Source: Flavobacteriaceae bacterium
Lineage (GTDB): Bacteria; Bacteroidota; Bacteroidia; Flavobacteriales; Flavobacteriaceae
DNA length: 51,512 nt
Assembly: GCA_029243385.1 (NCBI GenBank)
Contig: JAQWSC010000003.1
Span: 1-51,512, forward strand
Direction: 5' to 3'
Shown: positions 1-51,512 of the stretch, piece after piece
How the letters are laid out: each line of letters starts with the position of its first letter
How positions within the stretch are numbered: position 1 is the first letter of the stretch
The notes under the pieces: generated by a model
The model's input: only the letters and a program-made list of their open reading frames with translations
Database searches by the model: none
Told to the model about the DNA's origin: nothing
Translations under genes and position numbers: made by a program

Positions 1-424
1 GCAGCTTTTTTGCGAACCTTGGCAATAGACTTATATATGACGAATTAGATCTTCGCGTAAGCTTTGCTTACTGAGACTTCTTGCTCCTTTATAGGGCAGC
101 TTTTTTAAACAAGTCAATACTTACTACAGACTCAGTAAGAATTTATTTTTTGAAGAATTTTTTACATATTGATTATGAAGTTTAAATATTTATATATGTC
201 TGATTTTATTGAAATGAAACATGTTCTATTTCATTTTTTATCTATTTTTTAAGGGTGTCGTATTTAAAAAATTTAATTACGAAATAGTTTTGAAAATTGA
301 GCTAAGCTCTCAGTAATTGAGTTCGATATTTTTTCTGCGCGCGCTACCATTTCTAAAAAAAATTATCAAATAGTGAATATTTTTTTAATTAAATATTATA
401 TTAGATTAACAAAAATCAATCAAA
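1..424. other. AT-rich non-coding stretch before the first gene
   Basis: No convincing gene is visible. The plus frame beginning at base 1 is open only to a TAG at 46-48, which could be the last codons of a gene lying outside the window, but I do not recognise it. The stretch contains an 11-base direct repeat (GCAGCTTTTTT at 1-11 and 96-106), a 6-bp hairpin GTAAGC/GCTTAC at 57-71, a 9-bp inverted repeat CTTACTGAG/CTCAGTAAG at 67-75 and 131-139, and an AT-rich hairpin AAATGAAA/TTTCATTT at 212-236 followed by Ts. Confidence 0.5.
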
Positions 425-1129
425 ATGGTAGGTCATACAGTAGAGTTTTTATCAGATGAGTGGGTACAAACGATTTCAATTACAGGGATTGGGATGCTCT
501 TTTTTTTGTATATCGGCAGCCGCCTTTCAATGCCAAATCGTTTAAAGTTAGCCAAAGCTCTGGCAATTTTTATGATTGCAATTACTGTTTTTGGGCATTA
601 TTTTCAGGCAATGAATGGAAATTGGTTAGTTACCGAAGAGTTGCCCCTTCATTTGTGTGGAATTTCAAATTTGATTTGTTGTGTGATTCTTTTTGTACCT
701 CGAAAACAATTATTGTTCGAGTTTTTGTTCTATTGTGGAATTATAGGGGGTCTTCAGGCTTTATTGACTCCATTGATTAACAATTACAATGGAGAGAGTT
801 ACGTTTACTTTCAATTTTTCTTTAGGCATGGAGCCATCATTGCACTTCCGTTGTATTTAAGGTTTTTGATGGGAATGCGGCTTCAAAAATTTTCGTGGCT
901 TCGTTCGTTTTTAATATTGAACGTTCTTTTAGTAATTATTATGCCGTTGAATTTTGCATTGGGTTCCAATTATATGTATTTGGCACAACCGCCAGGAGTA
1001 AATCATGTATTGGTAATGGGCGAATGGCCATATTATATTTTGTATTGGGAATTTTTTATTGCAGCCCTTTTTTATGGGTGTTATTTTGTTTTTAAACACA
1101 GAGAGCTGACAACACACCCACATTCTTAG
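425..1129 (+). CDS. TIGR02206-type (YwaF-like) integral membrane protein
   Basis: The 234-residue product is very hydrophobic with about six to seven membrane segments. It looks like the YwaF/TIGR02206 family of small membrane proteins, whose biochemical role is not established. Family-like features are the sequence HLCGISN near residue 78 and polar or aromatic residues in the helices (HYFQAMNGNW, FRHG). The ATG at 425 follows an AT-rich leader without a Shine-Dalgarno sequence, as is usual in this phylum. It precedes the glucan-locus regulator on the same strand but shows no functional link to it, so I treat it as a neighbour rather than a member of the locus. Confidence 0.72.
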   Translation: MVGHTVEFLSDEWVQTISITGIGMLFFLYIGSRLSMPNRLKLAKALAIFMIAITVFGHYFQAMNGNWLVTEELPLHLCGISNLICCVILFVPRKQLLFEFLFYCGIIGGLQALLTPLINNYNGESYVYFQFFFRHGAIIALPLYLRFLMGMRLQKFSWLRSFLILNVLLVIIMPLNFALGSNYMYLAQPPGVNHVLVMGEWPYYILYWEFFIAALFYGCYFVFKHRELTTHPHS

Positions 1130-1228
1130 TCTAATTAATTAAAAAATTTTCCTGCTTAGTTTCTTTTTTTTTGCCAAATCTTTTTTGATGAGGAAAGTCG
1201 TATACCTATACATTCAAAAATCTATTAG

Positions 1229-1236
1229 TATATTTG
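1229..1236 (+). promoter_or_regulatory. Putative -7 promoter box (TATATTTG) of the regulator gene
   Basis: TATATTTG fits the Bacteroidota -7 consensus TAnnTTTG. It lies 35 bases before the ATG at 1272, almost the same distance as the identical box before susC. No good -33 TTG is visible. It supports 1272 as the start and argues against the upstream TTG and ATG codons at 1185-1190. Confidence 0.45.
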
Positions 1237-1271
1237 TTTGCGTTTTAGGGTATCATTTTAATCGACGTTTA

Positions 1272-4070
1272 ATGAAGCATTGGCAATTCTATTTAGTTAG
1301 CTTATTGTGGGGGATATTTGCTTTCTCTCAGGAACTACCACCTATACAAAAATTTTCACCTCAACTATACGAAGCTGGAAATCAAAATTGGATGATTGCT
1401 CAGGCTCCAGATGCGTCAATTTATATTGCTAACAACAACGGGTTATTAAAGTATAACGGTTCACGATGGCAGCTTTATCCTAGCCCAAACAATACAATTG
1501 TTAGAGCCGTTAAGGCTATAGACGATAAAATATACACAGGGTCATTTATGGATTTTGGTTGTTGGAATCAAAATTCAGAGGGGCAATTAATCTATACATC
1601 ATTAGCGGAGTCTCTAAACATCGATTTGATAGAAGACGAGCAGTTTTGGAATATTTTGGAGTACGATAATTGGTTGCTTTTCCAATCTCTTAATCGACTT
1701 ATTTTTGTAAATCCAACGACCAAAGAGGTAAAGTTTATAAAAGCAACCTCAACATATTCTAAATCGTTTAAGCGAAATGGCAACATTTATTTCCATGAGC
1801 AACAGCGCGGCCTTTATATGCTTAAATCAGGGAAACCATCTTTGGTTTCTTCTCACCCGATTTTTAGAAATCATATTATTGTTAATATTTTTAATGTTGG
1901 ACAAAAATTTTTAATTGTAACAGACAATGCGGGGTTGTATTTTTTAGAAAAGGGCAAACTCACAAGATGGAAAACAGATGCCGACTCGCTTTTTCAACAA
2001 ACCTCTATTTACAGTGCGATTCAACTTCTAGATCAAAATTTATTAATAGGAACGATATCCAAAGGGCTTCTAAAATTAAACCCCCAAGGAGAAATAGATC
2101 TTGAGCTAAATCAATCCAAAGGGATTTCAAACAACACAGTGCTTTCTGTTTTTGAAGATAAGACTCAAAATGTATGGTTAGGCCTTGATAATGGAATAAA
2201 CTGCTTGAATCTTACATCTCCATTTTCTATTTATAATGAGACCAATGGATCGATTGGATCGGTTTATACTTCGATTACTCACAACGGAAATCTTTACTTA
2301 GGAACCAATCAAGGGTTGTTTTCTAAACGTATCTCATCCAAAGCTCCTTTTAGTTTAGTGCCGGGAACTGCGGGTCAAGTTTGGAATCTGACGAAGCTCA
2401 ATGGGGATTTGTTGTGCGGTCATGATTTAGGAACATTTAAAATAGAGGGAAATAAAGCCATTCGTTTTTCAACGACACAAGGCGCTTGGGATTTTAAACC
2501 CTTGAATAAAAACAAGACCCTTGCTTTGCAAGGAAATTATAGTGGGTTGTATGTGATTCAAAAAAAGGGAAGGGATTGGTCTGTTCGAAACAAAATAGAA
2601 GGCTTTAATATTTCGTCCAAATTTTTTGAATTGGTTAATGACACTACCTTACTTATCAGTCACGAATACAAAGGTGTTTATAAAGTTGTCTTGGATTCGG
2701 ACTACACAAAAGCCATTGAAATTGTCGAAGAACAATCTGTTAAAAAGTCAAGTCATAGTTGTTTGATTTCTTTTGAAGGGTACATTATTTACAAATCAAA
2801 CGATGGAGTATTTTTATATAACAAAGACAAACAGACCTTTGATAAGGACGCCTTAATCAATAATTTTTTCCCAAAGGAAGAATACACATCCGGGAAAATG
2901 ATTAATGATCGCGCAGGCAAGCTCTGGATGTTTTCAAAAAATTATTTTCATTATTTGACATCCGACATTTTATCTTCTACACTAAAAGTAAAGTCACTGC
3001 CTTTTCCTTATAGATTGAGTAGAGGGATGGAAGGATACGAACACGTTCTCTCGCTTTCTAACAATAAATTTTTATATGGGACAATGGATGGATATGTCAC
3101 GTTTGATTTAAAAGCGTACTTGAGCAAGTCACCTCCAGTGAACTTAGACAAAATTTCTTTACAATCATTAGATGGTAAAGAAACGTTACTTCCTTTGAAT
3201 ACTTCAATTGATTTGGAACCCAATCAAAACAATATCAGTTTTTATTATAATGTCCCTTATTATCAAAAAGCGCATCAAGTGAAATTTCAGTACAAACTCA
3301 TCGGTTATTACGACCAATGGAGTTCTTGGTCAGAAAATTCATTCACCACTTTTACCAACTTACCCTTTGGAGATTATACGTTAAGTGTACGTGCCAAAAT
3401 TGGAGATGTTACTACAGAAACAAAAGATTTCATGCAAGTTAGTATCGAAAAGGCATGGTACCTTTCCAATTTGATGGTAATAATTTATGTGTTGTTTTTT
3501 ATTTTTATTTCGCTATCCATCAACCAATCCTATACCAGATACTACAGAAAACAACAGCAAAAGCTTATTGAAAAAAACAATCGTATCCTTGAGATCAAAG
3601 AATTGGAAAACAATCAGGAGCTTATGAAGTTTAAAAACGAACAACTTCAGAAAGATATTGAGAACAAAAACCGAGAGTTGGCGATTTCTACGATGAGTAC
3701 AATTCGTCGAAACAAGTTTTTAGGAAGTATTAAAGACTCTTTAAAAGACGAGGAGAACTCTCCTAAAGTTCGAGCCGTAATTCGAACCATTGATCGTAAT
3801 CTTAATAATGATGACGATTGGAAATTTTTTGAGGAAGCCTTTAACAATGCCGATAAGGATTTTCTTAAAAAAGTAAAGCAAATCCATCCTTCTTTGACCC
3901 ACAACGATTTGCGTTTATGCGCGTATTTAAGGCTAAATTTATCTTCTAAAGAGATTGCTCCATTGCTTAATATTTCATCACGAAGTGTAGAAATAAAAAG
4001 ATATCGTCTTAGAAAAAAGATGGAATTAGAGCATAAACAAAGTTTGGTTGACTACATCATGACCTTATAA
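1272..4070 (+). CDS. Membrane-anchored beta-propeller / Y_Y_Y / LuxR-type HTH regulator of the glucan locus
   Basis: The predicted 932-residue protein starts with a signal-like segment (MKHWQFYLVSLLWGIFAFS). A long periplasmic part resembles the two-component-regulator propeller repeats (for example SVFEDKTQNVWLGLDNGI), then comes a Y_Y_Y domain around residues 650-715 (FQYKLIGYYDQWSSW). One membrane helix follows at about residues 731-752, then a charged coiled coil rich in K, E and Q, and a C-terminal helix-turn-helix of LuxR type (NLSSKEIAPLLNISSRSVEI). There is no histidine kinase domain, so this is a one-component membrane-spanning sensor. It probably senses a sugar oligomer in the periplasm and activates the adjacent susC operon. 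The open frame extends upstream to 1185, but those start codons would place a non-signal leader before the signal peptide and lie upstream of the promoter box at 1229. Confidence 0.85.
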   Translation: MKHWQFYLVSLLWGIFAFSQELPPIQKFSPQLYEAGNQNWMIAQAPDASIYIANNNGLLKYNGSRWQLYPSPNNTIVRAVKAIDDKIYTGSFMDFGCWNQNSEGQLIYTSLAESLNIDLIEDEQFWNILEYDNWLLFQSLNRLIFVNPTTKEVKFIKATSTYSKSFKRNGNIYFHEQQRGLYMLKSGKPSLVSSHPIFRNHIIVNIFNVGQKFLIVTDNAGLYFLEKGKLTRWKTDADSLFQQTSIYSAIQLLDQNLLIGTISKGLLKLNPQGEIDLELNQSKGISNNTVLSVFEDKTQNVWLGLDNGINCLNLTSPFSIYNETNGSIGSVYTSITHNGNLYLGTNQGLFSKRISSKAPFSLVPGTAGQVWNLTKLNGDLLCGHDLGTFKIEGNKAIRFSTTQGAWDFKPLNKNKTLALQGNYSGLYVIQKKGRDWSVRNKIEGFNISSKFFELVNDTTLLISHEYKGVYKVVLDSDYTKAIEIVEEQSVKKSSHSCLISFEGYIIYKSNDGVFLYNKDKQTFDKDALINNFFPKEEYTSGKMINDRAGKLWMFSKNYFHYLTSDILSSTLKVKSLPFPYRLSRGMEGYEHVLSLSNNKFLYGTMDGYVTFDLKAYLSKSPPVNLDKISLQSLDGKETLLPLNTSIDLEPNQNNISFYYNVPYYQKAHQVKFQYKLIGYYDQWSSWSENSFTTFTNLPFGDYTLSVRAKIGDVTTETKDFMQVSIEKAWYLSNLMVIIYVLFFIFISLSINQSYTRYYRKQQQKLIEKNNRILEIKELENNQELMKFKNEQLQKDIENKNRELAISTMSTIRRNKFLGSIKDSLKDEENSPKVRAVIRTIDRNLNNDDDWKFFEEAFNNADKDFLKKVKQIHPSLTHNDLRLCAYLRLNLSSKEIAPLLNISSRSVEIKRYRLRKKMELEHKQSLVDYIMTL

Positions 4071-4125
4071 AAAAGGCTACAACACTTCAATTTCACTTAA
4101 CATTAACTATACAAAGTTTACACGG

Positions 4126-4137
4126 CGCAACTCTGCG
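4126..4137. repeat. Short palindrome CGCA-ACTC-TGCG upstream of susC
   Basis: CGCA at 4126-4129 and TGCG at 4134-4137 form a small inverted repeat in the 249-bp gap between the regulator and susC. No T-run follows, so it is unlikely to be a terminator. It could be part of the operator region. The gap shows no terminator for the regulator gene. Confidence 0.25.
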
Positions 4138-4152
4138 ACTTAACAAACCCCC

Positions 4153-4200
4153 TGTAAAATTACCGATTTCACAGAAAAATCATTGTAGAATTACCGAATT
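4153..4200. promoter_or_regulatory. Two 17-bp direct repeats 31 bp apart, candidate operator for the SusC operon
   Basis: TGTAAAATTACCGATTT at 4153-4169 and TGTAGAATTACCGAATT at 4184-4200 match at 15 of 17 positions. Their start-to-start distance of 31 bp is about three helical turns, so both copies face the same side of the DNA. They lie about 80-125 bp upstream of the -7 box of susC, a normal place for an activator. I infer that the adjacent LuxR-HTH regulator binds here. Confidence 0.45.
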
Positions 4201-4277
4201 GCCATTTTTTAAGCACAAAAATTTCATTGTATATATTTTGTTGAGTTATTTAAATTTTAACAATTAATGTAGATTTC

Positions 4278-4285
4278 TATATTTG
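4278..4285 (+). promoter_or_regulatory. Putative -7 promoter box (TATATTTG) of the susC operon
   Basis: TATATTTG matches TAnnTTTG and sits 34 bases before the susC ATG at 4320. The -33 position carries only TTTA, a weak match that fits an activator-dependent promoter. Confidence 0.5.
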
Positions 4286-4319
4286 GTTCAATCAATTATA
4301 TATCTAATCAATAACCACA

Positions 4320-7300
4320 ATGAATAAAATTTTCATTTTAATAATAGCTTTTAGCTTTTACAGCTTCGCTCAATCGGATCAAGTAAGCGGAACTGTTTTA
4401 GATTCTGAAACGAAAGACCCTCTTCCAGGTGCCACTGTATTAGTTAAAGGAACCACCATCGGTACTACAACCGATTTTGACGGTAATTTTTCCCTACCCG
4501 ATATTTCTGTAAATACTACCTTGGTTGTATCCTATCTCGGATATACCGATACAGAAATCAAAATAACTGCTTCAGCTACCTATCAAATTCTATTGAATGC
4601 TTCTGCTAACGAGCTTCAAGAAATTGTTGTTGTTGGTTACGGTACACAAACCAAAAAGGAAGTAACGGGAGCTGTCACTGTTCTTGGAGCTGAAAATATT
4701 GAAAAATTAAACCCTACACGAATTGAACAAGCACTACAGGGACAAGTTTCTGGGGTGAACATCACTTCTGGTTCGGGTGCACCAGGTAGCGGACTAAACA
4801 TTCAGATCCGTGGAGTATCAACTAACGGAGACAACAGACCTTTAATTTTACTTGACGGGAATGTTATAGAAGATTTGTCTGTACTCAACCCTAAGGATAT
4901 TGAAAGCATCAATGTCATTAAAGATGCTACTGCTGGTATTTATGGTGTTCGTGGTGCAAACGGTGTAATTCTTATTACCACTAAAACAGGACGTAAAAAC
5001 ACAAAACTTTCCATCGAACTGGACTCTTACTTTGGTATCCAACTTACCAGTAAAAAAATTGATTTGATGCAATCTGCACAATATACAAATTACAGTAATG
5101 ATTTGGCTTCGTTTAACATATACAAAAACACGCCAACTTACAGCATTGATTGGCAAAATAAAGTATTTGAAATGGCTCCAATGACTAGTACCAATTTGTC
5201 GGTGTCAGGAGGAACTGAAAAATCAACTTATACAGCAGGAGTCTCATACCTCTATCAAGATGGAATCGTAGGACTTAATAAATCAAACTTCAACAGACTC
5301 ACCTCGCGAATCAAATATCAATACGATGTGTTAGATAATTTAAAAATCAACACTTCGGTTATTTATATGCATTCAGAAAAAAACAATTTGCCTGAAGGCG
5401 GAATAGGCTCTGTACTGTATAGTGCTGTTAACATGAGTCCTTTAATTACTGTTTACAATGGGAACGATTACAATGAGCTAAACAACCCAAGATCGTATTC
5501 ATTAATTAAAGCGATTAATGCTGTCGAAATAATCAATCCAGTTGCACAAATTTACAACGCTAATAACACAAGCTTGGTTGATAAGTTTACGGCTTCATTG
5601 GGAGTTGATTATTCTCCATGGTCAAATGTTAAAATAAGTTCTGTTTTTCAAATGAATCATGCCAATGTATTAAACGACGTGTACAGACCTGTCGCTTATT
5701 ACGGATCCAGTAAATCAGCAAACAGAACTAAAGTTGAAGTAGTTGACCACGGATCAACTTTCGATGATTACACATGGGACAACTTCTTGACTTATGAAAA
5801 TACGTTCAATGACTTACTTAATATGAAAATATTGTTAGGAACCTCAATTTTCAAAACCAAAGGAATTTTCTACGGATATAGTTTCGAAGATGGTGATGAA
5901 GCTGTTACTCCTCGTTTCAATGCAGACGACAAGTTCAAAGGCGCTGATGTGTTTGACTCTCGATTGGCCTCAGTGTTCTATCGTATTCAATTAAACTATG
6001 ACAACAGATACCTATTGTCGGGAGTTGTTCGAAGAGACGGATCTTCTAAATTTTCTCCAAAAAATAAGTTTGGAATATTTCCTTCCGCATCTTTAGGTTG
6101 GAATATTTCTGAAGAAAACTTTTTTTCAAGTACAACAATCAACAACCTAAAACTTCGACTTAGTTACGGAATCATTGGGAATGACCGTATAGGTGACTTT
6201 GGATTTATATCTAGATTGAATGGAGAAGCGGTTTATTCTAACAATCTTGAAGAAACTGAAGATGATCTTTTAAGAGGTGTTGCTGTAGGAAAGCTTTCGA
6301 ATCCCGAAATTCGCTGGGAAAAGCAAAAAACAGGAAATTTTGGTGTTGATATGTCATTGTTTGACAGTAGCCTACGAATTTCGTTAGATGCTTACCAACG
6401 CGAAACAGAAGACCTTCTTATTGATGCACAAGTATCAGGAATTTTAGGAGCTTCGGCCCCTGGATCAGGCTCCCCTTTTATTAATGCAGGTACGGTTCGA
6501 AATCAAGGGCTTGAGGCCTCAATAGCATACAATACAAATTTTACAGACGATCTTAGTTTCAATATCAGCTACAACATTAGTACAATTGATAATGAGGTTC
6601 TATTTGTAGAAAGCGAAAACGGCTTCCAGCAAGGTGGTGGCTGGGGTGTAGGTCTTGGAATTATTCCTTCACGAATGGAAGCAGGATACCCCTTGGGATA
6701 TTTTTATGGATACAAAACGAATGGCTTATACCAAAATCAGGCTGAAATTGATGCACTTGACTCAAATGCTTTTGATGCAGATGGTGAAGACATTTACTTC
6801 CATGAAGGAGCTGAAGTTGGGGATCTAAAATTTGTTGATGTTAACGGAGACGGATACATTTCTGATGATGATAAAACCTACATTGGTGATCCTATACCAG
6901 ATTTTACTATGGGTTTTTCTATGGGATTCCAATTTAAAGATTTTGATTTCAGTGCTTCAGCATATGCTTCTATCGGAAACGACATGGTGCGAGATTATGA
7001 GCGTCAAGCAATGAATACTAACCGAGGAACTTATATGCTCAACCGATGGACTCCAGAAACAGGAGGAAACACCATTCCAAGAGCATCTGGAGGAAGTTCT
7101 ATTAACAACAATAATTTTTCAGATTATTTTGTTGAAGACGCCTCTTACTTAAGAATTCAAAACGTACAGTTAGGTTATACTGCAAATGATAAAATCAACA
7201 AATTTTTAAGACTTGATTCACTGCGGATGTACGTGTCTGCAAACAACTTGTTCACGTTCACTAATTACAATGGATTCGACCCTTCAGCAAGTGGAGGAAG

Positions 7301-7379
7301 TCCTATAGGGGCTGGGATTGATAAAGGATTTTATCCTGTATCTCGCACATTCATGTTTGGGTTAAATGTTAAACTATAA
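4320..7379 (+). CDS. susC: SusC/RagA-family TonB-linked outer-membrane transporter
   Basis: The 1019-residue protein has a signal peptide (about residues 1-17), a carboxypeptidase-regulatory-like domain at about residues 22-105 (SGTVLDSETKDPLPGATVLV), the SusC-family plug entry VVVGYGTQTKKEVTGAV, the plug motif around GVSTNGDNRPLILLDG, and a long beta-barrel ending in an aromatic-rich strand (FMFGLNVKL). Length and order are normal for the family. It imports glycan oligomers across the outer membrane using energy from TonB-ExbB-ExbD, with SusD as its lid. SusD starts five bases after its stop, so they are one operon. The adjacent GH16 suggests beta-1,3-glucan oligomers, which is inference. 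An extracellular stretch around residue 840 (DVNGDGYISDDD) looks like a calcium-binding loop. Confidence 0.95.
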   Translation: MNKIFILIIAFSFYSFAQSDQVSGTVLDSETKDPLPGATVLVKGTTIGTTTDFDGNFSLPDISVNTTLVVSYLGYTDTEIKITASATYQILLNASANELQEIVVVGYGTQTKKEVTGAVTVLGAENIEKLNPTRIEQALQGQVSGVNITSGSGAPGSGLNIQIRGVSTNGDNRPLILLDGNVIEDLSVLNPKDIESINVIKDATAGIYGVRGANGVILITTKTGRKNTKLSIELDSYFGIQLTSKKIDLMQSAQYTNYSNDLASFNIYKNTPTYSIDWQNKVFEMAPMTSTNLSVSGGTEKSTYTAGVSYLYQDGIVGLNKSNFNRLTSRIKYQYDVLDNLKINTSVIYMHSEKNNLPEGGIGSVLYSAVNMSPLITVYNGNDYNELNNPRSYSLIKAINAVEIINPVAQIYNANNTSLVDKFTASLGVDYSPWSNVKISSVFQMNHANVLNDVYRPVAYYGSSKSANRTKVEVVDHGSTFDDYTWDNFLTYENTFNDLLNMKILLGTSIFKTKGIFYGYSFEDGDEAVTPRFNADDKFKGADVFDSRLASVFYRIQLNYDNRYLLSGVVRRDGSSKFSPKNKFGIFPSASLGWNISEENFFSSTTINNLKLRLSYGIIGNDRIGDFGFISRLNGEAVYSNNLEETEDDLLRGVAVGKLSNPEIRWEKQKTGNFGVDMSLFDSSLRISLDAYQRETEDLLIDAQVSGILGASAPGSGSPFINAGTVRNQGLEASIAYNTNFTDDLSFNISYNISTIDNEVLFVESENGFQQGGGWGVGLGIIPSRMEAGYPLGYFYGYKTNGLYQNQAEIDALDSNAFDADGEDIYFHEGAEVGDLKFVDVNGDGYISDDDKTYIGDPIPDFTMGFSMGFQFKDFDFSASAYASIGNDMVRDYERQAMNTNRGTYMLNRWTPETGGNTIPRASGGSSINNNNFSDYFVEDASYLRIQNVQLGYTANDKINKFLRLDSLRMYVSANNLFTFTNYNGFDPSASGGSPIGAGIDKGFYPVSRTFMFGLNVKL

Positions 7380-7384
7380 TTTAA

Positions 7385-8965
7385 ATGAAAAAATCAATTA
7401 TATCAGGAATTATTACACTTTTCATCTTCACTGTAGGATGTAAGGATTTTATTGAAGTTGAACCCTTAGGGCCTGTTGCCGACACATTTTTTAGTCAAGC
7501 AGAAGACTTTGAGGATGCTCTGATAGGCGCGTATGATATTTTACAATCCACTTTTTGGAACGTACAACTTGCAACGATTGCCTCTCCAGATATTAACGCT
7601 GGAGGAGATGCTGCCAACTACGACCAACCAACACTGCAAGACGTTGACAAGATGATTCATACCGAATCTACCTATGTGCAAATCAGAGACGTTTGGCAGA
7701 ATATGTATGCTGGAATCAATCGCACAAACTTTTTATTAGAAGCAAAAAACAACTTGGACTTTGAAGGAAAAGACAACATACTTGGACAAACTTATTTCTT
7801 AAGAGCCTATTATACTTTTGAATTGGCAAAGTTTTTTGGGGATATTCCTCTTTTTGTTGATACAGAAGTTGAACCGAATCGAATCCAAGACAAACAGGTT
7901 TTGTTTGGGGATCAATTTCTTGTAAACCGCGTAGGAAGCGTTGCAAAGGTGTTTGACTTAATTGAAGAAGATCTCAAAGAATCTATTTCACTGTTGCCCG
8001 ATTCTCAACCAGACAATTGGAGAGTTTCTAAAATGGCAGCCCATGCTTTGTTAGGTAAAGTAATGTTGTTTAATGAAAAATACGCAGAGGCTGCTGCTCA
8101 GCTTCAAACAGTTATTGACTCAAATGACTATAGATTGCTCAATCATGGATCGGAATTTAACAACATATGGGAAGCCTCTTCTGAAAACGGAGATGAATCT
8201 ATTTTTGAAATTCAATACACTAGTGTTGAGGGTGCAGGATGGGACTGTATCACTTGTAGCGAAGGAACTTATATGCCTAAATTCAACAATCCTAGAGATC
8301 CATTTTCGAACACCAAATATATAGCTGGCTGGGGATTCAACCTTCCTATACCACCTCTATACGAAGCCTTCAAAACGGGAGATGCTAGAAGAGACCTAAC
8401 TATTTTTGATTTAAGAACTGATTCTAGCCGATCTAAGGGCCGAGAGGATCTAGGATTTTTTACCAAAAAATACATTGTTCATAAAGATAACGACTTGGAT
8501 CGAACCGGTCCAGACCCATTAAACTTTGACAACAATTATCGTTCAATTCGATATGCTGATGTTTTGTTGATGGCCGCTGAAGCTTATGAAAAATCCGGAA
8601 ACACATCCAAAGCAGAATCATTTTTAAATGATGTGAGATTTCGTGCTTTTGGTAATAATAGCCAGAATTATACCGCTGCTGAAGGAACATTAAGAGACAT
8701 GATTTTTCAAGAGCGAAGATTGGAGCTTTCTGCAGAAGGACATTACTTCTTTGACTTAGTTCGAACAGGTAGAGCAAAAGATGCATTTGATGCATATAAT
8801 GCTTGGATTGTTTCAGCCAATCCAAAATGGACTGTTGGAGGAAAAGAAATGGATTTTTTACCCATTAATTTTGAAACCAACAAAAATGAAATTTTCCCAA
8901 TCCCTCTAGTTGAATTGGAATTAGCCAATGCAACTGATCGATGGAAACAAAACCCAGGATACTAA
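7385..8965 (+). CDS. susD: SusD/RagB-family glycan-binding surface lipoprotein
   Basis: The 526-residue protein has a lipoprotein signal with the modified Cys at residue 19 (FTVGC). It shows the SusD/RagB helical scaffold (TPR-like stretches such as YFLRAYYTFELAKFFGDIPL), the RYADVLLMAAEAYEKSG segment, and the characteristic C-terminal end FPIPLVELELAN...RWKQNPGY. It should bind glycan at the cell surface and close over SusC. It is complete and follows susC by five bases. The binding specificity cannot be read from the sequence; laminarin-like glucan is inferred from the neighbours. Confidence 0.94.
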   Translation: MKKSIISGIITLFIFTVGCKDFIEVEPLGPVADTFFSQAEDFEDALIGAYDILQSTFWNVQLATIASPDINAGGDAANYDQPTLQDVDKMIHTESTYVQIRDVWQNMYAGINRTNFLLEAKNNLDFEGKDNILGQTYFLRAYYTFELAKFFGDIPLFVDTEVEPNRIQDKQVLFGDQFLVNRVGSVAKVFDLIEEDLKESISLLPDSQPDNWRVSKMAAHALLGKVMLFNEKYAEAAAQLQTVIDSNDYRLLNHGSEFNNIWEASSENGDESIFEIQYTSVEGAGWDCITCSEGTYMPKFNNPRDPFSNTKYIAGWGFNLPIPPLYEAFKTGDARRDLTIFDLRTDSSRSKGREDLGFFTKKYIVHKDNDLDRTGPDPLNFDNNYRSIRYADVLLMAAEAYEKSGNTSKAESFLNDVRFRAFGNNSQNYTAAEGTLRDMIFQERRLELSAEGHYFFDLVRTGRAKDAFDAYNAWIVSANPKWTVGGKEMDFLPINFETNKNEIFPIPLVELELANATDRWKQNPGY

Positions 8966-9030
8966 ATATCACAATTATATTTTAACTCAATTACATTTTA
9001 ACTCAATTATTAATTTTAAATTTTAGATTT

Positions 9031-9657
9031 ATGAATTTACTTAAAAAAGGAATTTTTTTCCTACTAGCTGCAACTGTAATAGTTGCTTGTTCTGACGACG
9101 ATGATCCAGTAGTAACTCCACCAACAGGAGGAGATGGCGGTGGCGATGGTGACACAACCGTAGACATGAGCGATCATCCTTTAGCAGACTCTTCTTGGAG
9201 CCTTGCTGCAGAAGCTGGAGCTCTTAAGGTTGGACCCTCAAAAACGGATCTTTCTTGGTGGGCATTGCCTGCAGAAGGAGATGGTAATGTAACATTACGT
9301 ACTTGCCAGACTGACGATGTATTTACATTCAATGCTGACGGAACTTATTCTGTTGCTCTTGGTGATGACACTTGGCTTGAGACTTGGCAAGGAACTGATG
9401 TCGCGGAAGGATGTGGTGCTGCAGTAGCTCCTCATGCTAGCGGAGACCACACTTGGTCTGGTGACGGTACTACATTTACTCTTGTTGGAGAAGGTGTTTT
9501 TATCGCGCTCTCTAAAGCAAACAACCAAAACCAAACAGGTACTCCTGATGCAAACTCTATTCAGTATGAGTTTGCTCTTGATGGTGAAACACTTGAGGTG
9601 TACCTAACAGGCTTCCAAGATGGTGCTTACTGGTATTACAAGTTGTCTAAACAATAG
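9031..9657 (+). CDS. Small surface lipoprotein of a glucan locus, probable glycan-binding accessory protein
   Basis: The 208-residue product has a lipobox with Cys20 (VIVAC) followed by SDDDD, the kind of acidic run that exports lipoproteins to the cell surface in Bacteroidota. A Gly/Asp/Thr linker follows. The folded part (about residues 50-208) carries the aromatic-rich motifs DLSWWALP, LETWQGTDVAEGCG and HTWSGDGTTFTLVG. From memory this domain recurs beside flavobacterial laminarinase genes, but I cannot name a characterised member. It occupies the usual SusE/SusF slot after SusD, so a glucan-binding role is likely but inferred. A strong terminator follows, so it appears to end the susC-susD transcript. 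Many codons are G/C-richer than in its neighbours, probably reflecting high expression. Confidence 0.7.
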   Translation: MNLLKKGIFFLLAATVIVACSDDDDPVVTPPTGGDGGGDGDTTVDMSDHPLADSSWSLAAEAGALKVGPSKTDLSWWALPAEGDGNVTLRTCQTDDVFTFNADGTYSVALGDDTWLETWQGTDVAEGCGAAVAPHASGDHTWSGDGTTFTLVGEGVFIALSKANNQNQTGTPDANSIQYEFALDGETLEVYLTGFQDGAYWYYKLSKQ

Positions 9658-9686
9658 TATTTAATTGACTATAGTTTAGCCTATTT

Positions 9687-9720
9687 AAACATACGGTCTT
9701 TCTAGACCGTATGTTTTTTT
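9687..9720 (+). terminator. Strong intrinsic terminator between the lipoprotein and the laminarinase
   Basis: The arms at 9687-9699 and 9704-9716 are perfectly complementary over 13 bp with a TTCT loop, followed by a run of seven Ts. Only 24 bases separate it from the next start codon. Confidence 0.88.
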
Positions 9721-9744
9721 AATTTTAATTTTAATTCAACAACT

Positions 9745-10575
9745 TTGAATCACAATCCTTTTTTCTTTATCCTTATTTGTTCCTTTTTTTTATTTTCTTG
9801 TGGAGGGGATAAAAGTGCTGAAAGTATAGTTGTTATTCCAGATCAAAACAACAACCCTGGATCAGGAGATAACGATGAATTGGTATGGTCTGAAGAGTTT
9901 GATTATGAAGGGTCACCTGATAGCAGTATTTGGACTATCGAACAAGGCGATGGGTGTCCTGATTTATGTGGTTGGGGGAACTTTGAAAAACAGTATTATA
10001 GAAAACAAAATATTGAAGTTTCTGAAGGAACTCTAAAAATCAACATAAAAAAAGAATCTTATGGAGGTAAATCTTTTACTTCTGGAAGAATGAAATCTCA
10101 AGGAAAATACAGTCTTACCTATGGTAAAGTTGATATCAAAGCCAAATTACCAAAAAATACAGGCACATGGCCTGCCCTTTGGTTGTTAGGAGAAAGTGTT
10201 TCTTTTTATTCCTGGCCGACCTGTGGAGAGATCGATATCATGGAACAACGTGGCGATAACAAATCCGTTGTGTTAGGAACTTTGCATTGGGGCGAGAATT
10301 GGGAAAACCGAAAGGAGTACAGTGAAGATTCTCCATCTGTTGATGGATTAACAGATGATTGGCATATTTATTCTGTTAATTGGACAGACACCTCAATAAA
10401 AATATATATAGATGATATTCTGTATTATACGATGAATATTGACCAATCGCACCCTTTCAACGATCCATTCTTTTTTGTATTGAATGTAGCAGTGGGCGGA
10501 ACACTAGGAGGCGATATACCTTCAGATTTTCCTAACGATGTAATGGAAATTGACTACATCCGAGTCTATCAATAA
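9745..10575 (+). CDS. GH16 endo-beta-1,3-glucanase (laminarinase-type) lipoprotein
   Basis: The 276-residue protein starts at a TTG, the only start that keeps the lipoprotein signal (FFFILICSFFLFSCGG, Cys19). The single catalytic domain fills the rest. The GH16 signature is GEIDIMEQRG with nucleophile Glu162, Asp164 and acid/base Glu167; the extra Met in EIDIME is the beta-bulge form typical of laminarinases. TGTWPALWLLG and the C-terminal NVAVGGTLGG and MEIDYIRVYQ are also family motifs. It should cut beta-1,3-glucan at the cell surface and feed oligomers to SusC/SusD. It sits directly behind a strong terminator with almost no room for its own promoter, so expression may depend on read-through. 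Neither a CBM nor a type IX secretion tail is present. Confidence 0.93.
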   Translation: MNHNPFFFILICSFFLFSCGGDKSAESIVVIPDQNNNPGSGDNDELVWSEEFDYEGSPDSSIWTIEQGDGCPDLCGWGNFEKQYYRKQNIEVSEGTLKINIKKESYGGKSFTSGRMKSQGKYSLTYGKVDIKAKLPKNTGTWPALWLLGESVSFYSWPTCGEIDIMEQRGDNKSVVLGTLHWGENWENRKEYSEDSPSVDGLTDDWHIYSVNWTDTSIKIYIDDILYYTMNIDQSHPFNDPFFFVLNVAVGGTLGGDIPSDFPNDVMEIDYIRVYQ

Positions 10576-10596
10576 TTTTTCTTATTCTTATTTCTC

Positions 10597-10616
10597 ACTA
10601 CTTAGTAGTTTTTTTC
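10597..10616 (+). terminator. Weak hairpin plus T-run after the laminarinase
   Basis: ACTAC-TTA-GTAGT (10597-10609) is followed by seven Ts. The stem is only 5 bp, so termination may be partial; the MFS gene begins about 100 bases later. Confidence 0.4.
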
Positions 10617-10718
10617 AATTCAATTTTTAAACCCTTACTCACACTTCTGAATTGATACAATTCATTGTGGATAGTAGTCACAATATCTTTATCTTTATCA
10701 AAAACAAAAAGGATATTG

Positions 10719-12269
10719 ATGACTAAAAAAAGTATTTTCATTGCCTTTGTAGTCTCTCTAGGAGGCTTTTTATTTGGGTTTGATGCAGGGATTATTTCAG
10801 GAGTTGTTTCCTATGTAGGTCCAGAGTGGAACCTCACTGATGCTCAAATGGGTTGGGTCGTTAGTTCACCCTCCTTTGCCGCAATGATTGCCATGCTCAT
10901 TGCTGGAAAATTAAGCGATCATATAGGGCGAAAAAAAATACTGTTATATGTTGCCTTTGCTTATGCGCTTTCGGCGCTCCTATCGGCCGTAGCAACTTCT
11001 TACGAAATGCTTTACATAGCCCGAATGATTGGCGGTCTAGCTTTTGGATCGGCACTGGTTTTGGCACCAACCTATATTGCAGAAATAGCCAATGCTTCCA
11101 ATAGAGGAAAACTCGTTTCTATTCAACAGCTCAATATCGTATTTGGATTCTTTGCCGCTTTTTTAAGCAACTACTATTTAAATAGTATGAACTCGTCCAA
11201 CAATCCTTTTTTTACGGATGAAACAGTTTGGCGGTGGATGCTCGGAATTGAATTGGTCCCAGCGTTACTATATTTCTTTGCTCTTTTCTTCGTTCCACGA
11301 AGTCCGCGTTGGCTGTTTAGCAATCAGCACACTCATGAGGCCACTGCCGTTTTAACACAAATACACGGTTTTGAACAAGCGCAAATCGAGGCAGCTTCCA
11401 TTCAACAATCCATCAATCAAAACACGAATGCTACAAAAACATCTATTTTTGAGTTGTTGAAACCCGCGCTGCGATTCATACTCATTATAGGATTGGTATT
11501 GGGAGTCCTTCAACAAATCACAGGTATCAACGCCGTGTATTTTTATGCAACGTCTATTTTTAAACAAACCGGAATCGGAACAGACGCCGCTTTCTCATCC
11601 GGAGTACTTTTGAGTTTTACAACCGTCGTATTCACCTTTGTCGCTATTTTTCTGATTGATAGAATGGGTCGAAGACCTCTTTTGCTCATAGGAATGGCGG
11701 GAATTGCAACCAGTCTTTTGGTATGTGCTTATGGCTTTTATAAAGCCAAATACAAATTGACTTCACAAGAAATAGCGGCATTTCAAAATTTCCAACCAGA
11801 ACGATTGAAACCGCTTGAAAACAAAATATACACCAGTGACGTTGCCTTCAAAAATGAGGTAAAAGCAGTTTTAGGAAATCAAGTGTATGCCAAAAACGAG
11901 GGTGCTATTCTGGAAGCCGCAACCGAAATGAACGCCACCATTGTTCTGTTAGGAATACTTGGGTTTATTGCCTGTTTTGCGTTTTCTTTAGGACCAGTAA
12001 TGTGGGTAATGTTATCCGAACTTTATCCCAACGCATATCGGGGGCTTGCTATTGGCGTTATTGGATTTGTCAATTCGTTTACCAGTTGGGGAGTACAGCA
12101 ACTTTTTCCATGGGAATTATCGCAACTCGGAAGCGCTCTAACGTTCTTTATTTTTGGAGCAATTGCTTTTGTAGGCTTTTTTGTTTTATTAAAAATACTT
12201 CCCGAAACCAAAGGAAAAACATTGGAGCAAATTGAACAAGAGTTTGTGAAAATTGACCCAAAAAAATAA
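10719..12269 (+). CDS. Sugar-porter family MFS permease
   Basis: The 516-residue inner-membrane protein has twelve predicted helices and the sugar-porter signatures: GFLFGFDAGIISG at the start, DHIGRKKIL, PRSPRWLF, QQITGINAVYFYA, DRMGRRPLL, SELYPNAYRG and PETKGKTLEQIE. It resembles proton-coupled glucose/xylose porters and probably takes up the sugar released by the locus. I chose the ATG at 10719 (MTKKSIFIAF) because the open frame upstream from 10665 adds a non-membrane leader. A hydrophilic insertion of about 65 residues between the helices near residues 345-410 (KLTSQEIAAFQNF...) is longer than in the E. coli homologues. The glycosidase gene follows after 23 bases, so the two are probably co-transcribed. 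Confidence 0.92.
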   Translation: MTKKSIFIAFVVSLGGFLFGFDAGIISGVVSYVGPEWNLTDAQMGWVVSSPSFAAMIAMLIAGKLSDHIGRKKILLYVAFAYALSALLSAVATSYEMLYIARMIGGLAFGSALVLAPTYIAEIANASNRGKLVSIQQLNIVFGFFAAFLSNYYLNSMNSSNNPFFTDETVWRWMLGIELVPALLYFFALFFVPRSPRWLFSNQHTHEATAVLTQIHGFEQAQIEAASIQQSINQNTNATKTSIFELLKPALRFILIIGLVLGVLQQITGINAVYFYATSIFKQTGIGTDAAFSSGVLLSFTTVVFTFVAIFLIDRMGRRPLLLIGMAGIATSLLVCAYGFYKAKYKLTSQEIAAFQNFQPERLKPLENKIYTSDVAFKNEVKAVLGNQVYAKNEGAILEAATEMNATIVLLGILGFIACFAFSLGPVMWVMLSELYPNAYRGLAIGVIGFVNSFTSWGVQQLFPWELSQLGSALTFFIFGAIAFVGFFVLLKILPETKGKTLEQIEQEFVKIDPKK

Positions 12270-12292
12270 ACCCCTTTTACAATACCTTGAAT

Positions 12293-13528
12293 ATGCACAA
12301 TCAACCCTCCAAAGTAACTTTGACACAATCCAACGGCAATTACCAATTGAGAGTAAACGGAAAACCATTTTATATCAAAGGAGGAGGGCTTGAGTTTGGC
12401 GATATAGCGTCTTTGGCGACGCATCACGGAAACTCTTTTCGAACATGGCGCACTGACAACGGCCAACAATCTGCCCTCCAAGTACTTGATGAAGCCCACA
12501 AATACGGTCTTATGGTTACTATGGGAATCGAAGTAGCCCGCGAACGCCACGGGTTTGATTACAACGACACAGCAGCTGTTCAAGAACAAAAAAACCAAAT
12601 CCGAGAACAAGTCCTGGCGCTTAAAGATCATCCAGCCCTTTTGATTTGGAGCATTGGCAACGAACTGAATTTACATTATACCAACCCCAAAGTATGGGAT
12701 GCGGTCAACGAGATTTCTATAATGATTCATCAACTGGATCCCAATCATTTGACCACGACCCCCTTAGCAGGAATTACACAAGAAGAAATAACTCTTATAA
12801 AAAACCGCGCTTCCGATTTAGACCTATTATCTATTCAAGAATACGGTAAATTGATGACCCTTCCAGAGCGAATCAGAACCTATGGATGGGAAGGCGCGTA
12901 TATGGTTACCGAGTGGGGTGCCACTGGACACTGGGAAGTTCCTAAAACTTCGTGGGATGCTCCCATTGAAGAAAACAGTCATACCAAAGCACAGCATTAT
13001 TTGAAAAGATATCAAAATGCCATTGCAACTGATACGCAACAGTGTATCGGGTCGTATGTGTTTTTGTGGGGACAAAAGCAAGAGCGAACACCAACCTGGT
13101 ACGGATTGTTTTTGGAAGACGGAAAAGAAACCGAATCTGTTGACGTAATGCATTTTTTGTGGAGCAACGAGTGGCCTCAAACAAGATGCCCTCAAATCAA
13201 TGATCTTACAATCAACGGTAAAAAAGCAATTGAAAATGTTGTTTTGTCTGCCGATTCGTTGTGTAAAGCTACTTTTCAGATTACCTCTTTACACCCCAAA
13301 CACGCGTTGCATTACCGTTGGGAAATCCTTTTTGAAAGCACCGATTTAAAAGAGGGCGGTGATCCCGAAATACGCCCCAATTCTGTCCCTTTTCAAATCG
13401 TTTTGCAACAGCCGGAAGAATTGCTTTTTAAAACTCCAAAACTGACCGGAAAGTATCGATTATTCTTTTATTTGGACGATGGAATTTCAAAAGCAGCAAC
13501 GGCCAATTTCCCTTTTCAAGTAAAATAA
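12293..13528 (+). CDS. Clan GH-A glycoside hydrolase (GH2-type TIM barrel), no signal peptide
   Basis: The 411-residue protein has an (alpha/beta)8 barrel of clan GH-A. The likely acid/base is Glu124 in WSIGNELN and the nucleophile is Glu207 in MVTEWG. The start resembles the C-terminal barrel of GH2 enzymes (LRVNGKPFYIKGGG, SFRTWRTDNG). A beta-sandwich-like tail covers about residues 300-411. ATG 12293 is preferred to the TTG at 12287. No signal peptide or lipobox is visible, so it appears cytoplasmic, which matches its place behind a sugar permease. The family is uncertain: a barrel plus C-terminal Ig-like domain also fits endo-beta-1,3-glucanases of GH158, and GH2 or GH5-like assignment remains possible. 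A role in intracellular cleavage of imported beta-glucan oligomers is inferred. Confidence 0.78.
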   Translation: MHNQPSKVTLTQSNGNYQLRVNGKPFYIKGGGLEFGDIASLATHHGNSFRTWRTDNGQQSALQVLDEAHKYGLMVTMGIEVARERHGFDYNDTAAVQEQKNQIREQVLALKDHPALLIWSIGNELNLHYTNPKVWDAVNEISIMIHQLDPNHLTTTPLAGITQEEITLIKNRASDLDLLSIQEYGKLMTLPERIRTYGWEGAYMVTEWGATGHWEVPKTSWDAPIEENSHTKAQHYLKRYQNAIATDTQQCIGSYVFLWGQKQERTPTWYGLFLEDGKETESVDVMHFLWSNEWPQTRCPQINDLTINGKKAIENVVLSADSLCKATFQITSLHPKHALHYRWEILFESTDLKEGGDPEIRPNSVPFQIVLQQPEELLFKTPKLTGKYRLFFYLDDGISKAATANFPFQVK

Positions 13529-13586
13529 CAACCCCCTTTGTTGGTTTTTTGGGCTCTTTTACCTTGATTTTTACTTAACAATTCCA

Positions 13587-13712
13587 CAACCATTTAACGA
13601 TCCATTCTTTATCTTGCTCAACGTTGCTATGGTAGGTACATTGGGTGGCGCCATAGACCCTGCCTTTACAGAAGACGTTATGGAGATTGATTACATCCGA
13701 GTATATCAATAA
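13587..13712 (+). pseudogene. Relic 3' end of a second GH16 laminarinase gene
   Basis: The frame starting at 13587 translates to 41 residues (PFNDPFFILLNVAMVGTLGG ... MEIDYIRVYQ) and a TAA stop. It aligns without gaps to the last residues of the GH16 protein encoded at 9745-10575 (PFNDPFFFVLNVAVGGTLGG ... MEIDYIRVYQ). The catalytic EIDIME region and the rest of the domain are absent, and the frame upstream is closed by a TAA at 13521-13523 without a usable start. The DNA is similar but not identical, so this looks like an old paralogue or a replaced GH16 gene that was deleted except for its tail. Confidence 0.85.
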
Positions 13713-13734
13713 CTGAATCAAAAAATAGATTTCT

Positions 13735-13763
13735 AAAAAGACGGTTTATCCGTCTTTTTTTTT
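13735..13763 (+). terminator. Intrinsic terminator at the end of the glucan locus
   Basis: AAAAAGACGG (13735-13744) and CCGTCTTTTT (13750-13759) pair around TTTAT and run into Ts. It lies just after the GH16 relic and may be the terminator of that lost gene, now serving the permease-glycosidase transcript. Confidence 0.85.
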
Positions 13764-13813
13764 GCTAATAAGATTTCAATCCAATAATGTACCTTTGAAC
13801 AAATGAATCGTTT

Positions 13814-14323
13814 ATGGTACGGACACTAATTTTGATGATATTGGCATGGAGCATAGTAAGCTGTAGCACGCCAACTACTTCTAAAAAAGAGACAACTCCT
13901 GATACAGTAGCGAATGATCCTTTTTTTGATCAAAAAACGGTTTCACTTCTTTCACTCAATACAGAGGCAGAAAAAGTATTGGAAAACTGGAGTGCAATGA
14001 AAAATGTATTATCCAATCTGGAAACGCTTCCAGAAGTAAAGCAAAACACTCTTGCATTTCAACTAAAAACCTTATCAGAAGAGGTGTTGGAAATAAAAAC
14101 CAATACACTTTCTGAACCTTTCAATCAACCCGCTATTATCAGTCGTTTTAAAGTAATTAAAACATTTGTTCTAAAAGCACACCTTACCGATGCGAGCCTC
14201 TATTCCTCTCCACAATTCAAAGAAAATATAACGCAGATACTTATCGCTTACAATGCATTTGTCAATCAGCTTAATGTGGTGGTAAAAGAAACCATCAATA
14301 CCGATACAATTATTGATTTTTAG
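13814..14323 (+). CDS. Hypothetical lipoprotein
   Basis: The 169-residue product has a lipoprotein signal ending in SIVSC (Cys17), then a Thr/Ser/Lys-rich linker and a mostly helical remainder rich in L, E, K and N. I recognise no family. The heptad-like spacing of Leu and Val suggests a helical bundle or coiled coil in the periplasm. It stands alone between the terminator of the glucan locus and a convergent gene on the other strand. The function is unknown. Confidence 0.75.
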   Translation: MVRTLILMILAWSIVSCSTPTTSKKETTPDTVANDPFFDQKTVSLLSLNTEAEKVLENWSAMKNVLSNLETLPEVKQNTLAFQLKTLSEEVLEIKTNTLSEPFNQPAIISRFKVIKTFVLKAHLTDASLYSSPQFKENITQILIAYNAFVNQLNVVVKETINTDTIIDF

Positions 14324-14346
14324 GAATTTCTAACAAAGAAAAAGAC

Positions 14347-15153
14347 TCAAAGTGTTGGATACTGAAAGCGGTAGTCCAAATCCGCTACCAAATGCGCAGC
14401 GTCAATTGTTTTGTTTTGAAGGGTGGGTTCTGATGTGAACTCAGGAACAGGAAGTGAACGCTTTATCGCTTCTTTTGTATAGTATTCCTTTTTGCTAGGG
14501 TGAAAAGGAGCAACTGCACAATAGGTTTTGCCCCAAAAAGAACCGCTCACAATTTTTTGAACAATGGCAATACAGTCTTTTTGGTGAATCAAGTTGATAG
14601 GCGCCTCGCCGTTTTTGAGTTCTTTTTTCCCAGAAAGCATAGTAGCTGGATGTCTGTCATTTCCAATAAGTCCGCCCAAACGAAGCAGCGTAGTTTTAAA
14701 AGCAGTTGAAGCTTGCAAAAGCTGCTCAACCTCCAACAGCTGCTTTCCGCTTTCGGTAGAAGGTTTAGGGATTGATAAAGCACTTACTACTCCTTGTGAA
14801 TTTCCGTAAACCGATGTGCTGCTAACAAACAATACTTGCTGTATAGGCGATTGCTCAATATAAGGGAGCAAAACATGTATTTTTTCCACAAACGATTCAG
14901 AAGACTTTCCTCGCAATCCAGGAGGAATGTTTAGAATGAGGGTGTCGATTTTGTTTAAAAAAGACACAACCGTGTTAGAAACAGTATGAGCCGTTAAAAC
15001 CACATGATACGAATCAATTCCTGCATCTTGAAGCGTCTTGCATTTGGATTCGGTAGTGGTAGTTCCCAAAACAGAAACTCCCTGACTCGCCCATGATTTT
15101 CCTAAAGGAAATCCTAGCCAACCACAACCCATAATGCCTATTTTTTGACGCAT
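14347..15153 (-). CDS. NAD(P)-binding epimerase/dehydratase-like protein (YeeZ-type SDR)
   Basis: The 268-residue protein starts with an N-terminal Rossmann loop (KIGIMGCGWLGFPLG) and continues as an extended short-chain dehydrogenase fold with the segment SSTSVYGNSQG in the position of the catalytic Ser/Tyr strand. The usual YxxxK pair is not clear, as in YeeZ-like proteins, so the reaction is uncertain. I chose the ATG at 15153 (MRQKIGIMGCG) because it begins just before the nucleotide-binding strand; the open frame extends to 15192 with a non-conserved leader. It is convergent with the lipoprotein gene and divergent from the CBS gene. Confidence 0.78.
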   Translation of the reverse strand: MRQKIGIMGCGWLGFPLGKSWASQGVSVLGTTTTESKCKTLQDAGIDSYHVVLTAHTVSNTVVSFLNKIDTLILNIPPGLRGKSSESFVEKIHVLLPYIEQSPIQQVLFVSSTSVYGNSQGVVSALSIPKPSTESGKQLLEVEQLLQASTAFKTTLLRLGGLIGNDRHPATMLSGKKELKNGEAPINLIHQKDCIAIVQKIVSGSFWGKTYCAVAPFHPSKKEYYTKEAIKRSLPVPEFTSEPTLQNKTIDAAHLVADLDYRFQYPTL

Positions 15154-15230
15154 AAATCCCAAAAATACAGTTTTTTCAACTGTAAATTTCATTTAAAATG
15201 AGTATATTGGGTTAACTAAACTAAAAATCG

Positions 15231-15692
15231 ATGGCAGTAAAAAGTTTCCAAGGGCCCCGTGCAGAGCAAAAAAAAGAGTCGAAAGAATCCATTTTGGTTT
15301 CGGATTATATGACCAAAAAATTGATAACCTTTTCTCCCAATCAATCCATTTTGGAGATCATGGAGCAGTTTATTCAACACGGAATTTCTGGGGGACCTGT
15401 TGTAGATGCTTCGGGCAAATTGGTCGGAATTATTTCTGAGGCAGACTGTATGAAACAAATTTCTGACAGTCGCTATTTTAATATGCCGATTTTAAACAAA
15501 CAGGTTTCGTATTTTATGACTTCAAAGGTGCAAACCATTTCCCATGATGCGAGTATTTTTGAAGCAGCTTCCTTATTTCATTCAAACAGTCGCAGGCGAT
15601 TGCCCGTAATGAATAACGATAAACTCGTGGGTCAAATTAGCCGTAAAGATGTGGTCATTGCTGCCCTAAAATTATGCAGTCAGAGGTGGTAG
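15231..15692 (+). CDS. CBS-domain pair protein
   Basis: The 153-residue protein is essentially two CBS motifs: VSDYMTKKLITFSPNQSILE with GISGGPVVDASGKLVGIISE, and VSYFMTSKVQTISHDASIFE with RRLPVMNNDKLVGQISRKDV. A stand-alone pair usually binds adenine nucleotides and acts as a sensor, but the target is not visible here. An N-terminal basic tail (residues 1-20) is unique. The stop directly abuts the stop of the minus-strand zinc-ribbon gene with no spacer. Confidence 0.88.
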   Translation: MAVKSFQGPRAEQKKESKESILVSDYMTKKLITFSPNQSILEIMEQFIQHGISGGPVVDASGKLVGIISEADCMKQISDSRYFNMPILNKQVSYFMTSKVQTISHDASIFEAASLFHSNSRRRLPVMNNDKLVGQISRKDVVIAALKLCSQRW

Positions 15693-16040
15693 TTACTTTC
15701 GTTTTACCAACGCATACCAGTCGTTGTCGAGTGTCAAATATCCTTGATCGTAAATAAAATAATAGACATTTCCCGCTTGGGTTGTGTATATACTTGTGTG
15801 GTATTCAAACTGAAAACCTAGGTCAAGCAGTTTTTGTTTGTGGGTTTTGGTTTTGTCGTTAGGGTTGAGCGATGAAAGAATACGATAGTTTTTTCGAAGC
15901 CGATTGTTGATAGTTCGAATTAGGTTGTTTTGATCTTGATTTTTCCGATTGTTGTATGCATTTCGACACGCATCTCCACAAAATTTCTTATCAGTACGAC
16001 CAATAATCTTGTCTCCGCATTCAGGACAGTTTTTTTCCAC
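15693..16040 (-). CDS. Small zinc-ribbon protein of unknown function
   Basis: The 115-residue product has four Cys in a zinc-ribbon arrangement (CPECGDKIIG ... KKFCGDACRNAYNN), then a basic helix and a compact aromatic C-terminal part (YHTSIYTTQAGNVYYFIYDQ). Similar proteins are widespread in Flavobacteriaceae without a known role. I chose the GTG at 16040, giving MEKNCPECG, over the TTG at 16061, because that TTG lies inside a good promoter -7 box. It runs divergently from ssb and its stop touches the CBS gene stop. Confidence 0.72.
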   Translation of the reverse strand: MEKNCPECGDKIIGRTDKKFCGDACRNAYNNRKNQDQNNLIRTINNRLRKNYRILSSLNPNDKTKTHKQKLLDLGFQFEYHTSIYTTQAGNVYYFIYDQGYLTLDNDWYALVKRK

Positions 16041-16058
16041 GGCAAGCTGATTTACAGT

Positions 16059-16088
16059 CAAATATACAATAAAATATCTAATTACAAA
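16059..16088 (-). promoter_or_regulatory. Putative promoter of the zinc-ribbon gene (TTTG-N18-TATATTTG)
   Basis: On the minus strand TTTG (16088-16085) is followed after 18 bases by TATATTTG (16066-16059), a good match to the Bacteroidota -33/-7 pattern. The predicted transcript begins near 16055, about 15 bases before the GTG at 16040. Confidence 0.55.
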
Positions 16089-16214
16089 CGGTTACAAACG
16101 CCTGTATTCGATAACAAACAACAAAAAACCGACTCTTATACTAGGAGCATCTCATCTTTGCCTTGCAGTTCAGTAGTTGAATTGACTCGATTAATAACCT
16201 TTAAATTTTTTACA

Positions 16215-16541
16215 ATGAACAAATTATCTAACAAAGTACAATTGATTGGTCATTTAGGACAAGATCCAGAAATCGTCAAGTTTGATGACGAAAACCAACT
16301 TGCTAAATTCACTGTTGCTACCAACGAAGTGTATAAAAATGCACAAGGCGAAAAAGTAACAGATACGCAATGGCACAATGTGGTAATGCGTGGAAGATTA
16401 TCTGAAATCGCTGAAGAATTTTTGTCAAAAGGCAAACAGGTAGCGGTTGAGGGAAAATTGGTGCATCGTTCCTACGAGAACAAAGAAAATGAAAAGCGTT
16501 TTGTGACAGAAATACATGCTTACGAAATGAAACTTTTGTAG
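16215..16541 (+). CDS. ssb: Single-stranded DNA-binding protein, short form
   Basis: The 108-residue protein is one OB fold with the SSB pattern: NKVQLIGHLGQDPEI, LAKFTVATNE, DTQWHNVVMRGRLSEIAEEF, KGKQVAVEGKLVHRSYE. It coats single-stranded DNA. It ends at HAYEMKLL and has neither the flexible linker nor the acidic C-terminal tip (usually ending in PF) that recruits partner proteins, so it is probably a secondary SSB. The ATG at 16215 opens the OB fold; the open frame upstream from 15930 is an artefact of stop-poor intergenic DNA. Confidence 0.92.
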   Translation: MNKLSNKVQLIGHLGQDPEIVKFDDENQLAKFTVATNEVYKNAQGEKVTDTQWHNVVMRGRLSEIAEEFLSKGKQVAVEGKLVHRSYENKENEKRFVTEIHAYEMKLL

Positions 16542-16564
16542 CGTTTTCATTTTTAGAAAAAAAC

Positions 16565-16598
16565 ACCCGTTGGTATTCTTGCTAGCGGGTATTTTTTT
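16565..16598 (+). terminator. Bidirectional intrinsic terminator between ssb and metG
   Basis: ACCCGTTGGT (16565-16574) pairs with GCTAGCGGGT (16581-16590), including G-U pairs, and is followed by seven Ts. A-rich sequence on the 5' side provides Ts for the minus strand, so it can also end metG transcripts. Confidence 0.8.
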
Positions 16599-16622
16599 AA
16601 TAGCAACTGACGGTCAAATCTA

Positions 16623-18680
16623 TCAACGAATCGTGAATCCAGGCTGAGAATTTGCTTCTGAAGGAGTCACAAAAACAAGTTTTCCTTCGGCATTTTCAGT
16701 CATCAAAATAATTCCTTGACTTTCCACTCCGCGAAGGGTTCTTGGGGCCAAATTTACCAATACACTTACGGTTTTACCAACCACTTCTTCGGGAGTATAA
16801 TCCTCGGCAATTCCAGAAACAATGGTTCTTGTTTCAGAACCAATGTTTACCTTTAAAGCCAATAACTTTTTGGTTTTGGCGACCTTTTCAGCAGACAAAA
16901 TCGTACCTACTCTCAGGTCCAATTTTGTAAAATCTTCAAAAGAAACGGTTTCTTTTACAGGGGTTACTTGAAGTGCTTCTTCATTATTTTTTAGCTTAGT
17001 GGCTTCGAGTTTGTCCAGTTGGATTTGAATGGTATCGTCTTCAATTTTTGAAAACAACAATGCCGATTTTCCCAATTGAGTTTGAGAGGGTATCAGTTCG
17101 TTTTTGAGGCCTACTTGTTTCCAGTCGCAAGCTTCAGGCAATGCCACCATATTTTTTAATTTCTTGGAACTAAAAGGAAGAAAAGGCTCACTGAGAACGG
17201 ATAGCCCCGCAGCTACTTGAACAGCTACATAGATGATCGTTTGAACTCTTTCGGGAGCTGTTTTTATGAGCTTCCAAGGTTCTTCTTCCGCCAAATATTT
17301 GTTTCCTGTCCGCGCCAAATTCATCATCAATTGAGAGGCTTCTCTGAATCGAAAACGATCGAGGGAATCACCGATAGTTTTGGGAGCCTTTTTTAAAGCC
17401 GCTAACACCGACAAGTCTGCGTCAGTAAATGCATTGGGTGTGGGAACTTTACCGTCGTAATATTTTTGAGTAAGCACAAGCACTCGATTGATGAAATTTC
17501 CATAAATCGCAACCAATTCATTGTTGTTACGAGCTTGAAAATCTTTCCAGGTAAAATCGTTGTCCTTGTTTTCGGGAGCATTGGCAGTTAATGCATACCG
17601 AAGCGCATCTTGTTGGCCAGGAAAATCATTCAAGTACTCATGAAGCCATACGGCCCAATTTTTAGAGGTTGACAATTTGTTTCCTTCTAGGTTCAGAAAT
17701 TCATTTGCAGGAACATTTTTTGGCAATATATAATTTCCTTCAGCTTTGAGTATGGCGGGAAAAATGATACAGTGAAAAACAATATTATCTTTACCTATAA
17801 AATGAATCAATTCGGTATTTTCATCTTTCCAATAAGGTTCCCAATCGACTCCTTTTAAACGCGCCCATTCTTTGGTGGCAGAAATATATCCGATGGGTGC
17901 ATCAAACCAAACATACAGCACTTTACCTTCGGCTCCTTTTACAGGGACTGGAATTCCCCAATCCAAATCTCGAGTGACTGCACGCGGTTTCAATCCGTCG
18001 TCCAACCACGATTTTACTTGCCCATACACGTTGGGTTTCCAATCGCTGGCATGTCCTTCTAAAATCCATTCTTTTAAAAAGTCTTGATACCGATCCAACG
18101 GCAAAAACCAATGTTTGGTTTCCTTAAGTGTAGGAACGGCACCACTCAACGTTGAGGTCGGATTGATTAGTTCGGTGGCATTTAATGAACTTCCACATTG
18201 TTCGCATTGATCGCCATAAGCTTCTTCATATTGACATTTTGGACAGGTACCCGTCACAAAACGATCTGCTAAAAATTGTTGCGCTTCCGAGTCGTACAAT
18301 TGCTCGGTAAATTCTTCAATAAAATCATTGTTTTTATGCAGTGTTGTAAAAAATTCACTGGCTGTTTGATGATGTATTTGCGCAGAAGTTCGTGAATAAT
18401 GGTCAAACGAAATACCAAACTCTTGAAAGGATTGATCAATCATGGCATGATAGCGATCGATGACTTCTTGAGGGCTTATGCCTTCTTTTCGTGCTTTCAT
18501 TGAAATAGCAACTCCGTGTTCGTCGCTCCCACAGATAAAAACAACATCCTCTTTTTTATTTCTTAAATAGCGCGCATAAATATCTGCCGGAACATAGACT
18601 CCCGCCAAATGACCGATATGAATCGGACCATTGGTATAAGGAAGTGCAGCAGTTAGGGTATGTCGTTTTGTATTGCCCAT
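16623..18680 (-). CDS. metG: Methionyl-tRNA synthetase
   Basis: The 685-residue class I synthetase attaches methionine to tRNA-Met. It shows the nucleotide-binding HIGH motif at residues 21-24 (NGPIHIGHL), the zinc knuckle [18 protein letters not shown], a KMSKS-like loop (NKLSTSKNW), the anticodon-binding helical domain, and a C-terminal EMAPII-like tRNA-binding domain from about residue 583 ([20 protein letters not shown]). It is full length. The adjacent yraN gene is divergent. Confidence 0.97.
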
Positions 18681-18697
18681 TGGTTTGTTGTAAAGGG

Positions 18698-18705
18698 CAA
18701 AAATA
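18698..18705 (-). promoter_or_regulatory. Putative -7 promoter box (TATTTTTG) of metG
   Basis: The minus strand reads TATTTTTG at 18705-18698, fitting TAnnTTTG, 17 bases before the metG ATG. No -33 element at the usual spacing is clear. Confidence 0.35.
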
Positions 18706-18791
18706 GTGTTTTTTCAAACGCATTTTAGAAGGAATGTCGAACTATTACAAAACTGTTTTGTATTTTCGTACAACCTCAAAACCACAAACCT

Positions 18792-19151
18792 ATGTCACTA
18801 TCAAATCAACTGGGTCGAGATGGAGAAGATTTGGCGGTACAGTATCTTCTTAAAAACGGATATCAGATTTTGGAGCGAAACTACCGCTACCGCAAAGCCG
18901 AAATCGATATCATAGCGCTAAAAAAAGAAATTCTAGCCGTTGTCGAGGTCAAGTCGCGTACTTCATCTTACTTTGGAGCCCCTGAATCTTTCGTTTCCCC
19001 AAAAAAAATCAAACTTTTAGTTATGGCAACCGATCACTATGTCACTTCCAACAATCTTTCGGTAACAGTTCGTTTTGATATTATTAGCATTTTAAAGGAT
19101 AAAAAAGTATCAAATATTCAACATATTGAAGATGCTTTTTACTTTTTTTAA
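18792..19151 (+). CDS. yraN: YraN/UPF0102 family endonuclease-fold protein
   Basis: The 119-residue protein matches the UPF0102 family, which has a Holliday-junction-resolvase-like fold. Visible features are LGRDGEDLAVQYLLKNGY at the start, the acidic strand KAEIDIIALKKEILAVVEVK with D, E and K in the PD-(D/E)xK arrangement, and RTSSYFGAPES. Its cellular role is not settled, though nuclease activity is plausible. It is followed after 57 bases by an ACT-like protein. Confidence 0.88.
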   Translation: MSLSNQLGRDGEDLAVQYLLKNGYQILERNYRYRKAEIDIIALKKEILAVVEVKSRTSSYFGAPESFVSPKKIKLLVMATDHYVTSNNLSVTVRFDIISILKDKKVSNIQHIEDAFYFF

Positions 19152-19208
19152 GGAATTGTTAAAAATAAAACATTTAGTTTTATTTTTATATATTTGCTCC
19201 TTAAATAC

Positions 19209-19874
19209 ATGAAAATGAAAACGATATCTGCTGCTGTTGAAGACTATATAAAAGCAAAACCTTTTTTGATTAGTGCCTTATCTCAGGGAATAATCAATTT
19301 AACTTCTTTGTCGAGACAAATGAAAGGAGAAATCGAAGTAACGCTCAATAAACAGATTCGAACAGGCGCTATTGTAATGGCATTGAAACGTCTTTCTTCC
19401 GAGCTCGAATTTAGAACGACCCATAAAATTGTCAAAATTTTGAAGGGAATAGGAGACATTACAGTGCGGTCTTCGCTGGTTGATTATAATTATCGTGTTT
19501 CAGACACTTTGCTACAGAATCAAGCTGTTTTACTTTCAAAAATACATCAAAACAAAGCCGATTTTTACACATCTTCTCGTGGGGTTATTGAGTGTAATAT
19601 TGTAGTAAGCAGTAACTTGTCGGAAACCGTAGAAGCACATCTTCATAGCGAAGAATTGATTAGCAAACAAACAGACTTGTCTTCAATATCTGTAAAATTG
19701 CCAAAGGAAAATGTGGCGATTCCAGGGATTTATTATTTCGTTTTTCAACGTCTTTCGTGGGAGGGAATTAATATTTATGAGGTGATTTCCACTTCAAACG
19801 AATTTACTATTTTGGTAAATGATGACCAGGTAGATAAGGCCTTTAGCGTGATTAAAAACTTGAAGGAACTTTAG
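19209..19874 (+). CDS. Small ACT-like protein often labelled aspartate kinase in flavobacteria
   Basis: The 221-residue protein has an N-terminal helical part (ISAAVEDYIKAKPFLISALS, GAIVMALKRLSSELEF) and a C-terminal part resembling paired ACT domains (GIYYFVFQRLSWEGINIYEV, EFTILVNDDQVDKAFSVIK). No aspartokinase catalytic KFGG motif is present, so it cannot be a kinase. ACT domains usually bind amino acids, making a regulatory role possible. The ATG at 19209 was preferred to the open frame start at 19194. Its stop overlaps the mfd stop by four bases in convergent orientation. Confidence 0.7.
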   Translation: MKMKTISAAVEDYIKAKPFLISALSQGIINLTSLSRQMKGEIEVTLNKQIRTGAIVMALKRLSSELEFRTTHKIVKILKGIGDITVRSSLVDYNYRVSDTLLQNQAVLLSKIHQNKADFYTSSRGVIECNIVVSSNLSETVEAHLHSEELISKQTDLSSISVKLPKENVAIPGIYYFVFQRLSWEGINIYEVISTSNEFTILVNDDQVDKAFSVIKNLKEL

Positions 19875-22800
19875 CGAGTTTCCTTATAAATGGATTGGAA
19901 TTGTTCGAGGGCTTTCTCGACAGAAGCAATTCCATCAAACACGAGCATCAATCGAAGTCCGTTTCGAGTTTCCCTTTCTTTTAGCTTGCAGTGTCTTGAG
20001 TTTTTTTGAACCCATACAAGCAACTTTTGAAAAACAGGAGTTTGGTAAAATGTACTCTCTTGATTTCCGATAAAGTATCCAATTAGTTTTTGTTGTTTTA
20101 ACATTATTTTTTCCATTCCCAACGATTTACCAACCCACTTCAAACGGACGCTGTTCAGCATTCCAATAACACGGTTATTTGGTGTTCCAAAGCGATCGTT
20201 AAGCTCTTTTTCAAACAACATCAAGCTTGGTTCGTCATTGATTTCCGACAACCTTTTATACAGCACTAACCGTTCTTCTACATTGTTTACGTAATCGTCT
20301 GGAATGAGAATTTCAATATCTGTATCGAGTTGAATTTCTGAAACATACGGTTCTTTTTCCTTGGAGTCCTGATACAGTCCTTTATAGTCGGTTTCTTTGA
20401 GTTCATCAATGGCTTCTTTCAAAATCTTTTGATAAGTTTCAAACCCAATATCATTGATAAATCCACTTTGTTCTCCTCCCAACAAATCTCCGGCGCCCCT
20501 AATTTCCAAATCTTTCATTGCAATCTGGAAACCTGACCCTAGCGCGGTATGTTGTTCGAGCGCAGTAATTCGTTTACGAGCTTCTTCGGTTAAAGTAGAA
20601 AGGGGTGCTGTCACAAAATAACAAAAAGCCTTTTTGTTGCTTCTTCCCACTCGACCTCGCATTTGATGCAAATCGCTCAAACCAAAATGGTGGGCATTAT
20701 TTATAAAAATGGTGTTGGCATTGGGCACATCCAATCCACTTTCTACAATGGTTGTAGAAACCAATACATCGTAGAGGCCATTCATGAAATCCAACATAGT
20801 CGCCTCGAGTTTTTTACCTTCCATTTGTCCATGTCCTACTGCAATTTTTGCATCTGGAACCAGTCGTTGGATCATGCCCGCCACTTCTTTAATATTTTCA
20901 ATTCGGTTGTGAATAAAAAACACTTGTCCGCCGCGTTGAATTTCATAAGAAACCGCATCGCGAATAGATTCCTCATTAAAACCAACAACTTGGCTTTCGA
21001 TAGGATATCGATTGGGAGGCGGCGTATTGATGATTGACAAATCCCGAGCTGCCATAAGGCTAAACTGTAATGTTCTGGGAATAGGTGTTGCTGTCAGTGT
21101 AAGTACATCTACGTTTTCTTTCAAAGCACGAAGTTTTTCTTTGACGGCTACGCCAAATTTTTGCTCTTCATCAACAATCAAAAGCCCAAGGTCCTTGAAG
21201 GCTACATTTTTATTGACCAATTGGTGCGTGCCGATCAAAAGATCAATTTTTCCAGTACTGATTTCATCCAACACTTGGCGTTTTTCCTTGTTAGAACGAA
21301 AGCGGTTTAAATAATCTACCGTTACAGGAAATTCTTTCAGTCGTGCACTAAATGTTTTAAAATGTTGAAAGGCTAAAATTGTAGTAGGCACCAACACAGC
21401 GACTTGTTTTCCGTTGTCAATTGCTTTAAAGGCAGCTCGAATCGCAACTTCTGTTTTTCCGAACCCAACATCGCCACAAACCAAACGATCCATAGGGCGT
21501 TCACTTTCCATATCTGTTTTGACATCTTTGGTTGCACTTTCTTGATCGGGCGTGTCTTCGTAAATAAAAGAGGCTTCTAGTTCGAGTTGTAAGCTACTGT
21601 CGGGAGCATATTGAAATCCTTTTTTTAATCGTTGTTTTGCATACACCTCTATGAGGTTAAAGGCGATTTCTTTGACCCGTTTTTTGGTCTTTTGCTTTAG
21701 TTTTTTCCAAGCCCCAGACCCCAGCTTGTATATTTTGGGAGCAACACCATCTTTCCCATTGTATTTAGAAATTTTATGCAGCGAATGAATACTGACATAC
21801 AAGATATCACGTTCGCCATAAACCAATTTGATAGCTTCTTGTGCATTGCCTTCTACCTGAATTTTTTGAAGCCCTCCAAAACGACCAATTCCATGATCAA
21901 TATGAGTTACAAAATCACCCATTTCTAAATGGTTGAGCTGTTTGAGTGAAATGGCTTGTTTTTTGGCATACCCATTTTTCAGTTCAAACTTGTGATACCG
22001 CCCAAAAATTTGGTGATCCGTATAGCAACCTATTTTTTGATTATGGTCAATAAAACCTTCATGCAAAGGAGCTATGACTGTGCTATATTGAATGGCTTCT
22101 TGATGCTCTTCAAAAATATCGTGAAACCGTTGAGCCTGTTGTTGGGTTGCACAATAAATAGTGGTCGAATAACCCAATTTATGCTGTTCAGAAAGATGCT
22201 TAATTAGAAGCTCAAACTGCCGATTGAACGCGGGCTGTGGTGATGTATTCCAACAAATTATCTTGTCGGTTGTTTCAGAATTTAAAGAAACCGTTTGCAA
22301 TGAATTCAACGATTTTTCAACGGTAGCTTGATTGCAAAACAACGCATCTGGACTGTTGTGTTGTATCTCACCAGAAAGTTCTTCAAATCGCTCGGAGGCT
22401 TTTTCAAACAGCCACTGGATACGGTCTTTTATCAGCGATTTGTTTTGGAAAAAAGCAACAGTTTTTTTGGGTAAAAAATCAATAAAATTTTGCCGTGATT
22501 CGTCCGAAAATTTATTCTCAACATTGGGCAAAATACGAATGTTTTTAAGGGTAGATTCTGACAGTTGTGTTTCTACATCAAACAAACGAATACTTGCTAC
22601 TTCATTACCAAAAAACTCAATTCTGTAGGGCTGATCGTTGGAAAATGAAAACACATCCAAAATACCTCCTCGCACCGAAAACTCTCCAGGTTCGGTTACA
22701 AAATCTTCTCTTCGAAAATGATATTCAAACAGTGTTTCGTTTATAAAATCAATGGAAACCAAATCACCTACGGCTAGTTTTAAGGTGTTTTTTTCGAGTT

Positions 22801-23218
22801 CTTTTCGGGTGACTACTTTTTCGAACAAGGCGTCGGGATAGGTAACTATAATCGCTGGTTTTTTTTGAGAATTGAGTCGATTAAGCACTTCGGCTCTTAA
22901 AAGCACATTGGCATTATCGGTTTCTTCAATTTCATAGGGTCGGCGATAACTTCCCGGATAAAACATAACATCGGCATCTCCCAACAAGCGCTCTAGGTCA
23001 TTCAAACGATAGGCTGCTTCTTCTTTGGTATTGAGAATCCAAACAAACGGTTGCCGGATTTTTAAAAAAGATTGAGCTATAGCAAAAGACTGCGAGGACC
23101 CAACGAGTCCTGAAAGAGCAATATGAGGTTCGGATTGGCGTATAGCATGCTGCAGTTTCAAAAAATTTTGAGACTGAACGAATGTTTCGGGGATAAGGAG
23201 TTGCCCCTTATTTTCCAT
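19871..23218 (-). CDS. mfd: Transcription-repair coupling factor
   Basis: The 1115-residue protein moves RNA polymerase stalled at lesions and recruits UvrA. In order it shows the UvrB-like N-terminal module, the RNA-polymerase-interacting CarD-like domain (LEMGDFVTHIDHGIGRFGGL), a RecG-like helicase with Walker A GDVGFGKTEVAIRA, Walker B box VDEEQKFG, TATPIPRTL, the QMRGRVGRS motif and the C-terminal TRCF domain. It is complete. A minus-strand TACCTTTG lies five bases before its ATG, the same placement as a related box before umuC. Confidence 0.97.
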   Translation of the reverse strand: MENKGQLLIPETFVQSQNFLKLQHAIRQSEPHIALSGLVGSSQSFAIAQSFLKIRQPFVWILNTKEEAAYRLNDLERLLGDADVMFYPGSYRRPYEIEETDNANVLLRAEVLNRLNSQKKPAIIVTYPDALFEKVVTRKELEKNTLKLAVGDLVSIDFINETLFEYHFRREDFVTEPGEFSVRGGILDVFSFSNDQPYRIEFFGNEVASIRLFDVETQLSESTLKNIRILPNVENKFSDESRQNFIDFLPKKTVAFFQNKSLIKDRIQWLFEKASERFEELSGEIQHNSPDALFCNQATVEKSLNSLQTVSLNSETTDKIICWNTSPQPAFNRQFELLIKHLSEQHKLGYSTTIYCATQQQAQRFHDIFEEHQEAIQYSTVIAPLHEGFIDHNQKIGCYTDHQIFGRYHKFELKNGYAKKQAISLKQLNHLEMGDFVTHIDHGIGRFGGLQKIQVEGNAQEAIKLVYGERDILYVSIHSLHKISKYNGKDGVAPKIYKLGSGAWKKLKQKTKKRVKEIAFNLIEVYAKQRLKKGFQYAPDSSLQLELEASFIYEDTPDQESATKDVKTDMESERPMDRLVCGDVGFGKTEVAIRAAFKAIDNGKQVAVLVPTTILAFQHFKTFSARLKEFPVTVDYLNRFRSNKEKRQVLDEISTGKIDLLIGTHQLVNKNVAFKDLGLLIVDEEQKFGVAVKEKLRALKENVDVLTLTATPIPRTLQFSLMAARDLSIINTPPPNRYPIESQVVGFNEESIRDAVSYEIQRGGQVFFIHNRIENIKEVAGMIQRLVPDAKIAVGHGQMEGKKLEATMLDFMNGLYDVLVSTTIVESGLDVPNANTIFINNAHHFGLSDLHQMRGRVGRSNKKAFCYFVTAPLSTLTEEARKRITALEQHTALGSGFQIAMKDLEIRGAGDLLGGEQSGFINDIGFETYQKILKEAIDELKETDYKGLYQDSKEKEPYVSEIQLDTDIEILIPDDYVNNVEERLVLYKRLSEINDEPSLMLFEKELNDRFGTPNNRVIGMLNSVRLKWVGKSLGMEKIMLKQQKLIGYFIGNQESTFYQTPVFQKLLVWVQKNSRHCKLKERETRNGLRLMLVFDGIASVEKALEQFQSIYKETR

Positions 23219-23223
23219 ATCGG

Positions 23224-23231
23224 CAAAGGTA
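23224..23231 (-). promoter_or_regulatory. Promoter-like box TACCTTTG five bases before mfd
   Basis: The minus strand reads TACCTTTG at 23231-23224, matching TAnnTTTG. If used, the transcript would begin at or near the start codon, giving a nearly leaderless mRNA. No -33 element is clear. Confidence 0.3.
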
Positions 23232-23316
23232 ATTATTTGCGGATAAAAAAACCTTTTTTTGTTGAAAGTAGTTCTTTTTAAAATGAGTACATTTATACTT
23301 CCTAAATTTTATTATT

Positions 23317-23751
23317 ATGAGCTTTGATAAACTTTTTGACAAGGGTTTTAAAAAAAGAAACAGAGGGCACTTTGCCTCTTTGGTTAGAATCGCCCTTACC
23401 GATCACAAAATCACATCCGAAGAATTGCAACTTTTACACCGCGTTGCCGACAAATTACAGATTGATGTAATTGAGTTCAATCAAATCATAAAAAACCCCA
23501 ATCAGTTTCCAATCAATCCACCATCATTGGTTGAGCATCGGCATGAAAGATTGTATGATTTGGTAAAAATGGTTTTAGCAGACCCGCTATTTGGTAACAG
23601 TGAAAACAGCCTATTAACCAAACTTTGCATAGGACTCGGATTTCCCTCAGACTCTATTGAAACAGTTATAGCAAAAGCTTTAGAAAGTGTTAAAAACGGA
23701 GACGATTTGGAAACTTTTTCCAATCACATTACGGCAACATACTCGGTTTAG
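23317..23751 (+). CDS. TerB-like helical protein
   Basis: The 144-residue protein resembles the TerB-like helical fold: SLVRIALTDHKITSEELQLL followed by VADKLQIDVIEFNQII has the DxxIxxEE-type acidic turn, and a second helical repeat contains VKMVLADPLFGNSENSLL. TerB-like domains bind metal ions and act near the membrane; no other tellurite-resistance gene is nearby, so a tellurite role should not be assumed. It is divergent from mfd. Confidence 0.75.
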   Translation: MSFDKLFDKGFKKRNRGHFASLVRIALTDHKITSEELQLLHRVADKLQIDVIEFNQIIKNPNQFPINPPSLVEHRHERLYDLVKMVLADPLFGNSENSLLTKLCIGLGFPSDSIETVIAKALESVKNGDDLETFSNHITATYSV

Positions 23752-23846
23752 GTGTTTCAAAAACACAAGCTGTTCTCTAAATTTGTTATAAGAATTCATT
23801 TTTCGTATTGAGTTTATACACGATGAGTTACCTTTGCAAACTCATT

Positions 23847-24335
23847 ATGAAAACATCTTTTTCCATACGAAAAGCCAAAGCGAGTGACATGAGCGCTGTA
23901 TTGAATTTAATTCAGGAGCTTGCCACTTTCGAAAAAGAACCCGAAGCAGTTATTGTAACGGAAGAAGACTTGATCAAACACGGTTTTGGGAAAGTCTCAT
24001 TGTTCACTTGTTTTGTTGCAGAAGTTGACAATCAAATTGTTGGAATGGCGCTTGGGTATCCACGTTATTCTACTTGGAAAGGCCCTACCTTGCATTTGGA
24101 AGACTTAATTGTTACAGATTCTTTTAAAGGAAAAGGAATTGGGAAGGCATTGTTCTCGACTTTTATTAGGTTCGGATATAAGCAAGGTGTTAAGCGAATT
24201 GAATGGGCAGTCTTGGACTGGAATTCATCCGCCATTGATTTTTATATCCGACAAGGGGCTTCCATTCTTAATGATTGGCGAGTGGCTCAAATGGACCCAA
24301 AAGCGATGCATCAATTTATTTCAAAAACACAGTAA
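23847..24335 (+). CDS. GNAT N-acetyltransferase, SSAT (diamine/thialysine) type
   Basis: The 162-residue protein has the GNAT fold. Motif A is LEDLIVTDSFKGKGIGKALF, whose GKGIG loop binds acetyl-CoA. The flanking pattern (LNLIQELATFEKEPEAV at the start; AVLDWNSSAIDFYIRQGASI near the end) matches the spermidine/spermine or thialysine acetyltransferase subgroup. The substrate is therefore probably a small amine, which is family inference. ATG 23847 (MKTSFSIRKAKASDM) was chosen over 23808 because the domain starts there. Confidence 0.88.
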   Translation: MKTSFSIRKAKASDMSAVLNLIQELATFEKEPEAVIVTEEDLIKHGFGKVSLFTCFVAEVDNQIVGMALGYPRYSTWKGPTLHLEDLIVTDSFKGKGIGKALFSTFIRFGYKQGVKRIEWAVLDWNSSAIDFYIRQGASILNDWRVAQMDPKAMHQFISKTQ

Positions 24336-24475
24336 TAAGCCCTATGATTGTATTTAAATTATATAGCGCAATTGCAATTAGAACGGGTTCATTTCTTAAA
24401 TACTAACAGATGAAACGAATAGTAACAAATTTTAAAAACACATTAACAAAAAAGAATGTTTAAAACTTTTAATGA

Positions 24476-24516
24476 GAGAACGCGTACAGCGAGTGGTTGC
24501 ACACGTTCTCAATTTT
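24476..24516 (+). terminator. Imperfect hairpin upstream of lysC, terminator or leader element
   Basis: GAGAACG (24476-24482) pairs with CGTTCTC (24504-24510), extended by further pairs around mismatches, and is followed by AATTTT. It may terminate the acetyltransferase transcript or sit in the lysC leader. The rest of the 222-bp gap (24336-24557) shows no gene. Confidence 0.45.
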
Positions 24517-24557
24517 ATAATTATCATAAAATCAATTAATTACTAAAATTTAAACGT

Positions 24558-25808
24558 GTGAAAATTTTTAAATTTGGAGGCGCTTCGGTCAAGGACGCCA
24601 ATGGGATTAAAAACTTGGTTGAAGTTCTACAAAAAGTAGGGCACAAAGATACCTTAGTGGTTGTTTCTGCGATGGGAAAAACAACCAATGCCCTTGAAAA
24701 AATAGTTCAAAACTATTTTGACGAACCATCGGATTTGAAATACTCTATTCAGGAAGTAGTCAAATACCATAATACTGTTTTGCTTGACTTGTTCGAAAGC
24801 GATCAGCACACTATTTTCAAAGAAGTGAAATCAATTTTTGACAACTTACAATTGTTTTTTGAGCACAACAAATCACCAAACTATTCTTTTGTGTATGACC
24901 AAACAGTAAGTTGTGGCGAATTGGCATCTACAAAAATAATAAGCGCATACCTCAACGAAGTTGGGATTATAAACCAATGGCTAGACGCTCGAAATTGCAT
25001 CAAAACCGATTCGTATCACCGCGACGCAAATTTGGATTGGGAGGCGACTCAAAAAAATATTTCAAATCAGGTTGCACAAAATAAATTGTATGTAACACAA
25101 GGGTTTATTGGAAGTGAAGACAATAACTTTACTACAACTTTAGGCAGAGAAGGGTCGGATTATTCAGCAGCCATTTTTGCATACTGCTTGAATGCAGATT
25201 CAGTTACTATTTGGAAAGATGTTCCCGGCGTTTTGAATGCAGATCCTCGTTATTTTGAAAACACTCAATTACTGCATCAAATTTCGTATCGAGAGGCAAT
25301 CGAATTGGCATTTTATGGAGCTTCGGTAATACACCCAAAAACACTCCAACCCCTTCAACGAAAAGAAATTCCTTTGTATGTAAAATCATTTATCAACCCC
25401 AAAGAGGCAGGAACTACAGTAGGAAAAGGGAACAAAATCAAGCCAGATGTACCTTGTTTTATTGTCAAAAAGGACTTGGTTTTAATCAAACTTTCCTCCT
25501 TGGATTTTTCTTTTATAGTTGAAAAAAATATCAGCTCTATTTTTAAATTATTGGACGACCACAAAATGAAAGTAGATGTTATTCAAAACTCTGCGATTAG
25601 TTTTTCGGTTTGTGTAAATGACAAATACGAACAGCTCGAATCTTTAATTCAAGAACTCAAAGCGACATTTAAAGTTACTTGTACCGAGGGTGTTGACTTA
25701 TTTACAATCCGCCATTTCAACTCCAATTCAGAATCTGAAATTTTAAAAAACAAAGAAGTGCTGCTTGAGCAACGAACTCAAAACACGCTGCAGTTGGTTG
25801 TTAAATAG
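24558..25808 (+). CDS. lysC: Aspartate kinase, monofunctional
   Basis: The 416-residue enzyme phosphorylates aspartate, the first step toward lysine, threonine and methionine. The kinase domain begins KIFKFGGASV and contains VVVSAMGKTTNAL, TQGFIGSEDNNFTTTLGREG and SDYSAAIFAYCL; an ACT region follows from about residue 300 (LVLIKLSSLDFSFIVEKNI) and gives feedback control in the family. Translation starts at GTG 24558, directly before the FGG motif. No homoserine dehydrogenase domain is fused. It converges with the arsenate reductase gene, nine bases apart. Confidence 0.95.
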   Translation: MKIFKFGGASVKDANGIKNLVEVLQKVGHKDTLVVVSAMGKTTNALEKIVQNYFDEPSDLKYSIQEVVKYHNTVLLDLFESDQHTIFKEVKSIFDNLQLFFEHNKSPNYSFVYDQTVSCGELASTKIISAYLNEVGIINQWLDARNCIKTDSYHRDANLDWEATQKNISNQVAQNKLYVTQGFIGSEDNNFTTTLGREGSDYSAAIFAYCLNADSVTIWKDVPGVLNADPRYFENTQLLHQISYREAIELAFYGASVIHPKTLQPLQRKEIPLYVKSFINPKEAGTTVGKGNKIKPDVPCFIVKKDLVLIKLSSLDFSFIVEKNISSIFKLLDDHKMKVDVIQNSAISFSVCVNDKYEQLESLIQELKATFKVTCTEGVDLFTIRHFNSNSESEILKNKEVLLEQRTQNTLQLVVK

Positions 25809-25817
25809 CGGGGTATT

Positions 25818-26237
25818 TTACAAGCTGTCTTGTATAAAATTACTGCAGTATTCTTTGATTTCGTTTCTAGCTTTTTCAAAAGCTGAATGTATTTCAACTT
25901 CGTTTTCTGATTTGATTTTTGATGGATCGAAAAAGTCATTATGAAGGCGCGTTGCATTACCAGGAATGTAGGGACAATTTTCATGAGCATGATCACATAC
26001 CGTAAGGATGTAATCAAAAGCAATATCGGTATATTCTGAAACATTGTTGGAGGTATGCATTGAGATATCAATTCCATCCTCTTTCATAATAGAAATTGCT
26101 CTAGGATTGACGCCGTGAGTTTCGATTCCGGCACTATAAATAGTGGCTTTTTCTGATGCAAAATGATGTAAATATCCATGAGCCATTTGGCTTCGACATG
26201 AATTTCCAGTACAGAGAACTAAAATATTTTTTTTCAT
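25818..26237 (-). CDS. arsC: Arsenate reductase, LMW-PTP (thioredoxin-coupled) type
   Basis: The 139-residue protein has the phosphatase loop CTGNSCRS near the start (Cys10) and the redox pair in TVCDHAHENCP, which marks arsenate reductases rather than plain low-molecular-weight phosphatases. The conserved Asp in HNDFFDPSK is the general acid. It reduces arsenate to arsenite. No ArsR, ArsB or Acr3 is next to it. It begins four bases after the hydroxyacid dehydrogenase stop, so it is the last gene of the minus-strand series. Confidence 0.9.
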   Translation of the reverse strand: MKKNILVLCTGNSCRSQMAHGYLHHFASEKATIYSAGIETHGVNPRAISIMKEDGIDISMHTSNNVSEYTDIAFDYILTVCDHAHENCPYIPGNATRLHNDFFDPSKIKSENEVEIHSAFEKARNEIKEYCSNFIQDSL

Positions 26238-26241
26238 AGAA

Positions 26242-27177
26242 TTATAAAATGCGTTTGATTTTATTAACGATGGTTTCGGCCAATAGTTTTTTGCTTTCTA
26301 TTGTCCATCCGGCAACGTGAGGACTGAGCAACACATTTTCGGCTTCCAATAAGTAAGCAAAAGCCTCAGGCATTTCACTGTTTTCAAATAAGGATTCAAA
26401 GGAGCTTTTTTCATATTCAAGAACATCCAATCCTGCTCCCAAAATAGCTCCAGATTGCAACCCTTTGACAAGCGCTTCTGAAGAAACACTTTTTCCTCGA
26501 GCGGTGTTCAAAAGCCAAAAAGGGCGCCCACAAGCTTTGACAAAAGATGCGTCAATTAAAGAAATGGTTTCGGGAGTTTGGGGGGTATGCAGACTTATCA
26601 CATCCGATTTTTCTTGAAGAATATGTAGGGGAACTTGAGTGGCGTTTTCGTCCCCAACATTGTTTAATATATCTACACAATAAACGGTCACATCAAAACC
26701 GCGAAGTTTTTTTGCGAAGGCTTTTCCAGTATTCCCATATCCGATAATTCCAACGGTTTTTCCATCCAATTCAATACCTCGGTGCGCTTCGCGCAACCAG
26801 TTTCCTTTTTGAATTTCACGATGTCCTTTTTGGAGTTTATTAAAAAGAGAAAGCAACATTCCTAAAGCGTGTTCGGCAACGGCGTTTCTGTTTCCTTCAG
26901 GAGCAGCAATGAGCTCAATGCCTTTTTTTTTGGCATAAGCGACATCAATATTTTCTAACCCAGCACCAACACGCGCAATAAATCGCAACTGTGTTGCACA
27001 GTCAATAAACTGCTTGTCAATTGGAAAACGACTGCGAATAACAATTCCTTGGTAGTGAGCCATTTTTTCTTCAATCCCTGCTTTGTCAGTTACAGTATCG
27101 ATATCGTTTTCAATGCCTATTTTTTGCAATTGATCAATCAATACGGGGTGGTTGGTATCTAAGTGAAGCACCTTCAT
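26242..27177 (-). CDS. D-2-hydroxyacid dehydrogenase (phosphoglycerate-dehydrogenase-like)
   Basis: The 311-residue NAD-dependent enzyme has the split catalytic domain and a Rossmann domain with VGIIGYGNTGKAFAKKL. Catalytic residues fit the family: Arg in NTARGK, Glu in LDVLEYE and His in LSPHVAGWT. It lacks the C-terminal ACT domain of many SerA proteins. It may be phosphoglycerate dehydrogenase or another 2-hydroxyacid dehydrogenase. It lies four bases after mgtE and four before arsC. Confidence 0.88.
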   Translation of the reverse strand: MKVLHLDTNHPVLIDQLQKIGIENDIDTVTDKAGIEEKMAHYQGIVIRSRFPIDKQFIDCATQLRFIARVGAGLENIDVAYAKKKGIELIAAPEGNRNAVAEHALGMLLSLFNKLQKGHREIQKGNWLREAHRGIELDGKTVGIIGYGNTGKAFAKKLRGFDVTVYCVDILNNVGDENATQVPLHILQEKSDVISLHTPQTPETISLIDASFVKACGRPFWLLNTARGKSVSSEALVKGLQSGAILGAGLDVLEYEKSSFESLFENSEMPEAFAYLLEAENVLLSPHVAGWTIESKKLLAETIVNKIKRIL

Positions 27178-27181
27178 TGTT

Positions 27182-28540
27182 CTAAAATCCTAAGATGAGT
27201 TTAGCGATATAAAAGAAGAGAAAAATCCCAAAAATATCGTTGCTAGTCGTAATAAATGGGCCTGTTGCAATTGCAGGATCGATTCCTCGTTTGTTTAAAA
27301 CAATAGGAACAAAGGTTCCTACCAAAGCTGCAACCACAATAACGCATTGCATTGAGAGTGCTATGGTGATACTCACGTTGAGCGGTTGGTTTACAAAGTA
27401 ACCAAAAACCAGAATCAGCATGGAAAGTGCAAGGCCATTAATCAAGCTTAGCCCAATTTCTTTGACAAGAAGGTTAAACAAACTTCCTTTAATAACTCCA
27501 TTAGCAAGTCCTTGTACAACGATAGCTGACGATTGGACACCAACATTTCCTGCCATAGCAGCGATGAGTGGCGTAAAAAAGAACAAAGATCGAAATTCGG
27601 GATGGGTCATAATATTTTCAAATCCTTCCAAAATAAATACACTTCCTAGTCCACCTATAAGGCCCAAAGTTAGCCAAGGTAACCGTGCACGAGTAAGATC
27701 GTAAATAGAATCATCTGCTTCTACATCTTGTGAAATACCTGCGGCCATTTGGTAGTCTTTGTCGGCTTCATCTTTAATAAGATCTACAATATCATCAATC
27801 GTAATACGACCCATTAGAACGCCGTTATTGTCCACAACAGGAATGGCTTCTAAATCGTATTTCGACATTATTTTGGCAACTTCTTCTCCGTTTTCATCAA
27901 CATTTACAGAGTCAACTTTTGGAATATAAACGTTTTTAATAGGCTCTTTAGTTGGATGATTCAGTAAATCTTTGAGAGACAATCTACCCACTAATTTGTC
28001 TTTTTCATCCACCACATAAATCGAGTGAACACGTGTAACTTCTTCTGCTTGAAGGCGCATTTCGCGAACACATTTTAGAACGGTCCAATTTTCATTGACC
28101 TTTACGAGTTCTTTTGCCATCAGTCCACCAGCGGAATTTTCATCGTAAAGCAACAACTCTCGAATATCTTCGGCATGGCTTTCGTCAGAAATTTGAGCTA
28201 TAACGCGCTCTTGACGTTCTTCGGGAAGTTCCCCAATAATATCGGCAGCATCATCGGTGTCGAGCTCTTCCAATTCGCCAGCGATTTCTTTTGCAGAAAG
28301 TTCTTTTAGAATCTTTTCTCGAACATCTTCATCCAGCTCAGTAAGAACATCGGACGTTTTTTCGCTGTCAACAAGCTTGATGAGATAAACGCCTCTTTCA
28401 AGACTCAGTTCATCAATAATTTCTGCCATGTCTGCATAATGAAGCTCCGCCAACAAGCTTTTGAGCTTCTTGTTTTTTTGGCCGTCAATCAGTAGACCGA
28501 TTCGATCTAGCAATTCATCATTGAGCTGAAATGGCGTCAT
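27182..28540 (-). CDS. mgtE: Magnesium transporter MgtE
   Basis: The 452-residue protein has the acidic N domain ([20 protein letters not shown]), a CBS pair ([40 protein letters not shown]) and five C-terminal helices with the pore-lining [14 protein letters not shown]. The N and CBS domains sense cytoplasmic Mg2+ and gate the channel. Length is standard. Its first 23 bases overlap the end of rsmA, implying translational coupling. Confidence 0.96.
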
Positions 28541-29303
28541 TAGCTATCATTTTGGTTAAAAGGATAAATTCTTGAACCGTAAGTTGTTCTGGGCGCTGCC
28601 CAAAGATAGCATCTTCTTTTAAATTTTGGGATAAATTGAATATTTTTAAACTGTTACGAAGTGTTTTTCGCCGTTGTTGAAAAGCAGTTTTTACGACTTT
28701 AAAAAACAATTTTTCATCGCATTCAAGGTTGGAGTTTGACTTTCTCACCAAACGAATCACTCCAGAATTGACCTTAGGCGGAGGATTAAAAACCGAAGGA
28801 GTGACGTCAAACAAGTATTCCACATCGTAAAAAGCTTGAGTGAGTACCGACAAAATTCCGTAGGTTTTGTTTCCATGCTTTGCGGCAATGCGTTTGGCCA
28901 CTTCTTTTTGAAACATTCCCGAAAATTCAGGGATAAGATTTCTGTTTTCAAGGGTTTTAAAAACGATTTGAGATGAAATATTATAAGGAAAATTGCCAAT
29001 AATGGCAAAGGGCTCTGAAAACAAATCGGCAAGCGATATTTTCAAAAAATCGGCCTCAATGATGTGGTTTTTAAGTGTTGGAAAATGTGTGTTGAGGTAA
29101 CGCGCCGATTCTCGGTCGATTTCAATAACAAAAGTTTCTACGGGTTTTTTGAGTAAAAACTGTGTCAAAACGCCCATTCCTGGACCAATTTCTAGGACTT
29201 TTTTATAGCGGTTGATTTGCAACGAGTCCGCAATCCGTTCGGCAACCGCAAGGTCTTTTAAAAAATGCTGTCCCAGAAATTTTTTCGCACGAACGGATTC
29301 CAT
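28518..29303 (-). CDS. rsmA: 16S rRNA dimethyladenosine transferase
   Basis: The 261-residue enzyme (KsgA) dimethylates two adenines in helix 45 of 16S rRNA. It has KKFLGQHFL at the start, the SAM-binding [10 protein letters not shown], the acidic ribose-binding EID, and the catalytic NFPYNISS motif (NLPY-type). It starts where the DUF4286 gene stops, sharing one base (TAATG), and overlaps mgtE downstream. Confidence 0.96.
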
Positions 29304-29602
29304 TATTGATCGGATAAAAGATTGAGTTGAGTTGTAAAGCTAACCCATTTTCCGGAAAAGGACTTGTTGATGGATTCATAAACAAGGTCTAGGCTTTGTG
29401 TTTTAAACGTCTCTAATAAAGCAACATTTGAAAACCCTAAAAAGCAAGAATAGGAAACCCCACCCATTGCTTCGTCAACCATAATTTGCAGCAACTTCTT
29501 TTCATCACAAGGTATGGATGGTATGATTTGAGAAGTCATTAAAGAAACCCATTCTTCTTGGATTGCTTCGTCAATATTGAAAGTGATGTTGAAATAAAAC
29601 AT
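29303..29602 (-). CDS. DUF4286 family protein
   Basis: The 99-residue protein matches a small flavobacterial family of unknown function, with [11 protein letters not shown] at the start, [15 protein letters not shown], and [10 protein letters not shown] toward the middle. The fold looks like a ferredoxin-type alpha/beta protein. It stands between serS (two bases before) and rsmA (one-base overlap), a conserved place in this group. Confidence 0.78.
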
Positions 29603-29604
29603 CC

Positions 29605-30876
29605 TTATGAAATGTAGTCAAAACCAGTGTAAGGAATAAGAACTTTGGGAATTCGGATGCCTTCAGGAGTTTGATAATTTTCTAAAATACCTGCCATAAC
29701 TCGAGGAAGGGCTAGGGAACTTCCATTGAGTGTATGTGCCAAAAACTTTGCTCCTGATTCGTCTTTCAGTCGAAGCTTGAGTCGATTGGCTTGAAAAGTT
29801 TCAAAATTGGATACAGAACTAATTTCTAACCAACGATTTTGAGCGGTTGAAAAGACTTCGAAGTCAAAAGTAAGTGCTGATGTAAACCCTAAATCGCCTC
29901 CGCAAAGTTTGAGGATACGAAAAGGAAGTTGGAGTTCTCTCAACAAATTTTTGACGTGCTCTACCATGCCCTCCAAAGCTGCGTAAGAATGATCGGGGTG
30001 TTCTATGCGAACAATTTCAACTTTGTCAAATTGGTGGAGTCGATTCAGCCCTCTTACATGCGCTCCATAGCTACCTGCTTCTCTTCGGAAGCAAGGGGTG
30101 TAACTGGTTGTGCAAATCGGCAAATCACGCGTATTTAATAGTTCGCCTCTAAACATATTGGTAACGGGAACTTCAGCCGTAGGAATCAAATATAAATTGT
30201 CTTCTGTAACATGATACATTTGTCCTTCTTTGTCGGGAAGTTGTCCTGTTCCAAAGCCAGAAGCTTCGTTTACTAGGTGAGGAACTTGAAATTCTTTATA
30301 ACCAGCAGCTGTATTAAAGTCTAAAAAATAATTAATCAAAGCACGTTGCAATCGAGCTCCTTTGCCTTTATAAACTGGAAATCCAGCACCTGTAATTTTG
30401 TTGCCCAACTCAAAATCAATGATGTCGTATTTTTTTGCCAATTCCCAATGAGGAAGCGCTTCTTGATGAAGTTTTGGAACAGCTCCTTCTTTAAAAACTT
30501 CTTCGTTGTCTTCTTCTGAATTCCCAGCAGGGACTTGTTCGTTGGGAATGTTTGGAATTTGATATAAAAGATTTTGAATGGCTTCGGAGTGCGAGTTCAA
30601 ATCTTCTTGCAAGGCTTTGCTTTTTACTTTAAGCTGGCTTGTTTTTTCCTTTAGAATATTCGCTTTTTTAGGCTCACCTTTTTTGTACAACATGCCAATT
30701 TCTTTGGCAAGGCTATTGGCTTCGGCTAAGGTTTGATCCAAAACGGTTTGAGTAGCACGACGATTTTTGTCGGCTTCAACAACTTGCACCAACAATTCAC
30801 GAGCGTCAAAATTTCTTTTTTGGAGTGCGTCGCTTATTACATCAATCTGATCGCGAATTTGTGAAACTAATAACAT
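29605..30876 (-). CDS. serS: Seryl-tRNA synthetase
   Basis: The 423-residue class II synthetase charges tRNA-Ser. An N-terminal coiled coil (about residues 30-105; ADKNRRATQTVLDQTLAEAN) contacts the long variable arm of tRNA-Ser. The catalytic domain carries LYLIPTAEVP, TSYTPCFRREAGSYG and the motif 3 region ALPRVMAGILENYQ. It is complete. A tRNA-Ser gene lies elsewhere in the window at 44076. Confidence 0.97.
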   Translation of the reverse strand: MLLVSQIRDQIDVISDALQKRNFDARELLVQVVEADKNRRATQTVLDQTLAEANSLAKEIGMLYKKGEPKKANILKEKTSQLKVKSKALQEDLNSHSEAIQNLLYQIPNIPNEQVPAGNSEEDNEEVFKEGAVPKLHQEALPHWELAKKYDIIDFELGNKITGAGFPVYKGKGARLQRALINYFLDFNTAAGYKEFQVPHLVNEASGFGTGQLPDKEGQMYHVTEDNLYLIPTAEVPVTNMFRGELLNTRDLPICTTSYTPCFRREAGSYGAHVRGLNRLHQFDKVEIVRIEHPDHSYAALEGMVEHVKNLLRELQLPFRILKLCGGDLGFTSALTFDFEVFSTAQNRWLEISSVSNFETFQANRLKLRLKDESGAKFLAHTLNGSSLALPRVMAGILENYQTPEGIRIPKVLIPYTGFDYIS

Positions 30877-30959
30877 ACTATTCTTTTTGGAAAGGTTCCT
30901 TAATCAGTTACAAAGGTACGAGTTTGAATTTATGGATGAAATAGGATTTGCAATTATAT

Positions 30960-31889
30960 TCAAATCGAAGCCATCCACTTTTCACACAACGATTGATCTT
31001 TTTTCAATTGATCTGATAAAGCTGCGACCGAATCGAATTTTTGTTCGTTTCGAATGCGTCTTAAAACCCTAATTGTTATTAGCTTGCCATAGAGTTCTTC
31101 TGTCCAATCAAAAAAGTGAACTTCGATAGAGCGTTCATTTCCTGCTACGGTTGGATTGAAGCCAATATTCATCATGCCATACACCTTTTTGTTTTCAATA
31201 ATGGCATATACCCAATAGGCGCCATTGGCGGGGATCAATTTATAATCTTCTTCAACAACGATATTGGCGGTAGGAAATCCAAGGGTTCTTCCAAGGGATT
31301 TTCCTTTTTGGACTTTTCCGGTCAATCCAAAAGGATTTCCTAGGTATGCGTTGGCTTGTTCAACAGCTCCTTTATCCAGTGCTTTTCGGATTTTGGTTGA
31401 GCTTACTGCTACTTCGGCAATCTCTTGTGCAGAAATTTCTATTACTTCAAAATCATAGATTTCCCCAAAGGATTTTAAATCGGCTATATCCGCACTTCGA
31501 TTGCGTCCAAAGCGATGGTCGTATCCGATAAATACTTTTTTAACATTGAGTTTTTCAACCAAAATAGATCGAACAAACTCGGTAGGGCTTAGTCGTGAAA
31601 ATGCCGCAGTAAATGGTTGAATGACTAAGGTGTTTAGCCCCATTTTTTCTAAAATGTCGATGCGTTCGTCAATAGTGGAAATTAACTGCAACGGCGTTTC
31701 GGATTGCAATACGCGTCTGGGATGCGGGAAGAAAGTTAATAACACCGAATTGCATTGATTTTTGGCAGCTTCGTCAACAAGTCGTTTGATAATTTGTTGG
31801 TGTCCAATGTGTACGCCGTCAAAAGTTCCTATTGTAATAAAAGAAGGTTTTGTGCTTGAAAATTCAGATAGGTTTTGAACAATTTCCAT
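30960..31889 (-). CDS. ribF: Bifunctional riboflavin kinase / FAD synthetase
   Basis: The 309-residue enzyme makes FMN and then FAD. The FAD synthetase domain has GTFDGVHIGHQQII and the phosphate-loop region FIGYDHRFGRNR; the riboflavin kinase domain has GRTLGFPTANI and GMMNIGFNPTV. I prefer the ATG at 31889 (MEIVQNLSEF) to the one at 31901, because it matches the usual beginning and avoids overlapping pth. It follows pth directly. Confidence 0.94.
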   Translation of the reverse strand: MEIVQNLSEFSSTKPSFITIGTFDGVHIGHQQIIKRLVDEAAKNQCNSVLLTFFPHPRRVLQSETPLQLISTIDERIDILEKMGLNTLVIQPFTAAFSRLSPTEFVRSILVEKLNVKKVFIGYDHRFGRNRSADIADLKSFGEIYDFEVIEISAQEIAEVAVSSTKIRKALDKGAVEQANAYLGNPFGLTGKVQKGKSLGRTLGFPTANIVVEEDYKLIPANGAYWVYAIIENKKVYGMMNIGFNPTVAGNERSIEVHFFDWTEELYGKLITIRVLRRIRNEQKFDSVAALSDQLKKDQSLCEKWMASI

Positions 31890-31890
31890 T

Positions 31891-32508
31891 CTATTTGCCA
31901 TTGAAAAGATTCATTGTATTTTGGAGTCCAACAGTAGCAAATGAAAGCACCATTTTCCCACACATTTCTATACGTTCTGGCAGTGCTTTTTTCTCTTCGG
32001 GAGACCATGGGCTTAGCACATAATCAACTTGTTTTCCTTTCTGATAGGTGGCTCCAATTCCAAAACGAAGCCGAGGGTATTGCTGGGTTTGGAGTTTTAA
32101 TTGAATGTCTTTTAGACCGTTGTGGCCTCCATCAGAACCTTTGGATTTCATGCGAATGGTGCCAAAGTCAAGATTCAGATCATCGGTAACGACAAGCACA
32201 TTGTTGCAGCTGATTTTTTCCTGTTGCATCCAATATTTAACAGCCTTACCGCTGAGGTTCATATACGTATTGGGTTTTAAAAAAACCAGAGTTCTTCCTT
32301 TGTGTTTGTGCCAGGCTACTTGTCCTAGTTTTTGCGTTTCAAAAGCAAACTCCTCTTGTTTCGAAAGTTCGTCCAAAATATCAAATCCAATATTGTGGCG
32401 GGTGTGTTGATACTCAGAACCCACATTGCCAAGACCTACAATCAATGTTTTCTTCATTGGTGGTGATTTGTCATCAGATTTTTTTTTAAGAAACGAAAAC
32501 CAACTCAT
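31891..32508 (-). CDS. pth: Peptidyl-tRNA hydrolase
   Basis: The 205-residue enzyme releases tRNA from stalled peptidyl-tRNA. It has VGLGNVGSEYQHTRHNIGF with the catalytic His in RHNIGF, KPNTYMNLSGKAV, and DDLNLDFGTIR. The first about 18 residues (MSWFSFLKKKSDDKSP) are an extension often seen in this group; a shorter start at the internal MKKTLIVGLG is possible. It follows the rplY terminator and precedes ribF. Confidence 0.94.
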   Translation of the reverse strand: MSWFSFLKKKSDDKSPPMKKTLIVGLGNVGSEYQHTRHNIGFDILDELSKQEEFAFETQKLGQVAWHKHKGRTLVFLKPNTYMNLSGKAVKYWMQQEKISCNNVLVVTDDLNLDFGTIRMKSKGSDGGHNGLKDIQLKLQTQQYPRLRFGIGATYQKGKQVDYVLSPWSPEEKKALPERIEMCGKMVLSFATVGLQNTMNLFNGK

Positions 32509-32522
32509 GTGGAATTTTTAGT

Positions 32523-32562
32523 AAAAATAAAAAAAGCATCCTGTTTTGACGCAGGATGCTTT
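32523..32562 (-). terminator. Intrinsic terminator after rplY
   Basis: AAAGCATCCTG (32533-32543) and CAGGATGCTTT (32552-32562) form an 11-bp stem. On the minus strand the stem is followed by a long T-rich run, so it ends the prs-rplY transcript ahead of pth. Confidence 0.9.
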
Positions 32563-32583
32563 AAAAATTTATAAGAGAAGTGT

Positions 32584-33228
32584 TTATGCTTCTGCTTCAG
32601 GAGTTGCATTTTCTGCTCCTTCAGCTGCATTTTCTTCACCTTCTTCGCCTTCAACTTCTTCTTCTGTTTCTAAAATAGAAGTTCTAGCAGTTCGAACTTG
32701 ACACACGACAGTGTTGTCTGGATGTAAAATTTTGAAGAGATCGCTCCCAACTTCGGTTACATACAGTTTTTGTCCGAGCTTCAATGCAGAAATATCAGCT
32801 TCAATGCTATCGGGCAAGTTGGCTGGAAGTGCCTTAACGCGAAGTTTACGTTTGTTTCTTCGCAACACACCACCACTATTTCTAACACCTGGCGCCGTTC
32901 CTTTGATAATTACAGGAATGTCCATGCTGACCTCTTTATCATCAAAAAGTTGATAAAAATCGACATGAAGAATTTTGTCTGAAACAGGATGAAACTGAAT
33001 ATCTTGCAAAATAGCGTTAAACGAAGTACCATCTTCCAATGCAATCACAACTGTGTGAGCGTTTGGAGTGTACACTAATTTGGAGAACGCAAGTTCTTCC
33101 GCTGAAAAGTGTAAAGGGCTGTCTCCTCCGTATAAAACGCAAGGTACCTTTCCAGCATTACGTAGGGCTTTGGTAGCTACCTTGCCCACGCTTTCTCTTT
33201 GAGATCCGTTAATCGTAATTGACTTCAT
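32584..33228 (-). CDS. rplY: 50S ribosomal protein L25 (Ctc form)
   Basis: The 214-residue protein is the long L25/TL5/Ctc form. The 5S rRNA-binding N-terminal domain contains [20 protein letters not shown] and PCVLYGG, and the beta-rich TL5 domain contains [21 protein letters not shown] highly acidic tail ends the protein ([20 protein letters not shown]). It follows prs after 22 bases, as is common in Bacteroidota, and is closed by a strong terminator. Confidence 0.95.
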
Positions 33229-33250
33229 TAGAATTATATTTATTAAAAAT

Positions 33251-34192
33251 TTACATTACAAATTTAGAACTGATTGATTTGTTGTGATGTACATTTGACA
33301 TCACAGCGGCAAACAATTCAGCACAACTAAGCACTCTAATTTTGGCGCTTTTCTTTTTTAGGGGGATACTATCGGTAACAATCAACTCCAACAATTTGGA
33401 GTTTTCGATACGTTCGTAAGCATCTCCAGACAATAAGGGATGCGTACAAATAGCACGAACACTTTTTGCTCCTCGTTCAATCATTAAGTCAGCAGCACGA
33501 GACAATGTTCCGGCTGTGTCAACCATATCATCAACCAACACTACATTCTTGCCTTTAACTTCACCAATAAGCTCCATATGAGAAATGATGTTGGCTTTTT
33601 TTCGTTGCTTATAACAAATTACTACATCCGAACCTAGGTTTTTGGCATAGGCATAGGCTCTTTTAGAACCACCCATGTCGGGAGAAGCAATGGTTAAATT
33701 GTCCAATTTTAGACTTTCCAAATAAGGCATAAAAATAGTAGATGCATACAAATGATCAACAGGTTTTTCGAAAAACCCCTGAATTTGATCTGCATGAAGG
33801 TCCATGGTGATGATTCTTGTAGCTCCAGCGGCTTCTAAAATTTTAGCAATCATTTTGGCTCCAATTGGAACACGAGGCTTGTCTTTTCTATCTTGACGCG
33901 CCCATCCAAAATAGGGCATTACTGCAGTAATATGTCTTGCTGAGGCTCGTTTAGCGGCATCGAGCATTAACAACATTTCCATCAAGTTTTCTGAAGAGGG
34001 ATGTGTAGAACCAATAATAAACGTTCGTGATCCACGAACCGACTCTTCGAATGAAGGCTGAAACTCTCCGTCACTATAGCGTGAAAATATTACATTACCC
34101 AAAGGAGCGCCAAAAGACTTGGCAATTTGCGCCGCTAAGACCTGACTTTGCGTACAAGCGAAAATTTTGGCTTCTGTAACCGAATTTGGCAT
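33251..34192 (-). CDS. prs: Ribose-phosphate pyrophosphokinase
   Basis: The 313-residue enzyme makes PRPP for nucleotide, histidine and tryptophan synthesis. Signatures are [19 protein letters not shown] at the start, the catalytic-region [11 protein letters not shown] and the PRPP-binding loop [13 protein letters not shown]. It is complete, with a promoter box upstream, and is followed by rplY on the same transcript. Confidence 0.96.
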
Positions 34193-34231
34193 CTATTGAG
34201 TTGGTAATTAATTTGTTCCCCTAAAGGGGTG

Positions 34232-34239
34232 CAAATTTA
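34232..34239 (-). promoter_or_regulatory. Putative -7 promoter box (TAAATTTG) of prs
   Basis: The minus strand reads TAAATTTG at 34239-34232, fitting TAnnTTTG, about 40 bases before the ATG at 34192. A CCCC-TAAA-GGGG palindrome (34218-34229) lies at the predicted transcription start. Confidence 0.45.
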
Positions 34240-34305
34240 AACAATTATTTGAGGTATTAAAGTGAATAAAGCAGGATTTTTTGATGAAGAGTGATTTTTA
34301 TTTTA

Positions 34306-34313
34306 TAATTTTG
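34306..34313 (+). promoter_or_regulatory. Putative -7 promoter box (TAATTTTG) of tRNA-Leu
   Basis: TAATTTTG fits TAnnTTTG and lies ten bases before the tRNA. A TTTG at 34280-34283 could be the -33 element, although the spacing is slightly long. Confidence 0.45.
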
Positions 34314-34323
34314 CCCTCCAATT

Positions 34324-34405
34324 GCCTTGGTGGCGGAACTGGTAGACGCGCTGGATTCAAAATCCAGTTTCTTCGGAAGTGTGGGTTCGATTCCCACCCA
34401 AGGTA
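34324..34405 (+). tRNA. tRNA-Leu (anticodon CAA)
   Basis: The 82-base gene folds into a cloverleaf with a short variable arm. The acceptor is GCCTTGG paired with CCAAGGT, the anticodon stem CTGGA/TCCAG encloses TTCAAAA with anticodon CAA, and the T-arm is GTGGG-TTCGATT-CCCAC. CCA is not encoded. The anticodon reads UUG leucine codons. Confidence 0.95.
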
Positions 34406-34406
34406 C

Positions 34407-34438
34407 AAAACCCGCAACAATTGTCGCGGGTTTTTTGT
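34407..34438 (+). terminator. Intrinsic terminator after tRNA-Leu
   Basis: AAAACCCGC (34407-34415) pairs with GCGGGTTTT (34426-34434), with a T-run to about 34436. It sits directly after the tRNA. Confidence 0.9.
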
Positions 34439-34500
34439 TTTGTCCAAACGATTATACTCGATTTAACGTGCTGATCTTCGAGCTAATCTCAATATAGGGA

Positions 34501-34680
34501 TTAATTCAAAGGAATCCACTGAGCATTTTCTTCTAAGTTTCCTCCTGATGAAATGTGAAGCCTAAATATGAAATCAAGACCATCGATTTCGCTACAATCA
34601 TCAAGTCCATATCCAGGGTCTATTATGGAACCTCCTGTGTATGCATTGTTGACTGCATAAGAAACGTCCATAGAAAATCC
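34501..34680 (-). pseudogene. Orphan C-terminal fragment of an unknown gene, cut by the recombinase fragment
   Basis: The minus strand is open from about 34680 to a TAA at 34501. Its roughly 57 residues (SYAVNNAYTGGSIIDPGYG ... GLDFIFRLHISSGG ... NAQWIPLN) look like the end of a secreted or surface protein, but I recognise no family. The same strand beyond 34680 reads through the antisense of the recombinase gene, so the two halves meet at a breakpoint near 34668-34680. The fragment has no plausible start of its own. Confidence 0.45.
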
Positions 34681-35220
34681 AAACCCCTTCCCAAGTATTT
34701 GACGGTTCCAGAAGTAAAACGACTGCTGCAACAATGCACCAACCTTAAGCATGGATGTATTTTAAAAATCCTTTATGGCTGTGGGTTGCGGGTATCAGAG
34801 GTTATCGCTCTAAAAATAGCAGATGTAGATTCTACAGCCATGCGTCTTATGGTACGTGCTGCCAAGGGCAAAAAAGACCGTGTATTGCCCTTACCTCTAA
34901 CGTTGCTCGAAAACCTCCGGCAATACTATATAGCCTATCGTCCCGAATATTACCTTTTTGAAGGGCAAAAAGGTGGAAAATATTCCGCAAAAAGCATACA
35001 GAGCTTTATAAAAAAATATGCACGCGAGGCCAATATTCAAAAATCGGTAACGCCACACATGCTACGTCATTCTTATGCCACCCACCAACTCGAAAACGGC
35101 ATCAACATCAGGTACGTGCAAGAATTGCTAGGACATAATTCCATTAAAACCACAGAGCTTTACACCCACGTTACCAAAATTTCAAAAAACAACATTACAA
35201 GCCCGTTAGATCAGCTTTAG
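34668..35220 (+). pseudogene. N-terminally truncated tyrosine recombinase (integrase)
   Basis: About 183 residues of a XerD-like tyrosine recombinase are present. Catalytic residues are all visible: Arg in GCGLRVSEV, Lys in AKGKKDR, the HMLRHSYATH box, His in LLGHNSIKTT and the nucleophile Tyr in ELYTH; the end SPLDQL is typical. Only the catalytic domain remains, since the SAM-like core-binding domain that should precede KPLPKYLTVPEVKRLL is missing. The frame stays open upstream to a GTG at 34555, but those codons are antisense to the fragment described above. It lies beside tRNA-Leu, a common integration target, and converges with umuD. Confidence 0.75.
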
Positions 35221-35221
35221 T

Positions 35222-35665
35222 CTAGACCGCCTTAACCACAAAAGTTACGATTCCCCAAATAAGCAGTTCATTGTCTTCGGTGACCAAAATGGGTTTGTAG
35301 TTTTTGTTTTCAGGCATTAGCATGACTTCTGTTGCGGTTACTTTCAATCGCTTTACCGTAAAATTTCCATCAATAAAACACACCGCAATTTTCCCATCCT
35401 GAGGCTCCAAACTGCGATCGATAACAAGCAAATCACCGTCGTCCAACCCTGCTTCAATCATCGATTCTCCGTCAACACGCGCATAAAAAGTAGCCTCCTT
35501 ATTTTTAATAAGGGTCTTGTCCAAACTAATGCGAACTTCCTTAAAATCATCTGCTGGTGAGGGAAACCCCGCCGAAACACCTTCTTCTGCTAACCACTGC
35601 TCGGTGGCTTCTTCTGGGTCGGGAGTATAAAAATGCAGTCCTCCCGATGGCTCTCTTTTCTTCAA
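35222..35665 (-). CDS. umuD: UmuD-like translesion regulator protein (S24 family)
   Basis: The 147-residue protein has the LexA/UmuD autoprotease fold. The cleavage-site candidate is the AG pair in SAGFPSPADD, the nucleophile Ser is in RVDGESMIEAGL and the Lys of the dyad is in NFTVKRLKV. After RecA-stimulated self-cleavage UmuD joins UmuC to form DNA polymerase V. The only start is a TTG at 35665, five bases after umuC. The stop is one base from the recombinase stop. Confidence 0.9.
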   Translation of the reverse strand: MKKREPSGGLHFYTPDPEEATEQWLAEEGVSAGFPSPADDFKEVRISLDKTLIKNKEATFYARVDGESMIEAGLDDGDLLVIDRSLEPQDGKIAVCFIDGNFTVKRLKVTATEVMLMPENKNYKPILVTEDNELLIWGIVTFVVKAV

Positions 35666-35670
35666 TCGTC

Positions 35671-36930
35671 CTATTTTATCCTAATAATATCGTCTATATG
35701 GGTCGTATATTGGGGAGATAAGTGGGCTTGTTTCATCGCAAAGGTACGCCGTAGGTTTTGATTGGCAATTTTGATTTTATGACGTCCGTATTTTTTATGA
35801 ACCGAGTCAATTGCCTGCATTAGCGCATCGTGTTTTGGGTTTTCTTCAGAAAACAAATCCAGTTGCCGTTCACGACTCGGAACCAGTCCCATAACAATCA
35901 CCCCTGCTTTTTTGTACTGAATGCCAGGGCGATAAAGCTTTTCTACAACCTTTACAGCCGATTGACTCAAACGCAAACTGGAATGAGTCGCAAAAGGCAG
36001 CGTTATCATCTGTCCGTTTCGATATTGGGGTTGATTTTTTTGAAAAGGATTGCTTCGTACAAAAACATAAATCAAATGACAGCTGCTTTGTTGCCTGCGA
36101 AGTTTTTCGGCACACAAAGAAGCAAAGGTAGAAACCCGTTCTTTGAGATCAGCCAGTTGTGTAACATTCTTATCAAAACTCCGAGTTGTAGCTATGGCTT
36201 TTTTGGAAGAAGCACCTTCCTCTAATAGAAGTGTAGCCTCACCTTCCAAATCTTTCTTCAATCGCAAACCTACCACACTCATTTCTTTACGCACCCAAGC
36301 ATCAGGAAGTTGTGTAAAGTCATAAGCTGTATGCACGTTTTGAAGCTGCAATCGCTTGCTGTGTTTATTCCCAATACCCCAAACATCTTCGATTTTTGTC
36401 CATTTCAGGGCTTTTATTCGTTTTTCATCCGAATCAATGACATACACGCCTTGGGTTTTGTCACTGAATTTTTTCGCAATTTTATTAGCGACTTTGGCCA
36501 ACGCTTTACTGGGCGCTACTCCAATACTAACCGGCATTCCTGTCCATTTTCGCACACGTTTTTTGATATCCATTCCGTATTGGCTAAGATCGTATCGATC
36601 AAATCCTTCAAACTGCAAAAACGCCTCATCGATACTGTACACTTCTACTTTTGGAGTAAATTGTTTTAGAACACTCATGATACGTCCACTCATGTCGCCA
36701 TACAAAGGATAATTCGATGAGAAAACGCGCACCTGATGCGTCTTAAAAAAATGTTTGTACTTAAAAGCAGGAGCGCCCATGGGCAAACCCAATGCTTTTG
36801 CTTCATTACTTCGCGCTATGACACAGCCATCATTGTTAGACAAAATAGCAATTGGCTTTCCCTTCAATTGTGGCTGAAAAATCCGCTCACAAGACGCATA
36901 AAAATTATTACAATCGACCAATGCAAACAT
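35671..36930 (-). CDS. umuC: Y-family DNA polymerase, UmuC-like
   Basis: The 419-residue polymerase copies damaged DNA. It starts MFALVDCNNFYASCERIF with the first catalytic Asp and steric-gate region, contains VYSIDEAFLQFEG with the second catalytic Asp and Glu, and has the helix-hairpin-helix region DVWGIGNKHSKRL and a C-terminal little-finger domain. ATG 36930 is chosen because the conserved start follows at once; an open frame to 36966 is not supported. It precedes umuD in transcription. Confidence 0.94.
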   Translation of the reverse strand: MFALVDCNNFYASCERIFQPQLKGKPIAILSNNDGCVIARSNEAKALGLPMGAPAFKYKHFFKTHQVRVFSSNYPLYGDMSGRIMSVLKQFTPKVEVYSIDEAFLQFEGFDRYDLSQYGMDIKKRVRKWTGMPVSIGVAPSKALAKVANKIAKKFSDKTQGVYVIDSDEKRIKALKWTKIEDVWGIGNKHSKRLQLQNVHTAYDFTQLPDAWVRKEMSVVGLRLKKDLEGEATLLLEEGASSKKAIATTRSFDKNVTQLADLKERVSTFASLCAEKLRRQQSSCHLIYVFVRSNPFQKNQPQYRNGQMITLPFATHSSLRLSQSAVKVVEKLYRPGIQYKKAGVIVMGLVPSRERQLDLFSEENPKHDALMQAIDSVHKKYGRHKIKIANQNLRRTFAMKQAHLSPQYTTHIDDIIRIK

Positions 36931-36935
36931 CTCGA

Positions 36936-36957
36936 TAAAGGTAGTTTTTTTAGTTTT
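36936..36957 (-). promoter_or_regulatory. Promoter-like box TACCTTTA five bases before umuC
   Basis: The minus strand reads TACCTTTA at 36943-36936, differing from TAnnTTTG only in the last base. Five bases later comes the umuC ATG. A TTG lies about 20 bases further upstream, at a -33-like distance. The region resembles the one before mfd. Confidence 0.35.
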
Positions 36958-37010
36958 GAAAGACAACTATTTTTTTTCTTCGAAATGGCACTCGTTTTAA
37001 TGAAATATAC

Positions 37011-37018
37011 TAATTTTG
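37011..37018 (+). promoter_or_regulatory. Putative -7 promoter box (TAATTTTG) of sucAB
   Basis: TAATTTTG fits TAnnTTTG and ends 33 bases before the sucA ATG at 37052, which supports that start over the open-frame start at 37016. Confidence 0.5.
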
Positions 37019-37051
37019 TACTACCTTTCTTTTGAGAGAATAGTACAACTA

Positions 37052-39796
37052 ATGGACAATTATTCTTTTTTGAATGCGGCACATACCGCATACTTCGCAA
37101 ACTTGTACGACCAATATCTTGTTGACCCTGATAGTGTGGAACCCAGTTGGCGCGCTTTTTTTCAAGGATTTGATTTTGGAAGAGAGCAGTCCGAAACACA
37201 AACGGATCCGCAAGTACCTGAAAACGTACTGAAAGAATTCCAAGTTGTAAAACTTATTAATGGGTATCGTTCGAGAGGTCATTTGTTTACAAAAACCAAT
37301 CCTGTACGAGAACGAAGAAAGTATTTGCCCACACTCGACGTTGAAAATTTTGGCTTATCCCAAGACGATTTATCAACTGTTTTTAATGCTGGAGAAATTT
37401 TAGGTTTGGGAGGCCCAGCTACTCTAGCCGATATCATCATTCATTTGCAACGCATATATTGCGATTCTATAGGAATCGAATATCTGTATATTCGAAATCC
37501 AGAGCGAGTTCGTTGGATTCAAAATCGCCTCCACCAAAACGAAAATCACCCTTCTTTTTCTGAAGAACAAAAAAAACACATTCTAAAAAAACTCACTCAA
37601 GCCGTTGCTTTTGAAGGGTTTTTACACACCAAATATGTAGGCCAAAAACGATTTTCATTAGAAGGCGGTGAGTCCCTAATTCCTGCCTTAGACGCTTTGG
37701 TAGAACACGGAGCCCTTCAAGGAATCAAGGAGTTTGTAGTTGGAATGGCGCACCGAGGACGATTGAACACATTAACCAATATTTTTGGAAAATCTGCCAA
37801 AGACATCTTTAGTGAATTCGATGGAAAAGATTATGAAGAAGCCGTTTTTGATGGGGATGTAAAATACCACTTAGGCTGGACTTCCAATCGTAAAACAGAT
37901 GCGGGTATTGAAGTCACTATGAATATTGCACCCAATCCATCGCATTTGGAAGCAGTGGGTGCCGTAGTCGAAGGAATTGTTCGTGCCAAACAAGATCGTT
38001 ATTATCCAAACAACCCCGAAAAAGTATTGCCCATTCTTGTTCATGGAGACGCTGCCATTGCGGGACAAGGACTGCCTTATGAAATTGTTCAAATGGCGCA
38101 AATTGAAGGATATAAAACCGGGGGAACCATTCATATCGTAGTCAACAATCAAATTGGATTTACTACCAATTATTTGGATGCACGCTCCAGTACTTATTGT
38201 ACGGATGTTGCCAAAGTAACACTGTCTCCAGTATTGCACGTTAATTCCGATGATGTCGAAGCAGTTGTTCATGCGATACTATTTGCATTTGATTACAGAA
38301 TGCAATTCGGAAGAGATGTTTTTATTGATTTATTAGGATACCGTCGATACGGACACAACGAAGGCGATGAGCCGCGCTTTACCCAACCCAAACTTTATAA
38401 AGCAATTTCCAATCATCCCAATCCAAGAGATATTTATGCTGAAAAACTAATCAGCCAAGAAATTATCACTCAAAATGCAATTGGGGAAATGGAAAGGGAG
38501 TACAAGGTTTCATTGGAAGAAAAATTACAAGATTCTCGAAAAGAAACGGCTACTGTTATTACGCCGTTTATGCAAAATGAGTGGGAAGGATTTTCTAGAG
38601 TCAAAGAAGATCAAATGTTACAAACCATTGAAACCGCTTTTCCCAAAAAGGACCTTGAAGAAATAGCAACCGTTATTACTTCTTTGCCCCAAGACAAAAA
38701 GTTTTTACGAAAAACAGACCGACTCATTGCCGATCGTAAAAAAATGTTTTTTGATTTGGACAAACTTGATTGGGCAATGGGTGAGTTGTTGGCGTACGGA
38801 TCTCTTTTAAAAGAAGGTTATGACGTGAGAATTTCTGGACAAGATGTTGAAAGAGGAACTTTTTCGCACCGACACGCAGTACTAAAAGTTGAAGATTCAG
38901 AAGAAGAGCTCATTTTACTAAACCAACTCAACGACAGTTCGAGTCAACTGTATATCTATAATTCTTTGTTATCCGAATACGGGGTTTTGGGATTTGACTA
39001 TGGGTATGCCATGGCAAGCCCAAAGACACTTACTATTTGGGAAGCGCAGTTTGGAGATTTTAGTAACGGCGCCCAAATAATGATCGACCAGTATATTTCT
39101 GCCGCCGAAGACAAATGGAAGCTGCAAAACGGGGTTGTATTGTTATTGCCTCACGGGTATGAGGGACAAGGAGCTGAACATTCTTCTGCGCGCATGGAGC
39201 GATACCTGCAACTGTGTGCAAAAGACAATATGTATGTAACCAATTGCTCTACGCCGGCCAACTTTTTTCACTTGTTACGCCGACAACAAAAAGCAACTTT
39301 TAGGAAGCCGCTGATTGTGTTTACTCCCAAAAGTTTATTGCGCCACCCCAAAGTGGTATCTTCAGTATCGGAATTGGCTGAAGGGCATTTTCAACCTCTA
39401 TTGGGGGATTCAGACGTAGAAGCATCGGAGGTAAAAACACTGGTATTTTGTAGTGGAAAATTTTATTATGACTTGTTGGAAGCGCGTGATCAAAAAAATC
39501 GAACCGATGTTGCATTAGTTCGTTTGGAGCAGCTTTTCCCGTTACCTGTTGAAGAAATTCGATCTACTTTGAAACAATACATTAACGCAAAAGATGTTGT
39601 GTGGGCCCAAGAAGAACCTAGAAATATGGGTGCGTGGTCTCATTTATTGCTTCACCTGCCAGAAGCCAATACTTTCCGGCCTGCTACTCGTCGTTTTTAC
39701 GGAGCACCCGCAGCCGGAAGCTCAACACGTTTCAAGCGCCGTCATGAAGAAGTAATAGAATATGTGTTTGATGCACAAAAAAATAATATGCGCTAA
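37052..39796 (+). CDS. sucA: 2-oxoglutarate dehydrogenase E1 component
   Basis: The 914-residue thiamine-diphosphate enzyme decarboxylates 2-oxoglutarate in the TCA cycle. It shows FLNAAHTAYFANLYDQYL at the start, the peripheral-subunit-type stretch VEPSWRAFFQG, GMAHRGRLNTLTNIFGK, the ThDP-binding HGDAAIAGQG, LIDLLGYRRYGHNEGDEP, and the C-terminal transketolase region with GYEGQGAEHSSARMERYLQL. ATG 37052 is chosen because the domain begins here and a promoter box lies just upstream. sucB follows after 29 bases. Confidence 0.97.
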   Translation: MDNYSFLNAAHTAYFANLYDQYLVDPDSVEPSWRAFFQGFDFGREQSETQTDPQVPENVLKEFQVVKLINGYRSRGHLFTKTNPVRERRKYLPTLDVENFGLSQDDLSTVFNAGEILGLGGPATLADIIIHLQRIYCDSIGIEYLYIRNPERVRWIQNRLHQNENHPSFSEEQKKHILKKLTQAVAFEGFLHTKYVGQKRFSLEGGESLIPALDALVEHGALQGIKEFVVGMAHRGRLNTLTNIFGKSAKDIFSEFDGKDYEEAVFDGDVKYHLGWTSNRKTDAGIEVTMNIAPNPSHLEAVGAVVEGIVRAKQDRYYPNNPEKVLPILVHGDAAIAGQGLPYEIVQMAQIEGYKTGGTIHIVVNNQIGFTTNYLDARSSTYCTDVAKVTLSPVLHVNSDDVEAVVHAILFAFDYRMQFGRDVFIDLLGYRRYGHNEGDEPRFTQPKLYKAISNHPNPRDIYAEKLISQEIITQNAIGEMEREYKVSLEEKLQDSRKETATVITPFMQNEWEGFSRVKEDQMLQTIETAFPKKDLEEIATVITSLPQDKKFLRKTDRLIADRKKMFFDLDKLDWAMGELLAYGSLLKEGYDVRISGQDVERGTFSHRHAVLKVEDSEEELILLNQLNDSSSQLYIYNSLLSEYGVLGFDYGYAMASPKTLTIWEAQFGDFSNGAQIMIDQYISAAEDKWKLQNGVVLLLPHGYEGQGAEHSSARMERYLQLCAKDNMYVTNCSTPANFFHLLRRQQKATFRKPLIVFTPKSLLRHPKVVSSVSELAEGHFQPLLGDSDVEASEVKTLVFCSGKFYYDLLEARDQKNRTDVALVRLEQLFPLPVEEIRSTLKQYINAKDVVWAQEEPRNMGAWSHLLLHLPEANTFRPATRRFYGAPAAGSSTRFKRRHEEVIEYVFDAQKNNMR

Positions 39797-39825
39797 TTTA
39801 GTCATGAAAATCAAATAGAAAGACG

Positions 39826-41037
39826 ATGATTTTACAAATGAAAGTTCCATCTCCTGGAGAATCTATAACAGAGGTAGAAATTGCCGAATGGTTGGTTGCA
39901 GATGGAGATTATGTGGAAAAAGATCAACCTATCGCAGAGGTTGATTCGGACAAAGCAACCCTTGAATTGCCTGCAGAAGAAAGTGGTATAATTACCCTTC
40001 AAGCAGAAGAAGGAGACGCTGTTGCAGTAGGAGCAGTCGTTTGTTTGATCGATACATCGGCTGAAAAACCAGAAGGAAGCACTGCGCCTTCCCAACCTCA
40101 AAATACAGCACCTGTTGAAAACACTCCAAAAGTAGCTGTTGCTTCGGCAACGACCTATGTTACTGGAACCGCTTCGCCAGCTGCCAAAAAAATACTTGCT
40201 GAAAAAGGCATAGACACCACTGGCATAGTAGGGACAGGTAAAGACGGAAGAATTACAAAAGAAGATGCCGTAAAAGCAGTTCCTTCTATGGGAAGTCTTC
40301 CTGACGGAGGCGAACGCCCTAGCCAACGCAAAAAAATGTCTATGCTGCGTCGCAAAGTAGCCGAAAGATTGGTTGCTGCTAAAAACGAAACAGCCATGCT
40401 GACGACTTTCAACGAAGTAGATATGTCGCCTATTTTTGCACTTCGTTCCAAATACAAAGAATCGTTCAAAGAAAAACACGGAGTAGGGTTGGGTTTTATG
40501 AGTTTTTTCACCAAAGCGGTGGTTCGAGCGGCTCAACTGTATCCCGATGTAAACTCTATGATTGATGGCAACGAGCAAGTCCTTTACGATTTTTGTGACA
40601 TCAGCGTTGCAGTATCGGGCCCCAAAGGGCTAATGGTTCCTGTGGTTCGAAATGCCGAAACATTATCTTTTCGAGGAGTTGAAGACGAAATTAAACGGTT
40701 AGCTATTCGTGCTCGCGACGGAAAAATTACAGTTGATGAAATGACAGGAGGAACCTTTACGATTTCCAATGGAGGAGTCTTTGGATCGATGCTTTCGACT
40801 CCGATCATTAACCCGCCTCAGTCGGCAATTCTTGGGATGCACAATATTATAGAACGTCCTGTGGCTATTGATGGAAAGGTAGAAATTCGTCCTATTATGT
40901 ATGTGGCGTTATCGTATGATCACCGAATTATTGATGGTCGTGAGAGTGTTGGATTTTTAGTGGCTGTCAAAGAAGCTCTCGAAAATCCAGAAGAATTACT
41001 CATGGAAAACAATCCTAAAAAAGCATTGGAATTGTAA
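39826..41037 (+). CDS. sucB: Dihydrolipoamide succinyltransferase, E2 of 2-oxoglutarate dehydrogenase
   Basis: The 403-residue protein has a lipoyl domain (residues 1-78; lipoylated Lys in [11 protein letters not shown]), an Ala/Pro linker, a peripheral-subunit-binding domain near residue 120 ([18 protein letters not shown]) and a CoA-dependent acyltransferase domain with the catalytic DHRIIDGRE near the end. It passes the succinyl group to CoA and forms one operon with sucA. Its stop directly touches the stop of the convergent protease gene. Confidence 0.97.
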
Positions 41038-41475
41038 TTACTTCATGTAAAGCCAATTGTTTTCATAATCAATAATGGCTTTGGCCTTTTTCAGTAAATC
41101 GGCACCGATGATTCCTTGAAACGGACCTTCGTCGTATGCTTCCAACGCAACATTGACCTGAGAAAGATTGAACAAAATAATGGGGGTTCGCTCTCGTTTC
41201 CACGCACCAATTTCGATGGTGTTTTTGACAGCTACTTGCGTACTAATATCTGTTTCAGTAGCACTAGCAGCTTTGACTTCATTTTCTTTGGGAGTGAGTA
41301 AAAACGTAGAAACACAACTGCTGTCCACACAAGTTGCAGAAGCACCTGTATCAAGAATAAACAGCCCCTCATGCCCATTGATTTTGGCGACCAGCTCATA
41401 ATGATCGGTAGCGATACGCTTTAATCGAATGCGCGTGTATCCTTTTTGTTTCAAAAAAGCATTGAGTGTAGCCAT
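41038..41475 (-). CDS. Retropepsin-like aspartic protease domain protein
   Basis: The 145-residue protein resembles single-domain clan AA aspartic proteases. The active-site motif is FILDTGASATCVD, and the second conserved part is GIIGADLLKKAKAIIDYENN. Such proteins dimerise to form the active site. No signal peptide is visible, so it seems cytoplasmic. Substrate unknown. Confidence 0.85.
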   Translation of the reverse strand: MATLNAFLKQKGYTRIRLKRIATDHYELVAKINGHEGLFILDTGASATCVDSSCVSTFLLTPKENEVKAASATETDISTQVAVKNTIEIGAWKRERTPIILFNLSQVNVALEAYDEGPFQGIIGADLLKKAKAIIDYENNWLYMK

Positions 41476-41526
41476 ATTCTCTTTTTTTACAAAGATAAGT
41501 CTTTAATTAAATGACATGGAATTGAC

Positions 41527-42045
41527 CTAAGACTGTTTTATTACCCTTTTTTCAAACAAACAAACAGGACCTTCTTTGTAGTGGTCGGGTAAATCATCTA
41601 CAAACGCAATTTTTTTGGTTTCTACATGCTCAAAACCGAATTTTTGATAATGCCCTATCAGCCCCTTGTTTACACCAACGGTGTCCATTCTTACAAAGTT
41701 CAAGTTGTTTTTTAAACAGTATTCATCTGCCCAGCGAACAATATATTTGACGAGTTTTTGTCCCCGAAAATCAGGGCTGGTTGCAATTCTGTGTACATAC
41801 ACTGAAGGATCTTCATTTTTAGCACCCCAAATGGATTTGTCACTCAATGCAATTGCCCAAACACAGGCAACAGTATTGTTGATAATCAGTTTCCATTGTC
41901 TTTGCTCTTCAATTTCTTTGACAATCAAATCTCTAGAAAATTCAGGCCAAGCAACTTGATTTTTGGACGCCATATATTTGGAGGCGATTCGATAGAGTTC
42001 GAAAATTTTAGAAAGATCAGCCGTGTTGCTGTTTTGTATTTCCAT
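41527..42045 (-). CDS. GNAT-family N-acetyltransferase
   Basis: The 172-residue protein carries a GNAT fold with VHRIATSPDFRGQKLVKYIV as motif A (the acetyl-CoA loop is FRGQKL, somewhat degenerate compared with the usual GxGxG/A) and YQKFGFEHVETK as motif B. The first part (NTADLSKIFELYRIASKYM) is helical. The substrate cannot be told. It runs against the direction of tatD. Confidence 0.82.
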   Translation of the reverse strand: MEIQNSNTADLSKIFELYRIASKYMASKNQVAWPEFSRDLIVKEIEEQRQWKLIINNTVACVWAIALSDKSIWGAKNEDPSVYVHRIATSPDFRGQKLVKYIVRWADEYCLKNNLNFVRMDTVGVNKGLIGHYQKFGFEHVETKKIAFVDDLPDHYKEGPVCLFEKRVIKQS

Positions 42046-42220
42046 AGAATTGTTTTAAAAATGCTAGCAACGAGTTAGTGCATTAATTTTGTAAAATTTT
42101 ACCGTTAAGGGGTATGATGTATGCAGCCACAGTTGAGCTCGACCTCTGCTAAAATACTAAAAAACAAAATATGATACATGCTTTAACATCGATCTCCCAA
42201 GATTGCTGTATTTTTACGAT
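42046..42220. other. Intergenic region with promoter-like box and a small structured stretch
   Basis: TAATTTTG at 42084-42091 fits the -7 consensus on the plus strand. A possible stem (GCAG/CTGC with an inner GTTG/CGAC and loop AGCT) lies within 42124-42150. A 24-codon minus-strand reading frame at 42105-42179 is also open, but nothing shows that it is translated. Confidence 0.3.
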
Positions 42221-42985
42221 ATGTTTATAGATTCACACACCCATTTGTATGTTCAGGAGTTTGCAGACGACCGAGCTGAGGTTATTGCTCGTGCACAGGC
42301 GGCTGGGGTTTCGCAGTTTTTGTTGCCAGCCATAGACTCTGAGACTACCGAAGCCATGTATCAACTCAAAAACGATTATCCCAACAATGTTCACCTAATG
42401 ATGGGGTTGCATCCTACCCATGTAGGCGCTCAATTAGAAAAAGAATTGGCACATGTAAAAGCACAATTAGAAACCGATGCGTTTGTTGCGGTAGGTGAGA
42501 TAGGGATTGACTTGTATTGGGACAAAACCACGCTTGTAAAACAACAAGAAGCATTTCGTGTCCAAATTCGATGGGCTAAAGAAAAAAACTTACCTATTGT
42601 TATTCATTGTCGTGAGGCATTTGATGAGATATTTGAAATTTTAGAAGAAGAAAAAGGACAGGATTTAAGAGGTGTTTTTCATTGTTTTACAGGAAATTTT
42701 GAGCAAGCACAACATGCAATAAAGTTTGGAATGAAGCTAGGAATCGGTGGAGTAGTTACATTTAAAAATGGAAAAATAGATCAATTTTTAGATCAAATTG
42801 ACCTAAAGCATATCGTCTTGGAAACCGATGCTCCGTATTTGGCACCTGCACCGTATCGCGGAAAAAGAAACGAAAGTGCTTATTTGCTCCAAGTGGCAGC
42901 CCGTGTTGCTGAAATTTATGGCAAGAAAATTGAGGAAATAGCTCAGATAACCACACAAAACTCAAAATCTATTTTTGGTATTTGA
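42221..42985 (+). CDS. TatD-family metal-dependent hydrolase / DNase
   Basis: The 254-residue TIM-barrel protein has the TatD metal ligands in DSHTHLY, GEIGIDLYWD, VIHCREAF, HCFTGNFEQA and LETDAPYLAP. The family includes 3'-5' DNases acting in repair. ATG 42221 (MFIDSHTHL) is preferred over the open-frame start at 42203. The asparaginase gene starts two bases after its stop, so they are one operon. Confidence 0.94.
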   Translation: MFIDSHTHLYVQEFADDRAEVIARAQAAGVSQFLLPAIDSETTEAMYQLKNDYPNNVHLMMGLHPTHVGAQLEKELAHVKAQLETDAFVAVGEIGIDLYWDKTTLVKQQEAFRVQIRWAKEKNLPIVIHCREAFDEIFEILEEEKGQDLRGVFHCFTGNFEQAQHAIKFGMKLGIGGVVTFKNGKIDQFLDQIDLKHIVLETDAPYLAPAPYRGKRNESAYLLQVAARVAEIYGKKIEEIAQITTQNSKSIFGI

Positions 42986-42987
42986 TC

Positions 42988-44013
42988 ATGAACACAGTCC
43001 CCAAAATATTATTGATTTATACTGGCGGTACAATCGGCATGGTTAAGGATAAAAAATCAGGGGCATTGTACCCTTGGGATTTTGAAGTCTTGCAGGAACG
43101 TCTTCCTGAATTGCAATCGTTGCAATGCGATTTGAAAGTCGCGTCTCTATCACCACTTAAAGACTCCTCAGACATTGGGCCTTTGGATTGGACCCAATTC
43201 GCCGTTTTTTTATCCGATCAATATGCCCATTATGATGGTTTTGTAGTGTTGCATGGTAGCGACACCATGAGTTATACAGCTTCAGCAATGAGTTTTATGT
43301 TGCAACGACTTTCCAAGCCAGTTATTTTTACAGGCTCTCAGCTTCCTATTGGCGATATGAGAACCGACGCAAAAGAAAACTTAATTACCTCTATCGAACT
43401 GGCTTCTTTACAGGAGGAAGGGATTCCAATAATCAACGAATTAGCCATTTATTTTGAGTATAAGCTATATAGAGCCAACCGAACCACAAAAATGAATGCA
43501 GATAATTTCGAGGCTTTTTGGTCTCCAAACTACCCGATATTGGCCGAAGCAGGAGTTCGGCTTCAAGTTTTTAAAGACCGATTGCTACCACGTTCCCATT
43601 TTCCATTTGAATTGTTTCGTACACTCGACCAAAATGTATCCATTCTAAAAATTTATCCTGGAATTACCGCACAGCATATTTTGACCTTTAGCAAGATTAA
43701 CCATCTAAAGGCGATTATATTAGAAACTTACGGAGCTGGAAATGTTCCTTCGGATTCTTCTTTTTTGAATGCACTTGAAAAATTAATTGCATCGGGAGTT
43801 TTTGTAATCAACATAACACAATGCATGGGAGGAGAAGTCACTATGGGACATTACAAGTCGAGTGAAGCTTTATTAGAAATGGGGGTTGTTTCAGGAAAAG
43901 ACATGACAACAGAGGCAGCGCTGGCAAAAACCATGCACTTATTGCCTTTATTTTCGGAGGGATCAGAATTTAAAAAAGCCTTTGAAAATAATTTGAGCGG
44001 CGAACAATCTTAA
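42988..44013 (+). CDS. ansA: Type I (cytoplasmic) L-asparaginase
   Basis: The 341-residue enzyme hydrolyses asparagine to aspartate and ammonia. The first catalytic Thr is in YTGGTIGMVKD, the second group in VLHGSDTMSYTASAMSF, followed by GSQLPIGDMRTDAKENL. No signal peptide is present, as expected for the cytoplasmic type I form. ATG 42988 is chosen. The tatD-ansA pair next to exbB is a recurring arrangement in flavobacteria. Confidence 0.95.
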   Translation: MNTVPKILLIYTGGTIGMVKDKKSGALYPWDFEVLQERLPELQSLQCDLKVASLSPLKDSSDIGPLDWTQFAVFLSDQYAHYDGFVVLHGSDTMSYTASAMSFMLQRLSKPVIFTGSQLPIGDMRTDAKENLITSIELASLQEEGIPIINELAIYFEYKLYRANRTTKMNADNFEAFWSPNYPILAEAGVRLQVFKDRLLPRSHFPFELFRTLDQNVSILKIYPGITAQHILTFSKINHLKAIILETYGAGNVPSDSSFLNALEKLIASGVFVINITQCMGGEVTMGHYKSSEALLEMGVVSGKDMTTEAALAKTMHLLPLFSEGSEFKKAFENNLSGEQS

Positions 44014-44075
44014 AATTTCAGCAAATCCGTTTTAAATTATCAAAAAATATCGTTCTTTTGCCAACCCATACCAAA

Positions 44076-44163
44076 AGAGAGGTGGCCGAGTGGTCGAAGG
44101 CGCACGCCTGGAAAGTGTGTATCCCGTTCCGCGGGATCGAGGGTTCGAATCCCTTCCTCTCTG
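44076..44163 (+). tRNA. tRNA-Ser (anticodon GGA)
   Basis: The 88-base gene has acceptor arms AGAGAGG/CCTCTCT, discriminator G, anticodon stem CACGC/GTGTG around CTGGAAA (anticodon GGA), a long variable arm (ATCCCG-TTCC-GCGGGAT) typical of serine tRNAs, and T-arm GAGGG-TTCGAAT-CCCTT. It reads UCC and UCU. CCA is not encoded. Confidence 0.95.
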
Positions 44164-44305
44164 CTAAAAATTGTAGAATTGCACAGCGTTCTAAAAACTG
44201 TCAATTTTAACAATTGTTCATTTTTTTTCTTATTAGGTTCACATTTTTTTTTATATTTATTCCCTAATAATTCACAAAACAATCAATACGTTTAAATAAT
44301 CTACA

Positions 44306-45097
44306 ATGAAAAAAGTATTTTCAATTTTCGCCCTTTCAATTTGTATGCTATTCAGCATCAATTTTGCCATTGCACAAGAAGAAGCTTCTGAGGCCTCGCA
44401 AGAAGTTGCTCAAGAAGAAGTTGTTCAGGAAGTTCCTCAGGCTGAGGAGGCTGCTGAAGTAGCTGCTCCTTCATTTACACAAGAACTTAAAAAACGATTT
44501 ATCGAAGGAGGTCCTGGGTTTATGGGCATTGTTTTGTTATGTCTTATTTTAGGTCTTGCCATTGCCATTGAGCGTATTATTTTCCTCAATTTGGCTACTA
44601 CTAATTCTAAGAAGTTAACTCAAGAAGTTGAAGACGCATTGTCTTCTGGAGGAGTTGACGCTGCCTTGGAAGTATGTAGAAACACCAAAGGTCCTGTTGC
44701 ATCAATCTTTTATCAAGGATTGGATCGAGCCGGAGAAGGTGTAGAAAGCGCCGAAAAAGCAGTTGTTGCTTACGGAGGAGTTCAAATGGGACAACTCGAA
44801 AAAAATGTTTCTTGGATTTCATTATTTATTGCACTCGCTCCTATGTTAGGATTTATGGGTACAGTAATAGGTATGATTCAAGCATTCGATAAAATTGAAG
44901 CTGCTGGAGATATGCAGCCATCGCTTGTAGCGGGAGGTATTAAAGTGGCCCTTCTTACCACTGTATTTGGATTGATCGTAGCGATCATACTTCAAGTTTT
45001 TTATAATTATATAGTCGCCAAAATTGACAATATTGTAAATGATATGGAAGACGCTTCTATATCATTGATTGACATTTTGGTTGCTCATAAAAAATAA
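44306..45097 (+). CDS. exbB: ExbB/TolQ-type proton channel subunit
   Basis: The 263-residue protein has a signal peptide (ends near FAIAQ) and an unusual periplasmic stretch rich in Glu, Ala and Gln (about residues 25-50), then three membrane helices with the family motifs ERIIFLNLATT, LGFMGTVIGMIQAF and AGGIKVALLTTVFGLIVAII. With ExbD it uses the proton gradient to energise TonB. It is the first gene of an operon of four. Confidence 0.93.
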   Translation: MKKVFSIFALSICMLFSINFAIAQEEASEASQEVAQEEVVQEVPQAEEAAEVAAPSFTQELKKRFIEGGPGFMGIVLLCLILGLAIAIERIIFLNLATTNSKKLTQEVEDALSSGGVDAALEVCRNTKGPVASIFYQGLDRAGEGVESAEKAVVAYGGVQMGQLEKNVSWISLFIALAPMLGFMGTVIGMIQAFDKIEAAGDMQPSLVAGGIKVALLTTVFGLIVAIILQVFYNYIVAKIDNIVNDMEDASISLIDILVAHKK

Positions 45098-45114
45098 TCT
45101 TTAAAGAGCATTTT

Positions 45115-45564
45115 ATGAACATTCAAAAAATAACTACTTACGTTGCGGCCATATTTGGCGTTTTGGGTCTTGTATTACTCTTTATGATTATCAATACAGG
45201 TGATGACGACATCAAAATGGCAGCCTTACAAGGAGATTATGGAGTTGTGTCTCCATTTATAACCCTTGCCTTAATTATTTTAGTGATAATAGTACTAGTC
45301 ACGCTAGTATTTTCATTACTGAACCTTGCATCTCATCCTGAAAAACTCAAAAGAGCCGGTATATCTATTGGACTTTTTGCCGCTGTATTGCTAGTAGCTT
45401 TTTTCCTTTCTGAGGGGGTTGAAACCCCAATGAAAGATGGTGAAGTTTTATCTGCATTTGGATCAAGATGTGTTGAAACAGGGCTTAGAACCTTCTATTT
45501 TCTAGTAGTAATAGCTATAGGTTCTATGTTGTTCTCAGGAGTAAAAAAACTGATTAAAAAATAA
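45115..45564 (+). CDS. Small membrane protein in the exb operon, unknown function
   Basis: The 149-residue product has about four hydrophobic helices (ITTYVAAIFGVLGLVLLFMI; FITLALIILVIIVLVTLVF; ISIGLFAAVLLVAFFLS; FYFLVVIAIGSMLFSG), a short loop with GDDDIK, and a basic C-terminus. I recognise no named family. It lies between exbB and the first exbD with 17- and 4-base gaps, so it is probably part of the same membrane complex or its assembly. Confidence 0.8.
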   Translation: MNIQKITTYVAAIFGVLGLVLLFMIINTGDDDIKMAALQGDYGVVSPFITLALIILVIIVLVTLVFSLLNLASHPEKLKRAGISIGLFAAVLLVAFFLSEGVETPMKDGEVLSAFGSRCVETGLRTFYFLVVIAIGSMLFSGVKKLIKK

Positions 45565-45568
45565 TCGT

Positions 45569-46192
45569 ATGCCTAAAAGATCAGCTCCCGAAGTCAATGC
45601 CGGGTCAATGGCAGACATTGCGTTCTTGCTATTGATATTTTTCCTGGTAACAACTACCATAGAAACAGATTCTGGAATCAACAGAAAGTTGCCTCCCATA
45701 GAAGATGTGGTAGATCCTCCTATTATTAAGGAGCGAAATATTTTTACGGTTGTGGTAAACAAAAACAACGACTTGTTGGTTGAGGAAAAACCAATGAATA
45801 TAAAAGATTTACGTGCAGCAGCAATTGCTTTTTTAGATAATGGTGGGGGAAAAGGAGAAGAAGCCTGTAATTTTTGTCAAGGTGAAAAGGACCCTAGTTC
45901 TTCTGACAATCCTGATAAAGCAATTATTTCTTTAAAAAATGATCGAGAGACCGAGTATCAAGTATATATCGCCGTTCAAAACGAACTGGTTGCTGCTTAC
46001 AATGAATTGAGAGATCGTGAGTATTTACGATTGTATCCCAACGATGGGATTACATTCACTCAAGCCGATAAAATATATTCCGATCCTCGAACATCTCCTT
46101 CTACTAAAGAAGCGCTCAAAGAAAAATTGAACACTGTGAAGTTGTTGTTCCCACAAAAGCTTTCAGAAGCAGAACCTAGTAAAACAAACTAA
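45569..46192 (+). CDS. exbD: ExbD-type biopolymer transport protein, first copy
   Basis: The 207-residue protein has one membrane helix near the start containing the conserved Asp (SMADIAFLLLIFFLVTTTIE), followed by a periplasmic domain. That domain is longer than usual and includes a CNFC pair and an acidic stretch (KGEEACNFCQGEKDPSSSDN) that could form a disulfide or bind metal. It works with ExbB. Confidence 0.92.
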   Translation: MPKRSAPEVNAGSMADIAFLLLIFFLVTTTIETDSGINRKLPPIEDVVDPPIIKERNIFTVVVNKNNDLLVEEKPMNIKDLRAAAIAFLDNGGGKGEEACNFCQGEKDPSSSDNPDKAIISLKNDRETEYQVYIAVQNELVAAYNELRDREYLRLYPNDGITFTQADKIYSDPRTSPSTKEALKEKLNTVKLLFPQKLSEAEPSKTN

Positions 46193-46204
46193 AAGCTAAG
46201 AATT

Positions 46205-46687
46205 ATGTCAAAATTTAAAAAGAAAAAAGGAGGCGATTTGCCTGCGATTTCTACAGCCTCTTTGCCTGATATTGTTTTTATGCTGTTATTCTTTTTTATG
46301 GTAGCCACCGTAATGCGTGATAGCACATTGATGGTCTCTAATACTTTGCCTGCGGCAGATCAGGTTCAAAAATTGGATAAAAAAGACCGTGTGATGTATA
46401 TTTATGCGGGAAAGCCGAGCGATCGATACCAAGCAAAGTATGGAACACAGGCACGAATTCAATTGAACGATAAATTTGCAACTGTACAAGATGTAGGTGC
46501 CTTTGTATTGGCCGAAAGAGCTTCCAAAAGACAAGAACTCCAAAATGTATTGACTACCGCATTAAAAGTTGATGGGGAAACCAATATGGGGTTAATTACC
46601 GATATCAAACAAGAATTGAGAAAAGTAAATGCGTTAAAAATCAATTATACAACACGATTGGGAGCATATACTCAAAACTTCAACTAA
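46205..46687 (+). CDS. exbD: ExbD-type biopolymer transport protein, second copy
   Basis: The 160-residue protein starts SKFKKKKGGDLPAISTASLP and has the Asp-bearing helix SLPDIVFMLLFFFMVATVM, then a periplasmic part. It differs from the first copy and lacks the Cys pair, so the two ExbD proteins may form a mixed dimer. It ends the operon before a terminator at 46709. Confidence 0.92.
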   Translation: MSKFKKKKGGDLPAISTASLPDIVFMLLFFFMVATVMRDSTLMVSNTLPAADQVQKLDKKDRVMYIYAGKPSDRYQAKYGTQARIQLNDKFATVQDVGAFVLAERASKRQELQNVLTTALKVDGETNMGLITDIKQELRKVNALKINYTTRLGAYTQNFN

Positions 46688-46708
46688 CAAATAACAATCA
46701 AAACACTC

Positions 46709-46740
46709 AAAAAAGGCGTCTGAATAAGAGGCCTTTTTTG
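46709..46740 (+). terminator. Intrinsic terminator after the exb operon
   Basis: AAAAAAGGC (46709-46717) pairs with GCCTTTTTT (46731-46739) around a 13-base loop. Confidence 0.78.
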
Positions 46741-46760
46741 ATTTTCTATATCTTTGTATA

Positions 46761-47444
46761 ATGAGATGGCATGCTTTAGTTCATTTAGTTTTTTTAAGTT
46801 GCTTTTTATCGAGCATGGCTCAAGAAAGTGACTCACCAATTGATTATCTCGAAGATCAATTTTATTTGGGCGTTTCCTATAATTCATTTAACAATAAACC
46901 AGACGAATTCAGTCAAAACAAATTTCCTTACAATATCAATGTTGGATTTATTCGAGATATACCGTTGAATATAAATCGAAATTTTGGAATTGGAGTTGGC
47001 TTGGGGTATGCCTTTAACAATTATTTTGGAAACACTAAAATTGTTAAAACAAGCGATAATTTTGAATTAACCACCTTAACGAATGAGGACAACTATTCAA
47101 AAAATCATTGGATTACTCACTCCATAGAACTTCCTTTTCAAATTCGTTGGAGAACATCGACCATAGAAAGCTATAAGTTTTGGAGAATTTATACTGGGAT
47201 CAAGGCTAGCTACCTATTTTCAACTCGAGCTATATTTAGATCAGCTTCCGAGAAAAGTACGTTGCGATCTCTTCCACTAGAAAAACTTCAGTGGGGATTG
47301 ACCACTCACATTGGACACAGCACTTGGAACCTCTCTCTTTATTTCGGGATTTCTTCTTTCTTTGAAAAAAAATCAATCCCAAACCACCCTTTTTTTCATA
47401 AAACAAATGAACTAAAATTGGGGCTTATTTTCTATATTTTTTAG
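46761..47444 (+). CDS. PorT-like outer-membrane beta-barrel protein
   Basis: The 227-residue protein has a signal peptide (LVFLSCFLSSMAQ) and alternating aromatic/polar strands ending in an aromatic C-terminal strand (LKLGLIFYIF), typical of small outer-membrane barrels. It resembles the PorT/OMP-barrel group in flavobacteria, sometimes linked to type IX secretion, but the specific role is not shown. It lies just after the exb operon terminator. Confidence 0.75.
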   Translation: MRWHALVHLVFLSCFLSSMAQESDSPIDYLEDQFYLGVSYNSFNNKPDEFSQNKFPYNINVGFIRDIPLNINRNFGIGVGLGYAFNNYFGNTKIVKTSDNFELTTLTNEDNYSKNHWITHSIELPFQIRWRTSTIESYKFWRIYTGIKASYLFSTRAIFRSASEKSTLRSLPLEKLQWGLTTHIGHSTWNLSLYFGISSFFEKKSIPNHPFFHKTNELKLGLIFYIF

Positions 47445-47544
47445 ACTTTTGAACCTGCTTTTTATTAAATATTCAAATTTAATGTATCTTTACAAATCAA
47501 TAAAGTAACTTTTATTAAAAAACTAAACAATTAAACTAACTTTT

Positions 47545-50451
47545 ATGAAAAAAATTCTTTTTTCCATGGCACTTTTGGCAAGCGTTGCTATTAGTGCTCA
47601 GACAGTAGTTAAAGGAACGGTAACAGACAACAATAACGATCCTATCCCAGGAGCCAATATTGTTTTAGGTTCTACAGGTTCTGTTACTGATTTTGACGGA
47701 AATTTTTCAATTTCTGTAGATCAAGAACCACCTTTTTCGTTACAGATATCTAGCATTGGATTTGAAACAACATCAGTTTCAATTTCGGCTGCGAACCTAT
47801 CTGTTTCAGTTCAACTTTCAGAAGCGAATATGATGTTGGATGAAATAGTAATGTCCGCATCACGTTTGCCAGAGCGTATTTTTGAATCTCCTGTAACCGT
47901 TGAGAAATTTGACTATCAAGATATTCAGGAAACAGCATCTTCAGATTTTTACACAGGATTGGAAAGCCTTAAAGGCGTTCAAATTCGTCGTGGAGGATTG
48001 CTTCTAAACCAAGTTAATGTTCGTGGTTTTGGAACCTTATACACAGAAGGTTTCGTTCAATTGGTTGACGGAATGGATAACGCAGCTCCTGTATTTGGAT
48101 TTGCCGTTGGTAACCTTATTGGTTTAAGTGAATTGGACGTACAGAGCGTAGAATTACTTCCTGGAGCAGCTTCTGCACTATACGGAGCCGATGCTTACAA
48201 GGGAATTATGTTTATGAACAGCAAGAATCCTTTCGATCACGAAGGAGTTAGCGCATACTACAAGACAGGAATTACTTCATCGGAAGCCAGTGGTTCAGAC
48301 CAATTTTATGATGTCGGAATTCGTATGGCTAAAAAATTCAATGACAAATTCGCAGCAAAAGCTACTTTTAGCTATGTGCAAGGACGCGAATGGGTTGCCG
48401 CTGATTATGTAGGTTCTGTTGATGGTGAAACCAAACCAGGTGACACAAACTTTAATGCAGTAAATGTTTACGGGGAACTTCCCACCTCCACTTCTGGTCC
48501 AAGAGACCTTACAGATGACTTTAGCACTCTTTTACTTCCAGGACTTCAAGCATTAGGGTTGGCATCTGCGACTCAAGTAGCAGAATTGCAAGGGGCTTTT
48601 GCTCTATCTCCCAATTATTTTGGTTCGGCAGAGATTTTGTCATCTGGTTACAAAGAATCGGATTTGGTAGATAACAAAGCAACCAACTTCAAAACCAATT
48701 TAGCACTCCACTATAAGCCATCTGATGACAGTGAGTGGGTTTTAAATACGCGTTTCGGAGGAGGTAGTACAGTACTACAAGCCGATGGGCGTTATAAATT
48801 GGATAACTTTAAAATGTTCCAACACAAAATCGAATACAACAATCGTAATTTGAATGTTCGTTTTTATAGCACCATTGAAGATTCAGGAAACACACACCAG
48901 CTAACAGCTTTGGCTGCAGGGATTGTTTTACCTAAAGCAGAAGCTTGGTATGGAGAATATTTGAAAACTTACATATTGGGAGCTGCTGGTCAAGTAAATG
49001 CGGATCCTTTAACAGGAATTGGAATTTTAGCTACTGAAATAGGAACTGTTTATCAGACAGCTTTATTGACTGCTCTAGGTGGAGGAGCTACTATGGCGGA
49101 CGCACAGGCTGCTGGTCTTGCTGCTTCATCTGCACTTTCGTTTAGTGATTATGTTGACAACACTATACCTATTCATACAGCCGCACGTGAAGCAGCCGAT
49201 CAAGTATTGATTCCTGCAGGTTCGGATGATTTCAATACACTGGCAGAAAACTTAAAGAAAAACCCTGTTGAATTGGGTGTTGGATCGGTTATTGTTGATA
49301 ATTCAAGAACACACTCTTTCGAAGCCAATTACAACATGCAAGACTTGGTGAGTTTTGGAGATATGATAATTGGAACTTCAGTACGAGCTACCATTCTTGA
49401 TTCTGAAGGAACGTTATTTACCGATTATGATGACGTCATAGGTTACAGACAATACGGAGCCTATGCTCAGATTCAAAAAGAAATTTTAGGAGGCGCTGTA
49501 AAACTGACAGGTTCAGCTCGTTACGATAAAAGCGAATTCTTTGAAGGAAACTTTACACCTCGTATCGGTGCCTTGATTGGAATTTCTGACAATCAAAACA
49601 TTCGAATTTCATACCAAACTGGATTTAGAAATCCAACCAACCAAGATCAGTACATTGCTTTAAATGCAGGAGATAAAGTTCTTATGGGATCTTCACCTGA
49701 CAGTGTGGATAGATTCAATATGGACGTAATGGGCTACCCAATTACTGGGGCTCATGTATTTGCTACTGCTTTAAACGAAAACACAATGGCACCAGCCAAT
49801 CTTAAAAACGTAGAATCTGAATTTGTTCGTTCACTGGAGTTAGGATATCGTTTGAATACAAGCGACCTTTCGGTTGATGTTTCGGCATATTTTAGTGATT
49901 ATGACAACTTTATTGCAGCGCAAGGAGTATATGTTCCATTGTTTATTGGACCATCAGGAACTACTGCTGAAGCAATTGGCGCTGGAGCGTTGTTCCCTTT
50001 TGCTGTTGATGGTAACATCGATGAAGACGTTAAAACACTTGGAGCTAGTATCTCAGTTGAAAAAAGCTTATTTGACAATTACAGCTTAGGATTTGTATAT
50101 GAATACAACAAGCTTGACTACACTGAAAAGGCAAATTCTTCGTTTGAGCCTGCCTTTAACACACCTGAAAATCAGGTAAAGGTTAGCCTCGCAGGAACAG
50201 AATTGTTTGATGACTTTTCTTTCAACATTAGTGCTCGTTATTATGACGACTACTTCTATGAGTCTTCTTTTATTGACAGAACAATAGAATCCAATGTTAT
50301 ATTTGATGCTCAAGTGAGTATGGATATTAACGCTATCGATGGAGTTCTTAAAATAGGAGGAGCCAACGTAGGAGGTGATGACTATGTAAGTATGCCAGGA
50401 AGTGGTATGATTGGAAATCAATACTACGTTTCTTTGACACTCAATCCTTAG
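47545..50451 (+). CDS. TonB-dependent receptor with a carboxypeptidase-regulatory domain
   Basis: The 968-residue protein has a signal peptide (MKKILFSMALLASVAISAQ), a carboxypeptidase-regulatory-like domain (about residues 22-100; KGTVTDNNNDPIPGANIVLG), a plug (VRGFGTLYTEGFVQLVDGMD; GAASALYGADAYKGIMF) and a long barrel. No SusD follows, so it is not a SusC-type pair and probably imports another ligand such as a metal complex or vitamin. An Ala-rich stretch around residues 500-550 (GGGATMADAQAAGLAASSAL) is unusual for a barrel loop. A terminator follows. Confidence 0.94.
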   Translation: MKKILFSMALLASVAISAQTVVKGTVTDNNNDPIPGANIVLGSTGSVTDFDGNFSISVDQEPPFSLQISSIGFETTSVSISAANLSVSVQLSEANMMLDEIVMSASRLPERIFESPVTVEKFDYQDIQETASSDFYTGLESLKGVQIRRGGLLLNQVNVRGFGTLYTEGFVQLVDGMDNAAPVFGFAVGNLIGLSELDVQSVELLPGAASALYGADAYKGIMFMNSKNPFDHEGVSAYYKTGITSSEASGSDQFYDVGIRMAKKFNDKFAAKATFSYVQGREWVAADYVGSVDGETKPGDTNFNAVNVYGELPTSTSGPRDLTDDFSTLLLPGLQALGLASATQVAELQGAFALSPNYFGSAEILSSGYKESDLVDNKATNFKTNLALHYKPSDDSEWVLNTRFGGGSTVLQADGRYKLDNFKMFQHKIEYNNRNLNVRFYSTIEDSGNTHQLTALAAGIVLPKAEAWYGEYLKTYILGAAGQVNADPLTGIGILATEIGTVYQTALLTALGGGATMADAQAAGLAASSALSFSDYVDNTIPIHTAAREAADQVLIPAGSDDFNTLAENLKKNPVELGVGSVIVDNSRTHSFEANYNMQDLVSFGDMIIGTSVRATILDSEGTLFTDYDDVIGYRQYGAYAQIQKEILGGAVKLTGSARYDKSEFFEGNFTPRIGALIGISDNQNIRISYQTGFRNPTNQDQYIALNAGDKVLMGSSPDSVDRFNMDVMGYPITGAHVFATALNENTMAPANLKNVESEFVRSLELGYRLNTSDLSVDVSAYFSDYDNFIAAQGVYVPLFIGPSGTTAEAIGAGALFPFAVDGNIDEDVKTLGASISVEKSLFDNYSLGFVYEYNKLDYTEKANSSFEPAFNTPENQVKVSLAGTELFDDFSFNISARYYDDYFYESSFIDRTIESNVIFDAQVSMDINAIDGVLKIGGANVGGDDYVSMPGSGMIGNQYYVSLTLNP

Positions 50452-50473
50452 TATTAGGATACAACCATATTGT

Positions 50474-50501
50474 AAAAGGCACCCCTGGGTGCCTTTTTTT
50501 T
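50474..50501 (+). terminator. Intrinsic terminator after the TonB-dependent receptor gene
   Basis: AAAAGGCACC (50474-50483) pairs with GGTGCCTTTT (50488-50497) around a CCTG loop and continues as Ts. Confidence 0.92.
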
Positions 50502-50547
50502 ATGATAAATTCCTAAAAAAAGAATTCTTTTTTCAGTGAGAAACAGC

Positions 50548-50555
50548 TATATTTG
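50548..50555 (+). promoter_or_regulatory. Putative -7 promoter box (TATATTTG) of atpD
   Basis: TATATTTG fits TAnnTTTG and ends 59 bases before the atpD ATG. A good -33 element is not visible. Confidence 0.45.
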
Positions 50556-50593
50556 CACCTTGAAATTCGACAATTAAGTCACCATCTCGCTAA

Positions 50594-51512
<919 letters not shown>

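Follow-up and report, generated by a model that had tools for sequence, protein, structure and literature searches.

Laminarin is a major algal sugar store. In Escherichia coli, the AraC (araO2–araI) and LacI systems use spaced operators that rely on helical phase for their function. Among the Bacteroidota, Ravcheev et al. (2013, PMC3878776) predicted by comparative analysis the SusR-like sites of Bacteroides, described in the available part of that paper as direct-repeat boxes 67 or 77 bp apart; the direct-repeat sites of HTCS are given there as 21 bp apart on average. For marine Flavobacteriia, the available part of another study describes a laminarin polysaccharide utilization locus (PUL), variant B, with GH16, GH17 and GH30, and its account of this variant names no operator (PMC6298971). 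Many laminarin clusters are headed by a gene annotated LuxR, about which the available text notes nothing further (PMC13188888), and the accessible parts of the papers on a XylR-type regulator of Vibrio (PMC12125979) and on expression in Zobellia (PMC5613140) are without such a site. The open-licence PMC literature yielded no reported operator for a LuxR-type sensor of laminarin-type PULs and no paper treating DNA looping together with polysaccharide utilization loci.

Here we analysed a 51,512-bp stretch of a Flavobacteriaceae genome (GCA_029243385.1, contig JAQWSC010000003.1, positions 1 to 51,512; hereafter the window). Two conserved sites, O1 and O2, lie between the gene of a LuxR-HTH sensor and susC, and we consider it likely that they form a phase-dependent, probably looped operator pair of this membrane-anchored regulator of a laminarin-type PUL. 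As far as the available part of the paper goes, the SusR-like operators are the nearest precedent. Both cases concern membrane-anchored sugar regulators of Bacteroidota, both operators were predicted comparatively, and in both the far-apart boxes stand on one face of the DNA at distances that differ by about one turn. Compared by layout and not by motif letters, they differ in that O1 and O2 are inverted, are each a tandem pair of half-sites and lie 113–175 bp apart, whereas the SusR-like boxes are direct, with centres 67 or 77 bp apart. The AraC and LacI systems share spaced operators and helical-phase dependence with O1/O2, but they are cytoplasmic, whereas here a membrane-spanning sensor is predicted, the half-sites are tandem and LuxR-type, and the loop is proposed.

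Results

The regulator ORF (1185..4070, forward strand, 961 codons) matches Pfam Y_Y_Y (1.5e-10), GerE (1.9e-6) and Reg_prop (6e-5), the GerE match scoring 27.9 bits against the Pfam cut-off of 23.5; by eye, translation more likely begins at the ATG at 1272, which is residue 30 of this frame. The protein consists of a signal peptide (read by eye), two beta-propellers, Y_Y_Y, one membrane helix (read by eye from sequence and model), a coiled coil and a C-terminal LuxR/GerE HTH. In its AlphaFold2 model (mean pLDDT 76.7, pTM 0.59), a long helix spans residues 762–833, with low confidence from 798, and the HTH helices lie at 906–945. By sequence and by fold, the sensor part resembles the BT4663/BT3049/BT4673 sensors. 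Residues 746–959 match the NCBIfam BT3442 family at E 3e-9, with 36 bits, far below the cut-off of 940. The protein shares with HTCS the periplasmic sensor of two propellers and Y_Y_Y (PDB 3v9f, 4a2l, 3ott, 3va6) but carries a LuxR/GerE HTH, and a Pfam scan with E up to 0.001 found no histidine kinase, receiver or AraC HTH. Sequence and model predict a one-component membrane regulator of the LuxR/GerE-HTH type. Directly upstream, at 425-1129, lies the gene for a TMEM164-type membrane protein (TIGR02206).

Downstream, the forward strand carries a susC-like TonB-dependent transporter gene (4320..7379, TIGR04056 7.8e-241), the proposed target, followed by a susD-like lipoprotein gene (7385..8965, SusD_RagB 6.9e-29). 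According to Pfam and NCBIfam, the rest of the PUL (9031..13528, forward strand) encodes a 208-aa protein of no known type (9031-9657), a GH16 enzyme (9745-10575), a sugar porter (10665-12269) and a GH2-type TIM-barrel protein (12287-13528). Laminarin PULs are recognized by SusC/D together with either GH16 and GH3 or GH16, GH17 and GH30; the window has SusC/D, GH16, the GH2-type protein and the sugar porter.

The sites O1 and O2 came from DNA behind the 90 best-scoring regulator matches (not all matches) among 397 genomes of the family. A SusC N-terminus is next in 58 of these 90 loci, at 217–252 bp from the stop codon in 52 of them. An EM motif search covered 56 of the 58 susC loci, two with gaps above 400 bp being left out, and one positional analysis of the susC gaps used 53 loci. 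Both sites had been spotted by eye beforehand; over the 56 intergenic regions, the search gave log-likelihoods of 837 for O2 and 727 for O1, against 77–83 in five shuffled sets. The O2 consensus aTGTATgTTTTTTGTtGnGGT lies about 83 bp before the susC ATG, and in most loci the O1 consensus TtACCTATACAtnACCACAACA follows the stop codon of the regulator gene by about 20–22 bases; a TAnnTTT box was also found. The half-site is ACCWMWACA with a nearly invariant final ACA, it stands in tandem 11 bp apart in both O1 and O2, and the two sites point at each other as an inverted pair.

In the window, O2 (4228..4247, reverse strand, EM motif 1, 22.5 bits) consists of AACTCAACA (4239-4247) and the weak half-site ATATATACA (4228-4236, 1.7 bits), 11 bp apart. 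It is identical at 20/20 positions in the sister, the one relative that was searched together with the own genome for the genus comparison, and it stands there within a 35-base identical run (4228-4262). No further O2 at 0–2 mismatches occurs in the own genome. O1 (4094..4113, forward strand, EM motif 2) consists of CACTTAACA (4094-4102) and AACTATACA (4105-4113), head-to-tail and 11 bp apart, and begins 23 bases behind the regulator stop codon; O2 is inverted relative to it at a start-to-start distance of 134 bp. The window's O1 has diverged to 8.8 bits, below the cut of 12 bits, and hence stands outside the 130 loci discussed below. It is 17/20 identical to the O1 of the sister, which scores 13.6 bits, and its placement rests on its position, the 134-bp distance, the second half-site (10.5 bits) and the sister. 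A possible third half-site, AAGGCTACA (4073..4081, forward strand), lies 21 bp upstream of O1; it is weak (5.3 bits) and 2/9 identical to the sister, and this position exceeds 3 bits in 52% of 126 loci. The half-sites of the window's genus depart from the ACC of the family at O1 and O2 (for example in AACTATACA and AACTCAACA), which gives the impression of a joint shift of site and protein; a comparison by eye of HTH residues with half-site changes gave nothing clear.

A −7 promoter box, TATATTTG (4278..4285, forward strand), starts +50 from the O2 start and is kept at 7/8 positions in the sister. It has the form TAnnTTT, the −7 consensus of Bacteroidota promoters. In 116 of the 130 loci this motif lies at +50 relative to the start of O2, and in 122 at +49 to +51, against a mean of 1.2 and a maximum of 8 for offset triples in the control. 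By eye, no canonical −33 box was seen at the O2-linked promoter. The regulator–susC gap held no sigma-70 promoter or terminator above the level of shuffles and no Rfam element; elsewhere in the window, Rfam found two tRNA genes (34324-34405 and 44076-44163).

The first-pass annotation had placed a candidate operator of the LuxR-HTH sensor in this gap, at two 17-bp repeats. The repeats are real: TGTAAAATTACCGATTT (4153-4169) and TGTAGAATTACCGAATT (4184-4200), both on the forward strand, agree at 15/17 positions with 31 bp between their starts. Their place is as the annotation described, with the regulator gene (1185-4070) on one side and susC (4320) on the other, and upstream of the −7-like box (4278). 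Its remark that they share one DNA face is arithmetically fair, since 31 bp is about three helical turns. Among dinucleotide-shuffled versions of the 249-bp gap, 1/1000 contained a repeat of at least 15/17 at spacing 30–32, and 2/300 contained one at any spacing of 17–119. In the whole window, there are two such repeats at spacing 30–32 (none in each of ten Markov-1 windows) and six at spacing 18–120, five besides this one (0–3 per simulated window, n=10). Elsewhere in the own 1.69-Mb genome no sequence matches the repeat consensus perfectly; when up to 3 mismatches are allowed, the genome yields 65 matches against 40 for the reversed control, and the sole 1-mismatch match (L006) is within a 443-codon open frame.

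What the annotation had overlooked is that the repeat copies occupy the spacer of a conserved site pair. Aligned with the sister, they are kept at 11/17 and 10/17 positions and the remaining spacer at 33/80, which puts the copies somewhat above plain spacer and far below O1 and O2. Conservation upstream of orthologous susC operons, which the annotation had made the touchstone of its proposal, was checked and did not appear. In none of the 170 downstream regions (counted with duplicates), the window aside, did the repeat consensus match at more than 14/17. This score came from 6 loci, two of them the same contig, against 1 in shuffles, and the window's own 17/17 is true by construction; matches of at least 13/17 occurred in 26 of the 170 regions against 19 in shuffles. 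The weak sister identity and these near-shuffle matches make the repeat, as far as the sequences indicate, a genus-level feature at best. Scored as degenerate half-sites, the copies reach −0.6 and 5.7 bits.

It is extremely unlikely that the 31-bp-spaced repeat is itself the operator of the regulator. It is real, locally improbable and in the right gap, its spacing is close to three helical turns, and its copies are kept at 21/34 positions in the sister against 33/80 for the remaining spacer; but it is degraded in the sister where O2 is identical, leaves no trace beyond the genus in the 170 regions, and falls in a spacer in which no additional half-site position is enriched across the 130 loci. 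As a conserved operator it was rejected on these grounds. It was also considered as what remains of a spacer duplication of 31 bp that preserved phase, which is not favoured: by eye, the similarity fades past 17 bp, and the window's O1–O2 distance of 134 lies no more than 1 bp from the 135 reconstructed for the root (midpoint root). We read the repeat as mostly lineage-specific spacer sequence. The annotation's proposal is partly supported: the regulator–susC gap does contain helically phased direct repeats that resemble an operator of the LuxR-HTH sensor, at O1 and O2 instead of 4153-4200.

For the spacing between O1 and O2, 80 titled contigs (the best 80 of 548, a few not titled Flavobacteriaceae) were added to give the 170 regions, of which 12 were dropped as duplicates by their first 150 bases, leaving 158 distinct loci. 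Both O1 and O2 reach at least 12 bits in 130 of the 158. Their distances are 113–116 (9 loci), 122–128 (56), 133–138 (50), 145–149 (11), 159 (2), 171 and 175 bp, most commonly about 125 or 136 bp, and 117–121, 129–132, 139–144 and 150–158 bp are absent. The distance thus changes in steps of about one helical turn, with a best period of about 11 bp; after similar spacers were collapsed to 96 loci, R was 0.742 at 11 bp, a value reached by 0/20,000 smoothed draws. This collapsing, a regulator tree and the sites away from the regulator (both below) were the three controls for common descent. Formosa algae (L138, 125 bp) and a strain of Flavobacterium johnsoniae (L184, 136 bp) are among the carriers of the pair.

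A tree of the regulators was limited to 79 loci because 60 stretches were short and without the regulator. Among its 17 branch changes of at least 4 bp, 13 are of 9–12 bp and one is of 20, and three are off the rule (4, 7 and 36 bp); the classes of the binomial on these jumps (9–12, 20–23 and 31–33 bp) were chosen after the spacing had been seen. No qualifying pair was found in 28 of the 158 loci, most of them with no pair at all and some with the regulator beside other genes. Pairs below the cut fit the rule in L002 (134 bp), L041 (135) and L139 (134) and are off it in L082 (117), L079 (130), L068 (131) and L161 (139). With these exceptions, O1 and O2 show the helical-phase spacing of a looping operator pair. 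What the phasing reveals is that each site depends on the face of the other; a loop as such goes beyond it.

A search by pattern alone with the exact O2 form TGTATRTTTTTTGTNGNGGT located 100 sites, spread over 89 of the 397 family genomes, with one match seen for the reversed control. At 95 of the 100, an inverted O1 of at least 14 bits lies no more than 280 bp upstream, compared with 1/100 for the wrong orientation and 0/100 for a shuffled O1. The distances in those 95 (112–116, 121–128, 133–139, 142, 146–151, 159–160 and 174 bp) are less clean than in the 130 loci, since they include 121, 139, 142, 146, 150–151 and 160 bp. Four of the other five have a weaker O1-like sequence at 128–149 bp and one, L281 (G069:C1:216576), has none: its best upstream O1 scores −5.1 bits and it precedes an ORF without a Pfam family. 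This site may have matched by chance or may mark a promoter with one site.

Judged by a C-terminal sequence signature, 79 of the 100 sites directly follow a regulator gene, and the other 21 are elsewhere. Many of the 79 overlap with the training loci of the O1 model, and the non-adjacent sites are the outside test. There, O1 is present at 20/21, at 112–137 bp and once at 142, in the same phase (R=0.60, p about 7e-4). A regulator match is found in all 89 genomes with an exact O2, against 251/397 overall (hypergeometric 1.5e-21); any match with E<=1e-60 counted as presence, so paralogs are included. A narrow pattern (TATACA-form O1, starts 112–142 bp apart), whose silence outside the family is weak evidence of absence, retrieved pairs in 2 of 395 genomes at the class level, both of the own family.

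The ORFs downstream of exact O2 sites (n=99) comprise 56 that match the window's susC, 3 that match its GH16, 3 that match its GH2-type protein and 37 that match no PUL gene of the window. Of 20 N-termini from ORFs without such a match, 10 begin by eye like the GH2-type protein; a Pfam scan of ten proteins found 2 GH2-type and 8 without a family above the cut-off. In O2-controlled GH2-type relatives (L221, L237) the N-terminus looks like a signal sequence; the window's GH2-type ORF has a TTG start and, by eye, no signal peptide. Two or three O1/O2 pairs occur in or near one PUL at L307 and L308 (relative G207), L209–L212, L220, L261, L262, L294 and L301, as if in several relatives each transcription unit had its own pair. 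A second O2 in the window's PUL was also considered; the best score inside the PUL is 8.7 bits, against 9.6 elsewhere in the window, and both were taken as chance.

In G207, O2 sites stand at three places, and the O1/O2 pairs are at 92120, 100076 and 117886 of G207:C5. Behind the first O2 come two ORFs taken as susC and susD by position, then genes for PKD, an unknown protein, GH2-type, Big_2, GH16, a sugar porter, further ORFs, GH17, GH30, a second transporter, GH17 and a secreted protein. This gene content behind the regulator-side O2 (PKD, GH2-type, GH16, two GH17 and GH30) resembles PUL variant B as described in the available part of PMC6298971, whereas the window's PUL is compact, with GH16, the GH2-type protein and the sugar porter. 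The genes of G207 and the GH16, GH17 and GH30 of variant B make laminarin, or else a similar beta-glucan, the probable substrate of the window's PUL.

Discussion

The sequences themselves show the two sites, the rule of their spacing, their link to the promoter and their joint occurrence with the regulator; from these we infer the binder, the loop, the activation and the inducer as follows. The sensor's own LuxR-type HTH would bind O1 and O2 in the gap between the sensor gene and susC. O2 would most likely be an activating, class II-like site beside the susC promoter, because it adjoins a promoter with TAnnTTT at a fixed distance and, by eye, without a canonical −33 box. O1 would engage the same regulator oligomer, most likely through a DNA loop, or otherwise through another bridged complex. 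A periplasmic beta-glucan oligosaccharide signal would pass through the single membrane helix and the coiled coil and switch the complex, so that susC and the remaining laminarin-type PUL would be turned on.

Phase dependence over such distances is a hallmark of looping in the AraC and LacI systems, and yet phasing by itself is no proof of it. The regulator could instead bind O1 and O2 without a loop, with RNA polymerase or a bend mediating cooperation between separate dimers on one face, or with O1 serving only for repression without inducer. O2 alone adjoins the promoter, and L281, an exact non-adjacent O2, is without O1; nevertheless, we regard binding without a loop as rather unlikely, as the inverted orientation over 113–175 bp and the pairing at 20/21 non-adjacent sites favour bridging over independent sites. 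A further doubt concerns the binder, since the half-sites are short and simple and binding by the regulator is predicted from sequence. Another factor, such as a global sugar regulator, might occupy O1 and O2 while the sensor acts elsewhere. This is very unlikely: a regulator match in 89/89 genomes with an exact O2 and 79/100 sites behind its gene would be unexpected for a global regulator, and the single O2 at 0–2 mismatches in the own genome also argues against one. Finally, the start of O1 about 22 bases past the stop codon in most loci might mean that O1 works in RNA or at the 3' end of the regulator mRNA instead of as a DNA site, an idea that is scarcely credible given that O1 stands upstream of 20/21 O2 sites with no regulator C-terminus there and that the window's gap contains no terminator-like hairpin and no Rfam match. 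We therefore retain the looped operator pair of the membrane-anchored sensor as the likely reading.

Two explicit sites and a phase rule make this proposal testable in the named relatives that carry the pair, and the O1/O2 pattern allows prediction of the regulon. The finding also leads one to ask how a protein bound to the membrane bridges DNA sites that lie so far apart. For the family as a whole our judgement, drawn from sequence comparison, is evenly balanced: across Flavobacteriaceae, the membrane-anchored one-component sensor may govern the promoters of laminarin-type PULs through a loop between two inverted tandem-site operators whose spacer would evolve almost only by whole helical turns, and the promoters would thereby be brought to the membrane.
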